Assembly: GCF_002220095.1 (NCBI RefSeq)
Contig: NZ_CP022372.1
Coordinates: 1,832,501-1,896,500, forward strand
Origin: Bosea sp. AS-1
GTDB lineage: Bacteria; Pseudomonadota; Alphaproteobacteria; Rhizobiales; Beijerinckiaceae
Length of the DNA stretch: 64,000 nt
Direction: 5' to 3'
This document shows, one piece after another, positions 1 through 64,000 of this stretch. Made by a program: the position numbers and the translations under genes. The notes beneath the pieces were generated by a model that worked only from the letters and a program-made list of their open reading frames with translations, ran no database searches and was not told the DNA's origin. Position 1 is the first letter of the stretch, and the number at the start of each line of letters is the position of its first letter.

Positions 1-1875
1 TTGATCGACACGGTTCCAGCCATGATCTGGAGCATGACGGCCGAAGGACATCCCGCTTATCTCAACAAACGGATGACGGAGGTGACCGGCGCAACGCTTG
101 AGACCGTTACCGCCCCAGACGGTTCTCTATCGTTGAAGGAGATAATTCATCCCGATTTTATGGATGTGGCGGGGGAGGCATTCGCCAAATCCGTGGTGAC
201 GGCAACTCCGTACAACATCAAATATCTTCAGCATCGCGCCGACGGCAGCTATCGCTGGACCGAGACGCGTGCTGAAGCTCTGCGGAACGAGGCGGGCGAG
301 ATCGTCCGGTGGTATGGGGTCTCCGTCGACATCCATGATCTGATCACCACGCAGACGGAGCTGCACTTCCGCAAGCAGGAGCTGACACGGCTGGTCGATT
401 TGGTACCGAGCTATCTCTGGCAGTTGACGCCGGCCGGCGAGCCGAATTTCTTCAACCGCCGCCTCATCGATTTCCTGGGCGTCGAGGAAAGCGATCCGGA
501 AGAACCGGCGACAGAGCAATATGCGGCGGCGCTGAGGGCTGCCATTCATCCGGACGATGCCGAGCACCTGTGGGCCGAGCTGAAGCATTGCCTGCTCAGT
601 GGTCAGCCTTTCGCGATGCGCTATCGCCTGCGCCGCCACGACGGCATCTATCGCTGGATGGACGGGCGCGCGGAGCCACTGCGCGATGAAGGCGGCACCA
701 TCATTCAGTGGTACGGACTGTCCCACGACATCGACGATCAGCTCCGGGTGGAGGAGGCGCTCAGGGAGAGTGAACGCTCGCTGCGCCAACTGGTTGAGAC
801 GTTGCCTGCGCTGATCTACTGCGCCACGCCGGACGGGGAGCCGATCTACCGCAGCGAGAAGCTGCGCGCGTTCCTCGGCTTCGGGCTCGAGGACAAGGAC
901 GAGGAGGGTAGAGCGCGCCTGACCGGCACCCTCGATGCGATCATCCACCCCGACGACCTCCCCATCGTCAAGGAGAGATATGCGTCCTCGCTGGCGACGG
1001 GGTCCCCCTACGCGATGAAGCACCGGCTGCGGCGGGCGGATGGCGCATATCGCTGGGTCGAGACGCGCGCCGCGGCCATGCGGAACGTCGAGGGGGAGAT
1101 CGTCCAGTGGAACGGCATCTGCTTCGACATCGAAGATCAGGTGCGGGCGCAGGAAACGCTGACCCTGACGCAGGAGCGGCTGGCGCGTGCGGCGCAGGCG
1201 GCGAGCCTCGCGGAGCTCTCCGCATCGATCGCCCATGAGGTCAACCAGCCGCTCGCCGCCGTGGTCGCTAACTCGCATGCCTGTCAGCGCTGGCTCACGT
1301 CGGACCCGCCCAATCTTGAACGGGCGCAGAAGACGGTCGAACGCATCATCCGCGACGCGAATTCCGCCGCCGACGTCGTCGGCCGGGTCCGCGCGCTGTT
1401 CAGGCAGACGGTCGAGGCGCGAAGCCTTTGCCAGCTCGACACCATTATTGGCGAGGCGCGGGATCTGATGGCGGAGGAAGTGACCCGGCGCCGCATCCGC
1501 ATCGCGCTGGACGTCGAGGCCGGGCTTCCGCCACTGGCCCTGGACCGGATCCAGCTTCAGCAGGTGCTCGTCAACCTGATCCGCAACGGAATGGAGGCGA
1601 TGGAGTCTGCACCGCGTGGAGTGCTTCAGATCCGATCCATGCGCGCCGGCGACCTCGTCAGGACGGAGGTGCGGGATACAGGTGAGGGCATCGGCGCTCC
1701 GGAGAAAGTCTTCGAGCCCTTCTTCTCGACCAAATCCAACGGAATGGGCATGGGGCTGGCGATATCGCGTACGATCATCGAATCCCATGGCGGGCATCTC
1801 TGGGCCGAGAACAATCAGCCTTGTGGGGCGACGTTCATCTTCACCTTGCCTGTTGAAAGCGAAAGCAAATCATGA
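1..1875 (+). CDS. PAS-PAS-PAS sensor histidine kinase (5' end at window edge)
   Basis: The product senses a signal and phosphorylates a partner response regulator, most likely one of the three that follow. Three PAS folds are visible at about residues 1-120, 128-250 and 262-385; each ends in a PAC-like stretch (HRADGSYRW, LRRHDGIYRW, LRRADGAYRW). A HisKA domain carries the H-box IAHEVNQPL with the phospho-accepting His at about residue 412. The ATPase domain shows the N-box LIRNGMEAM, DTGEGIG and a GMGMGLAIS glycine box. There is no membrane segment in the visible part, so a cytoplasmic kinase is likely. The reading frame opens with TTG at base 1, so the true start may lie upstream of the window. 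The stop overlaps the next ATG by four bases, which indicates translational coupling. The ligand cannot be told from sequence. Confidence 0.93.
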   Translation: MIDTVPAMIWSMTAEGHPAYLNKRMTEVTGATLETVTAPDGSLSLKEIIHPDFMDVAGEAFAKSVVTATPYNIKYLQHRADGSYRWTETRAEALRNEAGEIVRWYGVSVDIHDLITTQTELHFRKQELTRLVDLVPSYLWQLTPAGEPNFFNRRLIDFLGVEESDPEEPATEQYAAALRAAIHPDDAEHLWAELKHCLLSGQPFAMRYRLRRHDGIYRWMDGRAEPLRDEGGTIIQWYGLSHDIDDQLRVEEALRESERSLRQLVETLPALIYCATPDGEPIYRSEKLRAFLGFGLEDKDEEGRARLTGTLDAIIHPDDLPIVKERYASSLATGSPYAMKHRLRRADGAYRWVETRAAAMRNVEGEIVQWNGICFDIEDQVRAQETLTLTQERLARAAQAASLAELSASIAHEVNQPLAAVVANSHACQRWLTSDPPNLERAQKTVERIIRDANSAADVVGRVRALFRQTVEARSLCQLDTIIGEARDLMAEEVTRRRIRIALDVEAGLPPLALDRIQLQQVLVNLIRNGMEAMESAPRGVLQIRSMRAGDLVRTEVRDTGEGIGAPEKVFEPFFSTKSNGMGMGLAISRTIIESHGGHLWAENNQPCGATFIFTLPVESESKS

Positions 1876-2513
1876 CCGTTGACGACGCCATCGTGTTCGT
1901 CGTCGACGACGACGAGGCTCTCAGGGAAGCGCTAGGCGAGCTGCTGGCGGCAAACGGGGTCCAGTCTGCCTTGTTCCCGTCGGCTGGCGACTATATCCGC
2001 GCGGACAAGCCCGACCTCCCGGCCTGCCTCATCCTCGATGTCGAGCTTCCCGATATCAACGGCCTCGAGCTGCAACGGCAGATCGCGCAGGGAGACTATC
2101 CGCCGATCGTGTTCATCACGGGACATGGCGACATTCCTTCGTCGGTCCGCGCCATCAAGCATGGTGCCGTTGACTTCCTGACCAAGCCTTTCAGCGATAC
2201 GGCGCTGCTGGGAGCAATCCGCTCAGCGATCGCGCAGGATCGGGAGACAAGGATAAGGCGCGCCGAGCTCGCGCTGTTGAGACAACGCTATTGCGAACTC
2301 TCGCCGCGGGAGCGTGAAGTCCTTCCCCTGGTGGTGAGCGGGCTCCTCAACAAGCAGGCCGCCGCCGAGCTCGGCATCAGCGAAGTCACTCTCCAGATCC
2401 ATAGAAGAAGCGTCATGCGGAAAATGGCGGCGTCATCGCTCGCCGACCTGGTGCGTATCGCAGAGCGATTGGAAATCCCGATCCAGCATTCGCGCCGGAT
2501 GGGAGGAAACTGA
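1872..2513 (+). CDS. FixJ/NarL-family response regulator
   Basis: This is a two-domain transcription regulator of 213 aa. The receiver domain (about 1-125) has the acidic cluster VVDDDE, the phospho-acceptor Asp at about residue 56 (ILDVELPD) and the Lys of TKPF. A LuxR-type helix-turn-helix follows at about 145-205, with the typical LSPREREVL entry and the KQAAAELGISEVT recognition region. It starts at ATG 1872, inside the stop of the kinase gene, so it is the most probable cognate regulator. It resembles FixJ and TodT/NodW regulators. The target genes are unknown. Confidence 0.93.
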   Translation: MTVDDAIVFVVDDDEALREALGELLAANGVQSALFPSAGDYIRADKPDLPACLILDVELPDINGLELQRQIAQGDYPPIVFITGHGDIPSSVRAIKHGAVDFLTKPFSDTALLGAIRSAIAQDRETRIRRAELALLRQRYCELSPREREVLPLVVSGLLNKQAAAELGISEVTLQIHRRSVMRKMAASSLADLVRIAERLEIPIQHSRRMGGN

Positions 2514-2515
2514 GT

Positions 2516-2905
2516 TTGGACAAGCATAAACACGTCGTGGCTGTCGTCGATGACGATCCGAGATTGCTCGAATCGCTGGAGGACCTGCTCGAATCGGCCG
2601 GCTATGCGGTCCGCAGTTTCTCCTCCGCGATGGCACTGATCCGGTCCGGTATCTCCGGTCTGCACCTTCTGATCACGGATATCGGCATGCCCGGCATGGA
2701 TGGATTTGAGTTGCGCGACTTCGTGAACAGGGAGCGCCCGGAATTGCCGGTCTTCCTGCTTACTGGCCGCCACGAAATCGCGGAGCAGATCAGGGCCAAG
2801 GCTGTGAAAACGTTCTTCTGCAAGCCGTTCGACGGCCAGACACTGCTCGCAGCAATTGCAAACGCACTGAACAAAGGAGAGGTGGACAATGAATGCGATC
2901 GCTGA
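2516..2905 (+). CDS. Single-domain response regulator (receiver only)
   Basis: A stand-alone receiver of 129 aa with every canonical residue: VVDDD acidic pocket, acceptor Asp at about residue 55 (ITDIGMPGMDG), Thr in LLTGRH and Lys in CKPF. It has no output domain, so it probably relays or drains phosphate within this four-gene phosphorelay. The start is TTG, two bases after the previous stop and preceded by GGGAGGAAAC, a strong ribosome site. Its 3' end overlaps the next gene by 17 bases. Confidence 0.9.
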   Translation: MDKHKHVVAVVDDDPRLLESLEDLLESAGYAVRSFSSAMALIRSGISGLHLLITDIGMPGMDGFELRDFVNRERPELPVFLLTGRHEIAEQIRAKAVKTFFCKPFDGQTLLAAIANALNKGEVDNECDR

Positions 2906-3587
2906 CCGATCACTCTCTTGGAGGTTGGAGCCATCCGCCGCGCACCGCAACGGCGGAACAGGCCACCCTCTCGTGATCATTGTCGATGACGACGCCTCGG
3001 TGTGCGAAGCGTTATCCGAACTGATGCTGTCCGCCGGTTTCGAGGCGGTTTCCTTTAGCTCGACACAAGCGTTGCTTCAGACGAACGTGCTCGAAAACCC
3101 CGGATGCCTCATCCTCGACGTGCGTATGCCTGGATCGAGCGGCCTGGATCTCCAGCATCATCTGACGAGCCGGGGAAATCCCAAGCCGATCATCTTCCTA
3201 ACTGCGCATGGCGACATACCCATGACCGTTCAGGCCATGAAGGCCGGCGCCGTCGATTTCCTGACGAAGCCGGTTCGCGATCAGACCCTTCTGGATGCCG
3301 TCGGAACGGCGATAGCGCTCGACGCGGCCCGAAGGATCGAAGCGGCCAGGGTCAAATGCTATCTTGAGCGTCTGCGGACGCTGACGCCGCGAGAACGAGA
3401 AGTCCTGTACGAAGTGGCGCGGGGACGCCTCAACAAGCAAATCGCCTACGATCTCGGTATCAGCGAGGTAACGGTCAAGCTGCACAGAGGCAACCTCATG
3501 AGGAAAATGGAAGTTGCCTCCATCGGAGAACTCATACGCGCGTGGGAAGCCTTGCCGGTCACCGAGAAGGAGGCCAATGCAGCCTGA
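2889..3587 (+). CDS. FixJ-family response regulator
   Basis: A second two-domain regulator (232 aa) in the same operon. It has a roughly 25-residue N-terminal extension before the receiver, the acceptor Asp at about residue 77 (LILDVRMPGSSG), TAHGD and TKPV. The C-terminal LuxR helix-turn-helix begins at LTPREREVL. It is clearly related to the regulator at 1872-2513, so the operon probably arose by duplication. ATG 2889 is preceded by AAAGGAGAGG at good spacing, which decides the start even though it lies inside the upstream gene. A GC-rich hairpin follows at 3624-3646. Confidence 0.93.
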   Translation: MNAIADRSLSWRLEPSAAHRNGGTGHPLVIIVDDDASVCEALSELMLSAGFEAVSFSSTQALLQTNVLENPGCLILDVRMPGSSGLDLQHHLTSRGNPKPIIFLTAHGDIPMTVQAMKAGAVDFLTKPVRDQTLLDAVGTAIALDAARRIEAARVKCYLERLRTLTPREREVLYEVARGRLNKQIAYDLGISEVTVKLHRGNLMRKMEVASIGELIRAWEALPVTEKEANAA

Positions 3588-3623
3588 CCGCATGCGCGAA
3601 CCGGGCGACGGCGCAATGATGAT

Positions 3624-3646
3624 GCGCCCCCTTTTCCAGGGGGCGC
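3624..3646. terminator. GC-rich hairpin between convergent genes
   Basis: An 8-bp perfect stem (GCGCCCCC / GGGGGCGC) with a 7-base loop sits between the convergent regulator operon and the SnoaL-like gene. No long T-run follows on either side, so the terminator call is likely but not certain. Confidence 0.6.
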
Positions 3647-3655
3647 GAGGTTTCG

Positions 3656-4081
3656 TCAGGCGGCGTGCTGGCGCTTCGGCAGGAAGTCGTCGGCATCCTC
3701 GGCATGGGGAAAAGCAGTGACAGTCTCTCCCGCGATCTGCCAGCTTCCGGCTTCCTTGCGCAGCCGTAGCTCATAGAGCGCAGGCGGCGCGTGCGGGCTC
3801 ATTCGCCGGTACAGCAGTGCCGTTGCGTGGTCGCCCTGCTGCTCGACATGCAGGACCCGATGCTCGGTCGACAGCGGCGCGTCGCCGGCGGCACCGCGAG
3901 CGGCAAATTCCGCCATCACCGCGGCACGCGGGGCGCGCTCGACATGCCCCTTGCCGCTGACGAAGAGGATCGACTGATCGCTCGTATAGAGGGCTTCCAT
4001 TCTGTCGGTCTGGTAGTGGCTACCGTATTCGACCACCTTCCCGATGAACACGTCGATTTCAGGATCATATTTTGCGGTCAT
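3656..4081 (-). CDS. SnoaL/NTF2-like protein
   Basis: A 141-aa protein of the alpha+beta cone type (SnoaL-like or DUF4440-like). Visible traits are an N-terminal helix followed by YGSHYQTDRMEALYTSD, a WxIAGETVTAFP strand near the C-terminus and the general size of the family. These proteins act as small hydrolases, isomerases or ligand-binding subunits; a catalytic role here is not demonstrable. It lies 35 bases downstream of the SDR gene on the same strand, so the two are probably co-transcribed and under the divergent LysR regulator. Confidence 0.72.
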   Translation of the reverse strand: MTAKYDPEIDVFIGKVVEYGSHYQTDRMEALYTSDQSILFVSGKGHVERAPRAAVMAEFAARGAAGDAPLSTEHRVLHVEQQGDHATALLYRRMSPHAPPALYELRLRKEAGSWQIAGETVTAFPHAEDADDFLPKRQHAA

Positions 4082-4116
4082 GATTGATGGCTTTCTTTCT
4101 TGAGGGACCGGCCCGT

Positions 4117-4866
4117 TCAGATCAGGGTGATCCCGCCGTCCACGGCGAGGTTGACGCCTGTGATGAAGGCGCTTTCGTCGGAGCAGAGGAAAAGGGCTGC
4201 CCGCGCCAGATCCTCGGCGTCCCCAATCCGGCCGAACGGAATCATCCGGGCTGCCTGTTCCTCGACCTCGGGCCGCGCGTCGGGCGACAGGCCGAGCTTT
4301 TCCAGGATCGGGGTGTTCGTCGGGCCGGGACTGAGCACATTCACGCGAATGCGCCGGTCCTTGAATTCGAGCGCCCAGTTCCGGGCAAATGCCTCGATCG
4401 CAGCCTTGCTGCCGGCGTAGACGGCGTGGCCGTCCAGGACTTTGTGCGTGGCAATCGAGCTTGTCAGGAGGATTGCTCCGCCCTCGCGCAGCAAAGGCGT
4501 GATCTTCTGCACGCCGAAAAAGGTGCCGCGAGCGTTGGCGGAGAACTGCGCATCATAGTCTCCGGGCGCGACGTCTGCGCTTTGCTGGATACGGATTCCG
4601 CCCGCATTCGCCACATAGATGTCGGCACGTCCGAAACGTTCCTCGATGAACGCGGCGACACGTTCATGCGTGGTGAGATCTGCGATGTCGCCGGTCAGCC
4701 CCGTTGCCTGCCGCCCCAATCTGTTCACGGCCTCGTCGACAGCATCTCGCCGTCGACCGACGATCAGAACGCGGGCGCCTTCGGCGATGAACAGGCTCGC
4801 AGTCGCGAAGCCGATGCCGCTGTTGCCGCCGGTGATGACGGCGACCTTGTTTGTCAATCTTGTCAT
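4117..4866 (-). CDS. SDR-family NAD(P)-dependent oxidoreductase
   Basis: A classical short-chain dehydrogenase of 249 aa. It has the cofactor-binding TGGNSGIG motif near the N-terminus, NAG in the middle, and the catalytic YAGSK (Tyr-x-x-x-Lys) preceded by LLTSS. The C-terminus ends in VDGGITLI, as is usual for the family. The frame is open upstream to 5007, but ATG 4866 begins with MTRLTNKVAVITGG and has ACGGAGG six bases before it, so this is the start. It is transcribed divergently from the LysR gene at 4962. The substrate is unknown. Confidence 0.92.
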   Translation of the reverse strand: MTRLTNKVAVITGGNSGIGFATASLFIAEGARVLIVGRRRDAVDEAVNRLGRQATGLTGDIADLTTHERVAAFIEERFGRADIYVANAGGIRIQQSADVAPGDYDAQFSANARGTFFGVQKITPLLREGGAILLTSSIATHKVLDGHAVYAGSKAAIEAFARNWALEFKDRRIRVNVLSPGPTNTPILEKLGLSPDARPEVEEQAARMIPFGRIGDAEDLARAALFLCSDESAFITGVNLAVDGGITLI

Positions 4867-4961
4867 ATGGACCTCCGTTGGATGGTCCATGACGTGATGA
4901 TGGCCGGGCCGATTGCCCAGCACTCCATGCGTCCTTTCAGTTGTTCCATGGTGTCCGAGCC

Positions 4962-5831
4962 ATGCAGGGCCTGAGCATTTTCGTGCGTGTCGTGGAAGCT
5001 GGGTCATTCACTGCCGGTGCGCGTGTGATGCGCACGAGCCCTTCCGCCGTATCCAAGAGCATGGCCAGATTGGAACGGCGGCTTGGTGCGCGGCTCTTCC
5101 TCCGTTCCACCCGGGCCTTCGGGCTGACGCCGGAGGGCGAAGCCTATTTCGAGCGGATCGCGCCTCTGGTCCGGGCGCTCGATGAAGCGACGGAGAGCCT
5201 ACGCTCCGGTTCCGGCCCGGCCGGACGATTGCGCGTCAGCGTTCCCGCCGATTTCGGCCGCTTCATCGTCGAGGCTTTGACCGAGCGCTTCCGGCAGCAA
5301 CATCCGGGCGTGACGCTCGACATCAGCATGAGCGATCGCCGCGTCGACCTGATCCGCGAGGGATACGATGCGGCGATCAGGATCGGCCAGGTCCCCGATA
5401 GCGGCCTGATCGCCCGGCCGCTCGGCCGCTTGCCGATGATCCTCGTGGCCTCCCCATCATATCTCGCCGCGCGCGGCGTTCCTGAGACGGTCGCTTCGCT
5501 CTCGGATCACGACCATGTCCGCTACCTGTTGCACGGACGGCCCTTTCCCATTGCGTTTGCAAGCGGCGAGCAGATCACACCTCAAGGGACATTCGACACC
5601 GATAGCGGCGAGGCGATGCGGATCGCGGCGCGTAACGGGTTGGGGATCGCACAGTTGCTGCGCGCTTCGGTGACGGCCGAACTGGAGGCGGGTCAACTCA
5701 TTCCAGTCCTGGCAGACCAGCCCTTGCCGTCGGTCCGGGTTCAAATTCTCCATGCTTTCGCCAGGTCGGTTCCAGCACGCGCCGCAGCCTTGTTCCGTTT
5801 CCTGGAATCCGAGGTGCCACGCTGGCGGTAG
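4962..5831 (+). CDS. LysR-family transcriptional regulator
   Basis: A LysR regulator of 289 aa. It has an N-terminal winged helix-turn-helix (LSIFVRVVEAGSF..., with TSPSAVSKSMARLERRLGARLF) and a C-terminal type-2 periplasmic-binding-like effector domain (from about residue 85, GRLRVSVPADFGR). A longer frame from TTG 4941 exists, but the family normally begins two to five residues before the LxxFVxVVExGSF segment, so ATG 4962 is preferred. Divergence from the SDR/SnoaL pair with a gap under 100 bases suggests it controls that pair and itself. Confidence 0.92.
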   Translation: MQGLSIFVRVVEAGSFTAGARVMRTSPSAVSKSMARLERRLGARLFLRSTRAFGLTPEGEAYFERIAPLVRALDEATESLRSGSGPAGRLRVSVPADFGRFIVEALTERFRQQHPGVTLDISMSDRRVDLIREGYDAAIRIGQVPDSGLIARPLGRLPMILVASPSYLAARGVPETVASLSDHDHVRYLLHGRPFPIAFASGEQITPQGTFDTDSGEAMRIAARNGLGIAQLLRASVTAELEAGQLIPVLADQPLPSVRVQILHAFARSVPARAAALFRFLESEVPRWR

Positions 5832-5985
5832 GCACGTCGCGCGGGCAAGCCCGGAGCCGTCGGGGCGGGCCATCGTGGTCGCGCCGGGGAGCGCCCCATT
5901 TGTATCGCTATCGATTCTCGCGCTGGCAGGAAACAGAGCCTGTTTTGCTGAGCAGCATGATCCAACGGGAAAATGTGCGCAAGCA

Positions 5986-6003
5986 TAGGTATCTATATAC
6001 CTA
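5986..6003. promoter_or_regulatory. Inverted repeat, candidate operator
   Basis: TAGGTAT, four bases, ATACCTA: a perfect 7-bp inverted repeat in the AT-rich stretch between the LysR gene and the hydrolase gene. The shape and setting fit a regulator binding site. The regulator is not identified. Confidence 0.45.
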
Positions 6004-6027
6004 ATTGTATTTTTGCCTGCCTCTTCC

Positions 6028-6044
6028 TGTAGGTCTGATCTACA
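6028..6044. promoter_or_regulatory. Second inverted repeat, candidate operator
   Basis: TGTAGGTC, T, GATCTACA: arms match at 7 of 8 positions around a single central base. It lies 42 bases downstream of the first inverted repeat (start to start), about four helical turns. Confidence 0.4.
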
Positions 6045-6270
6045 ATTAGATTATTGAAGTAAAGTCGAGAATTTACGAGTGTTTGCAGGCCTTCCGATTT
6101 CACGGGGCGATCTTCAATCCGTGAATTCCAAGGCCGAAACTTACGGCGAGCGCCTCATTCGCCCCGCATCCCGTCCGATCGAGAACCTCGATTGGGGGGA
6201 AGAGGCGTCCATCAGGTGAAGCGTTCTCGCGAGCTTCGCATCGTCAACCATCCCTCCTCAGGAAGCTCCG

Positions 6271-7254
6271 ATGCCGAACAACGAATTTGTCGGTTCGACT
6301 GGCATCAGCCGGCGGGTCCTCATGCATGCCGGCGCCAGCGCGGCGGCTGCGCTTTCCTTTCCGGCCTCGATACGGCCTGCCATTCCCGCCACGCCCTTTC
6401 AGGACAGTAGAAGGACTAAACGCATGAACTACGTGACGACCAAAGACGGGGTCGAGATCTTTTACAAGGACTGGGGGCCGAAATCGGCCCAGCCGCTCGT
6501 CTTCCATCACGGGTGGCCGTTGAGCTCCGACGACTGGGACGCCCAGATGCTCTTCTTCCTGGCACAGGGTTTTCGCGTCGTCGCTCATGATCGGCGTGGG
6601 CATGGCCGTTCGAGCCAGGTTGGGGACGGTCATGACATGGATCACTACGCCGCTGACGCCGCTGCCGTCGTCGACCATCTCGACCTGCGCAATGCCGTCC
6701 ATATCGGCCACTCGACCGGCGGGGGCGAGGCTACGCGCTATGTCGCTCGTCACGGGAAGGGGCGCACGACAAAGCTCGTTCTCATCGGCGCCGTGCCTCC
6801 GCTCATGCTCAAGACGGACAGAAATCCGGGTGGGTTGCCCATCGAGGTCTTCGATGGCTTCAGGAAGAGCCTCGCCGCCAACCGCAGCCAGTTCTATGTC
6901 GACGTCGCCGCGGGGCCGTTCTACGGGTTCAATCGCCCGGGCGCGGACGTCAAAACCAGCCTGGTCCAGAACTGGTGGCGACAGGGCATGACGGGGAGCG
7001 CGAAGGCGCAATACGACGGGATCAAGGCCTTTTCCGAGACCGACTTCACCGAGGACCTCAAGCTCGTCGATGTGCCGACGCTCATCATGCATGGCGACGA
7101 CGATCAGGTGGTTCCGATCCAGGATAGCGCCCCTCTTTCGGCCAAGCTGCTGAAGAAGGCGACGCTCAAGGTGTATAGCGGCTATCCCCATGGAATGGCG
7201 ACCACTCACGCCGACGTGATCAATCGGGATTTGCTGTCTTTCATCCACAGCTAA
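6271..7254 (+). CDS. Haloperoxidase-type alpha/beta hydrolase, probable Tat substrate
   Basis: The 276-residue core beginning MNYVTTKDG is a cofactor-free chloroperoxidase/esterase fold. It shows the nucleophile elbow GHSTGGG (Ser at about 148 of the long form), acid IMHGDDD and base His in YPHGMA. The frame extends 51 residues upstream, giving a leader with SRRVLMHAG and a short alanine-rich hydrophobic stretch, typical of a twin-arginine signal. The long start (ATG 6271) has CAGGAAGC upstream; the internal ATG 6424 has its own AGAAGGA. Both starts are plausible, so exported and cytoplasmic forms may exist. A hairpin follows the gene at 7262-7297. Confidence 0.88.
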
Positions 7255-7261
7255 GGTAACG

Positions 7262-7297
7262 TTGAAGGGAGCTGGTCAATATGACCGCTCCCTTCAA
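7262..7297 (+). terminator. Long hairpin after the hydrolase gene
   Basis: TTGAAGGGAGC pairs with GCTCCCTTCAA, continued by GGTCA/TGACC with one bulged T and a 3-base loop, giving 16 paired bases. It starts seven bases after the stop codon. There is no T-run, so it may act as a terminator or as a 3' mRNA stabiliser. Confidence 0.65.
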
Positions 7298-7441
7298 GTT
7301 CGAGAGCGCCAACCTCAAGTGGCTGCTGACTTTGTGGGCAGCCTTTTTGGTGGCCGCAGCTGAAAAAATTATAACGCAATTTCAATTATATACGTGTTCG
7401 TAGATATGTCCGGCCCGGCCCACCATTCTCCGACATCTCCG

Positions 7442-7774
7442 CTAGGCCGCGATCTTGATCCGCCCCTTCATGTTGGGGTGGAACCGGCAATAGTATTCGA
7501 CCGTGTCCCCGGCGGTTGCGACATGCATTGCCGTCTTGCCGGGCGGGATCAGGACGTCCCAGCCGCCCTTGACGGTTGCCGTGTGGGCGAACGGGTCCTT
7601 GTTGATCCATTCGATGGTCTCGCCGGCCTTCACCTCGATCTCGGCCGGCATGAAGACGAGCTTGTCGATCGTGACATGCACCTTCCCGTCATGAGCGCTG
7701 GCGAAACGGCCGCCAGCGAGAACGGCGGCGCCCACGGCGAGAGCCTGCCGCCGGTTGAGAGTGCCACCCGTCAT
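7442..7774 (-). CDS. Cupredoxin (plastocyanin-like type-1 copper protein)
   Basis: A 110-aa exported blue-copper domain. The N-terminus has NRRQALAVGAAVLAGG, a twin-arginine-like signal ending near SAHDG. The copper ligands are all visible: His64 (PFAHT), Cys96 (YYC), His99 (RFHP) and Met102, in the C-R-F-H-P-N-M arrangement of pseudoazurin/plastocyanin-like proteins. It probably carries electrons or buffers copper in the periplasm. ATG 7774 overlaps the stop of the DUF4142 gene by four bases, so the pair is translationally coupled. A longer upstream frame is only a shadow of the DUF4142 gene. Confidence 0.9.
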   Translation of the reverse strand: MTGGTLNRRQALAVGAAVLAGGRFASAHDGKVHVTIDKLVFMPAEIEVKAGETIEWINKDPFAHTATVKGGWDVLIPPGKTAMHVATAGDTVEYYCRFHPNMKGRIKIAA

Positions 7775-8298
7775 TTCAGCTCTGCCGCGACATGTTCGGC
7801 GTGCTGCTGGTGGCCCTGGAACAGCTTCAGCCCGGTTTCCAGCAGGCCCTTCAGCTCGGGGTTCTGAGCCGACGGGATGAGCAGGGTCTCGAGGGCGCCG
7901 TTGACCTGCTTGTGGAAGGCCACCTCGTTGGCGATGTAGGCCTTGTCGAAGGCGGCGCCCTTGAGCTTGCGGAGCTGGGCAGCCTTCTGCTTGGCGGCCT
8001 TGGCCAGCGCCTGGCTCGTCGGGTTGTCCTCCGGCTTCACATGCAGCTTCTTGACCAGGGCGAGTGCCATGTCGTTGACGGCCTCGTGGTCCTTCCGCAT
8101 CGACTGGGCAAAGGATTTGACCTCGGCGTTCCTCGTCTTCGACAGGGCGAGCTTCGCCGCCTGCACGTCGATGACGCCGGCGCTGTAGGCGATATGCGCG
8201 ATCTGCGGGTCCGTCGGCTTGTCGGCGGCGCTGGCGGGCCCGGCGGCGACGGCAAGCGCGAGCCAGGCCGCACCGAACGTGGAAAGAGCGGTTTTCAT
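7771..8298 (-). CDS. DUF4142 exported ferritin-like protein
   Basis: A 175-aa DUF4142 protein. It has a signal peptide (MKTALSTFGAAWLALAVAAGPASAAD) and a mature helical region with the family pattern: AYSAGVIDVQAAKLALSKTRNAEVKSFA, then DHEAVNDMALAL, then AFDKAYIANEVAFHKQVN. The fold is a four-helix bundle; no reaction is established. ATG 8298 is chosen because GGAGGC sits seven bases upstream; the in-frame ATG 8310 overlaps that site. A candidate ECF promoter lies at 8351-8382, immediately beyond the sigma gene stop, so this gene and the cupredoxin are the probable regulon of the adjacent sigma factor. Confidence 0.88.
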   Translation of the reverse strand: MKTALSTFGAAWLALAVAAGPASAADKPTDPQIAHIAYSAGVIDVQAAKLALSKTRNAEVKSFAQSMRKDHEAVNDMALALVKKLHVKPEDNPTSQALAKAAKQKAAQLRKLKGAAFDKAYIANEVAFHKQVNGALETLLIPSAQNPELKGLLETGLKLFQGHQQHAEHVAAELK

Positions 8299-8350
8299 CG
8301 AAGCCTCCATGGCAACCGGCGGGTGGCCTGCCGGTTTGGGTTGACACCAG

Positions 8351-8382
8351 CATTCGATGCCGGCGTCCCGTGGAGGTTCCCG
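8351..8382 (-). promoter_or_regulatory. Candidate ECF promoter for the DUF4142-cupredoxin pair
   Basis: Read on the minus strand this is GGGAACCTC, 11 bases, GGCATCGAAT. The same two boxes with the same 11-base gap occur upstream of the sigma gene at 9091-9123. GGAAC is the usual -35 core for many ECF sigma factors. The second box sits where the -10 is expected. Confidence 0.7.
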
Positions 8383-9069
8383 CTAGGAGCCGAGGCCGAG
8401 CTTCGCGATGACGGCTTCCGTCAGCCGGTCGCAGCGTGTTCCGGCGAAGGGAAAGGCGTCGATCATCACAGGCCCGATCTGCGCTTCGAGCCGGGTGCGG
8501 ATCAGCTTGCGGGCGCGATGAAGCCGCGTCTTCACCGTCGCGGGCGGCAGGTCGAGCAGCGCCGCCGTCTCCTCCAGACTCAGGCCTTCGATGATGCGCG
8601 CGACGAAAACGAGGCGGAAGGATTCCGGAAGCGCGTCGGTCGCTTCCTCGACCAGCTGGAGGAGCTGTCGCTGCGCCATGATGCGCTCCGGGTCGATCGT
8701 GGAAGAGGAGAGCGGAAAGGGAATGATCTCCGCCTCCGTGAGACTGGGTTCGGGTGCGCGCTTCTGCCGCTTCCGCGCGCGCAGCCGCATCAATGCGGCG
8801 TTGAGCGCGATCCGCGACAACCAGGTCGCCAGAGAGGACTCCCCGCTGAAGCCGGCGAGATGGGTGAAGGCCTTGAGATAGGCCTCCTGCAACACCTCCT
8901 CCGCATCCGCATTGTTGCGCAGGACCGCCCGGACGAGTCGGTAGAGGCGCTGGTTGTGCGCCTTGATGATCAGCCGTACGGCCTGCGCGTCGCCGGCCGC
9001 GGCGCGGCCGACGAGCGCCGCCTCGTCTTGGACGAGAGCGGAAAGAGGTATGTCCGGCGCGGTTGGCAT
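8383..9069 (-). CDS. ECF-type RNA polymerase sigma factor
   Basis: A 228-aa ECF sigma factor. Region 2 (about 20-95) contains NADAEEVLQEAYLKAFTHLAGF and TWLSRIALNAALMRLRARKR. Region 4 (about 130-190) contains LPESFRLVFVARIIEGLSLEETAALLDLPPATVKTRLHRARKLIR. A short C-terminal tail of about 30 residues follows. No anti-sigma gene is adjacent: upstream is the RND operon and downstream is DUF4142. A matching promoter box upstream of its own ATG suggests autoregulation. Confidence 0.93.
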   Translation of the reverse strand: MPTAPDIPLSALVQDEAALVGRAAAGDAQAVRLIIKAHNQRLYRLVRAVLRNNADAEEVLQEAYLKAFTHLAGFSGESSLATWLSRIALNAALMRLRARKRQKRAPEPSLTEAEIIPFPLSSSTIDPERIMAQRQLLQLVEEATDALPESFRLVFVARIIEGLSLEETAALLDLPPATVKTRLHRARKLIRTRLEAQIGPVMIDAFPFAGTRCDRLTEAVIAKLGLGS

Positions 9070-9090
9070 CGCTGTTCTCCTGTCGAGCGA

Positions 9091-9123
9091 GGATTGGATG
9101 CCATCCCGCTCGCGAGGTTCCCG
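9091..9123 (-). promoter_or_regulatory. Candidate ECF promoter for the sigma gene itself
   Basis: On the minus strand: GGGAACCTC, 11 bases, GGCATCCAAT, ending about 23 bases before the sigma ATG. It differs from the box upstream of DUF4142 by one base in the 19 motif positions, which supports an autoregulatory loop. Confidence 0.7.
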
Positions 9124-9174
9124 ATGTCGGCGGATCGCCTGCGTGCTGCGCCAGTCAGCAGCCGTCGGCTCTGG

Positions 9175-12100
9175 TCAGGCTCCGCCGGCGTCACCTCCGG
9201 CCGGAGAGGGGGCTGCGGGCTCGGCGGGAGCAGCGCGGCGACGGATGCCGAGCTTGCTCATCCAGAGATAGATGATCGGCGTGGTGTAGAGCGTCAGGAT
9301 CTGGCTGAGGATCAGGCCGCCGACGATGGTGATGCCAAGCGGGCGGCGCAGTTCCGCACCCGGCCCGGTCGCGATCATCAGCGGGACGGCGCCCAGCATG
9401 GCCGAGAGCGTCGTCATCAGGATCGGCCGAAAGCGCTCCAGGCAGGCCGCGAAGATCGCCTCGCGCGAGGACATCGCCCGCTGCCGCTCGGCGCTGATGG
9501 CGAAGTCGACCAGCATGATGCCGTTCTTCTTGACGATGCCGATCAGCAGGATGATGCCGATGAAGGCGATGATGGTGAGGTCCGCGCCTGCGATGCGCAG
9601 CGCGATCAGCGCGCCCAGCCCCGCCGAGGGCAGGGTCGAGAGGATCGTCACCGGATGGATCAGGCTCTCGTAGAGCACGCCGAGAATGATGTAGACGGCG
9701 AGAATCGCGACCAGGATCATCATGCCCTGGCTGCCGGCCCCCTGCGCGAAGGCTTTGGCATCGCCGGCAAACTCGGCCCTGAGCGACGCCGGCATGTGCA
9801 GGCCTTCGACGGCGGCGACGAGGGCGTCGCTCGCCTCCTGCAGGCCGACGCCGGGAGCAAGGTCGTAGGTGATGGTCACGGCCGGGAACTGACCCTGGTG
9901 GTTGATGACGAGCGGGGCCGTGCCGCGTTCGACCTTGACCAGGCTGCGTAGCGGAACCTGCGTGCCGTTGCGGCCGGGCACGTAGAGATCGAGGATGTCG
10001 TTCGGGTCGCGGCTGCGCGAGGGGGCGACCTCGATCACCACGCGATACTGGTTGCGCGCACCGTAGATCGTCGAGATCTGGCGCTGGCTGAAGGCGTCGG
10101 ACAGGACATTGTCGATGGCCTGGATCGCGACGCCGAGCTGCGAGGCCTTGTTGCGGTCGATCACGACCTGCGCCTCGAGCCCGCCCTGCTCGCGGTCGGT
10201 GGAGACGTCGACCAGCTCGGGCAGGGTGCGCAGGCGCTCCAGCACCTTGGGTACCCACTCCTCCAGCTCGGGCAGGTTCGGGTCCCAGAGCGTGAACTGG
10301 TATTGCGAGCGGCCCTGCCGCCCGCCGGCGCGCACGTCCTGCACCGGCGTCAGGAAGATACGCAGGCCGGGGATGGAGCCGAGGCGCCCGCGCAAACGGT
10401 TGACCACCTGGGCGGAACTCAGGCCGCGCTCCTCCAGCGGCTTCAGGCTGACGAAGAAGCGCCCGGTATTCACCGAGCCGCTGCCGCCGCCGATGAAGGA
10501 GGCGACGCCGAGGACCGCAGGGTCGCTCGAGACGATGGCCGCCCCGCGTTGCTGGAGCTGCGCCATGGCCGGGAAGGAGATATCGGTCGAGGCCTGGGTG
10601 AAGCCGATGATCAGCCCGGTATCGTCCTGCGGGAAATAGCCCTTCGGCGCGCTGCGAAACATCTGCACGGTCAGCGCCACCGTCGCGATCATCACGATCA
10701 GCATCAGCCAGCTGTGCCGCAGGACGACCCCAAGCGTGCGGGCATAGAAGCCCGTCATCCCCGCCAGCACGCGCTCGACGATGCGGTCGAAGCGGCTGGG
10801 GGCGTGAGGCCCGCCCCTGAGGAAATGGGCGCAGACCATCGGCGTGACGCTGAGCGAGACCGCCGTCGAGACCAGGATGGCGAAAGTCAGCGTCAGGGTG
10901 AATTCGCGGAAGAAGCGACCCGCCACCCCATCCATGAAGAAGAGCGGGATGAAGGCGGCGATCAGCGAAAGGCTGATCGAGACGACCGTGAAACCGATCT
11001 GGCCGGCGCCGAGCAGGGCGGCGCGCAGCGGCGAGATGCCGCGCGCGACGTTGCGCTCGATGTTCTCGATCATGACGATGGCGTCGTCGACGACGAAGCC
11101 GACCGAGATCGTCACCGCCATCAACGAGAGATTGTCGAGCGTGAAACCGGCGGCCCACATCGCGGCGAAGGTGCCGGCGATGGAGAGCGGTACGGTGACG
11201 CCGGCCGCGATCGTCAGCGTCGTGCGGCGCAGGAACAGGAAGACGACCAGCATCACCAGCGCGATGGAGATCAGGAGCGTATGCTGGATGTCGGCGATCG
11301 AGGCGCGGATCGTGACGGTGCGGTCCGACATGATCGAGACGTCGATCCCGGCCGGCACCCAGCGCTCGACTTCGGGCAGCAGCGCCTTCACCCGGTCGAC
11401 CGTGTCGATGACGTTGGCGTCGGCCTGCTTGGTGATGGTGATCAGGATCGCCGGCTTGCCGTTGTACCAGCCGGCGGCGCGGCTGTTGCGCACGCCACGC
11501 TCGACGGTCGCGACATCGGCGAGCCTCACCACGGTGCCCTTGGCCGAGCGAACGACGATGTTGCCGTAGTCTTCCGGCTGGCGGATCTGGTTGTTGGCCG
11601 AGAGGGTCTCGCTCAGCCGCTCGCCGTCGAAGGAGCCGACCGCGGAGACCGTGTTGGCGTTGACGATGGCGGTACGGATGGTGTCGAGGCTCAGGCCCAT
11701 GGCAGCGAGCTGGGCAGGGTCGACGCGGACGCGGATCGCCGGCTGTTCGGCGCCGTTGACCGTGACCTCTCCGACGCCTTCGATCTGCGCGATGCGCTGG
11801 GCGATCACGGTGTCGGCCGCGTCGTACATCGCGCTCGGCGTCAGCGTGTCCGAGGTCAGGGCGAGGATCAGGACCGGCGCGGCGTTGGGGTTGGCCTTGC
11901 GGAACTGCGGCAGGGTCGGCAGGTCGCCGGGCAGATCCGTGGCGGCGGCGTTGAGGGCGGCCTGCACGTCGCGGGCGGCGCTGTCGGCGCTCCGCGTCAG
12001 GTCGAACTGCAGCACGATCGAGGTTGAGCCGAGCGAACTCCGGGAGGTGATCTCGGTGACGCCGGGGATCGAGCCGAGCCGCCGTTCGAGCGGCGCGGCG

Positions 12101-12330
12101 ACGCTGCCGGCCATGGTCGCGGGGTCGGCTCCGGGCCGGCTGGCGAAGACGCGGATCGTCGGGAAGTCGACGCTCGGCAGGCTCGCCACCGGCAGGAACA
12201 TGTAGGCGACCATGCCGACGAGAAAGAGGCCGATCGCCATCAGCGTGGTGCCGACGGGGCGCAGGATGAAGGCGTCCGACAGGCCCCGAACCGTCTTCCA
12301 GCCCTTGTCCTCGCCGGGGGCGTCGCTCAT
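9175..12330 (-). CDS. mdtC: RND multidrug efflux permease, MdtC type
   Basis: An inner-membrane RND transporter of 1051 aa. Twelve membrane helices are expected. Visible marks are the first helix followed by LPVASLPSVDFPTIRVFASRPGADP, the RND core GFVVDDAIVMIENIERN with the proton-relay acidic pair, and a C-terminal TLYTTPIIYLWMSKL. Together with the MdtB-type gene upstream it should form the B2C-type heterotrimer known for MdtBC, exporting hydrophobic drugs or bile-salt-like compounds by proton exchange. The ATG overlaps the mdtB stop by four bases. The gene is last in the four-gene operon. Confidence 0.92.
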   Translation of the reverse strand: MSDAPGEDKGWKTVRGLSDAFILRPVGTTLMAIGLFLVGMVAYMFLPVASLPSVDFPTIRVFASRPGADPATMAGSVAAPLERRLGSIPGVTEITSRSSLGSTSIVLQFDLTRSADSAARDVQAALNAAATDLPGDLPTLPQFRKANPNAAPVLILALTSDTLTPSAMYDAADTVIAQRIAQIEGVGEVTVNGAEQPAIRVRVDPAQLAAMGLSLDTIRTAIVNANTVSAVGSFDGERLSETLSANNQIRQPEDYGNIVVRSAKGTVVRLADVATVERGVRNSRAAGWYNGKPAILITITKQADANVIDTVDRVKALLPEVERWVPAGIDVSIMSDRTVTIRASIADIQHTLLISIALVMLVVFLFLRRTTLTIAAGVTVPLSIAGTFAAMWAAGFTLDNLSLMAVTISVGFVVDDAIVMIENIERNVARGISPLRAALLGAGQIGFTVVSISLSLIAAFIPLFFMDGVAGRFFREFTLTLTFAILVSTAVSLSVTPMVCAHFLRGGPHAPSRFDRIVERVLAGMTGFYARTLGVVLRHSWLMLIVMIATVALTVQMFRSAPKGYFPQDDTGLIIGFTQASTDISFPAMAQLQQRGAAIVSSDPAVLGVASFIGGGSGSVNTGRFFVSLKPLEERGLSSAQVVNRLRGRLGSIPGLRIFLTPVQDVRAGGRQGRSQYQFTLWDPNLPELEEWVPKVLERLRTLPELVDVSTDREQGGLEAQVVIDRNKASQLGVAIQAIDNVLSDAFSQRQISTIYGARNQYRVVIEVAPSRSRDPNDILDLYVPGRNGTQVPLRSLVKVERGTAPLVINHQGQFPAVTITYDLAPGVGLQEASDALVAAVEGLHMPASLRAEFAGDAKAFAQGAGSQGMMILVAILAVYIILGVLYESLIHPVTILSTLPSAGLGALIALRIAGADLTIIAFIGIILLIGIVKKNGIMLVDFAISAERQRAMSSREAIFAACLERFRPILMTTLSAMLGAVPLMIATGPGAELRRPLGITIVGGLILSQILTLYTTPIIYLWMSKLGIRRRAAPAEPAAPSPAGGDAGGA

Positions 12331-15300
12331 TCGGCTGCCTCCGGATCCGGATAGGGCACGACGCCGTCGGGGCCGCCGCCGAGACGCCGGCGGATCTTCT
12401 CGAGCGCGAGATAGATCACCGGCGTGGTATAGAGCGTCAGAAGCTGGCTGAGCAGCAGGCCGCCGATGATGGTGATGCCGAGCGGCTGGCGCAATTCGCT
12501 GCCGGTGCCGGTCGCCAGCGCCAGCGGCAGGGCGCCGAGCAGTGCCGCGAGTGTCGTCATCATGATCGGCCGGAAACGCAGCAGGCAGGCCTTGACGATG
12601 GCCTCCTCCGGCGAAAGGCCCTCATGCCGCTCGGCCTCCAGCGCGAAGTCGATCATCATGATCGCGTTCTTCTTGACGATGCCCATCAGCAGGATGATGC
12701 CGATCAGCGCCACGATCGAGAGCTCGCGGCCGGTCAGCACGAGCGCGAGCAGCGCGCCGACGCCGGCGGAGGGGAGCGTCGTCAGGATCGTGAAGGGGTG
12801 GACATAGCTCTCGTAGAGGATGCCGAGCACGAGATAGATCGTCACCACCGCGGCGAGGATCAGCCAGGGCTGATTGGCGAGCGATCGGTTGAACTCTGCC
12901 GCATCGGCGCTGAAGGCGCCGGAGATCGTGCTAGGCATGCCAATCTCGCGTTCGACCGCCGCGATCATCTTGACGGCGTCGCCCAGCGCCTCGCCCGGAG
13001 CGAGATCGAAGCTGATCGTAGCGGCCGGGAACTGCTCCTGATGCGCGATCGAGAGCGGAGCGGTCTCGCGGATCAGCCGGGTGAAGGAGGAGAGCGGCAC
13101 CTGCACGCTGTTCTGCGTCACCGTGACGGTACCAGCCGCATTGGTCTGGCCCTGCGTGTTGGTATTGCCGGTGACGTAGAGCTTCGAGAGTGCGGACGGG
13201 TCGCGCAGATATTGCGGCGCCGCTTCCAGGATCACGCGATACTGGTTCGACTGCTCGTAGATCGTGGCGATCTGGCGCTGGCCGAAGGCGTCGTAGAGCG
13301 TGTCGTCGACGGCTTGGATCGAGATGCCGAGTCGGCCGGCCTTGGCCCGGTCGATCTCGACATGGGCGCGCAATCCGCCATCCTGCGTCTCGTTGGCGAC
13401 GTTGCGAACGACCGGCTCGCGCCGCAGCGCCTCCGAGAGCCTACGCGCCCATTCCATCACCGCCGCCTGGTCGGCGCCGGTCAGCGTGTACTGGTATTGC
13501 GAGCGGCTGGCGCGGGTGGTGATCTGGATGTCCTGCACCGGCTGGACATAGGTGACGGCACCCGGGATCGCGGCGGCGACGGCGCGCAGCCGTTCCGCGA
13601 TCGTGACCGCGTCGTCGCGGCGCTCGTCCTTGGGCCTGAGCGTCACCGTCATGCGGGCGGTGTTGAGCGTCGCATTCGCCTGGCCGATGCCGAGCACCGA
13701 AACGACGCCGGTGACGTCTCCATCCTGTTCGAAGGCCTGCGTCACCTTCTCCTGCAGCCGCTTCATCTCGTTGAAGGAGACGTCCGGCGAGGATTCGAGC
13801 ACGACGTTGAGCAGGCCGGTATCCTGGCTCGGCAGGAAGCCCTTGGGAATGACGACGTACATCCACACCGTCAGCACCAGCGTGGCGAGCGTGGCGAGCA
13901 GCACGAGGCCGCGCGCCTTCAGTGCCCAGCCTAGCGTAACCTCGTAGGCACGCGCCATCGCGGAGACTGGCCATTCCGCCAGCCGCATCAGCCAGTTCTC
14001 GCGCTCATGGCCGCCGTGGCGCAACAACCGCGCGCACATCATCGGCGTCAAGGTGAGGGACACCACTGCCGAGACCACCACCGCGATGGTCAGGGTCAGG
14101 GCGAATTCGCGGAACATGCGGCCGACGAGACCGGTCATGAACAGCAGTGGGATGAAGACCGCGACCAGCGAGACCGTCAGCGAGATCACTGTGAAGCCGA
14201 TCTCGCGGGCGCCGTCATAGGCGGCTCTCAGCGGTTTCTTGCCCTGCTCCATGTTGCGCACGATGTTCTCGATCATCACGATCGCATCGTCGACGACGAA
14301 GCCGGTGCCGATGGTCAGCGCCATCAGCGAGAGATTGTCGAGGCTGAAGCCGGCGAGCCACATCACCGCGAAGGTCGCGATCAGCGAGAGCGGCAGCGCG
14401 ACGCCTGCGATGATCGTGGCGCGCACCGTGCGCAGGAAGAGCAGCACCACCAGCACGACCAGGGCGCAGGCGAGGATCAGCGTGAACTGCACGTCCGCGA
14501 TCGAGGCGCGGATCGTCTCGGTGCGGTCGCTGACCACCTGCAGTTCGACGCCCGCCGGCATGCCGTTGCGCAGGCGCGGGATTTCTTCCTTCACCTGGGC
14601 AACCGTGGTGACGATGTTGGCGCCCGGCTGGCGCATCACGTCGAGGACGACGGCGGTCTTGCCCTTGAACCAGGCGCCGACGCGGCTGTTTTCGAGGTCT
14701 TCCAGCACCACCGCGACGTCGCGCAGGAAGACCGGGGCGCCGCTGCGATAGGCGACGACGATGTCGCGATAGGCCGAAGCGCTGCCGATCTGGTCGTTGG
14801 CGCTGATCGTGTAGGCCTGATGGTTCCCGTCGAGCGCGCCCTTGGAGCCTGCGACATTGGCGTTGACGATGGCGGTACGCAGATCCTCCATGCCGAGCCC
14901 GTAGGCGGCGAGCCGGGCGAGATCGGCCTGGATGCGGATCGCTGGCCTGACGCCGCCCTCGATCGAAACATGGCCGACGCCGGAAACCTCCGAGAGGCGT
15001 GGCGAGAGCAGCGTGTCGGCGAGGTCGCTGAGCTGGCGCAGCGAGACCGTGTCCGAGGTCAGCGCCAGCACCATGATCGGCGCGTCGGCCGGGTTGATCT
15101 TCGCATAGGTCGGCGGATAGGGCAGGGTGCGCGGCAGCGTCGAGCCGGCCGCGTTGATCGCCGACTGTACATCCTGCGCGGCAGCATCGATGTTGCGGTC
15201 GAGGTCGAACTGCAGCGTGATCTGGCTGAGGCCGAAGGAGCTCTGCGAATACATCGTCGAGAGCGAGGGGATCTGCCCGAATTGCCGCTCCAACGGCGCC

Positions 15301-15491
15301 GTCACCAGCGAGGCGATCGTCTCAGGGTTCGCGCCCGGCAACTGCGTGGTGATCTGGATGGTCGGGAAGTCGACCTGCGGCAGGGCCGAGACCGGCAGGC
15401 GCAGATAGCCGAGGATGCCGCAGAGCAGCACCGCGATGCCGAGCAGCGAGGTCGCGATGGGCCGGCTGATGAAAGGCGCGGACACGCTCAT
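12327..15491 (-). CDS. mdtB: RND multidrug efflux permease, MdtB type
   Basis: The second RND permease, 1054 aa from ATG 15491 (MSVSAPFISRPIATSLL). It is close to the MdtB pattern: RLPVSALPQVDFPTIQITTQLPGANPE, QFGQIPSLSTMYSQSS, GTGFVVDDAIVMIENIVRN, and TLYTTPVIYLALEKIRRR near the end. A frame extending to 15533 would overlap the adaptor gene; ATG 15491 has GGGGCAG upstream and lies 13 bases after the adaptor stop, so it is preferred. Having two distinct RND permeases in one operon is the hallmark of MdtABC-like pumps. Confidence 0.92.
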   Translation of the reverse strand: MSVSAPFISRPIATSLLGIAVLLCGILGYLRLPVSALPQVDFPTIQITTQLPGANPETIASLVTAPLERQFGQIPSLSTMYSQSSFGLSQITLQFDLDRNIDAAAQDVQSAINAAGSTLPRTLPYPPTYAKINPADAPIMVLALTSDTVSLRQLSDLADTLLSPRLSEVSGVGHVSIEGGVRPAIRIQADLARLAAYGLGMEDLRTAIVNANVAGSKGALDGNHQAYTISANDQIGSASAYRDIVVAYRSGAPVFLRDVAVVLEDLENSRVGAWFKGKTAVVLDVMRQPGANIVTTVAQVKEEIPRLRNGMPAGVELQVVSDRTETIRASIADVQFTLILACALVVLVVLLFLRTVRATIIAGVALPLSLIATFAVMWLAGFSLDNLSLMALTIGTGFVVDDAIVMIENIVRNMEQGKKPLRAAYDGAREIGFTVISLTVSLVAVFIPLLFMTGLVGRMFREFALTLTIAVVVSAVVSLTLTPMMCARLLRHGGHERENWLMRLAEWPVSAMARAYEVTLGWALKARGLVLLATLATLVLTVWMYVVIPKGFLPSQDTGLLNVVLESSPDVSFNEMKRLQEKVTQAFEQDGDVTGVVSVLGIGQANATLNTARMTVTLRPKDERRDDAVTIAERLRAVAAAIPGAVTYVQPVQDIQITTRASRSQYQYTLTGADQAAVMEWARRLSEALRREPVVRNVANETQDGGLRAHVEIDRAKAGRLGISIQAVDDTLYDAFGQRQIATIYEQSNQYRVILEAAPQYLRDPSALSKLYVTGNTNTQGQTNAAGTVTVTQNSVQVPLSSFTRLIRETAPLSIAHQEQFPAATISFDLAPGEALGDAVKMIAAVEREIGMPSTISGAFSADAAEFNRSLANQPWLILAAVVTIYLVLGILYESYVHPFTILTTLPSAGVGALLALVLTGRELSIVALIGIILLMGIVKKNAIMMIDFALEAERHEGLSPEEAIVKACLLRFRPIMMTTLAALLGALPLALATGTGSELRQPLGITIIGGLLLSQLLTLYTTPVIYLALEKIRRRLGGGPDGVVPYPDPEAAE

Positions 15492-15504
15492 CGCGGCTGC
15501 CCCA

Positions 15505-16959
15505 TCATGGCTGTGCTTGCGGTCTTTGTGCACCCGATCCGCCGGCAGGGGAACCCTGCGAACCGGGGGCGGCTCCCTCGGACGGGGCGGGGCCGTTGCG
15601 GCGCGGCCGGTTCTGACGGGTACCGTCGGTGCCGGCGGGCGGTCCGGAAGGCGCTTCCTGCGCCGGGGCGGCGGAGCCCGCTCCGGAGGCGTTGCCGCCG
15701 CTCTGCTGGTCGCGCCGCCGACCTTGACCCTGACCCTGGCCGGGCTCGCGCGTGCCGCGACGGCCGGGCGCGGCGGCCGGGGGCTGAGCGGCTTCCTCCG
15801 GCGTCGAGACGCGGACCTTCGCCTTGTCGGTCAGGCGGGCGAAGCCGGTGGTGACGAGCTTGGCCGGCGGTTCGATGCCCGTGGTGATCACCGCCGTCGT
15901 CTCGTCCTGCTGGCCGACGGTGACATTGACCAGGCTCACCGTCTCGTCGTCGTTGACGGCGAAGACATAGGCGCCGTTCGGCCCGCGCTGGATGGCGGCG
16001 GTGGGCGCGACGACCACATGCTTCAGCACGTCGACGAAGACGCGGACATTGACGAACTGGCCCGGCCAGAGCTGCAGCCGTTCATTGGGGAAACGGGCCT
16101 TGACCTTGATCGTGCCGGTGGCCTGGTCGACGACGTTGTCGATGACCTCGACGACACCCCTGTCGATGATCGTCGTGCCGTCGGAATCGAGCGCGTCGAC
16201 CTCGACCGGGCCACGGGCCACCGCCGCGCTGACGGCGCGGAGCTGCTGCTGCGGCAGGTTGAAGACCATGGCGATCGGCCTGAGCTGGGTGATGACGACG
16301 AGGCCGTTCGAATCGGAGGCGCGGACGATGTTGCCCTGGTCGACCTGCCGGATGCCGAGGCGGCCGTCGATCGGCGCGCGGATCGTGGTGTAGTCGAGAT
16401 AGGCCTTGGCGTTGTCGATCGCGCCCTGGTCGGAGCGGATCTGCGCCTCGAGCTGCGCCACCGTGGCGCGCTGGGTGTCGGCCTGCTGACGCGAGCCGTA
16501 ATCGGTCTGGGCGAGCTTGGCGTAGCGCTCGAGGTCGGCGCGAGCATTGGCAAGCAGAGCTTCATCCTGCGCCTTCTTGGCCATCGCCTGGTCGTATTGC
16601 GCCTGGTAGGTCGCGGGATCGATCTTGGCGAGCACATCGCCCTTCTTGACGTCCTGTCCGTCCTTGAATGCGATTTCGAGCAGCCGGCCGTCGACCTGCG
16701 TGCGCACCGTCACGGTGTTCAGCGCCTGGATCGTGCCGACGGCATCGGCGGTTACCGGCACGTCGTCATAGCGCGCCGGCGTCGCGATCACCGGAATCGC
16801 TCCCTCGTTGTTGCCGAAGCGGGCACGGCGCCCGCCTCGCCCGCCGCCCTGCTGGGCGGTGGCGACGCCGTCGCCGCCGGGCATCCAGCCGCCATTGTAG
16901 CTGTGCCAACCCCAGGCGGCGGCGCCGAGCAGTACGAGGATGAACAAAAAGCGCTTCAT
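15505..16959 (-). CDS. mdtA: RND periplasmic adaptor subunit, MdtA type
   Basis: A membrane-fusion protein of 484 aa linking the permeases to the outer-membrane channel. An N-terminal anchor helix (FLFILVLLGAAAWGW) is followed by lipoyl halves around VRTQVDGRLLEIAFKDGQDVKKGDVLAKID, an alpha-hairpin (about 125-180) and beta-barrel segments (TTIRAPIDGRLGIRQVDQGNIV). The conserved part ends near residue 390. The last 90 or so residues are an unusual Pro/Gly/Arg/Gln-rich, low-complexity tail, longer than in typical MdtA. The ATG overlaps the stop of the channel gene by four bases. Confidence 0.92.
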   Translation of the reverse strand: MKRFLFILVLLGAAAWGWHSYNGGWMPGGDGVATAQQGGGRGGRRARFGNNEGAIPVIATPARYDDVPVTADAVGTIQALNTVTVRTQVDGRLLEIAFKDGQDVKKGDVLAKIDPATYQAQYDQAMAKKAQDEALLANARADLERYAKLAQTDYGSRQQADTQRATVAQLEAQIRSDQGAIDNAKAYLDYTTIRAPIDGRLGIRQVDQGNIVRASDSNGLVVITQLRPIAMVFNLPQQQLRAVSAAVARGPVEVDALDSDGTTIIDRGVVEVIDNVVDQATGTIKVKARFPNERLQLWPGQFVNVRVFVDVLKHVVVAPTAAIQRGPNGAYVFAVNDDETVSLVNVTVGQQDETTAVITTGIEPPAKLVTTGFARLTDKAKVRVSTPEEAAQPPAAAPGRRGTREPGQGQGQGRRRDQQSGGNASGAGSAAPAQEAPSGPPAGTDGTRQNRPRRNGPAPSEGAAPGSQGSPAGGSGAQRPQAQP

Positions 16960-18440
16960 TCCGCTGCCTCGGTCGCGGTGATGGCAGCGCGGCGGTCGGC
17001 CTCGGTCCAGCCGCCGCCCAGCGCCTTGAACAGGTCGACATAGGCGGTCAGCTTCTGGAGCTTGATCTGCGAGAGCTGGTCCTGCGCCTGGAACAGGGTC
17101 TGCTGGGTGTTGAGCAGCGTCACGATGTCGATGGTGCCCTCGCGCAGACGTTGCTCGGTGATGGCGTAGGCACGCCGCGCCGAGGCCACCGTCTCGGCCT
17201 GCAGGCGCTCGTGGCGGGTGTTTTCCTGGATCGCGATCAACGCGTTCTCCACATCGGCGAAGGCGCTGACGATGGTCTTGCGGTAGGTCGCAATCAACTC
17301 GTCGGCGGTGCCACGCTCGAGTTCGACCCTGGCCCGGAGGTTGCCTCCGTCGAGGATGGGCTGGACGAGCCCTGCCGCCGCCGAAGCGAAGGCAGCGTCC
17401 GGCCGCAGCAGGTTCTTCAGCACGGCGCTCTCGAGACCGCCCTGGCCGGTCAGGCTGATACTTGGGAACAGCGCAGCGCGGGCGGCATAGAGCGTCGCCT
17501 CCTGCGAGGTGAGGCGCGCCTCGGCCTCGGCGATGTCGGGCCGGCGCTGCAGCAGTTGCGAGGGCAGGCCGGCGCGCACGGACGGCACGGCGATGGCGTT
17601 CAGGCTGCCACCCTTGATCGCGACGGCGGCCGGCGTCTCGCCGACGAGAACGGCGAGCGTGACCTTGGCCTGGCGTAGCGAGAGTTCGAGGGCCGGCACA
17701 GAGGCCTTTTGCTGCGCCACCACGCTTTCCTGCTGCGCGATGTCGAGCTGGGTTGCTGTGCCGACCGAGAGGCGGGCCTGGATCACCTTGAGCGTCCGTT
17801 CCGCCACCGCGATGTTCTCGCGAGCGATGCGCAGGCGGTCCTGCGCCGCTAGGACCTGGAAATAGGTACCGGCCACGCTGGAGACGGCGGTGAGCGCGAC
17901 CACGTCGCGGTCGAAGCGCGTGGCCTCCGCGGCGAAGCGCCCGGCATCGGCCGCCGCACGGTTCTTGCCCCAGAAGTCGAGCTCGTAGCTTGCCGAGAGG
18001 CCGAGGCTGAACTGGTTGCCGACGCTTTCGCTGAACGGGCCGCGCTTGGAGCCCAGCGTGCCGGGTCTGAGGCTGCGGGAAGCGTCGGTCGAGCCACTCA
18101 GCGTCGGGTAGAGCGCGGCCGACGAGATGCGCGACTGCGCGTCGGCCTGCCGGATCCGCGTCATGGCGATGGCGATGTCGAAATTCTCGCCGACCGTTCG
18201 CTCGACCAGCCGATTCAGCTCCGGCGATCGGAACAGCCGCGGCCAGTCCGGCGAGACGGGAGGCGCGGCGCGGCGTTCGCCGGCGCCGAAGCTGCGTGTC
18301 ACTGCGACGCCGAGATCGGGCCGCTGGTCGGCCGGCAGGCAGGCGCCGAGGCCGGCGGCAACAGCGACAGCGGAAGAAAGGCGGAAGAGCGAATGCCCGA
18401 ATGCGTGTCTTGTCAGATCACGCCTGTAGCCCGGCATCAT
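16956..18440 (-). CDS. NodT-family outer-membrane efflux channel lipoprotein
   Basis: A TolC-like channel of 494 aa. The N-terminus has a hydrophobic signal ending in the lipobox GLGAC (Cys at about 34). Two repeats of the OEP domain follow, with the typical RPDIAEAEARLTSQEATLYAARAALFPSISLTG segment. It is the first gene of the operon, in the order channel, adaptor, MdtB, MdtC. Start ATG 18440 (or the adjacent ATG 18437) is preceded by GGAGAAGAG. A candidate operator lies 65-100 bases upstream. Confidence 0.91.
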   Translation of the reverse strand: MMPGYRRDLTRHAFGHSLFRLSSAVAVAAGLGACLPADQRPDLGVAVTRSFGAGERRAAPPVSPDWPRLFRSPELNRLVERTVGENFDIAIAMTRIRQADAQSRISSAALYPTLSGSTDASRSLRPGTLGSKRGPFSESVGNQFSLGLSASYELDFWGKNRAAADAGRFAAEATRFDRDVVALTAVSSVAGTYFQVLAAQDRLRIARENIAVAERTLKVIQARLSVGTATQLDIAQQESVVAQQKASVPALELSLRQAKVTLAVLVGETPAAVAIKGGSLNAIAVPSVRAGLPSQLLQRRPDIAEAEARLTSQEATLYAARAALFPSISLTGQGGLESAVLKNLLRPDAAFASAAAGLVQPILDGGNLRARVELERGTADELIATYRKTIVSAFADVENALIAIQENTRHERLQAETVASARRAYAITEQRLREGTIDIVTLLNTQQTLFQAQDQLSQIKLQKLTAYVDLFKALGGGWTEADRRAAITATEAAE

Positions 18441-18813
18441 TCCGCTCTTCTCCAGCCTCGATTCAAAAGAACGCGGAACACGACGCGACAGAAGCCGCTT
18501 CTAAAGTGAATGGCAGGGGAGAGAAAGTGAATTTCTCTTCATGTTTGCGGCCAGGCCCTTGCCGGGCAATTGCCGAGTGGACGGCCTTCGACGGCATGGC
18601 GAATCGCGCCATCGACCTACAGTTTGCCGTTGCGATGGGGCTGAAAATAGGCCCTTCTTGCCAGATGCCCGGGTTGCCTGAGAGCCCATGCCGCGGGCAC
18701 GTGGCGAGGCGATGCGAAATGCGGAACCGAAGTCGAAGACCCTGGTCGAAGGCGCCGTGCATTTCCGGCCTCCGGACCCGTCATACCCCCTGCCTGCCTT
18801 TCCGGAGTAGCCT
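18441..18813. other. 373-base divergent intergenic region
   Basis: It separates the efflux operon from cbpA. No convincing gene is present: the open frames here have no recognisable family and no good start site. The only clear structure is the phased direct repeat with a nested inverted repeat at 18505-18540. Promoters for both directions must lie here but are not distinct by eye. Confidence 0.55.
18505..18540. promoter_or_regulatory. Phased direct repeat with nested inverted repeat, candidate efflux operator
   Basis: AAAGTGAAT occurs at 18505-18513 and again at 18526-18534, exactly 21 bases apart (two helical turns). The second copy is embedded in AGAGAAA-GTGAA-TTTCTCT (18522-18540), a perfect 7-bp inverted repeat. 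It lies 65-100 bases before the first gene of the RND operon. Confidence 0.45.
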
Positions 18814-19716
18814 GTGAGAAGTCCGTATGAGGTCCTCGGTGTTGCCGCGACGGCTTCCGCCGCCGAGATCCAGAGTGCCTATCGCAAGCTCGCCAAGAAA
18901 CTGCATCCCGACCTCAACCCCGGCGACAAAGCCGCGGAGGAGAAGTTCAAGGAGGTCGCCGGCGCCTATGACCTGCTGAGCGATGCCGACAAGCGCAAGC
19001 GCTTCGATGCCGGCGAGATCGATGCCTCCGGCGCCGAGCGGCCACAGCAGCACTATTATCGCGACTATGCCGGCGGCAATCACGGCAACCCTTATGCCGA
19101 TGCGTCCGGCTATGCCGATTTCATGGATGAGGACGACAGCTTCGCCGAGCTGCTCCGGCGCAGCCAGCGCGCGCGGGCGAACCGGCGCGGACAGGACCTG
19201 CACTACCAGCTCGCCGTCGATTTCGTCGATTCGATCACCGGCGCGACGAAGCGGCTGAACCTGCCGGATGGCAGCACGATCGACGTGACGATCCCGCCCG
19301 GGCTGATCGATGGCCAGACGCTGAGGCTCAAGGGCAAGGGCGCACCGGGAGCGGGCAAGGGCGGTCCGGGTGATGCGCTGATCGAGGTCGAGGTTCGGCC
19401 CGACCCGCGCTTCACCCGGGAGGGCGACGATATCACCATCGAGCTCCCGATCTCGCTCACCGAAGCCGTCCTCGGTGGCGAGGTTCGGGTGCCGACGCCG
19501 ACGGGCGCCGTCAGCATGACCGTGCCGAAGGGCGCCAACACCGGCACGAAGCTGCGCTTGCGCGGCAAGGGCGCCCCACGGCGCGGCGGCGGGCAGGGCG
19601 ATCAGTTCGTCCGGCTCAAGGTGGTGCTGCCGAAGGCGCCCGATCCCGAGCTCGAGGCCTTCGTCTCGAGCTGGAAGGACAAGGACTACGATCCGCGCGA
19701 GGGCCGGACGTCATGA
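18814..19716 (+). CDS. cbpA: CbpA-like DnaJ-family co-chaperone
   Basis: A J-domain protein of 300 aa that stimulates DnaK ATPase. The J domain (1-65) has the HPD motif at residues 31-33. A Gly/polar linker follows, then the two beta-rich client-binding domains ([26 protein letters not shown]... and [21 protein letters not shown]). The zinc-finger region of true DnaJ is absent, and together with the cbpM neighbour this identifies CbpA. Translation begins at GTG 18814. The stop overlaps the cbpM ATG by four bases. Confidence 0.93.
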
Positions 19717-19994
19717 CGATGACCAAGCAGGAATTCCTGACCTCGTCAGGGCTCAAGGTGAAGGTGCTGGAGTTCTGGCTGGAGCAGCGCTGGCTGGTGC
19801 CTGAGGAGGCGGCGGGCGAGCCGCGCTTCCGCGAGATCGACATCGCGCGTGCCCATCTCATCCGCCAGCTCAAGGACGATTTCGGCGCCAATGATGCGGG
19901 TATCGACGTGATCCTGCATCTGATGGACCAGCTTCATGGCATGCGCCGGGCGCTCGCGGAGCTGCGCGAGGAGGCGCGGAAGGACCGGGCCTAG
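19713..19994 (+). CDS. cbpM: Chaperone modulator CbpM
   Basis: A 93-aa MerR-like small protein that binds the J domain of CbpA and inhibits it. The family pattern is visible: [12 protein letters not shown], then [14 protein letters not shown], then [43 protein letters not shown]. It is translationally coupled to cbpA (ATGA overlap). Confidence 0.9.
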
Positions 19995-20048
19995 GCTGGG
20001 GGCATGCGGTTACCGGGCAGGGGGAAGGCCGAACCAGGGAGAAAGACC

Positions 20049-20276
20049 ATGAATGATGCGTTGACGGGGCAGGGGCGCGGTAACATCGACGGGCTCGTCC
20101 TGCGGATGCTGGTCCGCAAGCTCGTCGCGAAAGGCGTGCTGACCCAGGACGATGTCCGCGCGCTGCTGTTCGAGGCGGCGAAGCGGATGGACGAGGTCGG
20201 CAGCGAGCAGACCGATCAGGCGGCCTGGAGCATGGTCAACGAGGATCTGGCGCCGAGCTTTCTCGGAGGAAGCTGA
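20049..20276 (+). CDS. Small hypothetical protein, predicted helical
   Basis: A 75-aa protein of no family I can name. It is mostly helical, with the segment LVRKLVAKGVLTQDDVRALLFEAAKRMDEVG. The start is ATG 20049 because GGGAGAAAG precedes it; a longer frame from 20004 lacks a ribosome site. It sits between cbpM and the DUF2171 gene on the same strand, in a run of small stress-type genes. Confidence 0.65.
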   Translation: MNDALTGQGRGNIDGLVLRMLVRKLVAKGVLTQDDVRALLFEAAKRMDEVGSEQTDQAAWSMVNEDLAPSFLGGS

Positions 20277-20400
20277 CCCTGGTGAGGGCCGGGAACAGGC
20301 TCCTGCGCCCGGCGTTAGGGTTCCTGTCTGTCGCGGCCGTGCCGCATGGCGGACGAATGGTCTCGACAGCCGTTGAGCTTCAACCCGGGAGGGCTTCAGG

Positions 20401-20655
20401 ATGCAGGACAAGGTCAGGGAGAACATGGAGGTCATCGGGGCGGACGGGGTCCATGTCGGGACGGTCGACCGGGTCGAGGGCGGCCGCATCAAGCTCAAGA
20501 AGAGCGACGCCTATGGCCGGCATGAAGGTCATCATCATTACATCGAGCTCGGCTTCGTTGCCGGCGTCGAAGGCGACAAGGTGCGGCTCTCCGCCAATGC
20601 CGACATCGCCGTGACGCTGGAGGAGGAGCCGTCCGGCAAGCCGGTCAGCCTGTGA
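20401..20655 (+). CDS. DUF2171-family protein
   Basis: An 84-aa DUF2171 protein, a PRC-barrel-like small domain. The family signature reads MEVIGADGVHVGTVDRVEGGRIKLKK, followed by HHHYIELGFVAGVEGDKVRLSANAD. These are widespread in alphaproteobacteria and often sit near stress genes; no biochemical role is known. Its ATG is directly preceded by GGGAGGGCTTCAGG, a good ribosome site. Confidence 0.8.
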   Translation: MQDKVRENMEVIGADGVHVGTVDRVEGGRIKLKKSDAYGRHEGHHHYIELGFVAGVEGDKVRLSANADIAVTLEEEPSGKPVSL

Positions 20656-20720
20656 TGCCCTCGGCCGCGGTGGCCCGCCCGGGTGATCGCGGTCCTTATC
20701 GTTGCGGGAGGACCGGTGCG

Positions 20721-20915
20721 ATGCAGCAATACGACCTCTATCTCAATGCGAAGAAGCCGGCGATCGGCCTTTATGTCGCCAGCGGTGCGAAGCTCCCGGA
20801 TTTCGCTGATCCGAAGGAGTGGATCTTCGGCGGAACCGCTGCGGCGGATTTGCTGCCGCCGAGCGTGATCGAAGGCGTCGCCAGCGCCGGCCACGCCTTC
20901 CGCGACATGGATTGA
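20721..20915 (+). CDS. Small hypothetical protein
   Basis: A 64-aa protein starting MQQYDLYLNAKKPAIGLYV, with a following PDFADPKEWIFGG. I do not recognise a named family, though the pattern looks like a conserved alphaproteobacterial small protein. ATG 20721 has GGGAGG about ten bases upstream. A longer frame from 20652 would overlap the DUF2171 stop and lacks a site of its own. Confidence 0.6.
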   Translation: MQQYDLYLNAKKPAIGLYVASGAKLPDFADPKEWIFGGTAAADLLPPSVIEGVASAGHAFRDMD

Positions 20916-21060
20916 AACCACCCCGGCGCCAGCTCCCGGGGGCAGGGGCAAGCCATCGAGCTCCTTGCCGCGCGGCCTGGCCGCCCAGTCCGCAACCGGC
21001 CACAGCCGCTGGCGGCATGACATTGAACCATCGCTGTTAAGGGTCAAAAACGGGTCGTCC

Positions 21061-22137
21061 ATGGATAGAGGTCTGCCATCCGTGATTTCGCAGCCGGTCA
21101 TGGCGACGCTGACGCGTTCGGCGCTGTTCCTGGTCGTGACGATCGATCCGGGCCGCGGCCCCGAGGCGACGGTGCGGGAGCTGTGCGCCGACCTGTCGTC
21201 GCTGCTGCGGGCGGTCGGCTTCCGCGATCTCCAGGGCAATCTGTCCTGCGTCATGGCCTTCGGCTCGGAAGCCTGGGACCGGCTGTTCGACGGGCCGCGG
21301 CCGCAGGAGCTGCATCCGTTCCAGGAGATCCGCGGCGTGCATCACGCCGTCTCGACCCCGGGCGACATCCTGTTCCACATCCGCGCGACCAGGCGGATGG
21401 ACCTGTGCTTCGAGCTGGCCAAGGAGATCATGGCCCGGCTCGACGGCGCGGTGACCACCGTCGACGAGGTCCACGGCTTCAACTATTTCGACGACCGCGA
21501 CCTGATCGGCTTCGTCGACGGCACCGAGAACCCGGCCGGGCCGGACGCCATCCGCGCCACCCTGATCGACGCGGAGGACCCGGCCTTCGCCGGCGGCAGC
21601 TACGTCATCGTCCAGAAGTACCTGCACGACCTTCCCGGCTGGAACCGGGTGCCGGTCGAGGAGCAGGAGAACATCATCGGCCGCTACAAGCTCTCCGACA
21701 TCGAGCAGGCGGACGCGGTCAAGAAGCCCTATGCCCACAATGTCCTGACCAGCCTCACCGAGGATGGCGAGCCGGTCGACATCCTGCGCGACAACATGCC
21801 CTTCGGCAAAGTCGGCAGCGCCGAGTTCGGCACCTATTTCATCGGCTATTGCCGCACGCCGCGCCGGATCGAGCGCATGCTGGAGAACATGTTCGTCGGC
21901 TCGCCGCCGGGCAATTACGACCGGCTGCTCGATTTCAGCCGCGCGGTCACCGGCTCGCTGTTCTTCGTGCCGACCGCGACCTTCCTCGACGCCGTCACGC
22001 CGGAGATGGCCGCGCCGGAGACCGCCGCGCCGGCCCCTGACGCGTCCGCGCCGGCGCCGGCGGCTTCCCCATCCAGATCGTCCGGCGACGGCTCGCTCGG
22101 CATCGGCTCCCTGAAGGAAGAGGCAGGCCATGAATAA
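21061..22137 (+). CDS. DyP-type peroxidase with encapsulin targeting tail
   Basis: A heme peroxidase of 358 aa, DyP class B. The distal signature GFVDG is at residues 150-154 (Asp153) and the proximal heme ligand is His226 in YAHN; Arg243 and Asn245 follow in LRDNM. The catalytic domain ends near residue 310. An Ala/Pro/Ser-rich linker then leads to a C-terminal DGSLGIGSLK (343-352), the known cargo-loading peptide of DyP enzymes packaged in encapsulins. The next gene is the encapsulin shell, whose ATG lies inside this gene (8-base overlap). The start is less certain: ATG 21061 has only a weak ribosome site, and frames further upstream exist. Likely role: peroxide-driven oxidation inside the shell. 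Confidence 0.93.
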   Translation: MDRGLPSVISQPVMATLTRSALFLVVTIDPGRGPEATVRELCADLSSLLRAVGFRDLQGNLSCVMAFGSEAWDRLFDGPRPQELHPFQEIRGVHHAVSTPGDILFHIRATRRMDLCFELAKEIMARLDGAVTTVDEVHGFNYFDDRDLIGFVDGTENPAGPDAIRATLIDAEDPAFAGGSYVIVQKYLHDLPGWNRVPVEEQENIIGRYKLSDIEQADAVKKPYAHNVLTSLTEDGEPVDILRDNMPFGKVGSAEFGTYFIGYCRTPRRIERMLENMFVGSPPGNYDRLLDFSRAVTGSLFFVPTATFLDAVTPEMAAPETAAPAPDASAPAPAASPSRSSGDGSLGIGSLKEEAGHE

Positions 22138-22936
22138 TCTGCACCGGGAGCTCGCTCCCATCTCGGATGCCGCCTGGGCGCAGATCGAGGACGAGGCCTC
22201 GCGCACGCTGAAGCGCTATCTGGCGGCGCGGCGCGTCGTCGACGTGGTCGGGCCGAAGGGGCCGGCCTATGCCGCGGCCGGGACGGGCCATACCAGGCCG
22301 ATCGAGGCGCCGGGCGCGGGCATCCGCTCGCTGCTGCGCGAGGCGCAAGCCCTGGTCGAGCTGCGCGTGCCCTTCACGCTGACGCGGCAGGCGGTCGACG
22401 ATGTCGAGCGCGGCGCGAACGACTCGAACTGGCAGCCGGTGAAGGATGCCGCCAGGACGATCGCCTTCGCCGAGGACCGGGCGGTGTTCGAGGGCTATGC
22501 CGCGGCCGGGATCGGCGGCATCCGCGCCGGCAGCAGCAATGCCGCGGTGGCGCTGCCGGCCAAGCTCGACGCCTATCCGGAGGCGGTCGCCCGGGCGCTG
22601 AGCGAACTCAAGCTCGCCGGCTGCAACGGGCCCTATGCGCTGGTGCTGGGCGGCGAGGCCTATCGGGCCGCGAGCGGCGGCAGCGACGACGGCTACCCGA
22701 TCTTCCACCATGTCGAGCGCATCGTCGATGGCGGGGTGATCTGGGCGCCGGCGATCCAGGGCGGCTTCGTGCTGACCACGCGCGGCGGCGATTTCGAGCT
22801 CGATCTCGGCCAGGACATCTCGATCGGCTATCTCAGCCACAGCGCCACGACGGTCGAGCTCTACCTGCAGGAGAGCTTCACCTTCCGCATGCTCACCTCG
22901 GAAGCCGCCGTCGCCCTCGCGGCGCAAGGCAAGTAG
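22130..22936 (+). CDS. Encapsulin nanocompartment shell protein
   Basis: A family-1 encapsulin of 268 aa (linocin M18-like, HK97 phage-capsid fold). The N-terminus MNNLHRELAPISDAAWAQIEDEASRTLKRYLAARRVVDV is the standard shell-protein and cargo-binding region. Later segments include LREAQALVELRVPFTLTRQ, the GYAAAGIGGIRAGSSN loop and SIGYLSHSATTVELYLQESFTFRM near the end. It should assemble into a roughly 60-subunit icosahedron enclosing the DyP enzyme. Its ribosome site (AAGAGGCAGG) lies within the DNA coding for the DyP targeting tail, which couples shell and cargo synthesis. Confidence 0.95.
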   Translation: MNNLHRELAPISDAAWAQIEDEASRTLKRYLAARRVVDVVGPKGPAYAAAGTGHTRPIEAPGAGIRSLLREAQALVELRVPFTLTRQAVDDVERGANDSNWQPVKDAARTIAFAEDRAVFEGYAAAGIGGIRAGSSNAAVALPAKLDAYPEAVARALSELKLAGCNGPYALVLGGEAYRAASGGSDDGYPIFHHVERIVDGGVIWAPAIQGGFVLTTRGGDFELDLGQDISIGYLSHSATTVELYLQESFTFRMLTSEAAVALAAQGK

Positions 22937-23018
22937 CAAGGCCAAGCCCCGTCCGCACAGCCCAGCGAAGACAGGGCCGCAAGGGGTCGCGGATCGGGCA
23001 GGGGAGAGGAGGCTGGCG

Positions 23019-23231
23019 ATGGCGGAAAGCTTCAAGGTCGGCGACCATGTCGGCTGGAACTCCGAGGCCGGCCATGTCTCGGGCGTGATCATCGCGATCC
23101 GCACGGCCGATTTCGATTACAAGGGTCACACTCACCGGGCCTCGCCGGACGAGCCACAATACCTGATCAAGAGCGACAAGACCGACCATGTCGCGGCCCA
23201 CAAGGGCAGTGCCCTTCGGACAATCCGCTAA
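23019..23231 (+). CDS. DUF2945 / HVA1 Tudor-like small protein
   Basis: A 70-aa protein of the DUF2945 (hypervirulence-associated Tudor-like) family. It shows the pattern FKVGDHVGWNSEAGHVSGVIIAI, then GHTHRASPDEPQYLIKSDKTDHVAAHKGSAL. The family is a small beta-barrel of unknown role, common in alphaproteobacteria. GGGGAGAGGAGG precedes the ATG. It is followed after 12 bases by the DUF488 gene. Confidence 0.82.
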   Translation: MAESFKVGDHVGWNSEAGHVSGVIIAIRTADFDYKGHTHRASPDEPQYLIKSDKTDHVAAHKGSALRTIR

Positions 23232-23243
23232 GGTGGAGGGAGG

Positions 23244-23792
23244 GTGAATCTCCCCTTCTTCACGATCGGCCATTCCGACCGCAGCATCGAGGAATTCACC
23301 TATTTGCTGGCCGGGGCCGATATCGCGCTCGTGGCGGATATCCGGAAGATTCCGAAGTCGCGGGCCAATCCGCAGTTTAACGCGGCGGCGCTGGCGCCGG
23401 CCTTGGAGGCGAGTGGCATCGGCTATGAGCGTGTGGCCGAGCTGGGTGGCCTGCGCGGCAAGACGAGAGCCGTGCCGCCTGAACTGAACGGCTTCTGGAC
23501 GAACAAGAGCTTCCACAACTATGCCGACTACGCGCTCTCGGACCAGTTTCGCACCGGGCTCGATCGCCTGGTTCGCGACGGGCGGGAACGGCGCTGCGCG
23601 ACGATGTGCTCGGAGGCGGTGTGGTGGCGTTGCCACCGGCGCATCGTCAGTGATTATCTGATTGCGCGCGGAGAGACGGTCTTCAACATCATGGGGCAGG
23701 GGCGTCTGGAACCCGCCCGTCTGACGGAAGGTGCCGTCATCCGTGACGATGGCAGCGTGATCTATCCCGCTCGGGAGCGGTTCGACTCATGA
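23244..23792 (+). CDS. DUF488-domain protein
   Basis: A 182-aa DUF488 protein. Typical features are FFTIGHSDRSIEEFTYLL at the N-terminus, LVADIRKIPKSRANPQFN, and the CSEAVWWRCHRRIVSDYL segment with conserved Cys, Trp and His. The family has no settled function. Translation starts at GTG 23244, with GGTGGAGGGAGG directly upstream. The stop overlaps the next ATG by four bases. Confidence 0.87.
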   Translation: MNLPFFTIGHSDRSIEEFTYLLAGADIALVADIRKIPKSRANPQFNAAALAPALEASGIGYERVAELGGLRGKTRAVPPELNGFWTNKSFHNYADYALSDQFRTGLDRLVRDGRERRCATMCSEAVWWRCHRRIVSDYLIARGETVFNIMGQGRLEPARLTEGAVIRDDGSVIYPARERFDS

Positions 23793-25069
23793 GCAGCAGT
23801 GCCGAACACCATGTCGTCATCGTCGGTGCCGGCTTCGGCGGCCTGGAAGCGGCGCGTAATCTCGCGCGGGCGCCGGTCCGGATCACGATGATCGACCGAC
23901 GCAACCACCATCTGTTCCAGCCGTTGCTCTATCAGGTCGCCACGGCCTCGCTGCCGACCTCGGAGATCGCCTGGCCGATCCGCTTCCTGCTGCGCAGCCA
24001 CAAGAACGTCACGACCCTGCTCGGCACCGTCGTGGGCGTCGATCGCGAGACGAAGCAGGTGCTGCTCGAGGGCGAGCCGCCGATCACCTTCGACACGCTG
24101 ATCCTCGCGACCGGGGCGCGCCACGCCTATTTCGGCCATGACGAATGGGAGCCCTATGCGCCCGGTGTGAAGACGCTCGAGGATGCGACCCGCATCCGGC
24201 GGCGCATTCTCTCGGCCTTCGAGCAGGCGGAGTGGGAGACGGACGAAGCGCGGCGGGCGGAATGGCTCACCTTCGTGATCATCGGGGCAGGGCCGACCGG
24301 GGTGGAGCTCGCCGGCACCATTGCCGAGCTGGCGCATGACACGCTGCGCGGCGATTTTCGCCATTTCGACACGCGCAGTGCGCGCGTGATCCTGGTCGAG
24401 GCAGGGCCGCGCATCCTGGCCGGCTTCACCGAAGATCTCTCGGCCTATGCCGAGCGTGCGCTGAACCGTCTCGGGGTCGAGGTCAAGCTGGGGCAGCCGG
24501 TCTCGGAATGCCGGGAAAGCGGTATCGAGCTCGGCGGCGCCTTCCTGCCGGCGCGGACCATCCTGTGGGCGGCGGGCGTCGCGGCTTCACCGGCGGCAGA
24601 GTGGCTGGAGGCACCGGCCGACCGGGCCGGGCGGGTTCGTGTGGAACCTGATCTCTCGGTGCCGGGCGAGCCCGACATCTTCGTCATCGGCGATACCGCC
24701 TTCGTCGCCGGCGCTGACGGCAAGCCGGTTCCGGGGGTGGCACCGGCGGCCAAGCAGGAGGGCAGCTATGTCGCGCAGGTGATCAGGGAGCGGCTGCAGG
24801 GCAAGTTGGCTCCGGGGCCCTTCATCTACAAGAATGCCGGCAATCTCGCGACCATCGGCAAGCGTGCGGCCATCGTCGATTTCGGTTGGATCAAGCTGCG
24901 CGGGCGGCTGGCCTGGTGGATCTGGGGCATCGCCCACATCTTCTTCCTGATCGGCCTGCGCAATCGCCTCGCCGTCGCGCTCAACTGGCTGTGGATCTAT
25001 GTCAGCGGCCATCGCAGCGCCCGGCTCATCACCCAGGGCAATGTCGGATCGGCCCGCAAGGCGGAGTGA
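23789..25069 (+). CDS. NDH-2-like NAD(P)/FAD-dependent oxidoreductase
   Basis: A 426-aa flavoprotein of the type-2 NADH dehydrogenase family. The FAD site VIVGAGFGGLEAARNL is at the N-terminus, and the NADH site IIGAGPTGVELAG is near residue 170. FVIGDTAFV binds the flavin near residue 300, followed by PGVAPAAKQEG. The last 60 residues (WWIWGIAHIFFLIGLRNRLAVALNWLWIYV) are a hydrophobic membrane-association region. It should oxidise NADH and reduce quinone without proton pumping. It is translationally coupled to the DUF488 gene. Confidence 0.9.
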   Translation: MSSSAEHHVVIVGAGFGGLEAARNLARAPVRITMIDRRNHHLFQPLLYQVATASLPTSEIAWPIRFLLRSHKNVTTLLGTVVGVDRETKQVLLEGEPPITFDTLILATGARHAYFGHDEWEPYAPGVKTLEDATRIRRRILSAFEQAEWETDEARRAEWLTFVIIGAGPTGVELAGTIAELAHDTLRGDFRHFDTRSARVILVEAGPRILAGFTEDLSAYAERALNRLGVEVKLGQPVSECRESGIELGGAFLPARTILWAAGVAASPAAEWLEAPADRAGRVRVEPDLSVPGEPDIFVIGDTAFVAGADGKPVPGVAPAAKQEGSYVAQVIRERLQGKLAPGPFIYKNAGNLATIGKRAAIVDFGWIKLRGRLAWWIWGIAHIFFLIGLRNRLAVALNWLWIYVSGHRSARLITQGNVGSARKAE

Positions 25070-25096
25070 TACCCCGCGGGCCGGATGGTTCTGGCT

Positions 25097-26305
25097 TCAG
25101 CGCTTGATCGCCGGGCAGGTGCTTTCGCTCAACGGGCGGAAGGCCTGGTCGCCCGGGATCGTGGCGACGAGGTCATAGAGGTCCCACTCGCTCTTCGACT
25201 CGGAAGGCTGCTTGGCGCGGAAGACGTAGAAGTCGTGGACCATGCGGCCGTCGGCGCGCAGCTTGGCGTTGCGAACGACGTCGTCCTCGATCGGCAATTC
25301 GCGCATCTTGGCGATCACGGTCTTGGCATCGTCCGACTTCGCGGCGGCGACCGCTTTCAGATAGTGCCGGACGGAGGAATAGATGCCGGCCTGGATCGCC
25401 GAGGGCACGGCGCCATGCGTGGCCTTGAAACGCTCCGAGAAGGCGCGGGTGCGGTCGTCGAGGTTCCAGTAGAAGCCTTCGGTCAGCACCGTGCCCTGCG
25501 CTGCGGCAAGGCCAACGCTCTTCACGTCCATCGCGGTGAGGAAGAAGGCGACGAGCTTCTGCTTGTCCTGGCCGATGCCGAAATCGCGCGCCGTCTTGAT
25601 GCCGGCCACCGTGTCCCCGCCGGCATTGGCGAGCGCGATATAGTCGGCACCCGAGCCTTGCGCCGTCAGAAGCTGCGAGGAGAGGTCGACGGCCGGAAAG
25701 GCATGGCGAACGGAGCCGACATAGGTGCCGCCCTTGGCCGTGACCAGCGTCTTGGCGTCGGCCTCAAGCTGGTGGCCGAGCGCGTAGTCGGCGGTGACGA
25801 GATACCATTTCGTGCCGGGCTTGGTCAGATAGTTGGCGATGCCGGCGACCTGGACATAAGTGTCCCACATCCACTGGACAATGTGGTCGGGCTGGCAGGC
25901 ATCGCCGGTCAGCCGCGCCGTGCCGCCAGGAAACAGGCCGACGCGGTTCTTCTCCTTGAGCAGCGGTGGGATGGCGAGCTGCAGCGAGGCGTTCGACATG
26001 TCGGCGAGGACGTCGACACCCTGCCGGTCGATCCATTCGCGCGCGATGGTCGAGCCGACATCCGGCTTGTTCTGGTGGTCGGCCGAGACGACCTCGATCT
26101 TCATGCCCGCGCATTCGGCCTTCAGGCAATCGTCGACCGCCATCTGCGTGGCGACGATCGAGCCCTTGCCGGTGATGTCGGAATAGACGCCGGACATGTC
26201 GGTCAGCACGCCGATCTTGACGGTGCCACCGGAGATTTCGGCCTGCGCTGCGGTCGCGAGACACAGTGCGGAGACGCCGGCGAGTGCGAAGATGATGCGT
26301 TTCAT
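25097..26305 (-). CDS. LivK-type ABC transporter substrate-binding protein
   Basis: A type-1 periplasmic binding protein of 402 aa. The signal peptide is MKRIIFALAGVSALCLATAAQA, then GGTVKIGVLTDMSGVYSDITGKG, the start pattern of branched-chain amino acid/amide binding proteins (HAAT family). No permease or ATPase gene is next to it, so it must use a transporter encoded elsewhere. ATG 26305 has GGGAGGAACC upstream; the frame continues to 26497 without a start signal. It is last in the cluster that contains SMP-30, BKACE and a cyclase, and probably imports the substrate of that pathway. A 14-base tandem repeat lies just before it. Confidence 0.9.
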   Translation of the reverse strand: MKRIIFALAGVSALCLATAAQAEISGGTVKIGVLTDMSGVYSDITGKGSIVATQMAVDDCLKAECAGMKIEVVSADHQNKPDVGSTIAREWIDRQGVDVLADMSNASLQLAIPPLLKEKNRVGLFPGGTARLTGDACQPDHIVQWMWDTYVQVAGIANYLTKPGTKWYLVTADYALGHQLEADAKTLVTAKGGTYVGSVRHAFPAVDLSSQLLTAQGSGADYIALANAGGDTVAGIKTARDFGIGQDKQKLVAFFLTAMDVKSVGLAAAQGTVLTEGFYWNLDDRTRAFSERFKATHGAVPSAIQAGIYSSVRHYLKAVAAAKSDDAKTVIAKMRELPIEDDVVRNAKLRADGRMVHDFYVFRAKQPSESKSEWDLYDLVATIPGDQAFRPLSESTCPAIKR

Positions 26306-26315
26306 GGGTTCCTCC

Positions 26316-26343
26316 CGAATTCTGTTCTGCGAATTCTGTTCTG
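26316..26343. repeat. Tandem duplication of a 14-base unit
   Basis: CGAATTCTGTTCTG is repeated exactly, back to back (26316-26329 and 26330-26343), in the leader between the SMP-30 gene and the binding-protein gene. It is just upstream of the ribosome site of the latter. Confidence 0.85.
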
Positions 26344-26376
26344 ATTGAAGCGTGGTGTCGTGACGCTGCGCCGGCT

Positions 26377-27396
26377 CTACCAATGCGCCATCGGCAGGCC
26401 GGCAACGGGTGAGCGGAAATAGGGAATGCGGGTGCCCTTCAGGCTGCCGACATAGACCGTCCGGAGGTCCGGACCGCCGAAGGTGATGCTGGCGCACCAG
26501 GGCGCGATCGTGCCGCCGCAGGCGAGCATCAGCTCCGGCGTCGCCTCGTCGCGAGCAAAGGCTGCGAGGAAAGCCTGCCCAGCCGCGCTGCCGCGGTCGT
26601 CGTCGAACAGGATGCGCAAGTCACCCTTCGGCGTGATCGCGAAGATCCGGTCGGTGAAGACATGGGTGCCCCAGAGATTGCCGTGGGCGTCGAAGGCGAT
26701 GCCGTCGATGCAGGCGCCATGATCCTCCGGACCGAAGGTCTCGCGATCGGTCAGGCTGCCATCGGGCAGGACGCGCAGCCGCGTCACTTTCCGCGCGCAG
26801 GTCTCGGCGACGTAGAGCCATTCCTCGGCGGCATCGAGCCTGATCTCGTTGGTGAAGGCGAAGCCATCGGCGACGATGCGCAGGCGCCCGCCGTCATAGA
26901 GCGCGACATAGCCATCGCGGACATGCGGGCTGATCGCCTTCATCCAGTTCTTCGTACGGGTCGAGATCGTCAGCCAGATGCGGTCCTTGCTGTCGCGCAG
27001 GACGAAATTGACCTTGCCGATCGGCGCGCCGTCGATGCTGTCGACCAGCACGCGGGTCTCGCCGTCCCGCGTCATGATCTCCAGCCGGTCGGTGCCGAAA
27101 TTGGAGATCAGGATGTCGCCGTTGCCGGCGAAGGCGAGGCCGTTCGGCAGCGTGCCGGAGACGAAGCGCGCCTCCTCGTCCGCGGCCTCGGCGAAGCCGC
27201 GGCTCGCGGTCTGGGTGATCAGCCGCTGCGAGCCGTCCGGCCGGATATGGACGACGCCACCGCGCGCATCGGCGCTCCAGAGCGAGCCGTCGCGCTCGGC
27301 CAGGATGCACTCCGGCCTTTGCAGCCCTTCGCCGACGTAGCGGATTGCGGCGGGATCGACGGTGAAGCCGTCGAGCGGGTTGGGGCGAGACGACAT
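26377..27396 (-). CDS. SMP-30/gluconolactonase-like protein
   Basis: A six-bladed beta-propeller protein of 339 aa (SMP-30/LRE family). Repeated blade motifs include ADARGGVVHIRPDG, LPNGLAFAGNGDILISNFGTDRL, and DAAEEWLYVAETCARKVTRLRV. SMP-30 members hydrolyse lactones using a metal ion; the actual substrate is not shown. The gene is 10 bases from the BKACE gene and is therefore co-transcribed. It may open a lactone intermediate of the pathway encoded here. Confidence 0.86.
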   Translation of the reverse strand: MSSRPNPLDGFTVDPAAIRYVGEGLQRPECILAERDGSLWSADARGGVVHIRPDGSQRLITQTASRGFAEAADEEARFVSGTLPNGLAFAGNGDILISNFGTDRLEIMTRDGETRVLVDSIDGAPIGKVNFVLRDSKDRIWLTISTRTKNWMKAISPHVRDGYVALYDGGRLRIVADGFAFTNEIRLDAAEEWLYVAETCARKVTRLRVLPDGSLTDRETFGPEDHGACIDGIAFDAHGNLWGTHVFTDRIFAITPKGDLRILFDDDRGSAAGQAFLAAFARDEATPELMLACGGTIAPWCASITFGGPDLRTVYVGSLKGTRIPYFRSPVAGLPMAHW

Positions 27397-27406
27397 GCCG
27401 TGCGCC

Positions 27407-28333
27407 TCAGAAATTCACCCGGTCGCCGCCCTTGAGGCCGAGCGTGGCGCGGGCCTCGTCCGGGGTGGCGATCTCGTAGCCTAGCTCTTCGATGATGCGG
27501 CGGATCTTGGCGACCTGCTCGGCATTGGACGTCGCGAGCTTGCCGCGGCCGATGAACAGGCTGTCCTCCAGCCCGACGCGGACATTGCCGCCCATCATCG
27601 CGGCCTGGGTGCAGAAGGCCATCTGGTGGCGTCCGGCGGCGAGCACAGACCAGTGATAATCCTTGCCGAACAGCTTGTCGGCGGTGCGCTTCATGAACAT
27701 CAGGTTGTCGAGATCGGCGCCGATGCCGCCGAGAATCCCGAAGATCAGCTGCAGGAAGACGGGCGGCTTGAACCAGCCGCGATCGAGGCAATGCGCCAGG
27801 TTGTAGAGATGGCCGACATCGTAGCATTCGTGCTCGAACTTGGTGCCGTGCCCCTCGCCGAGCATCTTGTAGATGCGCTCGATGTCGCCGAAGGTGTTGC
27901 GGAAGATGAAGTCCTTGGTGCCGGCGAGATAGGGCTGCTCCCAGGGATGCTTCCAGTCGCTGTATTTCTCCGCCAGCGGATGCAGCGCGAAGTTCATCGA
28001 GCCCATGTTGAGCGAGCACATCTCGGGCGCAGCCTTGAGCGGCGCGGCGAGGCGCTCCTCCACGCTCATGTTGAGGCCGCCGCCGGTGGTGATGTTTACC
28101 ACCGCGTCGGTCGCCTGCTTGATGCGCGGCAGGAACTCCATGAACACGGCCGGGTCCGGCGTCGGGCGGCCGTCCTTCGGGTCACGGGCGTGGAGATGCA
28201 GGATCGCGGCGCCGGCTTCTGCCGCGGCGATGGCCTGTTCCGCGATCTGATCGGGGGTGATCGGCAGATGATCGGACATGGTCGGCGTATGGATGCCGCC
28301 GGTGATCGCGCAGGTGATGATGACCTTGCTCAT
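27407..28333 (-). CDS. BKACE-family beta-keto acid cleavage enzyme
   Basis: A DUF849 enzyme of 308 aa. Family members condense a beta-keto acid with acetyl-CoA and split it to acetoacetate and a new acyl-CoA; the founding member acts on 3-keto-5-aminohexanoate in lysine fermentation. Zinc ligands His46 and His48 are in LHLHARDP, and VNITTGGG follows. DGRPTPDP, GSMNFA and GNVRVGLEDS are also typical. The start is ATG 28333, just after a GGAGAAGC site. The side-chain specificity cannot be predicted by eye, so the pathway stays open. Confidence 0.91.
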   Translation of the reverse strand: MSKVIITCAITGGIHTPTMSDHLPITPDQIAEQAIAAAEAGAAILHLHARDPKDGRPTPDPAVFMEFLPRIKQATDAVVNITTGGGLNMSVEERLAAPLKAAPEMCSLNMGSMNFALHPLAEKYSDWKHPWEQPYLAGTKDFIFRNTFGDIERIYKMLGEGHGTKFEHECYDVGHLYNLAHCLDRGWFKPPVFLQLIFGILGGIGADLDNLMFMKRTADKLFGKDYHWSVLAAGRHQMAFCTQAAMMGGNVRVGLEDSLFIGRGKLATSNAEQVAKIRRIIEELGYEIATPDEARATLGLKGGDRVNF

Positions 28334-28356
28334 GCGCTTCTCCCTTGATGGTCGGT

Positions 28357-29139
28357 TCAGGCTGGCAGGATGGCGACGGCCCGCGTCCAGCCGGCGGAGC
28401 CGTTTTTCACCTTCACCGGCAGGCAGCTGATCATGAAGCCGGTCGCCGGCAGGGCTTCGAGATTGTGCAGCTTCTCGATTTGGCAGTAACCGGCCTCGCG
28501 ACCGGCCTTGTGGCCCTCCCAGATCAGGGAGGCGTCGCCGGTCTCGGCGAAGCGGCGGGCGGTATGGCTGAAGGGCGCATCCCAGCTCCAGCCGTCGGTG
28601 CCGACGACCTTGATGCCCTGGCGGACGAGATGCAGCGTCGCCTCGCGACCAAAGCCGCAGCCTGAATCGATGTAGTCGGCCTCGCCGTAGCGGCTGCCCG
28701 CGCGGGTGTTGGCGACGACGATTTCGAGCGGGCTCAGGCGATGGCCGATGCGTTCCAGCTCGGCGTCGATCTCGGCTGGCGTGACGACATGCCCGTCGGG
28801 CAGATGGCGGAAATCGAGCTTCACGCCCGGCTGCAGGAACCATTCGAGCGGGCACTCGTCGATCTTGAGAGCCGGCGCCCCGCCATCCTGCGTCGGATGA
28901 TAATGCCAGGGCGCGTCGACATGGGTGCCGTTATGGGTCGAGATCGTCGCGAGCTCGACCGCCCAGCCCATGCCGTCCGGCAGTTGCTCAGGCTTCAGGC
29001 CGGGGAAGGCGGCGGCGATGTCCTTCGCGGTTCCCTCATGGGTGCGGTAGTCGATCCGGACCTTCTGGAAGGGCGGGTCGGCGGGCACGTCGTTTTCGAG
29101 CGGGATCGAGAGATCGACGATGCGCCCGGTCGGCATCAT
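28357..29139 (-). CDS. Cyclase-family metal-dependent hydrolase
   Basis: A 260-aa protein of the cyclase/kynurenine formamidase superfamily. The metal-binding signature [12 protein letters not shown] is clear, and [20 protein letters not shown] is the typical N-terminus. Members hydrolyse cyclic amides, formamides or isatin. AGGAGG sits eight bases before ATG 29139. It is first in the catabolic cluster and divergent from the TetR gene. With BKACE and SMP-30 it suggests ring opening followed by beta-keto acid cleavage, which is inference only. Confidence 0.88.
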
Positions 29140-29185
29140 GCTGGTTTCCTCCTGCCGTCTCGCTATGCTCTGTCGGCATGAATTT

Positions 29186-29197
29186 GGACGAACGTCC
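29186..29197. promoter_or_regulatory. Small palindrome in the cyclase/TetR divergent region
   Basis: GGACG-AA-CGTCC lies midway between the divergent starts at 29139 and 29273. The position and shape fit the operator of the TetR regulator, controlling both directions. Confidence 0.5.
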
Positions 29198-29272
29198 GAC
29201 CAATAGCGTAGAATGCGCTTTCTGGTAAGAGCCAAATCACGCAGGGCGGGGGCGCTGCGAAGGAGGGATTCG

Positions 29273-29914
29273 ATGGCCGGGGCGCCGACGCGCGAGCGCA
29301 TTCTCGACGCAGCCGAGCGGACATTCGCCGAGCGGGGCGGTGCCGACGGCGCCTCGATGCGCGATCTCGCCGCAGCGGCGGGAGTGCGGCTGTCGCAGCT
29401 CAGCTATTATTTCGGCTCGAAGGAAGCGCTCTACCGCGCCGTCTTCGCCCGCAGGGCGGATGCGCTGGCGCTGGCGCGCGGCACCGCGCTCGCGGAGGCC
29501 ATGGCTGTACCCGCACCGGATATCCACGCCGTAGTCGAGGCCTTCATCGGCCCCTCGGTGCGGCAGCGTTTCGCGGAAGGCGTGCAGGGTGCGGCCTTCG
29601 CGATGATGACGGCGCGGGAGGCGGTCGATCCGCGCGAGTCCGCGCGCGGCGTGCTCGCCGAGCATTTCGACCCGACCGCGACGGAATTTCTGGCGGCGTT
29701 CGCCAAGCTCTACCCCCAGGCGTCGCGGGGAGCGATGGTCGACGCCTATCTGTTCATGGTCGGAGCGCTGGTCATGACGATGGCTGCAGGCGACCGCGCG
29801 GCGCGCCTCGACGATGAGCGCGGCGCCCTGTCTGCATCCGGCCATGCCGAGACCCTGCTGGGGCGCCTGACGCCGTTCTGTGCCGCCGGCATCGAGGGGC
29901 TGTTGACCGGTTGA
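29273..29914 (+). CDS. TetR-family transcriptional regulator
   Basis: A 213-aa regulator with an N-terminal helix-turn-helix ([18 protein letters not shown], then [33 protein letters not shown]) and a variable C-terminal ligand domain. ATG 29273 is preceded by AAGGAGGGATTC, deciding the start over the longer frame from 29213. It is divergent from the cyclase/BKACE/SMP-30/binding-protein genes and is the likely repressor of that cluster. Confidence 0.91.
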
Positions 29915-29918
29915 GGAC

Positions 29919-31220
29919 TCAGCCGCGCAGTCCGTCGACCACCGGCTGGCGATAGGAGAGGGCGGCCGGCACCAGCGCAAACAGGCTGCCGATCAGGGCG
30001 AGGCCGAGCGCCGGCAGCACCTCGCCGAGCCCGATGGCAGGAGAGAGCAGGAGCCCTGTCCGCTCCGCGACGAGCCCGGAGACGGCCTGCGTGCCCAGTG
30101 CTCCAAGACCCAGACCGAGCAGGCAGCCGAGCGCGATCAGCGCGACCATGCCGAGCCAGACGACGAGCATGACATAGGCCCGCGGCGCGCCGAGCGCCCG
30201 CAGAACGGCATAGCGCCGGCGCCTCAAGCCGGCGACGGCGAGCAGGAGCAGCAGCACGGAAGCCAGGATCAGCACCGTGTTCAGCGCGGAGGCGACGACG
30301 AGGATGTCGCGGATGTCGCCGAGCGCGCCATAGAGCGAGACCAGAACCTCGGCCGGGAAGAAGGCCATGGTGCCGCCCTGGCGGTATTGTCCACGCAAGG
30401 CATAGGCACCGGCGACGCTTTTCGGCTTGACGACGATCGCCGGCACGCCGGGGACGCGCTTGCCCTCGAAGGGCAGGCCGATCCCGTCTTCCGTTGCGAC
30501 AGGGCCGGTGCCAGTCGTCGAACCCTGTTTCCAGAACGGCGAGTCGCTCTTCTCCTCGTCTGAAGCGTGACCGTTGCCGAGGCCGTGGACCTCCCAGACG
30601 CTCTCGATCGGTACGAGGATGGCGCGATCCCAGGACGAGCCGAGGCGCGGCAGCCGGCCGACGACGGTGTAGCCATGGCCTTCATGCTTGTGCCCGTCCT
30701 CCTCCGCATCGGCCTGGCCGGGCTTCGCGGTGTGGCCGGCGACGCCATGGGACGGCGTGATGGTGTCGCTCATCTGGTAGAGGACATCGGCGCCGAGCAC
30801 GGCTTCGCCCTCCGCCGCGAAGAGGCGGCCCTCGCTCGGTTTGATCCGATCCCAGCGACTAGCGAAGGCTGCCGTCGTGCCGACGATCGGATAGCCGCGG
30901 CTGACGTCGCCGAAGGCGATCGGCGCTACCTGCGCGACGCGCTCGTCCTTGAACAGGGTGTTGAGCAGGCGCCCATCGATCAGCGGCAGCGCGTCGGGCT
31001 GGAGATAGACCGCCGACATCAGGAGCTGGGTCTGGCTGCCGGGCGCGCCGATGATCAGGTCGAAATCATTGGCGGCGGTGGCGGAGCCATGACGCAGCGC
31101 CCGTTCCTGCGCGCCAATGGCGACGCCTGTCGCGATGGCGAGCGCAACCAGCAGGACGATCGCCGGAGCGGTCCAGCGCAACGCGCGTAGATCGGCCAGC
31201 ACCATGGGAAATGGATTCAT
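29919..31220 (-). CDS. FtsX-type ABC exporter permease with histidine-rich loop
   Basis: A 433-aa MacB/LolC-like permease with four expected membrane helices: about 18-36 near the N-terminus and three more in the C-terminal 170 residues. The large periplasmic domain between helix 1 and helix 2 contains a histidine-rich stretch with His158, 163, 177, 179 and 182 (GHKHEGHG) and later VHGLGNGH (His212, His218). The histidines suggest metal sensing or handling. The start overlaps the ATPase stop by one base. It works with the ATPase and the Tat-exported protein encoded just upstream. Confidence 0.87.
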   Translation of the reverse strand: MNPFPMVLADLRALRWTAPAIVLLVALAIATGVAIGAQERALRHGSATAANDFDLIIGAPGSQTQLLMSAVYLQPDALPLIDGRLLNTLFKDERVAQVAPIAFGDVSRGYPIVGTTAAFASRWDRIKPSEGRLFAAEGEAVLGADVLYQMSDTITPSHGVAGHTAKPGQADAEEDGHKHEGHGYTVVGRLPRLGSSWDRAILVPIESVWEVHGLGNGHASDEEKSDSPFWKQGSTTGTGPVATEDGIGLPFEGKRVPGVPAIVVKPKSVAGAYALRGQYRQGGTMAFFPAEVLVSLYGALGDIRDILVVASALNTVLILASVLLLLLAVAGLRRRRYAVLRALGAPRAYVMLVVWLGMVALIALGCLLGLGLGALGTQAVSGLVAERTGLLLSPAIGLGEVLPALGLALIGSLFALVPAALSYRQPVVDGLRG

Positions 31221-31930
31221 CAGGCGGCCCGACGCTGCGCGGTCAGGGTCAGGTCGAGGCGCTGGCCGAAGCGGGCAAGCAGCGCCGGATCATGCGTGGC
31301 GCAGATCAGCGTGGCGCCGCTTTCCGCAGCGGTTTCGAGCAGGAGATCGGCGACCTCGATGGCGTGGCCGGTATCGAGGCTGGCGGTCGGCTCGTCAGCC
31401 AGGATCAGCCTGGGCCGGGTGAAGAGGGCCCGCGCGATGGCGACGCGCTGTTGCTCGCCGCGGGAGAGCATGGCGGCGCGACGGCGCGGATCGGGCAGGC
31501 CCATGCGGCGGGCGAGGGCCGCGGCGCGTTCTTTCTCGGCGGCACTCAGGCGCCAGGCGGAGAAGCGTGCCGGCAGCGCGACGTTGGCGGCGATGTCGAG
31601 CTCGGGGATCAGGTGGAAATCCTGGAAGACGAAGCCGATGGTTTCGCGGCGCCAGCGGTCGCGGCCGGATTCTGAGAGTTCCGAGACGGCGCGGTCATTC
31701 CACAGGATGCGGCCCTGCGACGGCCGCAGCAGCCCGGCCACGAGATGCAGCAGCGAGCTCTTGCCGCAGCCGGAGGGGCCGCTGACGCCGAAGCGGCTGC
31801 CCGGTTCGATGGCGAGCAGGGGGATGTCGATCAGGCGGAAGGGCTTTCCGTCAGCGTCGCGGTGGTCGAGCGCCAGCTTGTCCAGCGTCAGACGGCCGGC
31901 GGTCTGCTCAGGCGAGGGTGAAGCCGGCAT
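31220..31930 (-). CDS. ABC transporter ATP-binding protein (LolD/MacB type)
   Basis: A 236-aa ATPase. Walker A is GPSGCGKSS, the signature region is LSRGEQQRVAIARALF (LSRGE in place of LSGGQ), and Walker B is LILADEPTASLD. It powers the adjacent FtsX-type permease; such pairs move lipoproteins or other large molecules from membrane to envelope rather than importing solutes. It overlaps the previous gene by 23 bases and the permease by one base. Confidence 0.92.
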   Translation of the reverse strand: MPASPSPEQTAGRLTLDKLALDHRDADGKPFRLIDIPLLAIEPGSRFGVSGPSGCGKSSLLHLVAGLLRPSQGRILWNDRAVSELSESGRDRWRRETIGFVFQDFHLIPELDIAANVALPARFSAWRLSAAEKERAAALARRMGLPDPRRRAAMLSRGEQQRVAIARALFTRPRLILADEPTASLDTGHAIEVADLLLETAAESGATLICATHDPALLARFGQRLDLTLTAQRRAA

Positions 31931-32372
31931 CGACGATCCTGATCTGGCTGACGAAACCGGTCTCGGCGTCGGTGGCGGAGCCGATTTCGAGCCGGCCGGT
32001 GACCGCGACCTTGCGGCCGGCGCTGACCATCGCGGTCTCGTTCTTCATGAAGACGACGACGATATCGACAGGCCAGTCGGCATCGGACTGACAGAAGGGG
32101 CAGATCGCCAGCGGCTCGCGGGTCAGCACGAAGAAGCGGCTTTCCGGCTTCAGCGGCGGTGCCATGTAGCCGAGCATGCGCACGCTTTGCCCGCGCAGGG
32201 CGGTGACGCGGTCGGAGAACTGAAAGCCCAGCACGCCGAAGGATTTGTAGAGCCCGTCGAAGGCGATCGTCTCGTCGGTCGCGGCATGGGCCTGCCCGCA
32301 AAGGCCAGCCGCCGCGAGGCCGAGCAGGGCTTCGCGGCGGGAGATCGACAGAAGGGAGGGGATGCGCTGCAT
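31908..32372 (-). CDS. Tat-exported CxxC protein associated with the ABC exporter
   Basis: A 154-aa protein whose start at ATG 32372 gives SISRREALLGLAAAGLCGQAHA, a clear twin-arginine signal. The mature part has a short beta-rich domain with the redox- or metal-type CPFC motif (Cys91, Cys94) in LAICPFCQSDADWP. DUF3299-like proteins occur beside the same ABC pair in other proteobacteria. It is probably a periplasmic partner of the exporter, as the three genes overlap. A longer frame from 32432 does not have a better site. Confidence 0.78.
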   Translation of the reverse strand: MQRIPSLLSISRREALLGLAAAGLCGQAHAATDETIAFDGLYKSFGVLGFQFSDRVTALRGQSVRMLGYMAPPLKPESRFFVLTREPLAICPFCQSDADWPVDIVVVFMKNETAMVSAGRKVAVTGRLEIGSATDAETGFVSQIRIVDAGFTLA

Positions 32373-32443
32373 CGCGGCCTCGTCTGGCTTCCGTGGCATG
32401 GTCGCTGAGACCATACCACGCCGGTGTGACAATGCGGCGGGCC

Positions 32444-34192
32444 TTACTTGCCGCCGAGCGCCAGCGATTCCGCCATGACGCGGAAGACGTAGGTGTTCGG
32501 CTTGTGGCCGCGGAACTTCTCCGCGCCCGGGCCCATCGCCGTCAGGATGACGTCATCGGCGGAATGCACGCCGCTATTGGCGTCGAAGGGCAGGTTGCCG
32601 GTCTTGCGCGTGGCGAGCGGGCCGGAGCAATCCTTCTCGTTGGCGACGTTGGTCTTGCCGTCGGCGCTCTTCACGGCCGGGACGCGCTCGCCCTCCATGG
32701 CGGGGCGGCCGGTGTCGCACGTGTCGGGGTACGAGCCGTAGGCCACCGCGAGGCGGCGCGAGGTGTCGACATTGGTGGGATAGCCCTCGGCATCGACCGG
32801 GCCGTAGTTCGGCACCTTCGAGTCCTGGTAGACGCCGAGCTTGTCGCGCAGGAGCTGACCTGGGCGCTCGTCGTCATAGGTGCCGATGATCGAGATCGGG
32901 TGCGCATGGTCCGGCACGACGATGATCAGCGTGTCGTTGCGGTCGCCGGCGAAGTCCTTGGCGACCTTGACGGCGTTGTCGAGCATGATCGTGTCGAAGA
33001 CCGAGCGCTCCCAGTCGAGCGAGTGGCTGTACTTGTCGATGCGGGCGGATTCGACCATCAGCAGGAAGCCTTCGGAATTGCCCTTCAGCATGTCGATGGC
33101 GGCCTTGGTCTGCTCGACGACGTCGGGCTGGTCCGGGAACTTGGAGATCGTGCCCTTCTTGGCGAGGCGCAGGTCGAAGGCGCCGTCGATGTTGCCGGTG
33201 TTGTAGAGGCCGAGCAGCTTCTTCGAGCCACCGGTGACGGCGGCGTTCATCTCGGTCTTGGTGGTGGCCAGCGTGTAGCCCGCCTCCTTGAACTTCGCGA
33301 TGAAGTCCTCGCCGTCCGTGCGCTTGGAGCCCGGCGTGGTCTTGGCGAGGAAGTTCGGCGAGCCGCCGCCCATGATCACGTCCGGCTTCACGTCGAAGAA
33401 CATCTTGACGATGTCGTTGAAGTCGGAGCGGCGGCGGGTGTGCGCGACCATCGAGGCCGGGGTCGCGTCCTCGATCTCGGAGTTGGTGACGACGCCGACG
33501 GCCATGCCGGTCTTGCGCTTCACCAGCTCGGCGATGGTCTCGACCTTCGGGTGGTCGAGAGTCAGCGCATTCTTGGCGCAGTAGACGCCGAGCGCGTTGA
33601 CGCAGGATTTGTGACCGGTGGTGTAGGCGTGGGCGGCGTTGGCGCTGTCGGTGACAACCGAGTCCGTGCCGGAGGTCGAGATCAGCGCCATGTTGGACAT
33701 GTCGTCCATGGCGAGCTCGCCATTGTAGCGGCCTTCGACCAGGCCCTTCGACAGGATGCGGGCCGCGGTGCGGTTGGCGACCGACATGCCGTCGCCGATG
33801 AAGAGGATGACGTTCTTGGCGCGGCGCGGCTCGGCAGTGGCGAAGACCTCCCACTTCACGGTGGCCTTCCTGTCGGCGCCTTGAGTGGCCTCGACGGTGT
33901 AGCTGCCGGCCGGCAGGCTGGCGCCACGCAGCCACAGCGCCGAATGCTTCTGGCCTTCCTCGTTCTGCGCGAAGGTCGTGGGCTTGCCGAAAACCTCGTC
34001 GGCGGGCTTGCCGTTGATCGTCACCTTGACGTCGGCGGAGACCGGGGCGTCGGGGAACTCGACCTTGAAGTCGAAATGCGAGCCTTCAAGGATCTCGGCG
34101 CGGTTGATCGGGTAGATGGTCTGGGCCGCCGCCGGCGCGGCCGCGGCGAGCGAGCCCGCCACCGTCATCATCAGCAATCGTTGCGCCTGCAT
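32444..34192 (-). CDS. Alkaline phosphatase
   Basis: A 582-aa exported alkaline phosphatase (PhoA superfamily). It has a Sec-type signal (MMTVAGSLAAAAPAAAQ), then an N-terminal accessory beta domain of about 100 residues, then the catalytic domain. That domain shows VILFIGDGMS (metal-binding Asp), VVTDSANAAHAYTTGHKS (nucleophile Ser), MVESARIDKYSHS and VPDHAHPISI. It hydrolyses phosphomonoesters in the periplasm. GGAGATACC precedes the ATG. A single CTGTCAT element lies about 60 bases upstream, but it is not a complete Pho box. Confidence 0.92.
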   Translation of the reverse strand: MQAQRLLMMTVAGSLAAAAPAAAQTIYPINRAEILEGSHFDFKVEFPDAPVSADVKVTINGKPADEVFGKPTTFAQNEEGQKHSALWLRGASLPAGSYTVEATQGADRKATVKWEVFATAEPRRAKNVILFIGDGMSVANRTAARILSKGLVEGRYNGELAMDDMSNMALISTSGTDSVVTDSANAAHAYTTGHKSCVNALGVYCAKNALTLDHPKVETIAELVKRKTGMAVGVVTNSEIEDATPASMVAHTRRRSDFNDIVKMFFDVKPDVIMGGGSPNFLAKTTPGSKRTDGEDFIAKFKEAGYTLATTKTEMNAAVTGGSKKLLGLYNTGNIDGAFDLRLAKKGTISKFPDQPDVVEQTKAAIDMLKGNSEGFLLMVESARIDKYSHSLDWERSVFDTIMLDNAVKVAKDFAGDRNDTLIIVVPDHAHPISIIGTYDDERPGQLLRDKLGVYQDSKVPNYGPVDAEGYPTNVDTSRRLAVAYGSYPDTCDTGRPAMEGERVPAVKSADGKTNVANEKDCSGPLATRKTGNLPFDANSGVHSADDVILTAMGPGAEKFRGHKPNTYVFRVMAESLALGGK

Positions 34193-34475
34193 AGGTATCT
34201 CCGCCGTAGCGTCAGGTGAAAGAGGGCGATCCGTGCTTAGGCAGCGTGAATGACAGTACGATTACCGGCTGAAATACTGTGAATTGTTATGTTATTATAT
34301 TGCGAGTTGAGGTAGGCGGTACGTGTTGCCGTATCGTCCGCCGGTACAAGCCGCGTGCAGCGTGCATGGCGGCTTCCCTCCCGGCGTGGGGCGCCCAAAT
34401 TGTCGCAGGGAGCGGGATCGTCTACTAGGCTTCATAAGCCAGCTTCCTAATGCCAGAATCAGCCAGACATTCCCG

Positions 34476-35696
34476 ATGACAGCCGCGGCCCCGGTTTCGA
34501 CAGCACAGCGCGCGATGATGCCCGTGCTGATCGCTCTCAGCTTCACGCATCTGCTCAACGACATGATCCAGTCGCTGATCCCGGCGATCTACCCGATCAT
34601 CAAGGAATCATACCGGCTGGATTTCGGGCAAATCGGCCTGATCACGCTGACCTTCCAGGTCTCGGCCTCGCTGCTGCAGCCGGCGGTCGGGCTCTACACA
34701 GACAAGCATCCGATGCCCTATTCGATGGTCGTCGGCATGGGCTTCACGCTCTCGGGGCTGATCGGCCTCGCCTATGCCGGCAGCTACGGGCTCCTGCTGC
34801 TCTCAGCGGCCTGCGTCGGCATCGGCTCCTCGATCTTCCACCCGGAGGCGACGCGCATGGCGCGTAACGCGTCCGGCGGGCAGCATGGCCTGGCGCAAGG
34901 CATTTTCCAGGTCGGCGGGCAGACGGGCGGGGCGCTCGGGCCGCTGCTGGCAGCCTTCGTCATCGTGCCGCGCGGGCAGGGCAGCCTCGCCTGGTTCTCG
35001 GTCGCCGCGCTCGTCGCGATGATGCTGATGGTCTGGACGGCGGCGAGCTATGCCAGGCTCGACCGGGCGCGGCCGCCGAGGCCTGCCGGAGTGGCCAAGG
35101 CGGCGGCGCGGCCGGGCAAGGGTTCGGTGGCCTTCGCGATCACCATCCTGATCGTGCTGCTGTTCTCGAAGAACGCCTACACCGCGAGCTTCACCTCGTT
35201 CTACACCTTCTATCTGATGGGCAAGTTCGGCGTCTCGATCCAGCATTCGCAGGAGATGCTGTTCCTGTTCCTGGCCTCCTCGGCGGCCGGCGCGCTCGGT
35301 GGCGGCATGCTGGGCGACCGCATCGGCCGCAACAAGATCATCTGGTTCTCGATCCTGGGCGCGCTGCCCTTCACGCTGGTCCTGCCCTATGCCGACCTGT
35401 TCTGGACCGGCGTGCTGACGATCGTCATCAACGTCATTATGTCGAGCGCCTTCGCCGCGATCCTGATCTATGCGCTCGAATTGCTGCCGGGCCGGGTCGG
35501 ACTGGTCGGCGGCTTCTTCTACGGGCTGTCCTTCGGACTGGGCGGCCTCGCGGCGGCGCTGCTCGGCGAGTTCGCCGACATCCTCGGCATCGAGATGGTC
35601 TACAAGATCTGCTCGTTCATCCCGCTGGTCGGGTTGCTCGCCTGGTTTCTGCCGCGCATCAGCGAGGGAACCCGCGGCGCCAAGGTCGGGCATTAG
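34476..35696 (+). CDS. fsr: MFS exporter, fosmidomycin resistance (Fsr) type
   Basis: A 12-helix MFS transporter of 406 aa, close to Fsr. The pattern is distinct: HLLNDMIQSLIPAIYPIIKE, then ASLLQPAVGLYTDKHPMPYSM, then GSSIFHPEATRMARNASGG, then GIFQVGGQTGGALGPLLAAF. It should export drugs or phosphonate-like compounds by proton antiport. ATG 34476 is chosen for MTAAAPVST and agreement with the family length; the longer frame begins in non-conserved sequence. A hairpin terminator follows at 35713-35754. Confidence 0.91.
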   Translation: MTAAAPVSTAQRAMMPVLIALSFTHLLNDMIQSLIPAIYPIIKESYRLDFGQIGLITLTFQVSASLLQPAVGLYTDKHPMPYSMVVGMGFTLSGLIGLAYAGSYGLLLLSAACVGIGSSIFHPEATRMARNASGGQHGLAQGIFQVGGQTGGALGPLLAAFVIVPRGQGSLAWFSVAALVAMMLMVWTAASYARLDRARPPRPAGVAKAAARPGKGSVAFAITILIVLLFSKNAYTASFTSFYTFYLMGKFGVSIQHSQEMLFLFLASSAAGALGGGMLGDRIGRNKIIWFSILGALPFTLVLPYADLFWTGVLTIVINVIMSSAFAAILIYALELLPGRVGLVGGFFYGLSFGLGGLAAALLGEFADILGIEMVYKICSFIPLVGLLAWFLPRISEGTRGAKVGH

Positions 35697-35712
35697 CCGA
35701 ACTCGGCACCCT

Positions 35713-35754
35713 CACGGCCATCCCGGGTCTTCGCTCCGACCGGGATGGCCCGTG
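35713..35754. terminator. Bidirectional hairpin between convergent genes
   Basis: GGCCATCCCGG (35716-35726) pairs with CCGGGATGGCC (35740-35750), extended by CAC/GTG across one bulge. It lies between the convergent fsr and superoxide dismutase genes and probably ends both. Confidence 0.7.
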
Positions 35755-35768
35755 CCTTCTCGTGCCGC

Positions 35769-36515
35769 TTAGATCGTGAGCTTGCCGGCCTTCGCGGCCG
35801 CGTAGCGTTCCTCGACCTTGGGCCAGTTCACCACGTTCCACCACGCCTTGAGATAGTCGGCGCGGCGGTTCTGGTATTTCAGGTAATAGGCGTGTTCCCA
35901 GACGTCGTTGCCGAACAGCACCTTGTGCCCGGCCATGATCGGGCTGTCCTGGTTGGGCTGCGGCAGCAAAGCGAGCGTGCCGGCCTCGTCGACCGTGACG
36001 AAGACCCAGCCGGAGCCGAAGACCTTCAAGCCCGCCGCTTCGAAATCGGCCTTGAACTTGTCGAAGCCGCCGAGATCGCGCGTGATCGCGGCCGCGACCT
36101 CGCCGCCCGGCGCGCCGCCCGTACCGGGACCCATCACCTCCCAGAACATCGTGTGGTTGGCGTGGCCGCCGCCATTGTTGCGAACCAGCGTGCGCAGGTT
36201 TTCGGGCAATTGGTTGAGTTCGCCCAGCAGCTTGTCGACCGTCGCCTTGGCGATCACGCCGTTGTCCTTCGCCGCGCCGTTGAGGGCCGCTACATAGGCC
36301 GCGTGGTGGCGCTTGTAGTGGATGTCCATCGTCGTGGCGTCGATATGCGGCTCGAGGGCGTTGGCCTCGTAGGCGCGCTTCGGCAACGAGAACGGGCCGG
36401 TCGGCGCCGCGGGCGCGGCGGCCTGTGCCCAGACCTTCGGGGCCGAGGCGACGAGGGTGGCACTTGCGCCCAGGATGAAAAGGCTGCGGCGCGAGATGGT
36501 GGAAGCTGCTGTCAT
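35769..36515 (-). CDS. Tat-exported Fe/Mn superoxide dismutase
   Basis: A 248-aa SOD. Metal ligands are visible in EPHIDATTMDIHYKRHHAAYV (first His), GGGHANHTMFW (second His), and FGNDVWEHAYYLKYQ (Asp and His). Conserved AAWGS-like residues appear as FGSGWVFV. The start at ATG 36515 gives an N-terminal TISRRSLFILGASATLVASAPKVWAQ, a twin-arginine signal. So the enzyme is folded with its metal in the cytoplasm and then exported. Most SODs of this family are cytoplasmic. CAGGAGAGAG precedes the ATG. Confidence 0.92.
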   Translation of the reverse strand: MTAASTISRRSLFILGASATLVASAPKVWAQAAAPAAPTGPFSLPKRAYEANALEPHIDATTMDIHYKRHHAAYVAALNGAAKDNGVIAKATVDKLLGELNQLPENLRTLVRNNGGGHANHTMFWEVMGPGTGGAPGGEVAAAITRDLGGFDKFKADFEAAGLKVFGSGWVFVTVDEAGTLALLPQPNQDSPIMAGHKVLFGNDVWEHAYYLKYQNRRADYLKAWWNVVNWPKVEERYAAAKAGKLTI

Positions 36516-36766
36516 GACGGCTCTCTCCTGCAGGCTCGGTTTCATGGTGGGCTTTGGCGTTCAGGCCTCGCCATATTGGATTGTCATGATGACGACTTGC
36601 CGGAGCGACGGATGTTCCCGCTGCATCCGCTATTCCCCCGGTACGGATTCGCCCTGTCGCTCCAGCGGGAGGCCGATTGGCGGCTCGAGCCGGATACAGG
36701 CACCTTTAACTGCCAGTTTACCGCGTTTGGCTACGTTCCGGAAGGAATCCAGCCAGGGATCGCGCC

Positions 36767-38269
36767 ATGCAGGCACAGGCTCTCAAGGTCGAAGGACTGC
36801 TGTCCCAGTCCGCGCCGGCCGTTTCCGCGCCGGCTGCGATCCGGCCGGCCAATGAGGATGCGCCGACCGAGACCGGCGCAGCCCGCGCCGTCCGCGAGAT
36901 CGCAGAACGCTTCGGCAAGCTCGGTGCCGAGATCACCGATGTCGCCGGACGCATCGTCGATGTCAGCCAGCAGCTCGAGGGGCAGACGGCGGGGCTCCGC
37001 CGCGTCGTCGGCGCGGTGGACCAGGTCTCGCATGCCAACAACGCGATCCGGCAGGCGGCGGAAAGTGCCCAGGCCGAGGCCTCCGCCGTGCGCAGCGGGC
37101 TCGAGCGCGTCACCGGCTCGGTCAAGCTCGGGCTGAATGCGGCGCAGAACGATATCGAGACCTTGTCGCAAGAGGCGCAGTCGATGTCGCAGGCGCTGGC
37201 CCAGGCGGTCAGCGATGCGCATAAGGCCCGTGCTTCCAGCGATGCGATCCAGGCGATCACACGCGAAATCCAGCTCCTGGCGATCAATGCCGGCGTCGAG
37301 GCGGCTCGCAGCGGCGAGGCCGGCCGCGGCTTCGCCGTGATCGCTGCAGCGGTGAAGGCGCTGGCCGAGCAGACGCGCGAGGCGACGGCGGCGAGCGCTA
37401 GCCAGCTCGACCTGCTGGTGAAGGCCGTCGACATGCTCTCCAGGCGCAGCGAGGAGAACGCGCAGACGGCGCGGCGCGCCATCGAAGGCAGCCGGACGAT
37501 CTCGTCGCAGATCGGAGAACTCGACAGCTTCGGCCGTTCCGTCGTGCAGCTCATCGGCGGCATCGAGGCGATCTCGGAGCCGACGCGGGAGAATGCCATC
37601 GCCTGCGCCAAGGCCGGACAGGATCTGTCGGGACTGGTCGCCGGCGTCGACCAGTCGACCGAGAGCCTGGAGCGGGCGGCGCAGCGCACCGATGCGCTGG
37701 TGGCGATCAGCGAGGGCATTCTCGGCTCGATCGCGGCATCCGGCGTCCGCACGGCGCAGTCGGAATTGATCGCGACGGCAATCGAGACGGCAGGCGCCAT
37801 CGCCGAGCTGTTCGAGCAGGCCCTGGCGCGCGGCGAGATCGGCATGGCCGAGCTGTTCGACGAAAGCTATGCGCCGGTGCGGGGTTCCGATCCGCAGCAA
37901 TACCTGACCCGCTTCGTCGCGCTGACCGATCGGCTGCTGCCGCCGCTGCAGGAGAAACTGCTGGCCTCGAACGGCCGCATCGTCTTCTGCGCCGCGGTCG
38001 ATCGCAACGGCTTCCTGCCGACGCATAACCGCAAATATGCGCAGGCTCAGGGCCGCGATCCGGTGTGGAACAACGCCAATTGCCGCAATCGCCGCATCTT
38101 CGACGACCGCACCGGTCTTGCGGCGGCGCGCAACCGCAAGCCCTTCCTGTTGCAGAGCTATCGGCGCGATATGGGCGGCGGCGAGTTCCTGGTGATGGAG
38201 GATCTGTCGGCGCCGATCCTGGTCAGGGGCCGGCATTGGGGTGGCTTCCGCATCGGGCTCAAGGTGTAG
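36767..38269 (+). CDS. Soluble methyl-accepting chemotaxis protein
   Basis: A 500-aa chemoreceptor without membrane segments. The coiled-coil signalling region (about 45-315) has the hairpin tip [36 protein letters not shown]. The C-terminal 150 residues form a separate sensor domain with [20 protein letters not shown] and [19 protein letters not shown]. The order signalling-then-sensor is the reverse of classical receptors and resembles cytoplasmic receptors of rhizobial che operons (IcpA-like position). It is the first gene of the chemotaxis operon. Confidence 0.88.
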
Positions 38270-38323
38270 CGCATCGCCGATGCCGTTTCGTCGAGTTGAG
38301 TGAGCGAGTTTCGAGTCAGCGCC

Positions 38324-38791
38324 ATGCACATTGCGCCGTCCTTTCCCAACCTCTCCGTGCTGGTGGTCGACGCCAGCCCGCATTACCGGCGCATCATCCG
38401 CACGATGCTGTACCAAGCGCAGCTGCACCGCATCTTCGAGGCCGCCGACCTGCCGTCTGCAGCGGCGATCTTCATCCAGAAGCAGCCGAACATCGTCATC
38501 CTCGACTGGGACTTGCCCGATGGCGGCGGGGCGAAATGCCTCGCGGCGATCCGCTCGCAGAAGACCTCGCCCTTCGCCAAGGCTCCCGTGCTGGTGATGA
38601 TGGAGCGGGCGGACAAGCGCTCGGTCGTCCAGGCGGCGAAGCTCGGCGCGCATGAGATCATCGTCAAGCCGATCTCGCCGAACAACCTCTGGCTGCATCT
38701 GTCCGGCATCATCAACGTGCCGCGCAAATACCGCGAGACGAACGGAGTGGTGACGCTGGTGCCGCGCGCCATCAGCAACGCCATCTTCTGA
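38324..38791 (+). CDS. Atypical CheY-like response regulator
   Basis: A receiver-only protein of about 155 aa with a 25-residue C-terminal extension. The acceptor Asp61 (ILDWDLPDGGG) and Lys in VKPIS are present. The acidic pocket is VVDAS instead of VVDDS, and the position of the conserved Thr reads VMMER. These changes suggest weak or altered phosphorylation. ATG 38324 is preferred; a GTG start at 38300 is possible. It lies between the soluble receptor and a STAS-like gene, in the chemotaxis operon. Confidence 0.82.
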   Translation: MHIAPSFPNLSVLVVDASPHYRRIIRTMLYQAQLHRIFEAADLPSAAAIFIQKQPNIVILDWDLPDGGGAKCLAAIRSQKTSPFAKAPVLVMMERADKRSVVQAAKLGAHEIIVKPISPNNLWLHLSGIINVPRKYRETNGVVTLVPRAISNAIF

Positions 38792-38905
38792 CGAGGCCGG
38801 ACCTGCCGCCAAATTGCCCGAATGATTGACGCGCGGCCCGGCGTTTAGCGAAATTTTTACCAGTCTGGCGCGATGCTGGCCGGCATCATCCAGGGTCGCG
38901 CCTTC

Positions 38906-39187
38906 ATGGTCATCACCGTCTCGCTCCCGCCCTTCCTCGGACGTTCCGAGGCGGCTGCGTTCCGCAATCAGCTTCTGGTCGCTCTCGAGCAGAACGAAAG
39001 CATCGCCGTCGAATGCGCCGGGGCCGGACCCTTGCCGAGCCTCTGGATCCAGCTGCTCCACTCCGCAGCCGTCAGCGCCGTTGCGCGCGGGCTTTCGGTC
39101 ACGCTCAAGGCGGCATCGTCGGAATGCCGCGAATCCTTGCGGGCGATCGGCTTCGACGCCGCTCGAAGCCCCCTCGTTCTGGAGTGA
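38906..39187 (+). CDS. STAS-like small protein in chemotaxis operon (CheS position)
   Basis: A 93-aa protein starting MVITVSLPPFLGRSEAAAFRNQL, with VAVEC-type core strands and GLSVTLKAASSECRESLRAIGFD near the end, as in STAS/anti-sigma-antagonist folds. It occupies the slot between receptor and cheY1 where rhizobia encode CheS, a CheA-binding protein that speeds CheY dephosphorylation. Homology to CheS is not proven by eye. A longer frame from 38873 lacks a ribosome site; AGGG precedes 38906. Confidence 0.68.
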   Translation: MVITVSLPPFLGRSEAAAFRNQLLVALEQNESIAVECAGAGPLPSLWIQLLHSAAVSAVARGLSVTLKAASSECRESLRAIGFDAARSPLVLE

Positions 39188-39192
39188 CTGGC

Positions 39193-39552
39193 ATGAAGAT
39201 CCTGGCCATCGACGACACCAAGACGCTGCTCAGCCTGCTCAGCCTGACCTTGCGGAATGCCGGCCACGAGGTCGCCGAAGCCGAGAACGGCGAGGATGGG
39301 CTCACCAAGTTCGAGCAGTTCAAGCCCGATCTCGTCATCACCGACCTGAACATGCCGATCATGGACGGCATCGAGTTCACGCGCGCCTGCCGCTCGCGTC
39401 CGCTCGGGCAGAACACCCCGATCATCGTGCTGACCACCGAGAACGGCGCCGAGATCAAGGCGGAAGGCCGCCGTGCCGGCGCCAGCGCCTGGATGGTCAA
39501 GCCCTTCGAACCCAACACCCTGCTCGGCCTCGTCGCCCGCTACCAGAACTGA
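39193..39552 (+). CDS. cheY: CheY-type response regulator (first copy)
   Basis: A 119-aa receiver with all canonical residues: AIDDTK, acceptor Asp51 (ITDLNMPIMDG), VLTTE and VKPFE. It lies directly before cheA, the usual place of the CheY1-like phosphate-sink regulator in rhizobial operons. By analogy the motor-binding copy is more likely the last gene (46845-47231). Confidence 0.9.
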   Translation: MKILAIDDTKTLLSLLSLTLRNAGHEVAEAENGEDGLTKFEQFKPDLVITDLNMPIMDGIEFTRACRSRPLGQNTPIIVLTTENGAEIKAEGRRAGASAWMVKPFEPNTLLGLVARYQN

Positions 39553-39562
39553 AGGCCGGCCG

Positions 39563-41878
39563 ATGGATCCGTTGGCAGAACTCAAGCAGACCTTTTTCCA
39601 GGAATGCGATGAACTCCTTGGGGCGCTGGAGCAGAAGCTCCAGGCGCTCGACGAGGGTTCGAACGATTCCGAGGATGTCAACGCGGCCTTCCGCGCCATC
39701 CATTCGATCAAGGGAGGGGCGGGGGCCTTCGGCTGCACCGAGCTCGTCGCCTTCGCCCACGTGTTCGAGGCTTCGCTCGACCATCTGCGGTCCGGCCGCG
39801 TCGCGATCGAGGATGCGCCCTTCACGCTGTTCCTCCGCTGCTCCGACGCTGTCGCCGACCTGGTCGCTGCCGCGCGCAACGACGAGCCGGCGGTCGAGCG
39901 GCCCGATCTTCTCGCCGCGCTGGAGCAGGTCGGTCAGGAGCCGCAGGTTCAGGCCCCGGTTGCTGCCGTTGCGCCCGAGCCTGCGCCCGCCGCAGCTTCC
40001 TCTGCCGAGACGGATGCGCCTCCCGGTATCGCTGCACTCGGCAATCTGCTCGCCATGGTCGAGGCCAAGACCGGTGTGGTGTCGCCCAAGGCCGATGACG
40101 GCTGGGATGATGACGAGCCTGCAGCTCTCGCTCCGGAGCCGGCTGTAGCCAAACCAGGCCGCGACGTGCGGCTGCGCATTGCGCCGGAGGCCGATCTCTT
40201 CCGCCGCGTCATCGAGCCGCGTGTCGTGCTCGGTTCCCTGCCGGCCGACGACATCGTCGCGATCCGCTGCGACTTGAGCCAGGTTCCGGCCCTGGAAAGC
40301 CTCGACGTCACCGATTGCTGGATGCGCTTCGATGTCGAATTGCGCACCGAATTGTCGATCGAGGAGCTGCACGGCCGCTTCGACTTCAGCCTCGCCAACG
40401 AGGAGTTCGAGATCGCGGTGTCCGAGGAGCCGTCGGTTCCCGAGGAGGCTCCCGCCGCTCCGAGCCCTGAGCCCGAGGTTCCCAGCTCCGTTGCCGCGGA
40501 CCTCTCCGCCATCCTGGCCAAGCTCGGTCCCGCGCCCGAGGCGCAGGCACAGCCCGATATCCAGCCCGAGCCGGTCGCCGTCCCGGTGGTTGCTCCCGCG
40601 CCGGTCGCGGAGGCTGCGCCCGTCCTGCGCACCCCGCCGCGCGCGCCGGCCAACGACCCGGCGGCCGCGCGCCAGCGCCAGGCCGTCAGCGTCCGTGTCG
40701 ATCTCGACCGTATCGACAAGCTGATGAACCTTGTCGGCGAGATCGTCATCACCCAGTCGATGCTGGTCGAATGCGTCCGCTCGCTGCCTTATGACGTCCA
40801 CGCCAAGACGGCCGAGGGCATGCTGACCCTCTCGCGCCAGACGCGTGAATTGCAGGACCATGTCATGGCGGTGCGCGCGCAGCCGGTGAAGGCTGTGTTC
40901 CAGCGCATGCCGCGCCTGGTGCGCGAGCTCGCCCAGACGCTCGGCAAGGAAGTGCGCCTCGTGCTCGAAGGCGAGAACACCGAGGTGGACAAGACCATCA
41001 TCGAGGAGCTCGCCGATCCGCTGACCCACATGATCCGCAATTCGATGGATCACGGGCTGGAGACGCCGGACGAGCGCGCCGAGGCGGGCAAGCCGCGCGA
41101 GGGCACGATCAGACTGATCGCCGAGCATCGCGCCGGCCGCATCGTCATCTCCGTCACCGATGATGGACGTGGCATCAACCGCGAACGGCTGCTGGCCAAG
41201 GCCCGTTCGCGCGGTCTCGTCGGCGCCGATGAGCGCCTGCAGCCGGAGGAGATCGACCAGCTCATCTTCGCGGCCGGCCTGTCGACGGCGGAAGCGGTCA
41301 GCGACATCTCGGGTCGCGGCGTCGGCATGGATGTGGTGCGCCGCAACGTCGAGTCGCTCGGTGGGCGCATCAGCGTCGATTCCGAGCCGGGACGGGGCTG
41401 CAAGTTCACGCTCGCCCTGCCGCTGACGCTCGCGGTGCTCGAAGGCATGGTGATCCGCTGCGGCGACGACCGCTACGTCATCCCGATCGCCTCGGTGATC
41501 GAGACGCAGCATCTGGCCTCGACGCCGATCGAGCGGCTGCCTTTCGGCCAGGAGGTGCTGCGCTGGCGCGGCGAGGTGACGCCGCTCTATCGCCTCGGCG
41601 ACGTGATGGGCTCGATGGGTACCACCAACGAGAACATCGTCATCATCGCGGAGACCGAGCGCGGCAACAATGTCGGCATCGCGGTTGACGAGATCGTCGG
41701 CCAGCAGCAGGTGGTCGTGAAGAGCCTCGAGGCGAATTACGGCACGGTCAACGGCGCTTCGGCGGCGACCATCCTCGGCGACGGCCTCGTCGCCCTGATC
41801 CTCGATATCGATTCCATGCTGCGGCTCGCCGCTTCTGGCGACCGGACCCCTCAATCTGACCTCAAGATGGCTGGATGA
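39563..41878 (+). CDS. cheA: Chemotaxis histidine kinase CheA
   Basis: A 771-aa CheA. P1 (1-105) has the phospho-His47 in AIHSIKGGAGAFG. A central region (about 195-300) with DVRLRIAPEADLFRRVIEPRVVLGSLP is a P2-like or HPt-associated domain, followed by a long Pro/Ala/Glu linker. P3 dimerisation starts at VRVDLDRIDKLMNLVGEIV, then the ATPase (IRNSMDHG, DDGRGIN, GRGVGMDVV) and a C-terminal CheW-like P5. ATG 39563 begins MDPLAELKQTFFQECDELL, the standard start. The stop overlaps the cheW ATG. Confidence 0.95.
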   Translation: MDPLAELKQTFFQECDELLGALEQKLQALDEGSNDSEDVNAAFRAIHSIKGGAGAFGCTELVAFAHVFEASLDHLRSGRVAIEDAPFTLFLRCSDAVADLVAAARNDEPAVERPDLLAALEQVGQEPQVQAPVAAVAPEPAPAAASSAETDAPPGIAALGNLLAMVEAKTGVVSPKADDGWDDDEPAALAPEPAVAKPGRDVRLRIAPEADLFRRVIEPRVVLGSLPADDIVAIRCDLSQVPALESLDVTDCWMRFDVELRTELSIEELHGRFDFSLANEEFEIAVSEEPSVPEEAPAAPSPEPEVPSSVAADLSAILAKLGPAPEAQAQPDIQPEPVAVPVVAPAPVAEAAPVLRTPPRAPANDPAAARQRQAVSVRVDLDRIDKLMNLVGEIVITQSMLVECVRSLPYDVHAKTAEGMLTLSRQTRELQDHVMAVRAQPVKAVFQRMPRLVRELAQTLGKEVRLVLEGENTEVDKTIIEELADPLTHMIRNSMDHGLETPDERAEAGKPREGTIRLIAEHRAGRIVISVTDDGRGINRERLLAKARSRGLVGADERLQPEEIDQLIFAAGLSTAEAVSDISGRGVGMDVVRRNVESLGGRISVDSEPGRGCKFTLALPLTLAVLEGMVIRCGDDRYVIPIASVIETQHLASTPIERLPFGQEVLRWRGEVTPLYRLGDVMGSMGTTNENIVIIAETERGNNVGIAVDEIVGQQQVVVKSLEANYGTVNGASAATILGDGLVALILDIDSMLRLAASGDRTPQSDLKMAG

Positions 41879-42387
41879 CCATGAGCCTCCAACTCGGCGA
41901 AAAGCACTTCTCTTCGGCGCAGCCGGAAGCGGCGGCGCGTCGGATCGTCACCTTCAAGGTCGGCGACCGCACTTTCGGCATCGATGTCGGCATGGTCCGC
42001 GAGATCAAGGGCTGGCAGGCGACGACGCCGCTGCCGCATGCAGCCCCACATGTGCGCGGCGTGCTCAACCTGCGCGGTGTCATCCTCGCGGTCTACGATC
42101 TGCGCACGGCGATCGGCATGGGCGTCACCGACGCCACCGCGACCCATGTCATCGTCGTCGTCGATGTCGAGGACAAGACGGCGGGCCTGCTGGTCGACTC
42201 GGTTTCGGACATCGTGGATGTGCCGGTTTCCGCGGTTCGCCCTGCTCCAGACCTGGAGCGTGACGAGCATGGGCTGATCGAGGGGCTCGTCCTGCTCGAT
42301 ACCGATATCGTCGCGCTGCTCGATCTCGCCGCAGTGATCCGCGACGGCGGGGCCGAGGCCCAGACCAAGGCCAACCGCGCCGCCTGA
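41875..42387 (+). CDS. cheW: Chemotaxis coupling protein CheW
   Basis: A 170-aa CheW that joins receptors to CheA. The pattern RRIVTFKVGDRTFGIDVGMVREIKGWQATTPLPHAAPHVRGVLNLRGVILAVYDLR is typical. A GLLVDSVSDIVDVPVSAV segment follows. Its ATG overlaps the cheA stop, giving fixed stoichiometric coupling. Confidence 0.95.
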   Translation: MTMSLQLGEKHFSSAQPEAAARRIVTFKVGDRTFGIDVGMVREIKGWQATTPLPHAAPHVRGVLNLRGVILAVYDLRTAIGMGVTDATATHVIVVVDVEDKTAGLLVDSVSDIVDVPVSAVRPAPDLERDEHGLIEGLVLLDTDIVALLDLAAVIRDGGAEAQTKANRAA

Positions 42388-42451
42388 CAATCCAGCGACC
42401 AGCCCGGCGTAGCGTGAGAGAGCGGGCCAGACCAAGAAACGACCTGACTGC

Positions 42452-44263
42452 ATGGGCAACGCCCTCGGCCCTCTCTCGCATCTGACGATCAGCCAGCCGC
42501 TGACCGCCGCCGGCTCGGCGCTGCTGGCCGGAGGCTGCGGCTATGCGGCGGCCTCGTCCGGCTTGCCGGTCGCCGCCATCGGCGCCGTCTCCGCCGTCGC
42601 ACTGCTCGCCGGCCTTGCCTCGTGGGGCGCGACCCGTTCGCTCGGGCCGGTTCGCGAAGCTCTGTCGCGGCTGCTCGCCGGGCGCGGGGAAACGGCACCG
42701 GCGCGTGCTGCCCGGGAGATCAGCCTCGCTGATGCGCTCGATGGCGTTCACGACGGCATGCTGGAGGCCGGCCGCATCCGCACGGCTCTCGACCACGCCG
42801 GGTCCAAGCTGATGATCTGCGACGGTGATGGCCGCGTCGTCTATGTCAACAAGGCGCTGCTGCGCTTCTTCTGCGAGGCGCAGGAGGATTTCCGCGTCGC
42901 CTTTCCCGGCTGCTCGGCCAAGGACATGCTCAGTCGCGTGATGGAGCGCGTGCAGGGCGAGCAGGGCTATGGCGCCTCCGGCCTGCCGGTCGAGATGGCG
43001 CTGGGGCGGCGCAGCATCCGGTTCACGCTGACGCCTGTTGCCGCATCGGGCACCACCGAGGCCGGCACGGCCGTGGAATGGCAGGAGCTGAGCGAGGCCT
43101 TCGCCACGACCGCAGCGGTGAAGGATGCCGTTGCCGCCGCGCTGGAAGGCGACTTCTCCCATCGAATCGCCATCGATGCGAAATCTGGTGCGTTGGCCGA
43201 GGTCGTCGCGGGGATGAACAGTGTCGGCGCCGTGGCTGAAGAGACCTTCGAGGATGTCGCCGAAGTGGTCGGCGCTCTGGCGCAGGGCGACCTGTCGCGG
43301 CGCATGACCGGACGTTACCGCGGTCGCCTCGCGGCGCTGCAGCACGATTTCAACGATGCGCTGGACTGGCTCGGCGAGACGGTGCGCACGATCCAGTCGA
43401 CGGCCGGGCAGGCCGGGCGGGTCGCCGAGGAGATCGCCGCGGCGACGGGGGACCTCGCGGCGCGCACCGAGCGCTCCGCGAGCGATCTTGGCGAGGCCTC
43501 CGCCGCGGCCGACCAGATCGCGGCCTCCGCCCGCCAGAGCACGGTCCGCTCGCGCGAAGCCACCGATCTCGCGGGCGAGACGATGGGCGTGGCGCAGGAC
43601 GGGCAGATCGTGGTCGGCCAGGCGGTCGGCGCGATCGAGCGGATCGAGACGTCCTCGACGCGGATCGCCGATATCGTCGGCGTCATCGACGAGATCGCCT
43701 TCCAGACCAATCTCCTGGCGCTCAACGCCGCAGTAGAGGCGGCGCGCGCCGGGGATGCCGGCAAGGGCTTTGCCGTCGTCGCATCGGAAGTCCGGGCGCT
43801 GGCACAGCGCTCGGCCCAGGCAGCCAAGGATATCAAGGGCTTGATCGCGACGTCCAACGGGCAGGTGGCGGAAGGCGTCCGTTGCGTGCGCGGCACGGGC
43901 GAGGCGCTCGGGCGCATCGTCGCAGCGGCCGGAAAGGTCTCAGCGACGGTCGCTGGCATCGCGACCGAAGCCGCCGAGCAGACCAAGGGCGTCGAGGCGA
44001 TGAGCCGGAGCGTCGGCCAGATCGATGGCGGTATCCGCCAGTACGGCGCCCTGGCGCAGCGCTCGGCCGCGGCTGCCGGCGAACTCGTCGGGCAGGTCGC
44101 GGCGTTGGGCGATCTCGTCGCCGGCCTCCGGACCGGAGCGATGTCGCCTGTGCAGGCGCAGCCCGTGCGCCGTGCGCCGGCCTCCGAATTCGTGCCGGCC
44201 TCGGCCGCCGCGCGGCGGCCGGTCTCCGCCGGGCCGTCGCTTGGCCGGCGGGCGGGAGCCTAA
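42452..44263 (+). CDS. Membrane methyl-accepting chemotaxis protein with PAS-like domain
   Basis: A 603-aa receptor. Two short hydrophobic segments near residues 14-60 can anchor it. A PAS-like fold (about 105-215) includes [26 protein letters not shown]-like coils (about 225-300) lead to the signalling domain, whose tip is [43 protein letters not shown]. It has no periplasmic domain, so it probably senses an internal signal such as redox state. Together with the soluble receptor it is the second chemoreceptor of the operon. Confidence 0.9.
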
Positions 44264-44265
44264 CC

Positions 44266-45144
44266 ATGTCCCGGTCCAACCTCTTTCCAGCCATGCCGCC
44301 TGCGCCGGTGATCGGCACCGACGTGACGCTGACGCGCGACGACATGAAGTTCATCGCCGCGTTGGTCTATGAGCAGGCCGGCATCGTCATCCGCGAGCAT
44401 AAGGAGGCGATGACGCGCGGGCGCCTGGCACGGCGCGTCAAGGCGCTCGGCATGGGCTCGGTCGCGGAATACTGCGCCTTCCTGAAGACGCCGCAGGCAG
44501 CGGGCGAGCTGCCCGAGCTGATCAATGCGGTGACGACGAACCACACCGCCTTCTTCCGCGAGCGCCACCATTTCGACCATCTGCGCCGGGATGTGATGCC
44601 GCGCCTTGTCCAGGAGCGTGCGGGCCGGCGCGGGCGCATCCGGATCTGGTCCTCGGCCTGCTCCTCCGGCGAGGAGGCCTATTCGATCGCCGCCTCCTGC
44701 CGCGAGGTGATCGGCTCGCGCAGCGATCTCGACTTCAGGATCCTGGCGACGGATATCGACACCGACATCCTGGCGCGGGCCGAGGCCGGCATCTATCCGG
44801 CGGAGCTGTTCGAGCGGCTGCCGGCCGATGTGAAGCCGCTGATGCGACTGGAGCCCGCGCCCGAGCGGGGCGAGGCGCGCGTCGCCGAGGAGCTGCGCCG
44901 GCTGATCGCCTTCAAGCAGCTCAACCTGATCCAGGCATGGCCGATGAAGGGGCCGTTCGACGTCGTCTTCTGCCGCAACGTCTTCATCTATTTCGACACG
45001 CAGACCAAGGCCTCGATCCTCGACCGTTTCGTGACGCTGCTGGCGCCCGGCGGCTTCCTCTATCTCGGCCATTCGGAATCGCTGCCGCAGCCGCATCCGA
45101 AGCTGCGCCTGATCGGCCGCACCATCTACGAGAGGACAGCATGA
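44266..45144 (+). CDS. cheR: Chemotaxis methyltransferase CheR
   Basis: A 292-aa CheR, which methylates receptor glutamates using S-adenosylmethionine. The N-terminal helical domain (LTRDDMKFIAALVYEQAGIVI) is followed by the SAM-binding domain (IRIWSSACSSGEEAYSIA, ILATDIDTDILARAEAGIYP, FDVVFCRNVFIYFD). ATG 44266 has GGGAGCC upstream. The stop overlaps the cheD ATG. Confidence 0.95.
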   Translation: MSRSNLFPAMPPAPVIGTDVTLTRDDMKFIAALVYEQAGIVIREHKEAMTRGRLARRVKALGMGSVAEYCAFLKTPQAAGELPELINAVTTNHTAFFRERHHFDHLRRDVMPRLVQERAGRRGRIRIWSSACSSGEEAYSIAASCREVIGSRSDLDFRILATDIDTDILARAEAGIYPAELFERLPADVKPLMRLEPAPERGEARVAEELRRLIAFKQLNLIQAWPMKGPFDVVFCRNVFIYFDTQTKASILDRFVTLLAPGGFLYLGHSESLPQPHPKLRLIGRTIYERTA

Positions 45145-45734
45145 GCGTCTCCCGGTCCTCCCGTCGCTATTTCGATCCGCGCTTCGCGGCGACGATCATC
45201 ACCGTCGCGCCGGGCGAGCACGAGATCACCTCGGCCAAGGACGAGATCGTCGCGACCGTGCTCGGCTCCTGCGTCTCGGTCTGCATGCGTGATCCCACCG
45301 CCGGTGTCGGCGGGCTCAATCATTTCCTGCTGCCGAAGAACAACGGCAGTGCCGATGCCAGCGCCGGCGAACGCTATGGCGACACGGCGATGGAGGTGCT
45401 GATCAACGGCCTCATCAAGCGCGGCGCCCGGCGCCAGAACCTGGAGGCCAAGGTTTTCGGCGGGGCGCGCGTGCTCTCGGGTGCGACGATGCTGGCGATC
45501 GGCGACAACAATATCGCCTTCGTCAACGAGTTCCTGAAGGTCGAGGGCATTCCTGTCGTCTCGCGCGACGTCGGCGGCACGCGCTCGCGGCGCATCCATT
45601 ACCAGCCCGCGACGGGCAGGGCCTGGGTCCAGCATGTCCAGCCGACGGCGCGCGATAGCGGCCACGAGCAGGAGCTCGCCTATCTCAATCGGCTCAAGAG
45701 CCAGCCTGTGGCCGGCGAGGTGGAGGTGTGGTGA
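45141..45734 (+). CDS. cheD: Chemoreceptor glutamine deamidase CheD
   Basis: A 197-aa CheD, deamidating receptor glutamines. The catalytic motif is clear: ATVLGSCVSVCMRD with the nucleophile Cys, then GGLNHFLLP with the catalytic His, and KVFGGARVL. It is placed between cheR and cheB, unlike the order in Sinorhizobium where cheD comes at the end. Its ATG overlaps cheR by four bases. Confidence 0.94.
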   Translation: MSVSRSSRRYFDPRFAATIITVAPGEHEITSAKDEIVATVLGSCVSVCMRDPTAGVGGLNHFLLPKNNGSADASAGERYGDTAMEVLINGLIKRGARRQNLEAKVFGGARVLSGATMLAIGDNNIAFVNEFLKVEGIPVVSRDVGGTRSRRIHYQPATGRAWVQHVQPTARDSGHEQELAYLNRLKSQPVAGEVEVW

Positions 45735-46834
45735 TGAGCGTCGCAACGCCCGCCGGTGCCCCGGTCAAGGTCCTGGTCGTCGACGATTCCGTGCTGATGC
45801 AGAAGCTGATGACGCAGATCATCAACGGCGCGCCGGGCTTCGAGGTGATCGGCGTCGCCGGCAGCGCTGAGGAGGGCTGGGATGCGATCCAGGAATTGCG
45901 GCCCGATGTCGTCACGCTCGATCTTGAGCTGCCGGGGCGCCATGGCCTCAAGCTGCTGGCGCGCGTGCTGAAGCAGGACCCGCTGCCGGTGCTGATCGTC
46001 TCGGCCTTTGGCGGGCCCGGTGCCGACAACACGATCCAGGCACTGGAACTCGGCGCCATCGACTTCATCGAGAAGCCGGACGGCACGACCCACACGCTCG
46101 AAGGCTTCATGAAGCATCTCGTCGCGGCTCTGCAGCGTGCCGCGGCCAGCCGCAAGATGATCGCCGCCGCCCGGCAGATGGCGCAGGCAGCAGCGCCGGC
46201 GCGCCCAGCCGCGCCACCGCGGGAGCCGGCGCGCGCTGGCAAGACCTCGCTGATCGCGATCGGCGCCTCCACCGGCGGTGTGCCGGCCGTCCAGACCGTG
46301 ATGCGCGATCTCGCCCATCTCCGGCTTCCGGTCGTGGTCGTGCAGCATATGCCGCCGGGCTATACCGCCAAATTCGCGACCCGGCTGGCGACCGCGACAG
46401 GGCTGGACGTGCACGAGGCGATGGATGGCGAGCGCCTGCGGCCCGGCATGGCCGTGGTGGCGCCGGGCGGACCGCGCCATCTCGAGATCGAGGAGCGGCG
46501 CGGGGAGCTGGTCTGCATCCTGAAAGAGGGGCCGCTGGTCAGCGGGCACTCGCCTTCGGTCGATGTGATGTTTCATTCGGTGGCGCGCAGCGCGGGAGCG
46601 CACGCCATCGGCATTCTGCTCACCGGCATGGGGCGCGATGGCGCTGACGGTTTGTTAGCCATGCGCAAAGCCGGGGCCGAAACGTTAATCCAAAGCGGGG
46701 AGACCTGCGTGGTAAACGGGATGCCGAAAGCGGCCTTCGAGCTCGGAGCCGCCGACAGGGTGGTTCCGCTCGGCCAGATCGGCGCGGCGGTCGGCCAGCT
46801 GATCGGCGAGCGGCCGGGCCTGCGGACCGCGTAA
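45734..46834 (+). CDS. cheB: Chemotaxis methylesterase CheB
   Basis: A 366-aa CheB. The receiver (about 10-130) has VVDDS, acceptor Asp63 and EKPDG. The esterase domain has Ser179 in IGASTGG, His in VVVQHMPPGYT and Asp in GMGRDGADGL. ATG 45734 is preferred to the in-frame GTGs at 45728 and 45731 because GGAGG lies seven bases before it. It overlaps the cheD stop by one base. Confidence 0.95.
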   Translation: MSVATPAGAPVKVLVVDDSVLMQKLMTQIINGAPGFEVIGVAGSAEEGWDAIQELRPDVVTLDLELPGRHGLKLLARVLKQDPLPVLIVSAFGGPGADNTIQALELGAIDFIEKPDGTTHTLEGFMKHLVAALQRAAASRKMIAAARQMAQAAAPARPAAPPREPARAGKTSLIAIGASTGGVPAVQTVMRDLAHLRLPVVVVQHMPPGYTAKFATRLATATGLDVHEAMDGERLRPGMAVVAPGGPRHLEIEERRGELVCILKEGPLVSGHSPSVDVMFHSVARSAGAHAIGILLTGMGRDGADGLLAMRKAGAETLIQSGETCVVNGMPKAAFELGAADRVVPLGQIGAAVGQLIGERPGLRTA

Positions 46835-46844
46835 GGAGAATCAG

Positions 46845-47231
46845 ATGTCAAAGGCCAGAAGCGAGTTCCGCATCCTGGTGGTCGACGACCAGAAGAGCAT
46901 GCGCGGCCTGGCGACCTATTTCCTGAAGCAGATCGAATTTCAGGATATCGACGAAGCGGAAAACGCGCGCGAGGCGCTGATGAAGATGCAGCAGAAGCGC
47001 TACGACCTGCTTCTGCTCGACTGGAACATGGAGGGCATGAGCGGCATCGACCTGCTGCGCGCCATCCGCTCGGTGCCCGAGCTCAACCAGATCAAGATCA
47101 TCATGGCGACCTCGGAGCGCTCGGTCGACAAGATGGACGAGGCGACCAGTAACGGCGCCGATCATTACGTCGTGAAGCCCTACGAGCTGCGCGACCTCGA
47201 GGTGCGGGTGAAGAAGGTCCTCGCCTGCTGA
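46845..47231 (+). CDS. cheY: CheY-type response regulator (last copy)
   Basis: A 128-aa receiver with VVDDQ, acceptor Asp59 (LLLDWNMEGMSG), MATSER and VKPYE. It has the pattern of motor-directed CheY2-like proteins (SMRGLATYFLKQIEF...). AAGGAGAATCAG precedes its ATG. The operon ends 30 bases later in a strong terminator. Confidence 0.92.
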   Translation: MSKARSEFRILVVDDQKSMRGLATYFLKQIEFQDIDEAENAREALMKMQQKRYDLLLLDWNMEGMSGIDLLRAIRSVPELNQIKIIMATSERSVDKMDEATSNGADHYVVKPYELRDLEVRVKKVLAC

Positions 47232-47260
47232 GGCCACCGGTCTCGTCATCGTGAATGCGA

Positions 47261-47290
47261 GCCCCGCAGCTTTCAGGCTGCGGGGCTTTT
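47261..47290 (+). terminator. Rho-independent terminator of the chemotaxis operon
   Basis: A 10-bp perfect stem (GCCCCGCAGC / GCTGCGGGGC), loop TTTCAG and a TTTT tail, placed 30 bases after the final cheY stop. Confidence 0.9.
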
Positions 47291-47338
47291 CGCTTTCGGG
47301 CAGGATGCGCGGTACTGCAGAACCCGCGGGAGGGAGCC

Positions 47339-47902
47339 ATGTTGTCGCGCCGGGATGTCGTGAGCCTCGTCGCTGCCGGTGCCTTCGCGGGCGGTACGGT
47401 TGAGAACGCATTGGCTCAGACCGTGGATGCCTATGGCTTCGGCTTCGACCGGCCGGGCGGCGGCAAGCTCGCCTTCTCCGACTATCGCGGCCGGCCGATC
47501 CTCGTCGTCAATACGGCGACGCGCTGCGGCTATGCCGGGCAGATGGCGACGCTGGAGCAGCTCTGGCAGCGCTACGAGTCGCGCGGATTGATGCTCGTCG
47601 CCGTGCCGAGCAATGATTTCGGCGGGCAGGAGCCGCTGGAAGGTGCCGCCATCGCCGAGGCCGCGCATGACAGTTACGGCGCCACCTACACCTTCGTCGA
47701 GAAGACGGTGGTGAAGGGGCCGCAGGCGCATCCGTTCTATCGCTGGGCCGCGGCACAGAAGCCGGCGGAAACCCCGCGCTGGAACTTCCACAAATACCTG
47801 ATCGGCCATGGCGGCGAGTTGATCGGGGGCTATCCGGCCGGGACCGATCCGCTCTCGCCGCAGCTCGTGCAGGCGATCGGGCGGGAGCTGCAGGCGGGGT
47901 AG
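47339..47902 (+). CDS. Tat-exported glutathione peroxidase-like protein
   Basis: A 187-aa peroxidase of the GPx family, using Cys63 in TATRCGYAGQ in place of selenocysteine. Other motifs are PSNDFGGQEP and the WNFHKYLIG near the end. MLSRRDVVSLVAAGAFAGGTVENALAQ is a twin-arginine signal, so it acts in the periplasm. ATG 47339 is chosen because GGGAGGGAGCC precedes it. Its reductant is more likely thioredoxin than glutathione, as usual for Cys-type members. Confidence 0.9.
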   Translation: MLSRRDVVSLVAAGAFAGGTVENALAQTVDAYGFGFDRPGGGKLAFSDYRGRPILVVNTATRCGYAGQMATLEQLWQRYESRGLMLVAVPSNDFGGQEPLEGAAIAEAAHDSYGATYTFVEKTVVKGPQAHPFYRWAAAQKPAETPRWNFHKYLIGHGGELIGGYPAGTDPLSPQLVQAIGRELQAG

Positions 47903-47912
47903 CGATCCCGCA

Positions 47913-48446
47913 CTATGTCTTCGGCCGGAACGCTGCAATCACGGCCGGATCGGTTTCCAGCCGGGGACCTTCGATCAGGTCGATGCAGTAGGGGATCGCC
48001 GGCATCACCGCGTCGAGGCATTCGGCGATGGCGCGGGGCCGGCCGGGAAGGTTGACGATCAGCGCCTTGCCACGGATGCCCGCCGTCTGGCGCGAGAGGA
48101 TCGCCGTCGGGACCTTGGCGAGGCTGACCTGCCGCATCAATTCGCCGAAACCGGGCATCGGCTTCTCGATCACGTCTTCCGTCGCTTCCGGAGTGACGTC
48201 GCGCGGCGCCGGGCCGGTGCCACCGGTGGTGACGATGAGGCAGCAGTTCTCGCGATCGGCGAGCTCGATCAGCGTCTCGGCGATCAGCTTGCGGTCGTCG
48301 GGAATGATGCGGGCGACCGCCTCCCAGGGCGAAGTCAGCACCTTGGCAAAATAATCGCGGATCGCCGGCCCGCCCTCATCGGCATAGACGCCTGCCGAGG
48401 CGCGGTCGGAAACCGTAACGATACCGATCCGTGCTGTCTCGCTCAT
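47913..48446 (-). CDS. mog: Molybdopterin adenylyltransferase Mog
   Basis: A 177-aa Mog (MogA). It activates molybdopterin with ATP before molybdenum insertion. The MPT-binding TTGGTGPAPRDVTPEATE motif is complete, with IGIVTVSDRASAGVYADEGGPAI at the N-terminus and ALIVNLPGRPRAIAECLDAV near the end. It converges on the GPx-like gene with a ten-base gap. Confidence 0.94.
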   Translation of the reverse strand: MSETARIGIVTVSDRASAGVYADEGGPAIRDYFAKVLTSPWEAVARIIPDDRKLIAETLIELADRENCCLIVTTGGTGPAPRDVTPEATEDVIEKPMPGFGELMRQVSLAKVPTAILSRQTAGIRGKALIVNLPGRPRAIAECLDAVMPAIPYCIDLIEGPRLETDPAVIAAFRPKT

Positions 48447-48542
48447 GCCGCTGCCTCCGCTTTGTCCGTTGCTGTTAGGGGCAAGCGAAAAGGCCGGTCA
48501 AGCAGGCTCGCCAGTGCCGAGCCGATCTGCTAGCGCAGCACC

Positions 48543-49556
48543 ATGCGGATTGCACTCCCCACGGCCCGGCCGGCCCATGCCGGCGGCTTCGCGCCCGCCT
48601 TTATCGGCACGGTGGCGCTGTTCGTCGCCGTGCTGGCGATCGTCACTGTCTGGCGCGATCCCTACTGGATCTTCCGCGACAATCCGCCGTGGACGCGGAA
48701 CGGGGCCGGTGCGAGCCGGCTGCTCGACGTCGAGATGCGGCTGGTCAAGCCGCTGCAGATCGCGCGGCTGAAGCCAGAGACACTGCTGATCGGCTCTTCG
48801 GTGGTCTATCGCGGTTTCGATCCGCGCGATGTCGCGGCGAGTGCGGGCCGCGTCTACAACGCCGGCTTCTCTTCGCTGATGGCCAACGAACTGCCGACGC
48901 TGGCCGCGCTCGCGGTCGATATCGGTAGCGTGAAGCGTGTCGTCATCGAACTCGACTACTTCATGTTCACGGCTCTGCCGCCACCGCCCGCCATCAAGTC
49001 GCAGCTGGCGAAGGCGTCGGGCCGGATCGAGGCGGCAGTAGCAACGATCCTCAATCCCGAGGCCCCGAACCATCTGATCGGGGGCCAGCTCAAGCGGACC
49101 GAGCCTGGCCTCTGGCATGGCGATGGCTACAAGGCGACGCCCGATTTCGATGCGGAGCTGACACGACTGGTCACGCGGGAGCAGAAGATCGCCGCCATGG
49201 TCTATCGACCCGGAGATCTCGCCCATCTCGACCGCGCGCTCGATCTGTTGCGCGGACGTGCTGTCATCCTGGTCCTTTCTCCAATGAGCGGTGCGCAGAG
49301 GGAGCTTGTCCGGGCGGGCGGACGTGCAGAAGAACTCGCAACCTGGCAGCGCGACATTGCCGCGCTGGCGATGCGCCGCGGCGTGCGGTTCCATGATCTC
49401 GTCTCCGATCATCCCTTCGACGATTTCGATCCGGAGCGGGGATCGTCGCCCCACTGGATCGATACGATGCACTTCAAGCCGGTGCTCGGCCGCTGGGTGC
49501 TGTCGCGGATCGGTCTTGCCGGCGTCGACGCAGGCGCCGCAGCCACATCCGGCTGA
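48543..49556 (+). CDS. SGNH-like membrane-anchored protein
   Basis: A 337-aa protein with one N-terminal membrane helix (residues 16-37) and a periplasmic domain. LLIGSSVVYRGFDP (Ser85 or Ser86) and WIDTMHFKP (Asp307, His310) match blocks I and V of SGNH/GDSL-type hydrolases such as the AlgX/AlgJ families. It may act on an exopolysaccharide acetyl group, though this is not shown. Its 3' end overlaps the convergent GNAT-like gene by 83 bases. Confidence 0.72.
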   Translation: MRIALPTARPAHAGGFAPAFIGTVALFVAVLAIVTVWRDPYWIFRDNPPWTRNGAGASRLLDVEMRLVKPLQIARLKPETLLIGSSVVYRGFDPRDVAASAGRVYNAGFSSLMANELPTLAALAVDIGSVKRVVIELDYFMFTALPPPPAIKSQLAKASGRIEAAVATILNPEAPNHLIGGQLKRTEPGLWHGDGYKATPDFDAELTRLVTREQKIAAMVYRPGDLAHLDRALDLLRGRAVILVLSPMSGAQRELVRAGGRAEELATWQRDIAALAMRRGVRFHDLVSDHPFDDFDPERGSSPHWIDTMHFKPVLGRWVLSRIGLAGVDAGAAATSG

Positions 49557-50637
49557 GGGCCGCCATCCGCGGCAGCCCGATGCGCTGGCGGCCGAGGCCG
49601 ATCAGGGCATTGCCCATCTCGCGCCGCTCGCCCCAGACATAGGTCCCGGCATCGACGCCGTCGCCGGCACCGCTGTCGAAGAACTCGGGTGGCGTACCGC
49701 CGAAGTCGGCGCGCAGCATCGCGACGGTCAGCGTGCGGCCAGGCGAATGGCGCGCTTGCGTCTCGTCATAGGCGATCTTGAGGAAGTGCCGCCGCCCGGC
49801 GCTCTCGATCAGAAGCCCCATCGCCAGTACCTGCCCATCGAGCAGGAGGGTGTCGATCTGCAATCCATCCTCGGCGGCGAACAGAGCCGCGAGGCGACGG
49901 AAATAGGCGGTGTCCTCGGGGATGCAGGCAATAGCCGTGCCAGCCTGGCCCTTCCAGCCGGCGGCCTCAAGCGTCAGGAATGAGTCGAGCGCGTCGATCG
50001 CGGCTTGGCCGCGGCTGCGGCGGAAGGTCAAGGCGCCGCTCTTGATGACGGCGCGGAATTGTTGCATCCGCTTCTTGTAAGCGGAGCCGAGCGCGCGGCG
50101 CAGATAGCGCTCGGGATCGTCGCCCGGGCGCGGAATCATCACCGGCCGCGACCAGCGTTCCGCGATCGCGATCGTGCTGCCGGTACTGCGACAGGCTTCG
50201 ACCAGCGCCGCGTAGCCTGGGCCGTCCAGAGGCAGCAGCGGCAAGGCGAGCGTGTGTGGCAGGTCGCTCGAGGCCAGCACATAGCGCAGCAGCGCACGCG
50301 AAGCCTCGACGGCATGGTCGCGGTCGACCACCGGCAGCGAGGAGACCTCGTAGAGCGGGAGGACCGGCGCGAGCAGGACGGGGGCGAATCCACTGCGCCA
50401 GCCACGTTCGTGCCGCAGCGCCCAAACCCCGACCAGCTGCTCGAAATCAAGCGCCTCGCTGTACCAGGCGCAGAGCACGACGATGTCGCTCGCCTCCACC
50501 AGATCGGTGGCGGCGGTGACGGCAGCCGGCGCCATATGCGGATTGGGCTCGAGCGCATGCCGGGCGAGCTCCGCAAAGACCGGCCCCAGCGCCTCATAGG
50601 CGGCCGGGCCGATGCGCCTGACGACGATGCCGCTCAC
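49474..50637 (-). CDS. GNAT-family N-acetyltransferase (BioF2/CelD-like)
   Basis: A 387-aa protein of the BioF2-like/CelD GNAT group. Visible parts are ALGSAYKKRMQQFRAVIKSG, then FLTLEAAGWKGQAGTAI, and FLKIAYDETQARHSPGRTLTVAML with ERREMGNALIG near the end. Such enzymes occur in cellulose and exopolysaccharide clusters. The start is GTG 50637, overlapping the FhlB-like stop by four bases. Its 3' end is antisense to the SGNH-like gene for 83 bases. Combined, the pair may modify a surface polymer. Confidence 0.8.
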   Translation of the reverse strand: MSGIVVRRIGPAAYEALGPVFAELARHALEPNPHMAPAAVTAATDLVEASDIVVLCAWYSEALDFEQLVGVWALRHERGWRSGFAPVLLAPVLPLYEVSSLPVVDRDHAVEASRALLRYVLASSDLPHTLALPLLPLDGPGYAALVEACRSTGSTIAIAERWSRPVMIPRPGDDPERYLRRALGSAYKKRMQQFRAVIKSGALTFRRSRGQAAIDALDSFLTLEAAGWKGQAGTAIACIPEDTAYFRRLAALFAAEDGLQIDTLLLDGQVLAMGLLIESAGRRHFLKIAYDETQARHSPGRTLTVAMLRADFGGTPPEFFDSGAGDGVDAGTYVWGERREMGNALIGLGRQRIGLPRMAALSRMWLRRLRRRRQDRSATAPSGRAPA

Positions 50638-50927
50638 GTCCTGAGGCCGTCCCGGTTGCGGCGGCCGAGCTCGCCGCGCAGCGACAACACGAAGGCGATG
50701 ACCTGTGCCGTGGCGCGGTAGAGCTCTTCCGGGATCTCGTCGTCGAGCTCGACGGCCGAAAGCGCCTGCGCCAGCACGGCATTCTGCTCGACCGTGACAT
50801 TGTGCTCGCGGCCGGTCTCGACGATGCGCTCGGCCAGCTCGCCGCGGCCCTTGGCGGTGACGCGAGGTGCGCCTTGCCCGTCATATTCGAGCGCGACGGC
50901 GATGCGGGGCGGCTTCGGCGCGCTCAT
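50634..50927 (-). CDS. FhlB-like (FlhB C-terminal domain) protein
   Basis: A 97-aa protein similar to the cytoplasmic C-terminal part of FlhB/EscU (FhlB, YlqH). The pattern IAVALEYDGQGAPRVTAKGRGELAERIVETGREHNVTVEQNAVLAQALSAVELDDEIPEELY matches, but the NPTH cleavage motif is replaced by none here. It overlaps the FliK-like gene by four bases. It may assist flagellar export-gate switching. Confidence 0.85.
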   Translation of the reverse strand: MSAPKPPRIAVALEYDGQGAPRVTAKGRGELAERIVETGREHNVTVEQNAVLAQALSAVELDDEIPEELYRATAQVIAFVLSLRGELGRRNRDGLRT

Positions 50928-52600
50928 GACAGGCGGTCCAGGAACTGGCCGGCGGTCGGCTGCGCCACGCGGGGCTGGCCGGTATGGATGTCGACGGCTC
51001 CCGTGGCGAAATCGGCATCGTGCAGCGCGGTTTCGAGGCCGGGCGCGGCGCCGCGCAGCAGCTTGCTGGTCTCCTCGCGCTCCGCCCAGAGCGTGACGCC
51101 AACCTCGCGACCCTGCAGGGTCACGACGCCCTGCAGCGGCCCCATCGGCTCGACATCGAGCGCGAAGCGGATGCGCCAGAGCGGCGGGGAAACGCCTTGC
51201 GCCTCGCGCCGGGGCGGATCCTTCTCGACCTGGAGCGGCAGGATTGCGGTGCCGTGCTGGAAGGCGAGCGGGATCTCCGCCAGCCAGCGCTGTGGCTGAG
51301 GCTGAGCGGGATCCGGGCGCGTAGCGTCGAGCGGTAGCGAGGCGTATTGCGACAGCTTGATCCGGTCGAGCGCGGCATCGGTCTGGGCGAGCAGCGTGGT
51401 GGCGATGGCAAGCGGCTTCTCGCCCGGATGCAGCGTCGGCTCCGAGACCGGTTGCTGGGGAAGCGGGCCGTCACGCCGCGGTGGAGCGACGGAGCCGGCG
51501 CCGTCCGACGCCGGCTCGGGCAGAGCCGGAGAGCGGTCCGCTCTGGCTGTTGGCGGCTGAGGCGACAGGCTGTCGATGATCGGCAGGAGGGCTTCGCGCA
51601 GGGCCAGCAAACCCGCCTTGAGATCGCTGTGTGGTGTTGGGTTCTGGCCGGCGGCGGCGCGCGCTTCCATGAACAGTCCCGAGCCCTGCAGCGCATCCTG
51701 CAGCCGCGGGCCGGTCATGATCTGGCGCTCGGCCGGGAACGCTTGCTGCAGCACCCGGTCGACGGCGCCGAGCAGCGGCCTCGGCAGGGTGAGGGCGACA
51801 GTGCCATCGGCGAGGCCGCGCAGATTGGCGAAAAGCGGAGCGAGGCCGCCTTGCCGCATCAGTGCAGCGCCCAGCGTCGGACCGATGGCGGCGCGCGGCG
51901 AGATCGGCGGCGGGACGGTTGTCTGGCCGGCTTCGGCCGGTGCCGCCGGCCGGGTCGGTGTCGGTCCGCTGGAGGGTTTTGAAACGGCCCCCGCGTGTTC
52001 GAGCGGACTCTGGCCCGGTGCCGGCGAGGCCGTGAACGGGGAGGTGCGGCCGCCGGGGGCGATTTCCGTAGCAGACCGGGCGACAGGCTCGAGCAGGGGG
52101 CCGGCCACTGGGGGGGAGGACGGCTTGGCCTGCGCGGGCGGCTGACCGGCTGGCAGTGCGTTCGGAAGCGGTGTCGAGGTGGCGCTACCGCCCGGGGCCG
52201 GGAGGGGAGAGGCAGGCCCGCCGGAAGATGGCAGCGTCGAAGCGGGTGCCTCCGTCGCGGCGGGAAGCTGCGTCGGCGCCAACGAGCCCGCCGGTGGCGG
52301 GTTGCCTGTTGACGGACGGATGTCGACGAGGGTCGCGCGCAGGTCGCCGCCCGGCTGCTCCGGGGCTTCGAGGTGCAGGACCAGCGTGGCGCCGGGTTGC
52401 AGCGCCGCCTGCTTCGCCTGCGGACCGGCGAGCACGAGCGTGATCCTGGCATCGCCGATCGCGGCGGTGGCGAAGCCGTCCGCATCCAGCGAGAGCAGGC
52501 GCGCCTGCACCGTCTTGCCGGCCGTCAGCTCGTTGCCGGCGTCGAGCGCCTGCAGCAGTCTGGCAAAGTTCTGGCTCTGTATGAGCTGGGCGAGGTTCAT
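50924..52600 (-). CDS. FliK-like flagellar hook-length control protein
   Basis: A 558-aa protein. The middle (about 90-240) is a Pro/Ala/Ser/Thr-rich disordered stretch; the N-terminus (LIQSQNFARLLQALDAGNEL) and the C-terminal globular part (LAEIPLAFQHGTAILPLQVEKDPP, then FALDVEPMGPLQGVVTLQGREVGVTLWAER) match the FliK C-terminal domain. It determines hook length with FlhB in the export gate. The next gene encodes an FhlB-like protein, which supports this role. Confidence 0.8.
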   Translation of the reverse strand: MNLAQLIQSQNFARLLQALDAGNELTAGKTVQARLLSLDADGFATAAIGDARITLVLAGPQAKQAALQPGATLVLHLEAPEQPGGDLRATLVDIRPSTGNPPPAGSLAPTQLPAATEAPASTLPSSGGPASPLPAPGGSATSTPLPNALPAGQPPAQAKPSSPPVAGPLLEPVARSATEIAPGGRTSPFTASPAPGQSPLEHAGAVSKPSSGPTPTRPAAPAEAGQTTVPPPISPRAAIGPTLGAALMRQGGLAPLFANLRGLADGTVALTLPRPLLGAVDRVLQQAFPAERQIMTGPRLQDALQGSGLFMEARAAAGQNPTPHSDLKAGLLALREALLPIIDSLSPQPPTARADRSPALPEPASDGAGSVAPPRRDGPLPQQPVSEPTLHPGEKPLAIATTLLAQTDAALDRIKLSQYASLPLDATRPDPAQPQPQRWLAEIPLAFQHGTAILPLQVEKDPPRREAQGVSPPLWRIRFALDVEPMGPLQGVVTLQGREVGVTLWAEREETSKLLRGAAPGLETALHDADFATGAVDIHTGQPRVAQPTAGQFLDRLS

Positions 52601-52751
52601 CGGGCGACCATGAATCGGTGCCCTAAGCTCTCAGGAAAGATTAAGGATTTTGTTGCTGCCCGGAGCTTGCAAGGCCGTCGCGCGTCGGCCGCGCTGGCGC
52701 GGTGGGATCCGCTGACGCAAGCTTGTGGCCTCTTTCCCAAGGATGATTGCC

Positions 52752-53759
52752 ATGGACTATCGCCGCCTCGGCCGTTCCGGCCTCCGCGTCTCCCCGCTTT
52801 GCCTCGGCACGATGATGTTCGGCGGGGCCACGGACGAGGCGCAGTCGCGCCGGATCATCGATCACGCCCATGATGCCGGCATCAATTTCATCGATACCGC
52901 CGACGTCTACAACGAAGGCCGTTCGGAGGAGGTCACCGGGCGCGCGATCGCGGCGCATCGGCAGGATTGGGTGCTGGCGACGAAGGTCGCCAATCCGATG
53001 GGCACCGGCCCAAATCGCAGCGGGCTCTCGCGCCGGTGGGTGATGCAGGCCTGCGAGGACAGCCTGCGCCGGCTCGGCACGGAGGTCGTCGACATCTACT
53101 ACCTGCACAAAGAAGACCACCAGACGCCGCTGGAGGAGACCGTGAACGCCATCGCCGACCTCGTTCGGCAGGGCAAGATCCGGCATTTCGGCGTCTCGAA
53201 CCACCGCTCCTGGCGCGTGGCCGAGATCTGCCGGCTCTGCGACGAGATCGGCATCGACCGGCCGGTCGTCAGCCAGCCTTACTACAACGCGATGAACCGC
53301 ATGCCCGAAGTCGAACATCTGCCGGCCTGCGGTTATTTCGGGCTCGGCGTCGCCTCCTATTCGCCGCTGGCGCGCGGCGTGCTGACGGCGAAATACGCGC
53401 CTGGCCAGGCACCGGCCGAGGGCACGCGCGCCGGGCGCGGTGACAAGCGAATGATGCAGGCCGAATGGCGCGAGGAGAGCCTCGTCATTGCGCAGACGAT
53501 CAAGGAACATGCCGCGAAGCGCGGGTTGACGCCGATCCAGTTCGCGGTGCGCTGGGTGCTGAACAATGGCTTGGTCACGGCGGCCATCGCCGGGCCGCGT
53601 ACCTTCGAGCAGTGGCAGGCCTATCTCTCGGCGCTCGATGCCGATTTCACGAAGGAGGACGAGGCGCTGGTGGATTCGCTCGTGCCGGCCGGCCATCCTT
53701 CGACGCCGGGCTACAGTGACCCCGCCTATCCGCTGGAGGGGCGCGTCAGCCGGGTCTGA
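52752..53759 (+). CDS. Aldo/keto reductase
   Basis: A 335-aa NADPH-dependent oxidoreductase (TIM barrel). Catalytic tetrad parts are visible: Asp and Tyr in FIDTADVYNEGRSEE, Lys in VLATKVAN, and His in YYLHKEDH. A C-terminal ITPxQ-like segment binds the cofactor (TPIQFAVRWVLNNGLVTAAIAGPRTFEQ). ATG 52752 gives the standard MDYRRLGRSGLRVSPLCLGT; AAGGA is nine bases upstream. The substrate is unknown. Confidence 0.91.
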   Translation: MDYRRLGRSGLRVSPLCLGTMMFGGATDEAQSRRIIDHAHDAGINFIDTADVYNEGRSEEVTGRAIAAHRQDWVLATKVANPMGTGPNRSGLSRRWVMQACEDSLRRLGTEVVDIYYLHKEDHQTPLEETVNAIADLVRQGKIRHFGVSNHRSWRVAEICRLCDEIGIDRPVVSQPYYNAMNRMPEVEHLPACGYFGLGVASYSPLARGVLTAKYAPGQAPAEGTRAGRGDKRMMQAEWREESLVIAQTIKEHAAKRGLTPIQFAVRWVLNNGLVTAAIAGPRTFEQWQAYLSALDADFTKEDEALVDSLVPAGHPSTPGYSDPAYPLEGRVSRV

Positions 53760-53765
53760 CGCCGC

Positions 53766-54092
53766 TCAGTTCATCATGCAGAAGCCGCCGACGACGACCT
53801 GCGTGCGGCACCAGGGCTGCTGGTTTTCGTCATTCGTGCTCAGGCGCAGCAGCACCGGCTTGTCGGGATCGGCGCTGGATGGCGGGAAGGGCACGCGCTC
53901 GGGCTTGTCGTCGGCGCTGACCGCCTGAGAACGGCTCGCCGCGGCTGCGCCCGGGATGACGACGAGGCCGCGGCTGGTCTTGACCGCGGGAGCGCTGCTG
54001 CGCCCGCCAAGGCGGAAGCGTGCGGCTTCCGCCTGCAGAGGCAGGAGCGCGGCTGCGGCGAGGAGGCAGGCGAGGGCGGCGGTGCGGCGCAT
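53766..54092 (-). CDS. Exported hypothetical protein
   Basis: A 108-aa protein with a signal peptide (TAALACLLAAAALLPLQAEA) and a short mature domain with two Cys in WCRTQVVVGGFCMMN that could form a disulphide. I do not recognise a family. GGAGATCCACC precedes the ATG. Confidence 0.65.
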   Translation of the reverse strand: MRRTAALACLLAAAALLPLQAEAARFRLGGRSSAPAVKTSRGLVVIPGAAAASRSQAVSADDKPERVPFPPSSADPDKPVLLRLSTNDENQQPWCRTQVVVGGFCMMN

Positions 54093-54186
54093 CGGGTGGA
54101 TCTCCGGGAGCCGCCATGATGCCGCGTCTTGCCGCTACGGCAAGGAAAGCCGGGGATCAGCCTGAGCGAGGCGTTAACGAAAAGGG

Positions 54187-54807
54187 TCAGGCGGCAGCGT
54201 CGCGCGGCAGGACAAGGGAATCCCAGGCCGCCATTGCCGCATGTGCGATCGCCTCGAGCACGGCCCGCGAAGCGCCGTCGCGGGCCTGGATCGACATGCC
54301 CTGCTGGACAGTGACGTAGTAGCTCGCCACCGAGCGCGGGTCGAGCGAGGCGGGCAGCTCACCCTCCGCCATCGCGCGTTGCAGGCGTTCCTCGATCATC
54401 GCGACGCTGCCCGCCCGCATCTCACGGAGGATGCGGCCGGTCCCCTCGCCAACGCCGACGGCGTTCACGGCCGACATCACGACCATGCAGCCTGGCGGCC
54501 GGCCCGGGCGCGTGAAGGTCGCGGCGCTGGCCATCAGATAGCCTTCGATTGCGGCGCGCGCCGTGGCGGCTTCAAGCAGGGGAGCGAGGATGGCGTCGCT
54601 CTCGGTTGCCGCGAAGTGAGCGATGGCCTCCCGGTAGAGCTCCTCCTTGCTGCCGAAAGCGGCGTAGAGGCTGGGCGAATTGATTCCCATCGCCTCGGTG
54701 AGATCAGTCATCGAGGCGGCCTGGTAGCCGCGCTCCCAGAACACCTCCATCGCCCGCTCCAGCGCCGCCTGCCGGTCGAAACGGCGCGGACGGCCACGTT
54801 CCGCCAT
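54187..54807 (-). CDS. TetR-family transcriptional regulator
   Basis: A 206-aa regulator. Its N-terminal helix-turn-helix (RFDRQAALERAMEVFWERGYQAASMTDLTEAMGINSPSLYAAFGSKEELYREAI) is of the AcuR/NemR type. The C-terminal ligand domain includes PPGCMVVMSAVNAVG, a short Cys-containing segment. ATG 54807 is preferred, although GTG 54822 is in frame. Two matching palindromes lie between it and the divergent SDR gene, suggesting it represses both. Confidence 0.9.
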   Translation of the reverse strand: MAERGRPRRFDRQAALERAMEVFWERGYQAASMTDLTEAMGINSPSLYAAFGSKEELYREAIAHFAATESDAILAPLLEAATARAAIEGYLMASAATFTRPGRPPGCMVVMSAVNAVGVGEGTGRILREMRAGSVAMIEERLQRAMAEGELPASLDPRSVASYYVTVQQGMSIQARDGASRAVLEAIAHAAMAAWDSLVLPRDAAA

Positions 54808-54825
54808 CTCCGCGATCTCCACGAA

Positions 54826-54851
54826 ATTTTTGTACCGATCGATATATATTT
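54826..54851. promoter_or_regulatory. TetR operator, second copy (TetR-proximal)
   Basis: A 26-base element matching the operator at 54883-54908 in 19 positions, with the shared core TGTA-CG-TC-ATA-A. It is adjacent to the TetR start, which suggests autoregulation. Confidence 0.6.
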
Positions 54852-54854
54852 CTC

Positions 54855-54885
54855 TTGACGACGCAGGGCAAGCGCGTCACCTATT
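54855..54885 (+). promoter_or_regulatory. Candidate promoter of the SDR gene
   Basis: TTGACG at 54855-54860 is a good -35 element; the -10 is less distinct, with CCTATT at 54880-54885 at a 19-base spacing. The SDR-proximal operator covers the expected -10 and start region. Confidence 0.4.
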
Positions 54886-54908
54886 TATGTATCGTTCAAT
54901 ACATAAAT
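54883..54908. promoter_or_regulatory. TetR operator, perfect palindrome (SDR-proximal)
   Basis: ATTTATGTAT, six bases, ATACATAAAT: a perfect 10-bp inverted repeat just before the SDR ribosome site. Its centre is 57 bases from that of the second copy. Confidence 0.75.
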
Positions 54909-54918
54909 GGAGTTCCCC

Positions 54919-55659
54919 ATGTCCCGCCTTGCCGGAAAGCGCGCGCTCGTCACTGGAGCCAGCCGCGGAATCGGCGCCGCCATCGCCCGGCGGCTCGCCG
55001 CCGAAGGAGCCGATGTCGCCATCACCTATGAGCGTTCCGCCGAGAAGGCGGCCGGAGTCGTCAAGGCCATCGAGGCGCTCGGCCGGAAGGGCGTCGCCAT
55101 CGCGGCCGACAGCGCCGATCCGGAGGCCGTGAAGCGCTCGGTCGACGAGGCGGCGCGGGCGCTCGGCGGGCTCGACATCCTCGTCAACAATGCCGGCATC
55201 TTCCGTGGCGGGGCGGTGGCGGACTGGAGCCTCGCCGATATCGACGCGACCATCGCGGTCAACATCCGCGCCGTCGTGTTGGCCTCGCAGGCGGCCGCGG
55301 CCCATCTCGGACAGGGCGGGCGGATCATCTCGATCGGCTCCTGCCTGGCCGACCGGGTGGTCGAGCCGAATATCGCGCTCTATGCGATGAGCAAGGCGGC
55401 GCTGATCGGCTTCACCAAGGGGCTGGCGCGCGATCTCGGCCCGCGCGGCATCACCGTCAACATCGTCCATCCCGGCTCGACCGATACCGACATGAATCCG
55501 GCGAACGGTCCCGGCGCCGAAGCACAGCTCGCGCGCATGGCGATCCCTGCCTATGGCAAGCCGGAGGACATCGCCGCGGCGGTCGCCTATCTCGCCAGCG
55601 ATGAGGCCCGCTTCGTCACGGGCACGGGCCTCGCCGTTGATGGCGGCGTCAACACCTGA
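54919..55659 (+). CDS. SDR-family oxidoreductase
   Basis: A 246-aa short-chain dehydrogenase. The cofactor motif is TGASRGIG, NNAG follows, and the catalytic Tyr-x-x-x-Lys is YAMSK with SIGS before it. The C-terminus VTGTGLAVDGGVNT is typical of FabG-like enzymes. ATG 54919 has GGAG seven bases upstream, preferred over ATG 54907, which lies in the operator. It is controlled by the divergent TetR gene, as in many aldehyde- or quinone-responsive pairs. Confidence 0.91.
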   Translation: MSRLAGKRALVTGASRGIGAAIARRLAAEGADVAITYERSAEKAAGVVKAIEALGRKGVAIAADSADPEAVKRSVDEAARALGGLDILVNNAGIFRGGAVADWSLADIDATIAVNIRAVVLASQAAAAHLGQGGRIISIGSCLADRVVEPNIALYAMSKAALIGFTKGLARDLGPRGITVNIVHPGSTDTDMNPANGPGAEAQLARMAIPAYGKPEDIAAAVAYLASDEARFVTGTGLAVDGGVNT

Positions 55660-55673
55660 CGATGGGCCGCCGG

Positions 55674-56483
55674 TCAGTGGCCGGGCAGGACGATCACGGT
55701 GGGCTTGGCAGGCAGCGCCGCCTTGCTCAGTGTGATCGAAGGCTCGCCGTGGCGCTCCACCGGCCAGAGGTCCCGCGTGCGGGAGAGGAAGCGCTCCAGC
55801 GTGCCGCCGCCGAAGAAGTGCATCGGGATCATCACGCGGGCCTGAAGCGACTTCAGCACCTCCAGCATGCCTTCCTGGTCGAGGGTATAGCTGCCGTCGA
55901 CCGGGAAGAGCACGATGTCGACCCGGCCAAGCGCGCGCAGATGGCCGGGCTCCAGCGGGTGATGAAGATGGCCGAGATGGGCGATGCAGAGATCGCCGAT
56001 CTCGAAGACGAAGATCGAGTTGCCGTCGTAGTCGGTGCCGCCGTCATAGGTGCGGATATTGGTCGGCACGTTGCGTATGCGCACGTCGCCCAGCGTGAGG
56101 TCGTGATGGGCGGCGCCCTTGCCCTCCGGGTCCCAGCCGCGCAGCACCTGCTTGATCGCCGGGTCGGGGCGGTTGGAGTAATGCGTCGAATGCGCCTTGT
56201 TCATCGTGGCGATGTCGGGCGTCACCGGCGGGCGGACATAGTCGTTGTAGTCGGTCGCGATCTTCACGCCGCCGGGCGTCTCGATCAAGAAGGTGGCGTG
56301 GCCGATGAAGGTGAGCCGGACTTCGTCCTTCGCCAGTTGGACCCGCTGGATCGGCAGGCGATAGCTTGCCATTTCGGGCCGGCAGGCGGGCTCGCTTGAC
56401 TGGGCGAAGGCGGGGAGGGCGCCGATCGCGGCAAAGGAGACGAGCAGACACAGGAAGCGCAAGGCTATCCGCAGCAAGCTCAT
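55674..56483 (-). CDS. Exported metallo-beta-lactamase-fold hydrolase (UlaG-like)
   Basis: A 269-aa protein with a signal peptide (LRFLCLLVSFAAIGALPAFAQ). The MBL fold is of the UlaG-like kind: LTFIGHATFLIETPGGVKIATDYNDYVRPP, then IAHLGHLHHPL, then HFFGGGTLERF, and VLPGH at the C-terminus. It is a metal-dependent hydrolase in the periplasm; the substrate is unknown. It converges on the SDR gene. Confidence 0.85.
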   Translation of the reverse strand: MSLLRIALRFLCLLVSFAAIGALPAFAQSSEPACRPEMASYRLPIQRVQLAKDEVRLTFIGHATFLIETPGGVKIATDYNDYVRPPVTPDIATMNKAHSTHYSNRPDPAIKQVLRGWDPEGKGAAHHDLTLGDVRIRNVPTNIRTYDGGTDYDGNSIFVFEIGDLCIAHLGHLHHPLEPGHLRALGRVDIVLFPVDGSYTLDQEGMLEVLKSLQARVMIPMHFFGGGTLERFLSRTRDLWPVERHGEPSITLSKAALPAKPTVIVLPGH

Positions 56484-56707
56484 CGGCAGGCTCCATGCGA
56501 TTTCGGCGGTGATGACGAGTTTCGGGCAAAAGCCGGACCCGGGAAAGACCGCGTGAGGCGCGCTACCGGTTTCGTGAAGCGGAGGGCGCTGGGCCGAGGC
56601 CGAGCGACGGGCGTCCCGGTTGCGGCAGCGGGCGCGGCTCGCTACATAGCGGCCAGATTTCCCGACATCCCCGTGTCGCAGCCCCGAAAGCGGAGCCCGC
56701 TCGCCTC

Positions 56708-58360
<1,653 letters not shown>

Positions 58361-58384
58361 GCCGTTGATTTCAGATTCGAAATG

Positions 58385-58418
58385 AGCCCCGCGGCGTTCT
58401 GCGTCGCGGGGCTTTTTT
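58385..58418 (+). terminator. Rho-independent terminator of ettA
   Basis: AGCCCCGCG / CGCGGGGCT, 9-bp perfect stem with an 11-base loop that can pair further, followed by six T (58413-58418). It lies 25 bases after the stop. Confidence 0.9.
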
Positions 58419-58464
58419 CTTGGATCGGATGGGTGATGGCCGGCCAGGATGTGCCCGGAGACGA

Positions 58465-58857
58465 TTACGCCTCGGAGCGGCTCTTGCCTTCGCGATCGCG
58501 CTCGTAGCGCTTCTTGACTGGAAATGGCGGAAGCCAGGATTCGCGGCGGATGGTCCAGAGCTCGTAGGTCGGCACGAACTGGTCCGGAGCGTCCAGCGAA
58601 CCCAGATTCACTTCGATCTCGTCTCCGGTGCGCGAGAAGACGGAGGAGCCGCAACTGGGGCAGAAATGCCGTCCGGCATAGTCGCGCGTCTCGCCTTCGA
58701 TCGTTACCGCGGTCTCGGGGAAGATCGCGGAAGCGTGGAACAGGGCGCCGTGGTGCTTGCGGCAGTCCAGGCAGTGACAGAGACCGACCCGGTAGGGCCG
58801 ACCCGACGCCGTGATCCGGACCTTGCCGCACAAGCAGCCGCCAGTGAAACGATCCAT
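58465..58857 (-). CDS. GFA-family (CENP-V-like) zinc protein
   Basis: A 130-aa protein of the GFA family. Zinc-binding Cys are arranged as CLCG near the N-terminus, CHCLDCRK and CPSCGSS. Members were first linked with glutathione-dependent formaldehyde activation, a role since doubted; the reaction here is unknown. It converges on ettA. Confidence 0.9.
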   Translation of the reverse strand: MDRFTGGCLCGKVRITASGRPYRVGLCHCLDCRKHHGALFHASAIFPETAVTIEGETRDYAGRHFCPSCGSSVFSRTGDEIEVNLGSLDAPDQFVPTYELWTIRRESWLPPFPVKKRYERDREGKSRSEA

Positions 58858-59157
58858 GACGTGCTTTCGTGAAATCGAGGCGAGATGCTTACAGACAGGC
58901 TTGTCCGTCGTCCATGACCGAGAGGCTCCGGGCTTTCCGCCGGCCGTCGGCGCGGCATTCGACCGGAGCGGATCGGCGCGGCAGTTCAGGTGCGGCTAGC
59001 CTGCCGCATCACACGGTCAACCTGATCCGATTCAGGTCTGTTGACGTAAGGAGATTCTTGGCATTGTGATGGTGCGTAAGGACAGTTCGCACGGACAGCT
59101 CGGACCCCGTTCGAACAGGAGATTTCAACTCCGCGCCTTTCGCGATAGGGAGCTGAC
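58858..59157. other. 300-base intergenic region
   Basis: No gene is convincing here. TTGACG at 59041-59046 with TGTGAT at 59065-59070 (18-base spacing) is a plausible promoter for the YibI/YibH-like pair. The stretch GATAGGGAGCTGAC just before 59158 holds the ribosome site. Confidence 0.5.
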
Positions 59158-59628
59158 ATGACCCCTACGATCAATCCCGCCGCCCCCCACGATCTGCCCT
59201 CTTTCATTACCGCGCCGGGAGGGACGGATTACCTGCTCATCTTCTCGGCCTTGTTCCTCGTCGCAGCCGTGCTGGCCGTCGGTCTTCTCTTCCTGCGCCT
59301 GCACACCTTGCCCGAGCGCATGGCGCACCGGGCCCACAAGCTCCAGTTCGAGATCGTCGCGGTGCTCGGGCTGCTCGCTCTCTTCACCCATATCCACCTC
59401 TTCTGGGTCGCCGGGCTCCTGCTCGCCCTGGTCGATCTCCCGGATTTTTCCGGCATGTTCGGCCGAATGGCGGCGGCTCAGGAAAAGCTCGCCGGGATTG
59501 CCCCCAGCGAGGATGCGGAGATCGTCGCGCCAGTGGAGGTCGCGGTGGTGGAGCCCGGCATAGCCCCGGAAGCGCCGCGCGGAGAGACCCATCAGGCTGC
59601 GGGCACCGAGGACAAGAACCATGCTTGA
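59158..59628 (+). CDS. YibI-like (DUF3302-like) inner-membrane protein
   Basis: A 156-aa protein with two membrane helices (about 25-47 and 66-92). The segment LRLHTLPERMAHRAHKLQFEIVAVLGLLALFTHIHLFWV resembles YibI of enterobacteria, and the gene precedes an HlyD-like gene, as yibI does yibH. The C-terminal 50 residues are Ala/Glu/Pro-rich. GGGAGCTGAC precedes the ATG. It overlaps the next gene by eight bases. Confidence 0.72.
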   Translation: MTPTINPAAPHDLPSFITAPGGTDYLLIFSALFLVAAVLAVGLLFLRLHTLPERMAHRAHKLQFEIVAVLGLLALFTHIHLFWVAGLLLALVDLPDFSGMFGRMAAAQEKLAGIAPSEDAEIVAPVEVAVVEPGIAPEAPRGETHQAAGTEDKNHA

Positions 59629-60853
59629 GCTCCTCGTCTGCTCCCTGCTGACCATTCTTCCTGATTACCTGTATCGCCGCTTCGTCCAGGGGAAGCGGTT
59701 CGGCCGCGAGATCACGTTCTTCTCCGTCTGGTTCGAATTGCGCTGGGGCATCGTGACCTGCGCGATGCTGACGGTCGGCCTGATCACCGTGATCTTCTAC
59801 AACCACCCGTCCACGACCAACGCGACTGTCTTCTTCCGGACCGTTCCGATCGTGCCGGAGGTCAATGGCCGCGTTGCCGAGGTCCATGTCGGCGTCAGCC
59901 AGTCGGTTGCCAAGGGGGACCTTCTTTTCACCCTGGACAACACGACCCAGAAAGCCGCCGTCGAAACGGCACGCCGCAAGATCGCCGAGGCGGACGCCGC
60001 GATCATCGTCGCAAAGGCGGACATCATTACCGACGAGGGCAAGATCCAGGAGGCGAAGAGCGCCCTGCAGCAGGCGCAGGATGAACTGGACACCAAGACC
60101 GAGCTGAGGCGGCGCAATGACGCCGTCGTCGCGGCACGCGAGATCGAGAGGCTCGAGAATATCGTCGCGGGTAGGGAAGCCGCTCTTCTGGCCGTCACCG
60201 CTGCCAAGGACACCGCCCAGGCGAAAATTGTCTCGCTGCTTCCCGCCGAACGCGCCAGCGCGGAAGCTGCGCTGACACAGGCCGAAGCCGAGCTACGCAA
60301 GACCGAGGTGCGCGCCGGTTTCGCCGGCCGTGTGGAGCAGTTCACCTTGCGGGTCGGCGATATCGTCAATCCGTTCGTACGGGCCGCCGGTGTCATCATC
60401 CCCGAAGAAGCGGGCCGGGGGAGGCTGCAGGCGGGCTTCAGCCAGATCGAGGCGCAGGTGCTGAAGGTCGGCATGGTGGCTGAGGTGACTTGCATCTCGA
60501 AGCCATGGGTCATCATTCCGATGGTGGTGACGGGCGTGCAGGACTTCATTGCCGCCGGTCAGCTCAGGAGCGGCGAGCAGCTGGTCGACGCGCGGCAGGT
60601 GATGCAGCCCGGAACGATCCTGACATTCCTTGAGCCGCTTTATCAGGGTGGGCTCGACGGGGTAACGCCCGGCAGCAGCTGCGTCGCCAACGCCTACAGC
60701 AGCAATCACGACGAGATTGTCGCGAAGGACACCGGAACGATGCGGCGGATCGCCTTGCACGCTGTCGACGCCGTCGGCCTGGTTCATGCCATGCTCCTGC
60801 GGATCCAGGCGCTGGTGCTGCCGGTGAGGACGCTCGTGTTCAGCGGGCATTGA
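59621..60853 (+). CDS. HlyD-family secretion adaptor (YibH-like)
   Basis: A 410-aa membrane-fusion protein. One N-terminal membrane helix (GIVTCAMLTVGLITVIFY) is followed by a biotinyl/lipoyl half (PEVNGRVAEVHVGVSQSVAKGDLLFTLDN), a coiled-coil hairpin (about 108-225), and beta-barrel parts (AGFAGRVEQFTLRVGDIVNP). It should act with the preceding small membrane protein in an envelope transport or stress role. No transporter subunit is adjacent. Confidence 0.88.
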   Translation: MLELLVCSLLTILPDYLYRRFVQGKRFGREITFFSVWFELRWGIVTCAMLTVGLITVIFYNHPSTTNATVFFRTVPIVPEVNGRVAEVHVGVSQSVAKGDLLFTLDNTTQKAAVETARRKIAEADAAIIVAKADIITDEGKIQEAKSALQQAQDELDTKTELRRRNDAVVAAREIERLENIVAGREAALLAVTAAKDTAQAKIVSLLPAERASAEAALTQAEAELRKTEVRAGFAGRVEQFTLRVGDIVNPFVRAAGVIIPEEAGRGRLQAGFSQIEAQVLKVGMVAEVTCISKPWVIIPMVVTGVQDFIAAGQLRSGEQLVDARQVMQPGTILTFLEPLYQGGLDGVTPGSSCVANAYSSNHDEIVAKDTGTMRRIALHAVDAVGLVHAMLLRIQALVLPVRTLVFSGH

Positions 60854-61137
60854 GAGTTCACGGCCTTCGCTATCGGCAAGGGCGGTTCGGGACCCGGCGG
60901 GCTTGTCTGGCCGGGTCCGGACTGGCCGGCGCTTCCGTCCGGCCGCGAGCCGCCCTCCGCGAATGCCGGGCATGAGCAGCAAGCGCGCCGCCTTTGCCTC
61001 GCTTTAAGGCAGACTAAACCGGTAGCTCCTACGAGGGGAGCCGCGGCCTGGGCATGCAGTCCCGGCCCAAGTCACTATGGCTCGATCCGGTCCATTTTAC
61101 CGATCAGCATCTTGCCGATGTCATGCGAAGGTCAGTT

Positions 61138-62925
61138 ATGGGTAGTCAGTATATCCAGGATATGGTGCAGAATCTGAAGGAAGGGCGCGTATCGCGGCGC
61201 TCTTTTATTCAGAAATTGGCGGCGCTGGGCATCACCGCGCCGATCGCGAGCCAGATCCTGGCCTGGAACGACGTTGCGATGGCTAACGCCACGCTCGAAT
61301 ACAAGCCGACCAAGGCTGGCGGCGGTGGCCCGCTGAAGATGCTGCTGTGGCAGGCGCCGACCTTGCTCAATCCGCATTTTGCCTCGGGCACCAAGGACCA
61401 GATCGCCTCGCGCATCTTCTACGAGCCGCTCGCCGGCTGGGACAAGGAAGGCAACCTCGTCCCGCAGCTCGCTGCCGAGGTCCCCAGCAAGGCCAATGGC
61501 GGCCTGTCCGAGGATGGCAAGACTGTCACCTGGAAGCTGAAGCAGGGCGTGAAGTGGCATGACGGCAAGGCGTTCACGGCCGACGACGTCGTCTTCACCT
61601 GGGAATATGCCGCCGACCCCGCGACGGCCGCCTATACCACCGGCGCCTATGCCAACATCAAGGTCGAGAAGGTCGACGATTTCACCGTCAAGGTGATCTT
61701 CAAGGAGCCGACCCCGTTCTGGGCCGATCCCTTTGTCGGCGTCGCCGGCATGATCATCCCGAAGCATCATTTCGGCGAGTACAAGGGCGCGAAGTCGCGC
61801 GAGGCTCCGGCCAACCTCAAGCCCGTCGGGACCGGCCCGTACAAGTTCGTCGAGTTCAAGCCGGGCGACATCATCCGCACCGAGCGCAACACCGAGTATC
61901 ACGTCGCCAACCAGCCGTTCTTCGACACCTTCGAGGTCAAGGGTGGCGGTGACGCGGTCTCGGCGGCGCGCGCCGTGCTGCAGACCGGCGAATACGACTA
62001 CGCCTGGGACTCGCTGGTCGAAGAGGATGTGCTCAAGCGCATGGAAACCGGCGGACGCGGCAAGGTCAGCGTCGCGGTGGCCGGCGACATCGAGTTCATC
62101 ACGCTCAACACCACGGATCCGTGGACCGAGGTCGATGGCGAGCGCTCAAGCAAGAAGACCAAGCATCCGACGCTGTCGGACCCGGCCGTGCGCCAGGCGA
62201 TCAACCTGCTGATCGACCGCGACTCGATCCAGAAGTTCATCTATGGCCGCGCCGGCATCCCGACCGCGAGCTTCGTCAACCAGCCGAAGCAGTTCAAGTC
62301 GGAGAAGCTGAAATACGAGTTCAGCATCGCCAAGGCGAACCAGATCCTGGATGAGGCGGGCTGGAAGAAGGGCTCCGACGGCATCCGGGAGAAGGACGGC
62401 AAGAAGCTCAAATACGTCTTCCAGACCTCGATCAATGCGCCACGCCAGAAGGTGCAGGCGATCATCAAGCAGGCCTGCCAGAAGGCGGGTATCGAGCTCG
62501 AACTGAAGTCGGTGACGGCCTCGGTGTTCTTCTCGTCGGACGTCGCCAACCCCGACACCTACACCAAGCTCTATACCGACATCGAGATGTACACGACGAC
62601 GCAGCCGCAGCCCGATCCGGAGCGCTTCCTCAACCAGTTCACCTCCTGGGAAGTCGCCAGCAAGGAGAACAAGTGGCTGGGCCGCAACGTTTCGCGCTAC
62701 ACCGATCCGGAAGCCGACAAGGCCTATCGGGAGGCTCAGAAGGAGCTCGACCCGGCCAAGCGGGCCGCGCTGCTGATCAAGGTCAACGAGATCTTCTGCG
62801 AGGCCAACGTCATCCTGCCGATCCTGTCGCGCACGAAGGTCGTCTCCGCGGCGCAGAACCTCGCGCACGACCATTCGGGCTGGGACGTCGATACCTGGAA
62901 CCTGGCTGCCTGGTATCGCACCTGA
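61138..62925 (+). CDS. Tat-exported peptide ABC transporter substrate-binding protein
   Basis: A 595-aa family-5 binding protein (DppA/OppA). The N-terminus has VSRRSFIQKLAALGITAPIASQILA, a twin-arginine signal. The mature part shows LLWQAPTLLNPHFASGTKDQIASRIFYEPLAGW, WHDGKAFTADDVVFTWEY and LSDPAVRQAINLLIDRDSI, all typical. It binds peptides or related solutes. GAAGGTCAG precedes ATG 61138; an earlier in-frame ATG at 61123 is possible. No permease follows in this window; a hairpin ends the gene. Confidence 0.9.
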   Translation: MGSQYIQDMVQNLKEGRVSRRSFIQKLAALGITAPIASQILAWNDVAMANATLEYKPTKAGGGGPLKMLLWQAPTLLNPHFASGTKDQIASRIFYEPLAGWDKEGNLVPQLAAEVPSKANGGLSEDGKTVTWKLKQGVKWHDGKAFTADDVVFTWEYAADPATAAYTTGAYANIKVEKVDDFTVKVIFKEPTPFWADPFVGVAGMIIPKHHFGEYKGAKSREAPANLKPVGTGPYKFVEFKPGDIIRTERNTEYHVANQPFFDTFEVKGGGDAVSAARAVLQTGEYDYAWDSLVEEDVLKRMETGGRGKVSVAVAGDIEFITLNTTDPWTEVDGERSSKKTKHPTLSDPAVRQAINLLIDRDSIQKFIYGRAGIPTASFVNQPKQFKSEKLKYEFSIAKANQILDEAGWKKGSDGIREKDGKKLKYVFQTSINAPRQKVQAIIKQACQKAGIELELKSVTASVFFSSDVANPDTYTKLYTDIEMYTTTQPQPDPERFLNQFTSWEVASKENKWLGRNVSRYTDPEADKAYREAQKELDPAKRAALLIKVNEIFCEANVILPILSRTKVVSAAQNLAHDHSGWDVDTWNLAAWYRT

Positions 62926-62937
62926 TCCAAAAGCGAA

Positions 62938-62966
62938 CCCCTCGCCGGGCGAGATCCGGCGAGGGG
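62938..62966 (+). terminator. GC-rich hairpin after the peptide-binding gene
   Basis: CCCCTCGCCGG / CCGGCGAGGGG, an 11-bp perfect stem with a 7-base loop, 12 bases after the stop. It lacks a T-run. Confidence 0.65.
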
Positions 62967-62979
62967 CTCATACTACCTG

Positions 62980-63018
62980 GATCGCCATGCCTCCGCCGGA
63001 GGCATGGCGATCTGCTTT
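62980..63018. terminator. Long perfect hairpin between convergent genes
   Basis: GATCGCCATGCCTCC (62980-62994) pairs with GGAGGCATGGCGATC (62998-63012), a 15-bp perfect stem with a 3-base loop, then TGCTTTT. It probably serves as a bidirectional terminator for the binding-protein gene and the alpha-hydroxy-acid oxidase gene. Confidence 0.75.
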
Positions 63019-63038
63019 TCAGGGTTTGGCGGGAGCGA

Positions 63039-64000
63039 TCAGCTCGCCAGCCGCTTGATCGCGCCCTCGCGGCCACCGACGAGAATGTTCTCGTCGACTT
63101 GCCTGATGTCACGCAGGCCACAGAGCGCCATGGTGACGTCCATCTCCTTGCGGATGATGTCGAGCGCGGCGGTGACGCCCTGCTCGCCCATGGCGCCGAG
63201 CCCGTAGAGGAAGGCGCGGCCGATGAAGGTGCCCTTGGCGCCGAGCGCGATCGCCTTGAGGACGTCCTGGCCCGAGCGGATGCCGCCGTCGAACAGCACC
63301 TCGATGCGGTTGCCGACCTGCTCGACGATGCCGGGCAGAGCTTCGATCGAGGACAGCGCCCCGTCGAGCTGACGACCGCCATGGTTGGAGACGATCAAGG
63401 CATCGGCGCCGCTTTTCGCCGCCATTTCAGCGTCTTCCGGATCGAGGATGCCCTTCAGGATCAGCTTGCCGCCCCACTGGTCCTTGATCCACTTGATGTC
63501 GTCCCAGTTGAGCTGCGGATCGAACTGGCTGGAGGTCCAGTTCGAGAGCGACGACATGTCGGCGACGCCGGTGACATGGCCGACGATGTTGCCGAACTGC
63601 CGGCGCGGCGTGTCCAGCATCTTCAGGCACCAGCGCGGCTTGAAGGCAAGATTGATCAGGTTGGCGATGGTCGGCTTCGGCGGCGCGGAGAGGCCGTTGC
63701 GGATGTCCTTGTGGCGCTGGCCGAGGATCTGCAGGTCGAGCGTCAGCACCAGGGCCGAGCAGCCGGCCGCCTTGGCGCGCTGGATCAGCCGCGAGATGAA
63801 GTCGCGATCCTTCATCACATAGAGCTGGAACCAGAACGGCGCCTGGGTGTGGTTCGCCACGTCCTCGATCGAGCAGATGCTCATGGTCGAGAGGGTGAAG
63901 GGCACGCCGGCCTTGGCGGCGGCACGGGCGGCGAGGATCTCGCCATCGGCGTGCTGCATGCCGGTGAGGCCGGTGGGGGCGAGCGCGACCGGCATCGAGA
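63039..64000 (-). CDS. Alpha-hydroxy-acid oxidase / L-lactate dehydrogenase (partial)
   Basis: The C-terminal 320 or so residues of an FMN-dependent alpha-hydroxy-acid oxidase (LldD-like). Visible segments are MPVALAPTGLTGMQHADGE, PFWFQLYVMKDRDF, LVLTLDLQILGQR, LILKGILDPEDA, the active-site SNHGGRQLDGA (catalytic His and substrate-binding Arg) and LFDGGIRSGQDVLKAIALGA (FMN binding). It oxidises L-lactate or similar hydroxy acids. The frame continues past base 64000, so the N-terminal part of about 60 residues lies outside; the Met at 63995 is internal. Confidence 0.92.
   Translation of the reverse strand, partial: SMPVALAPTGLTGMQHADGEILAARAAAKAGVPFTLSTMSICSIEDVANHTQAPFWFQLYVMKDRDFISRLIQRAKAAGCSALVLTLDLQILGQRHKDIRNGLSAPPKPTIANLINLAFKPRWCLKMLDTPRRQFGNIVGHVTGVADMSSLSNWTSSQFDPQLNWDDIKWIKDQWGGKLILKGILDPEDAEMAAKSGADALIVSNHGGRQLDGALSSIEALPGIVEQVGNRIEVLFDGGIRSGQDVLKAIALGAKGTFIGRAFLYGLGAMGEQGVTAALDIIRKEMDVTMALCGLRDIRQVDENILVGGREGAIKRLAS

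Follow-up and report, generated by a model that had tools for sequence, protein, structure and literature searches.

A DyP encapsulin operon present in two identical copies with different gene settings in Bosea sp. AS-1

DyP systems form the most abundant cargo class of family 1 encapsulins, with 1,505 systems in the accessible text of the survey by Andreas and Giessen (PMC8346489). Among structurally solved systems, the nearest to the one analysed here is that of Klebsiella pneumoniae (8u50, 8u4z), in which, according to the accessible part of its description (PMC10960027), the DyP gene stands directly before that of a family 1 shell, the cargo carries a GSL-IGSLK tag, the shell residues Arg34, Asp38, Asp229 and Ile230 dock this tag, and transposases flank the operon together with genes for formate dehydrogenase and RpoH. 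The same type of shell and cargo occurs in a transposon-associated enterobacterial system, for which the accessible text proposes a stress role and a link to mobile DNA (PMC12140327). Both reports show that the mobile character of enterobacterial DyP encapsulins, and a link to RpoH, are already in print.

The DNA analysed here, referred to as the window, is a stretch of 64,000 nucleotides from the chromosome of Bosea sp. AS-1, a bacterium of soil type. Its encapsulin operon has the shell family, tagged cargo, docking residues and gene order of the Klebsiella system, whereas its neighbours are DUF2171, sP64, CbpA/CbpM, TUDOR, DUF488 and NDH-2 genes and the operon is present twice. In contrast to the enterobacterial system, no transposase-flanked unit was seen in Bosea; the copies reside in chaperone islands, and relatives are found on megaplasmids. 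The accessory genes given in the accessible text of PMC8346489 (mycobacterial oxidoreductases and cupins, and DUF1345 and DUF5709 in Streptomyces) also differ from those of Bosea. Our literature search, which covered few subscription journals, returned nothing joining encapsulins with Bosea or with ClpB, no link of sigma-EcfG to an encapsulin operon, and no encapsulin operon kept in two conversion-linked, differently wired copies; in the accessible text of the sources, encapsulin and DUF2171 met only as separate entries of an Acinetobacter table, and encapsulin and gene conversion only in giant-virus work. Taken as a whole, we are highly confident that the locus is best explained as a family 1 encapsulin operon with a tagged DyP cargo, set in a stress module and present in two copies, probably through conversion. 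While the system itself is ordinary in kind, its copy history is unusual and an arrangement with two promoters is plausible; the copy history, together with a promoter motif found on one side only, deserves specialist attention.

The cargo and shell genes and their neighbours

The sequence-only reading had described a DyP peroxidase packaged in an encapsulin, followed by a family 1 shell gene, and both identifications are borne out (Table 1). The shell protein scores 340.1 bits against NCBIfam encap_f1 (NF041155, cut-off 100) and 313.2 bits against Pfam Linocin_M18 (PF04454, cut-off 24.3), in both cases above the curated cut-off for membership, and its best PDB match is the Klebsiella family 1 shell 8u50 (400.4 bits). 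The peroxidase matches Dyp_perox_N and Dyp_perox_C (102.1 and 194.9 bits) and, with its tag included, finds its best PDB match in the Klebsiella encapsulin-associated DyP 8u4z (484.5 bits). To judge by these sequence matches, shell and cargo are of the experimentally solved DyP-encapsulin type, and the system is an ordinary one of a known kind, near that of Klebsiella.

Table 1. Features of the window, with positions counted from its first base
Feature	Position	Strand	Basis
CbpA-like DnaJ co-chaperone	18814..19716	+	Pfam DnaJ_C 152 bits, DnaJ 86 bits
CbpM-like chaperone modulator	19713..19994	+	Pfam MerR_2 45 bits
Small ORF between CbpM and DUF2171	20004..20276	+	tblastn 68-69% to L023 (G005), F3-2 plasmid
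Sigma-EcfG-like promoter motif GGAAC-N16-CGTT	20292..20316	+	Pattern scan; 109 bases upstream of DUF2171
Repeated block, 2598 bases	20388..22985	+	blastn and exact comparison; inverted match G000:C3:2919355-2921952
DUF2171 protein	20401..20655	+	Pfam PF09939, 87.2 bits
sP64, 64 aa, unnamed family	20721..20915	+	Homologue search; ATG preceded by GGGAGGA
DyP-type peroxidase, encapsulin cargo	21061..22137	+	Pfam, NCBIfam and PDB matches; ATG 21061, stop 22137, 358 aa
Cargo-targeting peptide DGSLGIGSLK	22087..22116	+	Translation; aligns with Klebsiella tag
Shell ribosome-binding site AAGGAAGAGG	22114..22123	+	Sequence reading; begins on the tag's Lys codon
8-base overlap ATGAATAA, cargo stop and shell start	22130..22137	+	Sequence reading
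Family 1 encapsulin shell protein	22130..22936	+	Pfam, NCBIfam and PDB matches; 268 aa
DUF2945 / Hva1_TUDOR protein	23019..23231	+	Pfam 72.1 bits
DUF488 protein	23244..23792	+	Pfam 102.2 bits
NDH-2 type pyridine nucleotide-disulphide oxidoreductase	23789..25069	+	Pfam Pyr_redox_2 169.7 bits, NDH2_C 32.2 bits

The peroxidase ends, as had been claimed, in a cargo-loading peptide, and the four active-site residues named by the same reading are intact at their positions in the protein: Asp153, His226, Arg243 and Asn245, which we take to be the catalytic Asp, the heme-binding His, and the Arg and Asn of the DyP active site. Together with both DyP domains, these features place the enzyme in class B and its encapsulated subgroup. 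All four inner-surface residues to which the Klebsiella tag docks recur in the window shell under the same numbering. When a strict back-translated pattern of the tag was scanned against the 5.84 Mb genome, only the two DyP copies matched (0 matches for a reversed-pattern control), so that a second cargo bearing this strict tag is rejected. The genome encodes a third DyP of 439 aa (L003, G000:C3:5176066-5176518) with a twin-arginine-like start and a tail without the tag; the genes on either side resemble an EfeUOB iron-uptake set, which would make this DyP a candidate EfeB.

Particle assembly and cargo loading are predicted from the close solved relatives. The shell protein would self-assemble into an icosahedral T=1 compartment of about 24 nm, which the heme peroxidase would enter by means of its C-terminal tag, carried on an Ala/Pro/Ser linker, and the enclosed enzyme would use an organic co-substrate to consume peroxide, in defence against stress. 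Alternatively, DyP could act mainly as a free peroxidase for which the shell is optional, as where the shell gene has decayed: on plasmid pB32-1 of Bosea sp. F3-2 (L088 / L126) the DyP gene is annotated and the shell is not, its frame being in four pieces, and the 14 kb read of a Paraburkholderia caribensis plasmid encode a DyP whose tail resembles the tag (GSLNIGALK) but yield no match to a shell. In the window, however, DyP and shell genes are both intact and overlapping and the docking site is complete, and a DyP match lies near the shell in 43 of 44 related shell-encoding loci; we consider a mainly free enzyme very unlikely and favour the packaged one. On pB32-1 the cargo has apparently outlasted the shell, and the P. 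caribensis enzyme with the tag-like tail lies at 9539-10666 of L160.

Cargo and shell genes overlap by eight bases, as had been read. The proposal that the ribosome site of the shell gene is embedded in the DNA of the tag stands in part: the site begins on the last (Lys) codon of the tag and stops 6 bases short of the shell ATG, but it spans the end of the tag and the following EEA and does not lie wholly inside the tag. That synthesis of the two proteins is physically tied is plausible, but not special to this locus. Both gene ends were readable in 36 of the 44 related loci, where 12 pairs overlap (10 by 8 bases and 2 by 4), 19 are separated by 1-7 bases and 5 by 22-25 bases, these gaps running to where the tblastn match begins, a point that does not in every case coincide with the start codon; the 8-base overlap of a Caballeronia plasmid is identical to that of the window. 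Going by gene arrangement, coupling of cargo and shell is common among proteobacterial relatives and is therefore not peculiar to this genome. An enterobacterial relative expressed in E. coli from a simple two-gene operon showed poor cargo loading and a low heme content of about 4% (PMC12140327), so that tight coupling is not demonstrated to aid loading.

The neighbours listed in the sequence-only reading, namely CbpA/CbpM, DUF2171, DUF2945 (now Hva1_TUDOR), DUF488 and NDH-2, agree with the Pfam matches, CbpM by way of MerR-like ones; CbpM homologues are annotated as 'chaperone modulator CbpM' in plasmids of Bosea F3-2 and Shinella. The small ORF between CbpM and DUF2171 has no Pfam or NCBIfam match. 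The operon would comprise DUF2171, sP64, DyP and shell genes, set within a module of chaperone and redox stress genes. That a wider stress island surrounds the operon had also been proposed, and at least one module gene does accompany 17 of the 21 Hyphomicrobiales loci: DUF2171 in 11, sP64, ClpB and NDH-2 in 7 each, TUDOR in 5, and CbpA, CbpM and DUF488 in 3 each, all counted within the fetched stretch, in which four loci have no module gene (L036, L040, L046, L070). Bosea contributes 6 of the 21; among the other 15, at least one module gene occurs in 11. In the 23 loci from elsewhere, a ClpB-like gene was found in 5 and the remaining module genes in none. A Shinella plasmid carries CbpA, CbpM, DUF2171, sP64, DyP, shell, NDH-2 and DUF2945 consecutively, and the megaplasmid of Methylorubrum extorquens AM1 has DnaK, CbpA, CbpM, ClpB, DUF2171, DyP and shell genes, with a partial sP64 and weak TUDOR matches. 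Such neighbours point to a combination of protein damage and oxidative stress. Farther upstream in the window (12327-18440, minus strand), three genes resemble by eye an RND efflux set of pump, adaptor and outer-membrane factor.

Two copies and their history

The block that includes DUF2171, sP64, DyP and shell genes occurs a second time in the chromosome, inverted and 1.06 Mb away; the sequence-only reading had passed over this second copy, which lay outside its view, as well as the sP64 gene. When 104 kb around the window was compared with 80 kb around the second match, a single identical block was found, in which the window copy (copy A) and the distant one (copy B) agree at all 2598 of 2598 bases, setting a 95% upper bound of 0.12% on their divergence. 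Pfam searches of the genome accordingly return two shells and two DyPs with identical scores. Just outside the block edges, 35 (left) and 24 (right) of 100 positions match, and the flanks are unrelated. The only other similarity between the compared regions is that of CbpA/CbpM, which precede copy B also and are 83% identical over 1195 bases spanning both genes (blastn); this pair has not been homogenised. Copy A lies between CbpA, CbpM and the EcfG-like motif upstream and TUDOR, DUF488 and NDH-2 genes downstream, while copy B is preceded, in order, by Hsp20, DnaK, a CDGSH protein, CbpA, CbpM, a histidine kinase and ClpB and followed by DoxX (Pfam). The setting of copy B (within L008) is chaperone-rich; as a lead only, its Hsp20, DnaK, CbpA/CbpM and ClpB genes may relate it to the transmissible locus of stress tolerance and to heat-resistance islands.

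Identity this complete might mean that the second copy is an artefact of assembly or polishing, as short-read polishing can homogenise near-identical repeats. However, both copies sit well within a single 5.54 Mb contig, each bordered left and right by unique sequence, the left flank of copy B is collinear with a locus of another species, and polishing would be unable to remove a between-species difference of ~15%; we regard an artefact as highly improbable. Instead, we suggest that one copy probably overwrote the other recently by gene conversion, as comparison with the genus indicates. Full-length shell genes were found in 9 of 67 genomes and fragments only in three (G070, G033, G020), with no shell match at E 0.001 in the other 55. 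The intact copy of genome G069 (L085) aligns collinearly with copy B for 8925 columns at 83.7%, a stretch that takes in the junction of clpB and DUF2171. On another contig of G069, a remnant (L089) still has the last part of DUF2171, the beginning of sP64 and the last part of the shell gene. TUDOR, DUF488 and NDH-2 come next, in the order seen in copy A, with which L089 is collinear from the shell 3' end through these genes (2304 columns, 83.4%). Because NDH-2 matches once in each of the two genomes at E 1e-100, copy A and L089 probably represent the same locus, although L089 matches only the right side of A, given that something other than CbpA lies to its left and that the sequence directly past the shell stop also differs. 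The right flank of B is likewise not common to L085.

The L089 remnant (354 columns) is 91.7% identical to the B-type copy of its own genome, whereas the next-best sequence reaches 84.6% and that of AS-1 80.9% (support 0.98). Since the right piece alone (184 columns) gives a weaker result, 89.4% to the own copy versus 87.2% to AS-1 (support 0.91), the left piece (170 columns) carries most of the signal. A remnant of 100 bases in G023 is 93% identical to that genome's own copy and 89% to the next best (support 0.93). Wherever a Bosea genome holds the block or its remains twice, which is the case in three, the pair are each other's closest relatives, two of the comparisons resting on short remnants; copies are closer within than between genomes, and each site has an orthologous flank on one side. 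By rpoB, G069 is 91.9% identical to AS-1 and 97.7% to its nearest genome, G003, placing G069 and AS-1 in different clades; as they are not sister species, transfer of whole islands is possible. The blastn pieces of two fragment-bearing loci (L027 / L028, in G033 and G020) omit the same part of the cassette: DUF2171 leads within 30-40 bases into the last part of the shell gene, and NDH-2 comes next, as from one inherited deletion.

The sharp block edges between unrelated flanks, the patchy occurrence of the cassette in the genus and its presence on plasmids would also be expected if the block had been inserted once, recently and duplicatively, into a copy-free site, rather than converted between two old copies. 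Yet the junctions of both sites are found in relatives: clpB-DUF2171 in L085 and L127, CbpM-small ORF-DUF2171 in L023 and L126, and shell-TUDOR in L089, L039, L042, L044 and L069. An insertion would have had to land where relatives hold the cassette or a remnant of it, and in the 200 bases read beyond each end of the two copies we noticed no transposase, terminal inverted repeat or target-site repeat. An insertion is thus the less likely history, though one with some plausibility. Under gene conversion, an intact copy could be copied back into a remnant such as that of L089 through pairing at both ends, and because one copy would have overwritten the other, the product would stay constant while the switches differ.

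The sP64 family

The 64-aa protein sP64, annotated as a 195-base hypothetical CDS in the Shinella and Bosea F3-2 plasmids, has homologues in 14 clusters of a large protein search, and 30 columns are invariant across 13 sequences. None of these 13 members has a Pfam match at E 0.1, the family bears no NCBIfam name, and its profile finds nothing in the PDB below E = 0.16; an AlphaFold model built from the 13 sequences has a mean pLDDT of 64.5 and a pTM of 0.50. Among 397 genomes of the order, sP64 occurs in 5, a shell over the cut-off in 10 and both in 4 (hypergeometric P = 1.0e-6, or 3.2e-5 without the AS-1 genome, for genomes that are not independent). In the four genomes with both, no more than about 1.5 kb separates sP64 from the shell gene; in one genome (G432), sP64 is present but a 16 kb stretch gives no match to a module gene. 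Seven of the 21 Hyphomicrobiales loci have sP64, including a broken copy in G023 (L031), as against none of the 23 others. In 6 of 9 plasmid records with sP64, the gene lies inside a DyP-shell match, and the remaining three are from Burkholderiaceae, at 40-43% identity. In the two of these that were read, about 3 kb separates sP64 from shell and DyP (a Caballeronia plasmid) and about 2.3 kb from the tagged DyP (one P. caribensis plasmid, with no shell in the 14 kb read).

Across these genomes and plasmids sP64 tracks DyP-encapsulin loci, making the family a concrete candidate for an accessory protein. Its distribution within Bosea provides counter-evidence to a required role, as sP64 is intact in two of the nine shell-bearing genomes (AS-1 and G069), broken or reduced in two (G023, G005) and undetected in five (G003, G024, G075, G089, G008).

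Candidate promoters of the two copies

The general stress response of Alphaproteobacteria acts through PhyR-NepR and sigma-EcfG, for which we take the consensus to be GGAAC-N16/17-CGTT. The AS-1 genome encodes NepR, and a consensus motif lies upstream of copy A, outside the duplicated block; of the two copies, only A has it, the aligned place in B reading CGAAC without the downstream half. The strict pattern matches twice in the window, once per strand. In 20 loci whose 250 bases ahead of DUF2171 were scanned, the motif is exact in three (the window, L044 and L069) and has one mismatch in 11, while six have no match within one mismatch (copy B, L088, L038, L043, L071, L119); chance would give 0.109 matches in 250 bases when one mismatch is allowed, and as the 20 loci are related, they are not independent tests. 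GGAAC stands at -87 to -124 from DUF2171 in 11 of the 20, and most relatives have GGTT or GGGTT instead of CGTT. In L085 and L127, GGAAC overlaps the end of an intact clpB, so that coding could preserve it there. Where aligned loci have no intact clpB just upstream, GGAAC is kept in 7 of 8, with L088 the exception; in several, the surrounding sequence is a decayed clpB end, yet GGAAC persists.

Genome-wide, the strict pattern is not enriched, with 103 matches against 96 for a reversed control. Eight of the 103 fall within 9.8 kb around nepR (G000:C3:112371-122232), where 0.17 would be expected, in a span chosen post hoc. Based on these findings, we lean slightly towards EcfG control of copy A, which would then be expressed as part of the general stress response. 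It is conceivable, though we would not yet favour it, that copy B is regulated differently, being transcribed by read-through or from another promoter behind clpB. A more speculative proposal joins these points: identical operons would be kept so by conversion, with A on PhyR-NepR-EcfG and B on ClpB/DnaK heat shock, and sP64 would serve the DyP encapsulins of Alpha- and Betaproteobacteria as an accessory dedicated to them; we put it forward only tentatively. To our knowledge, little is known of the physiological trigger of DyP encapsulins. With two operons in two settings and one candidate general-stress promoter, the question of when a cell wants the compartment becomes testable in a single, harmless genus.

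An RpoH-type promoter was also sought, and the strict alphaproteobacterial pattern has no match on the plus strand of the window; the 30 matches of a loose pattern are uninformative. In the same DNA, a terminator scan found 2 candidates against 3.2 expected, and a scan for sigma-70 promoters yielded a single site (23630; 0.5 expected).
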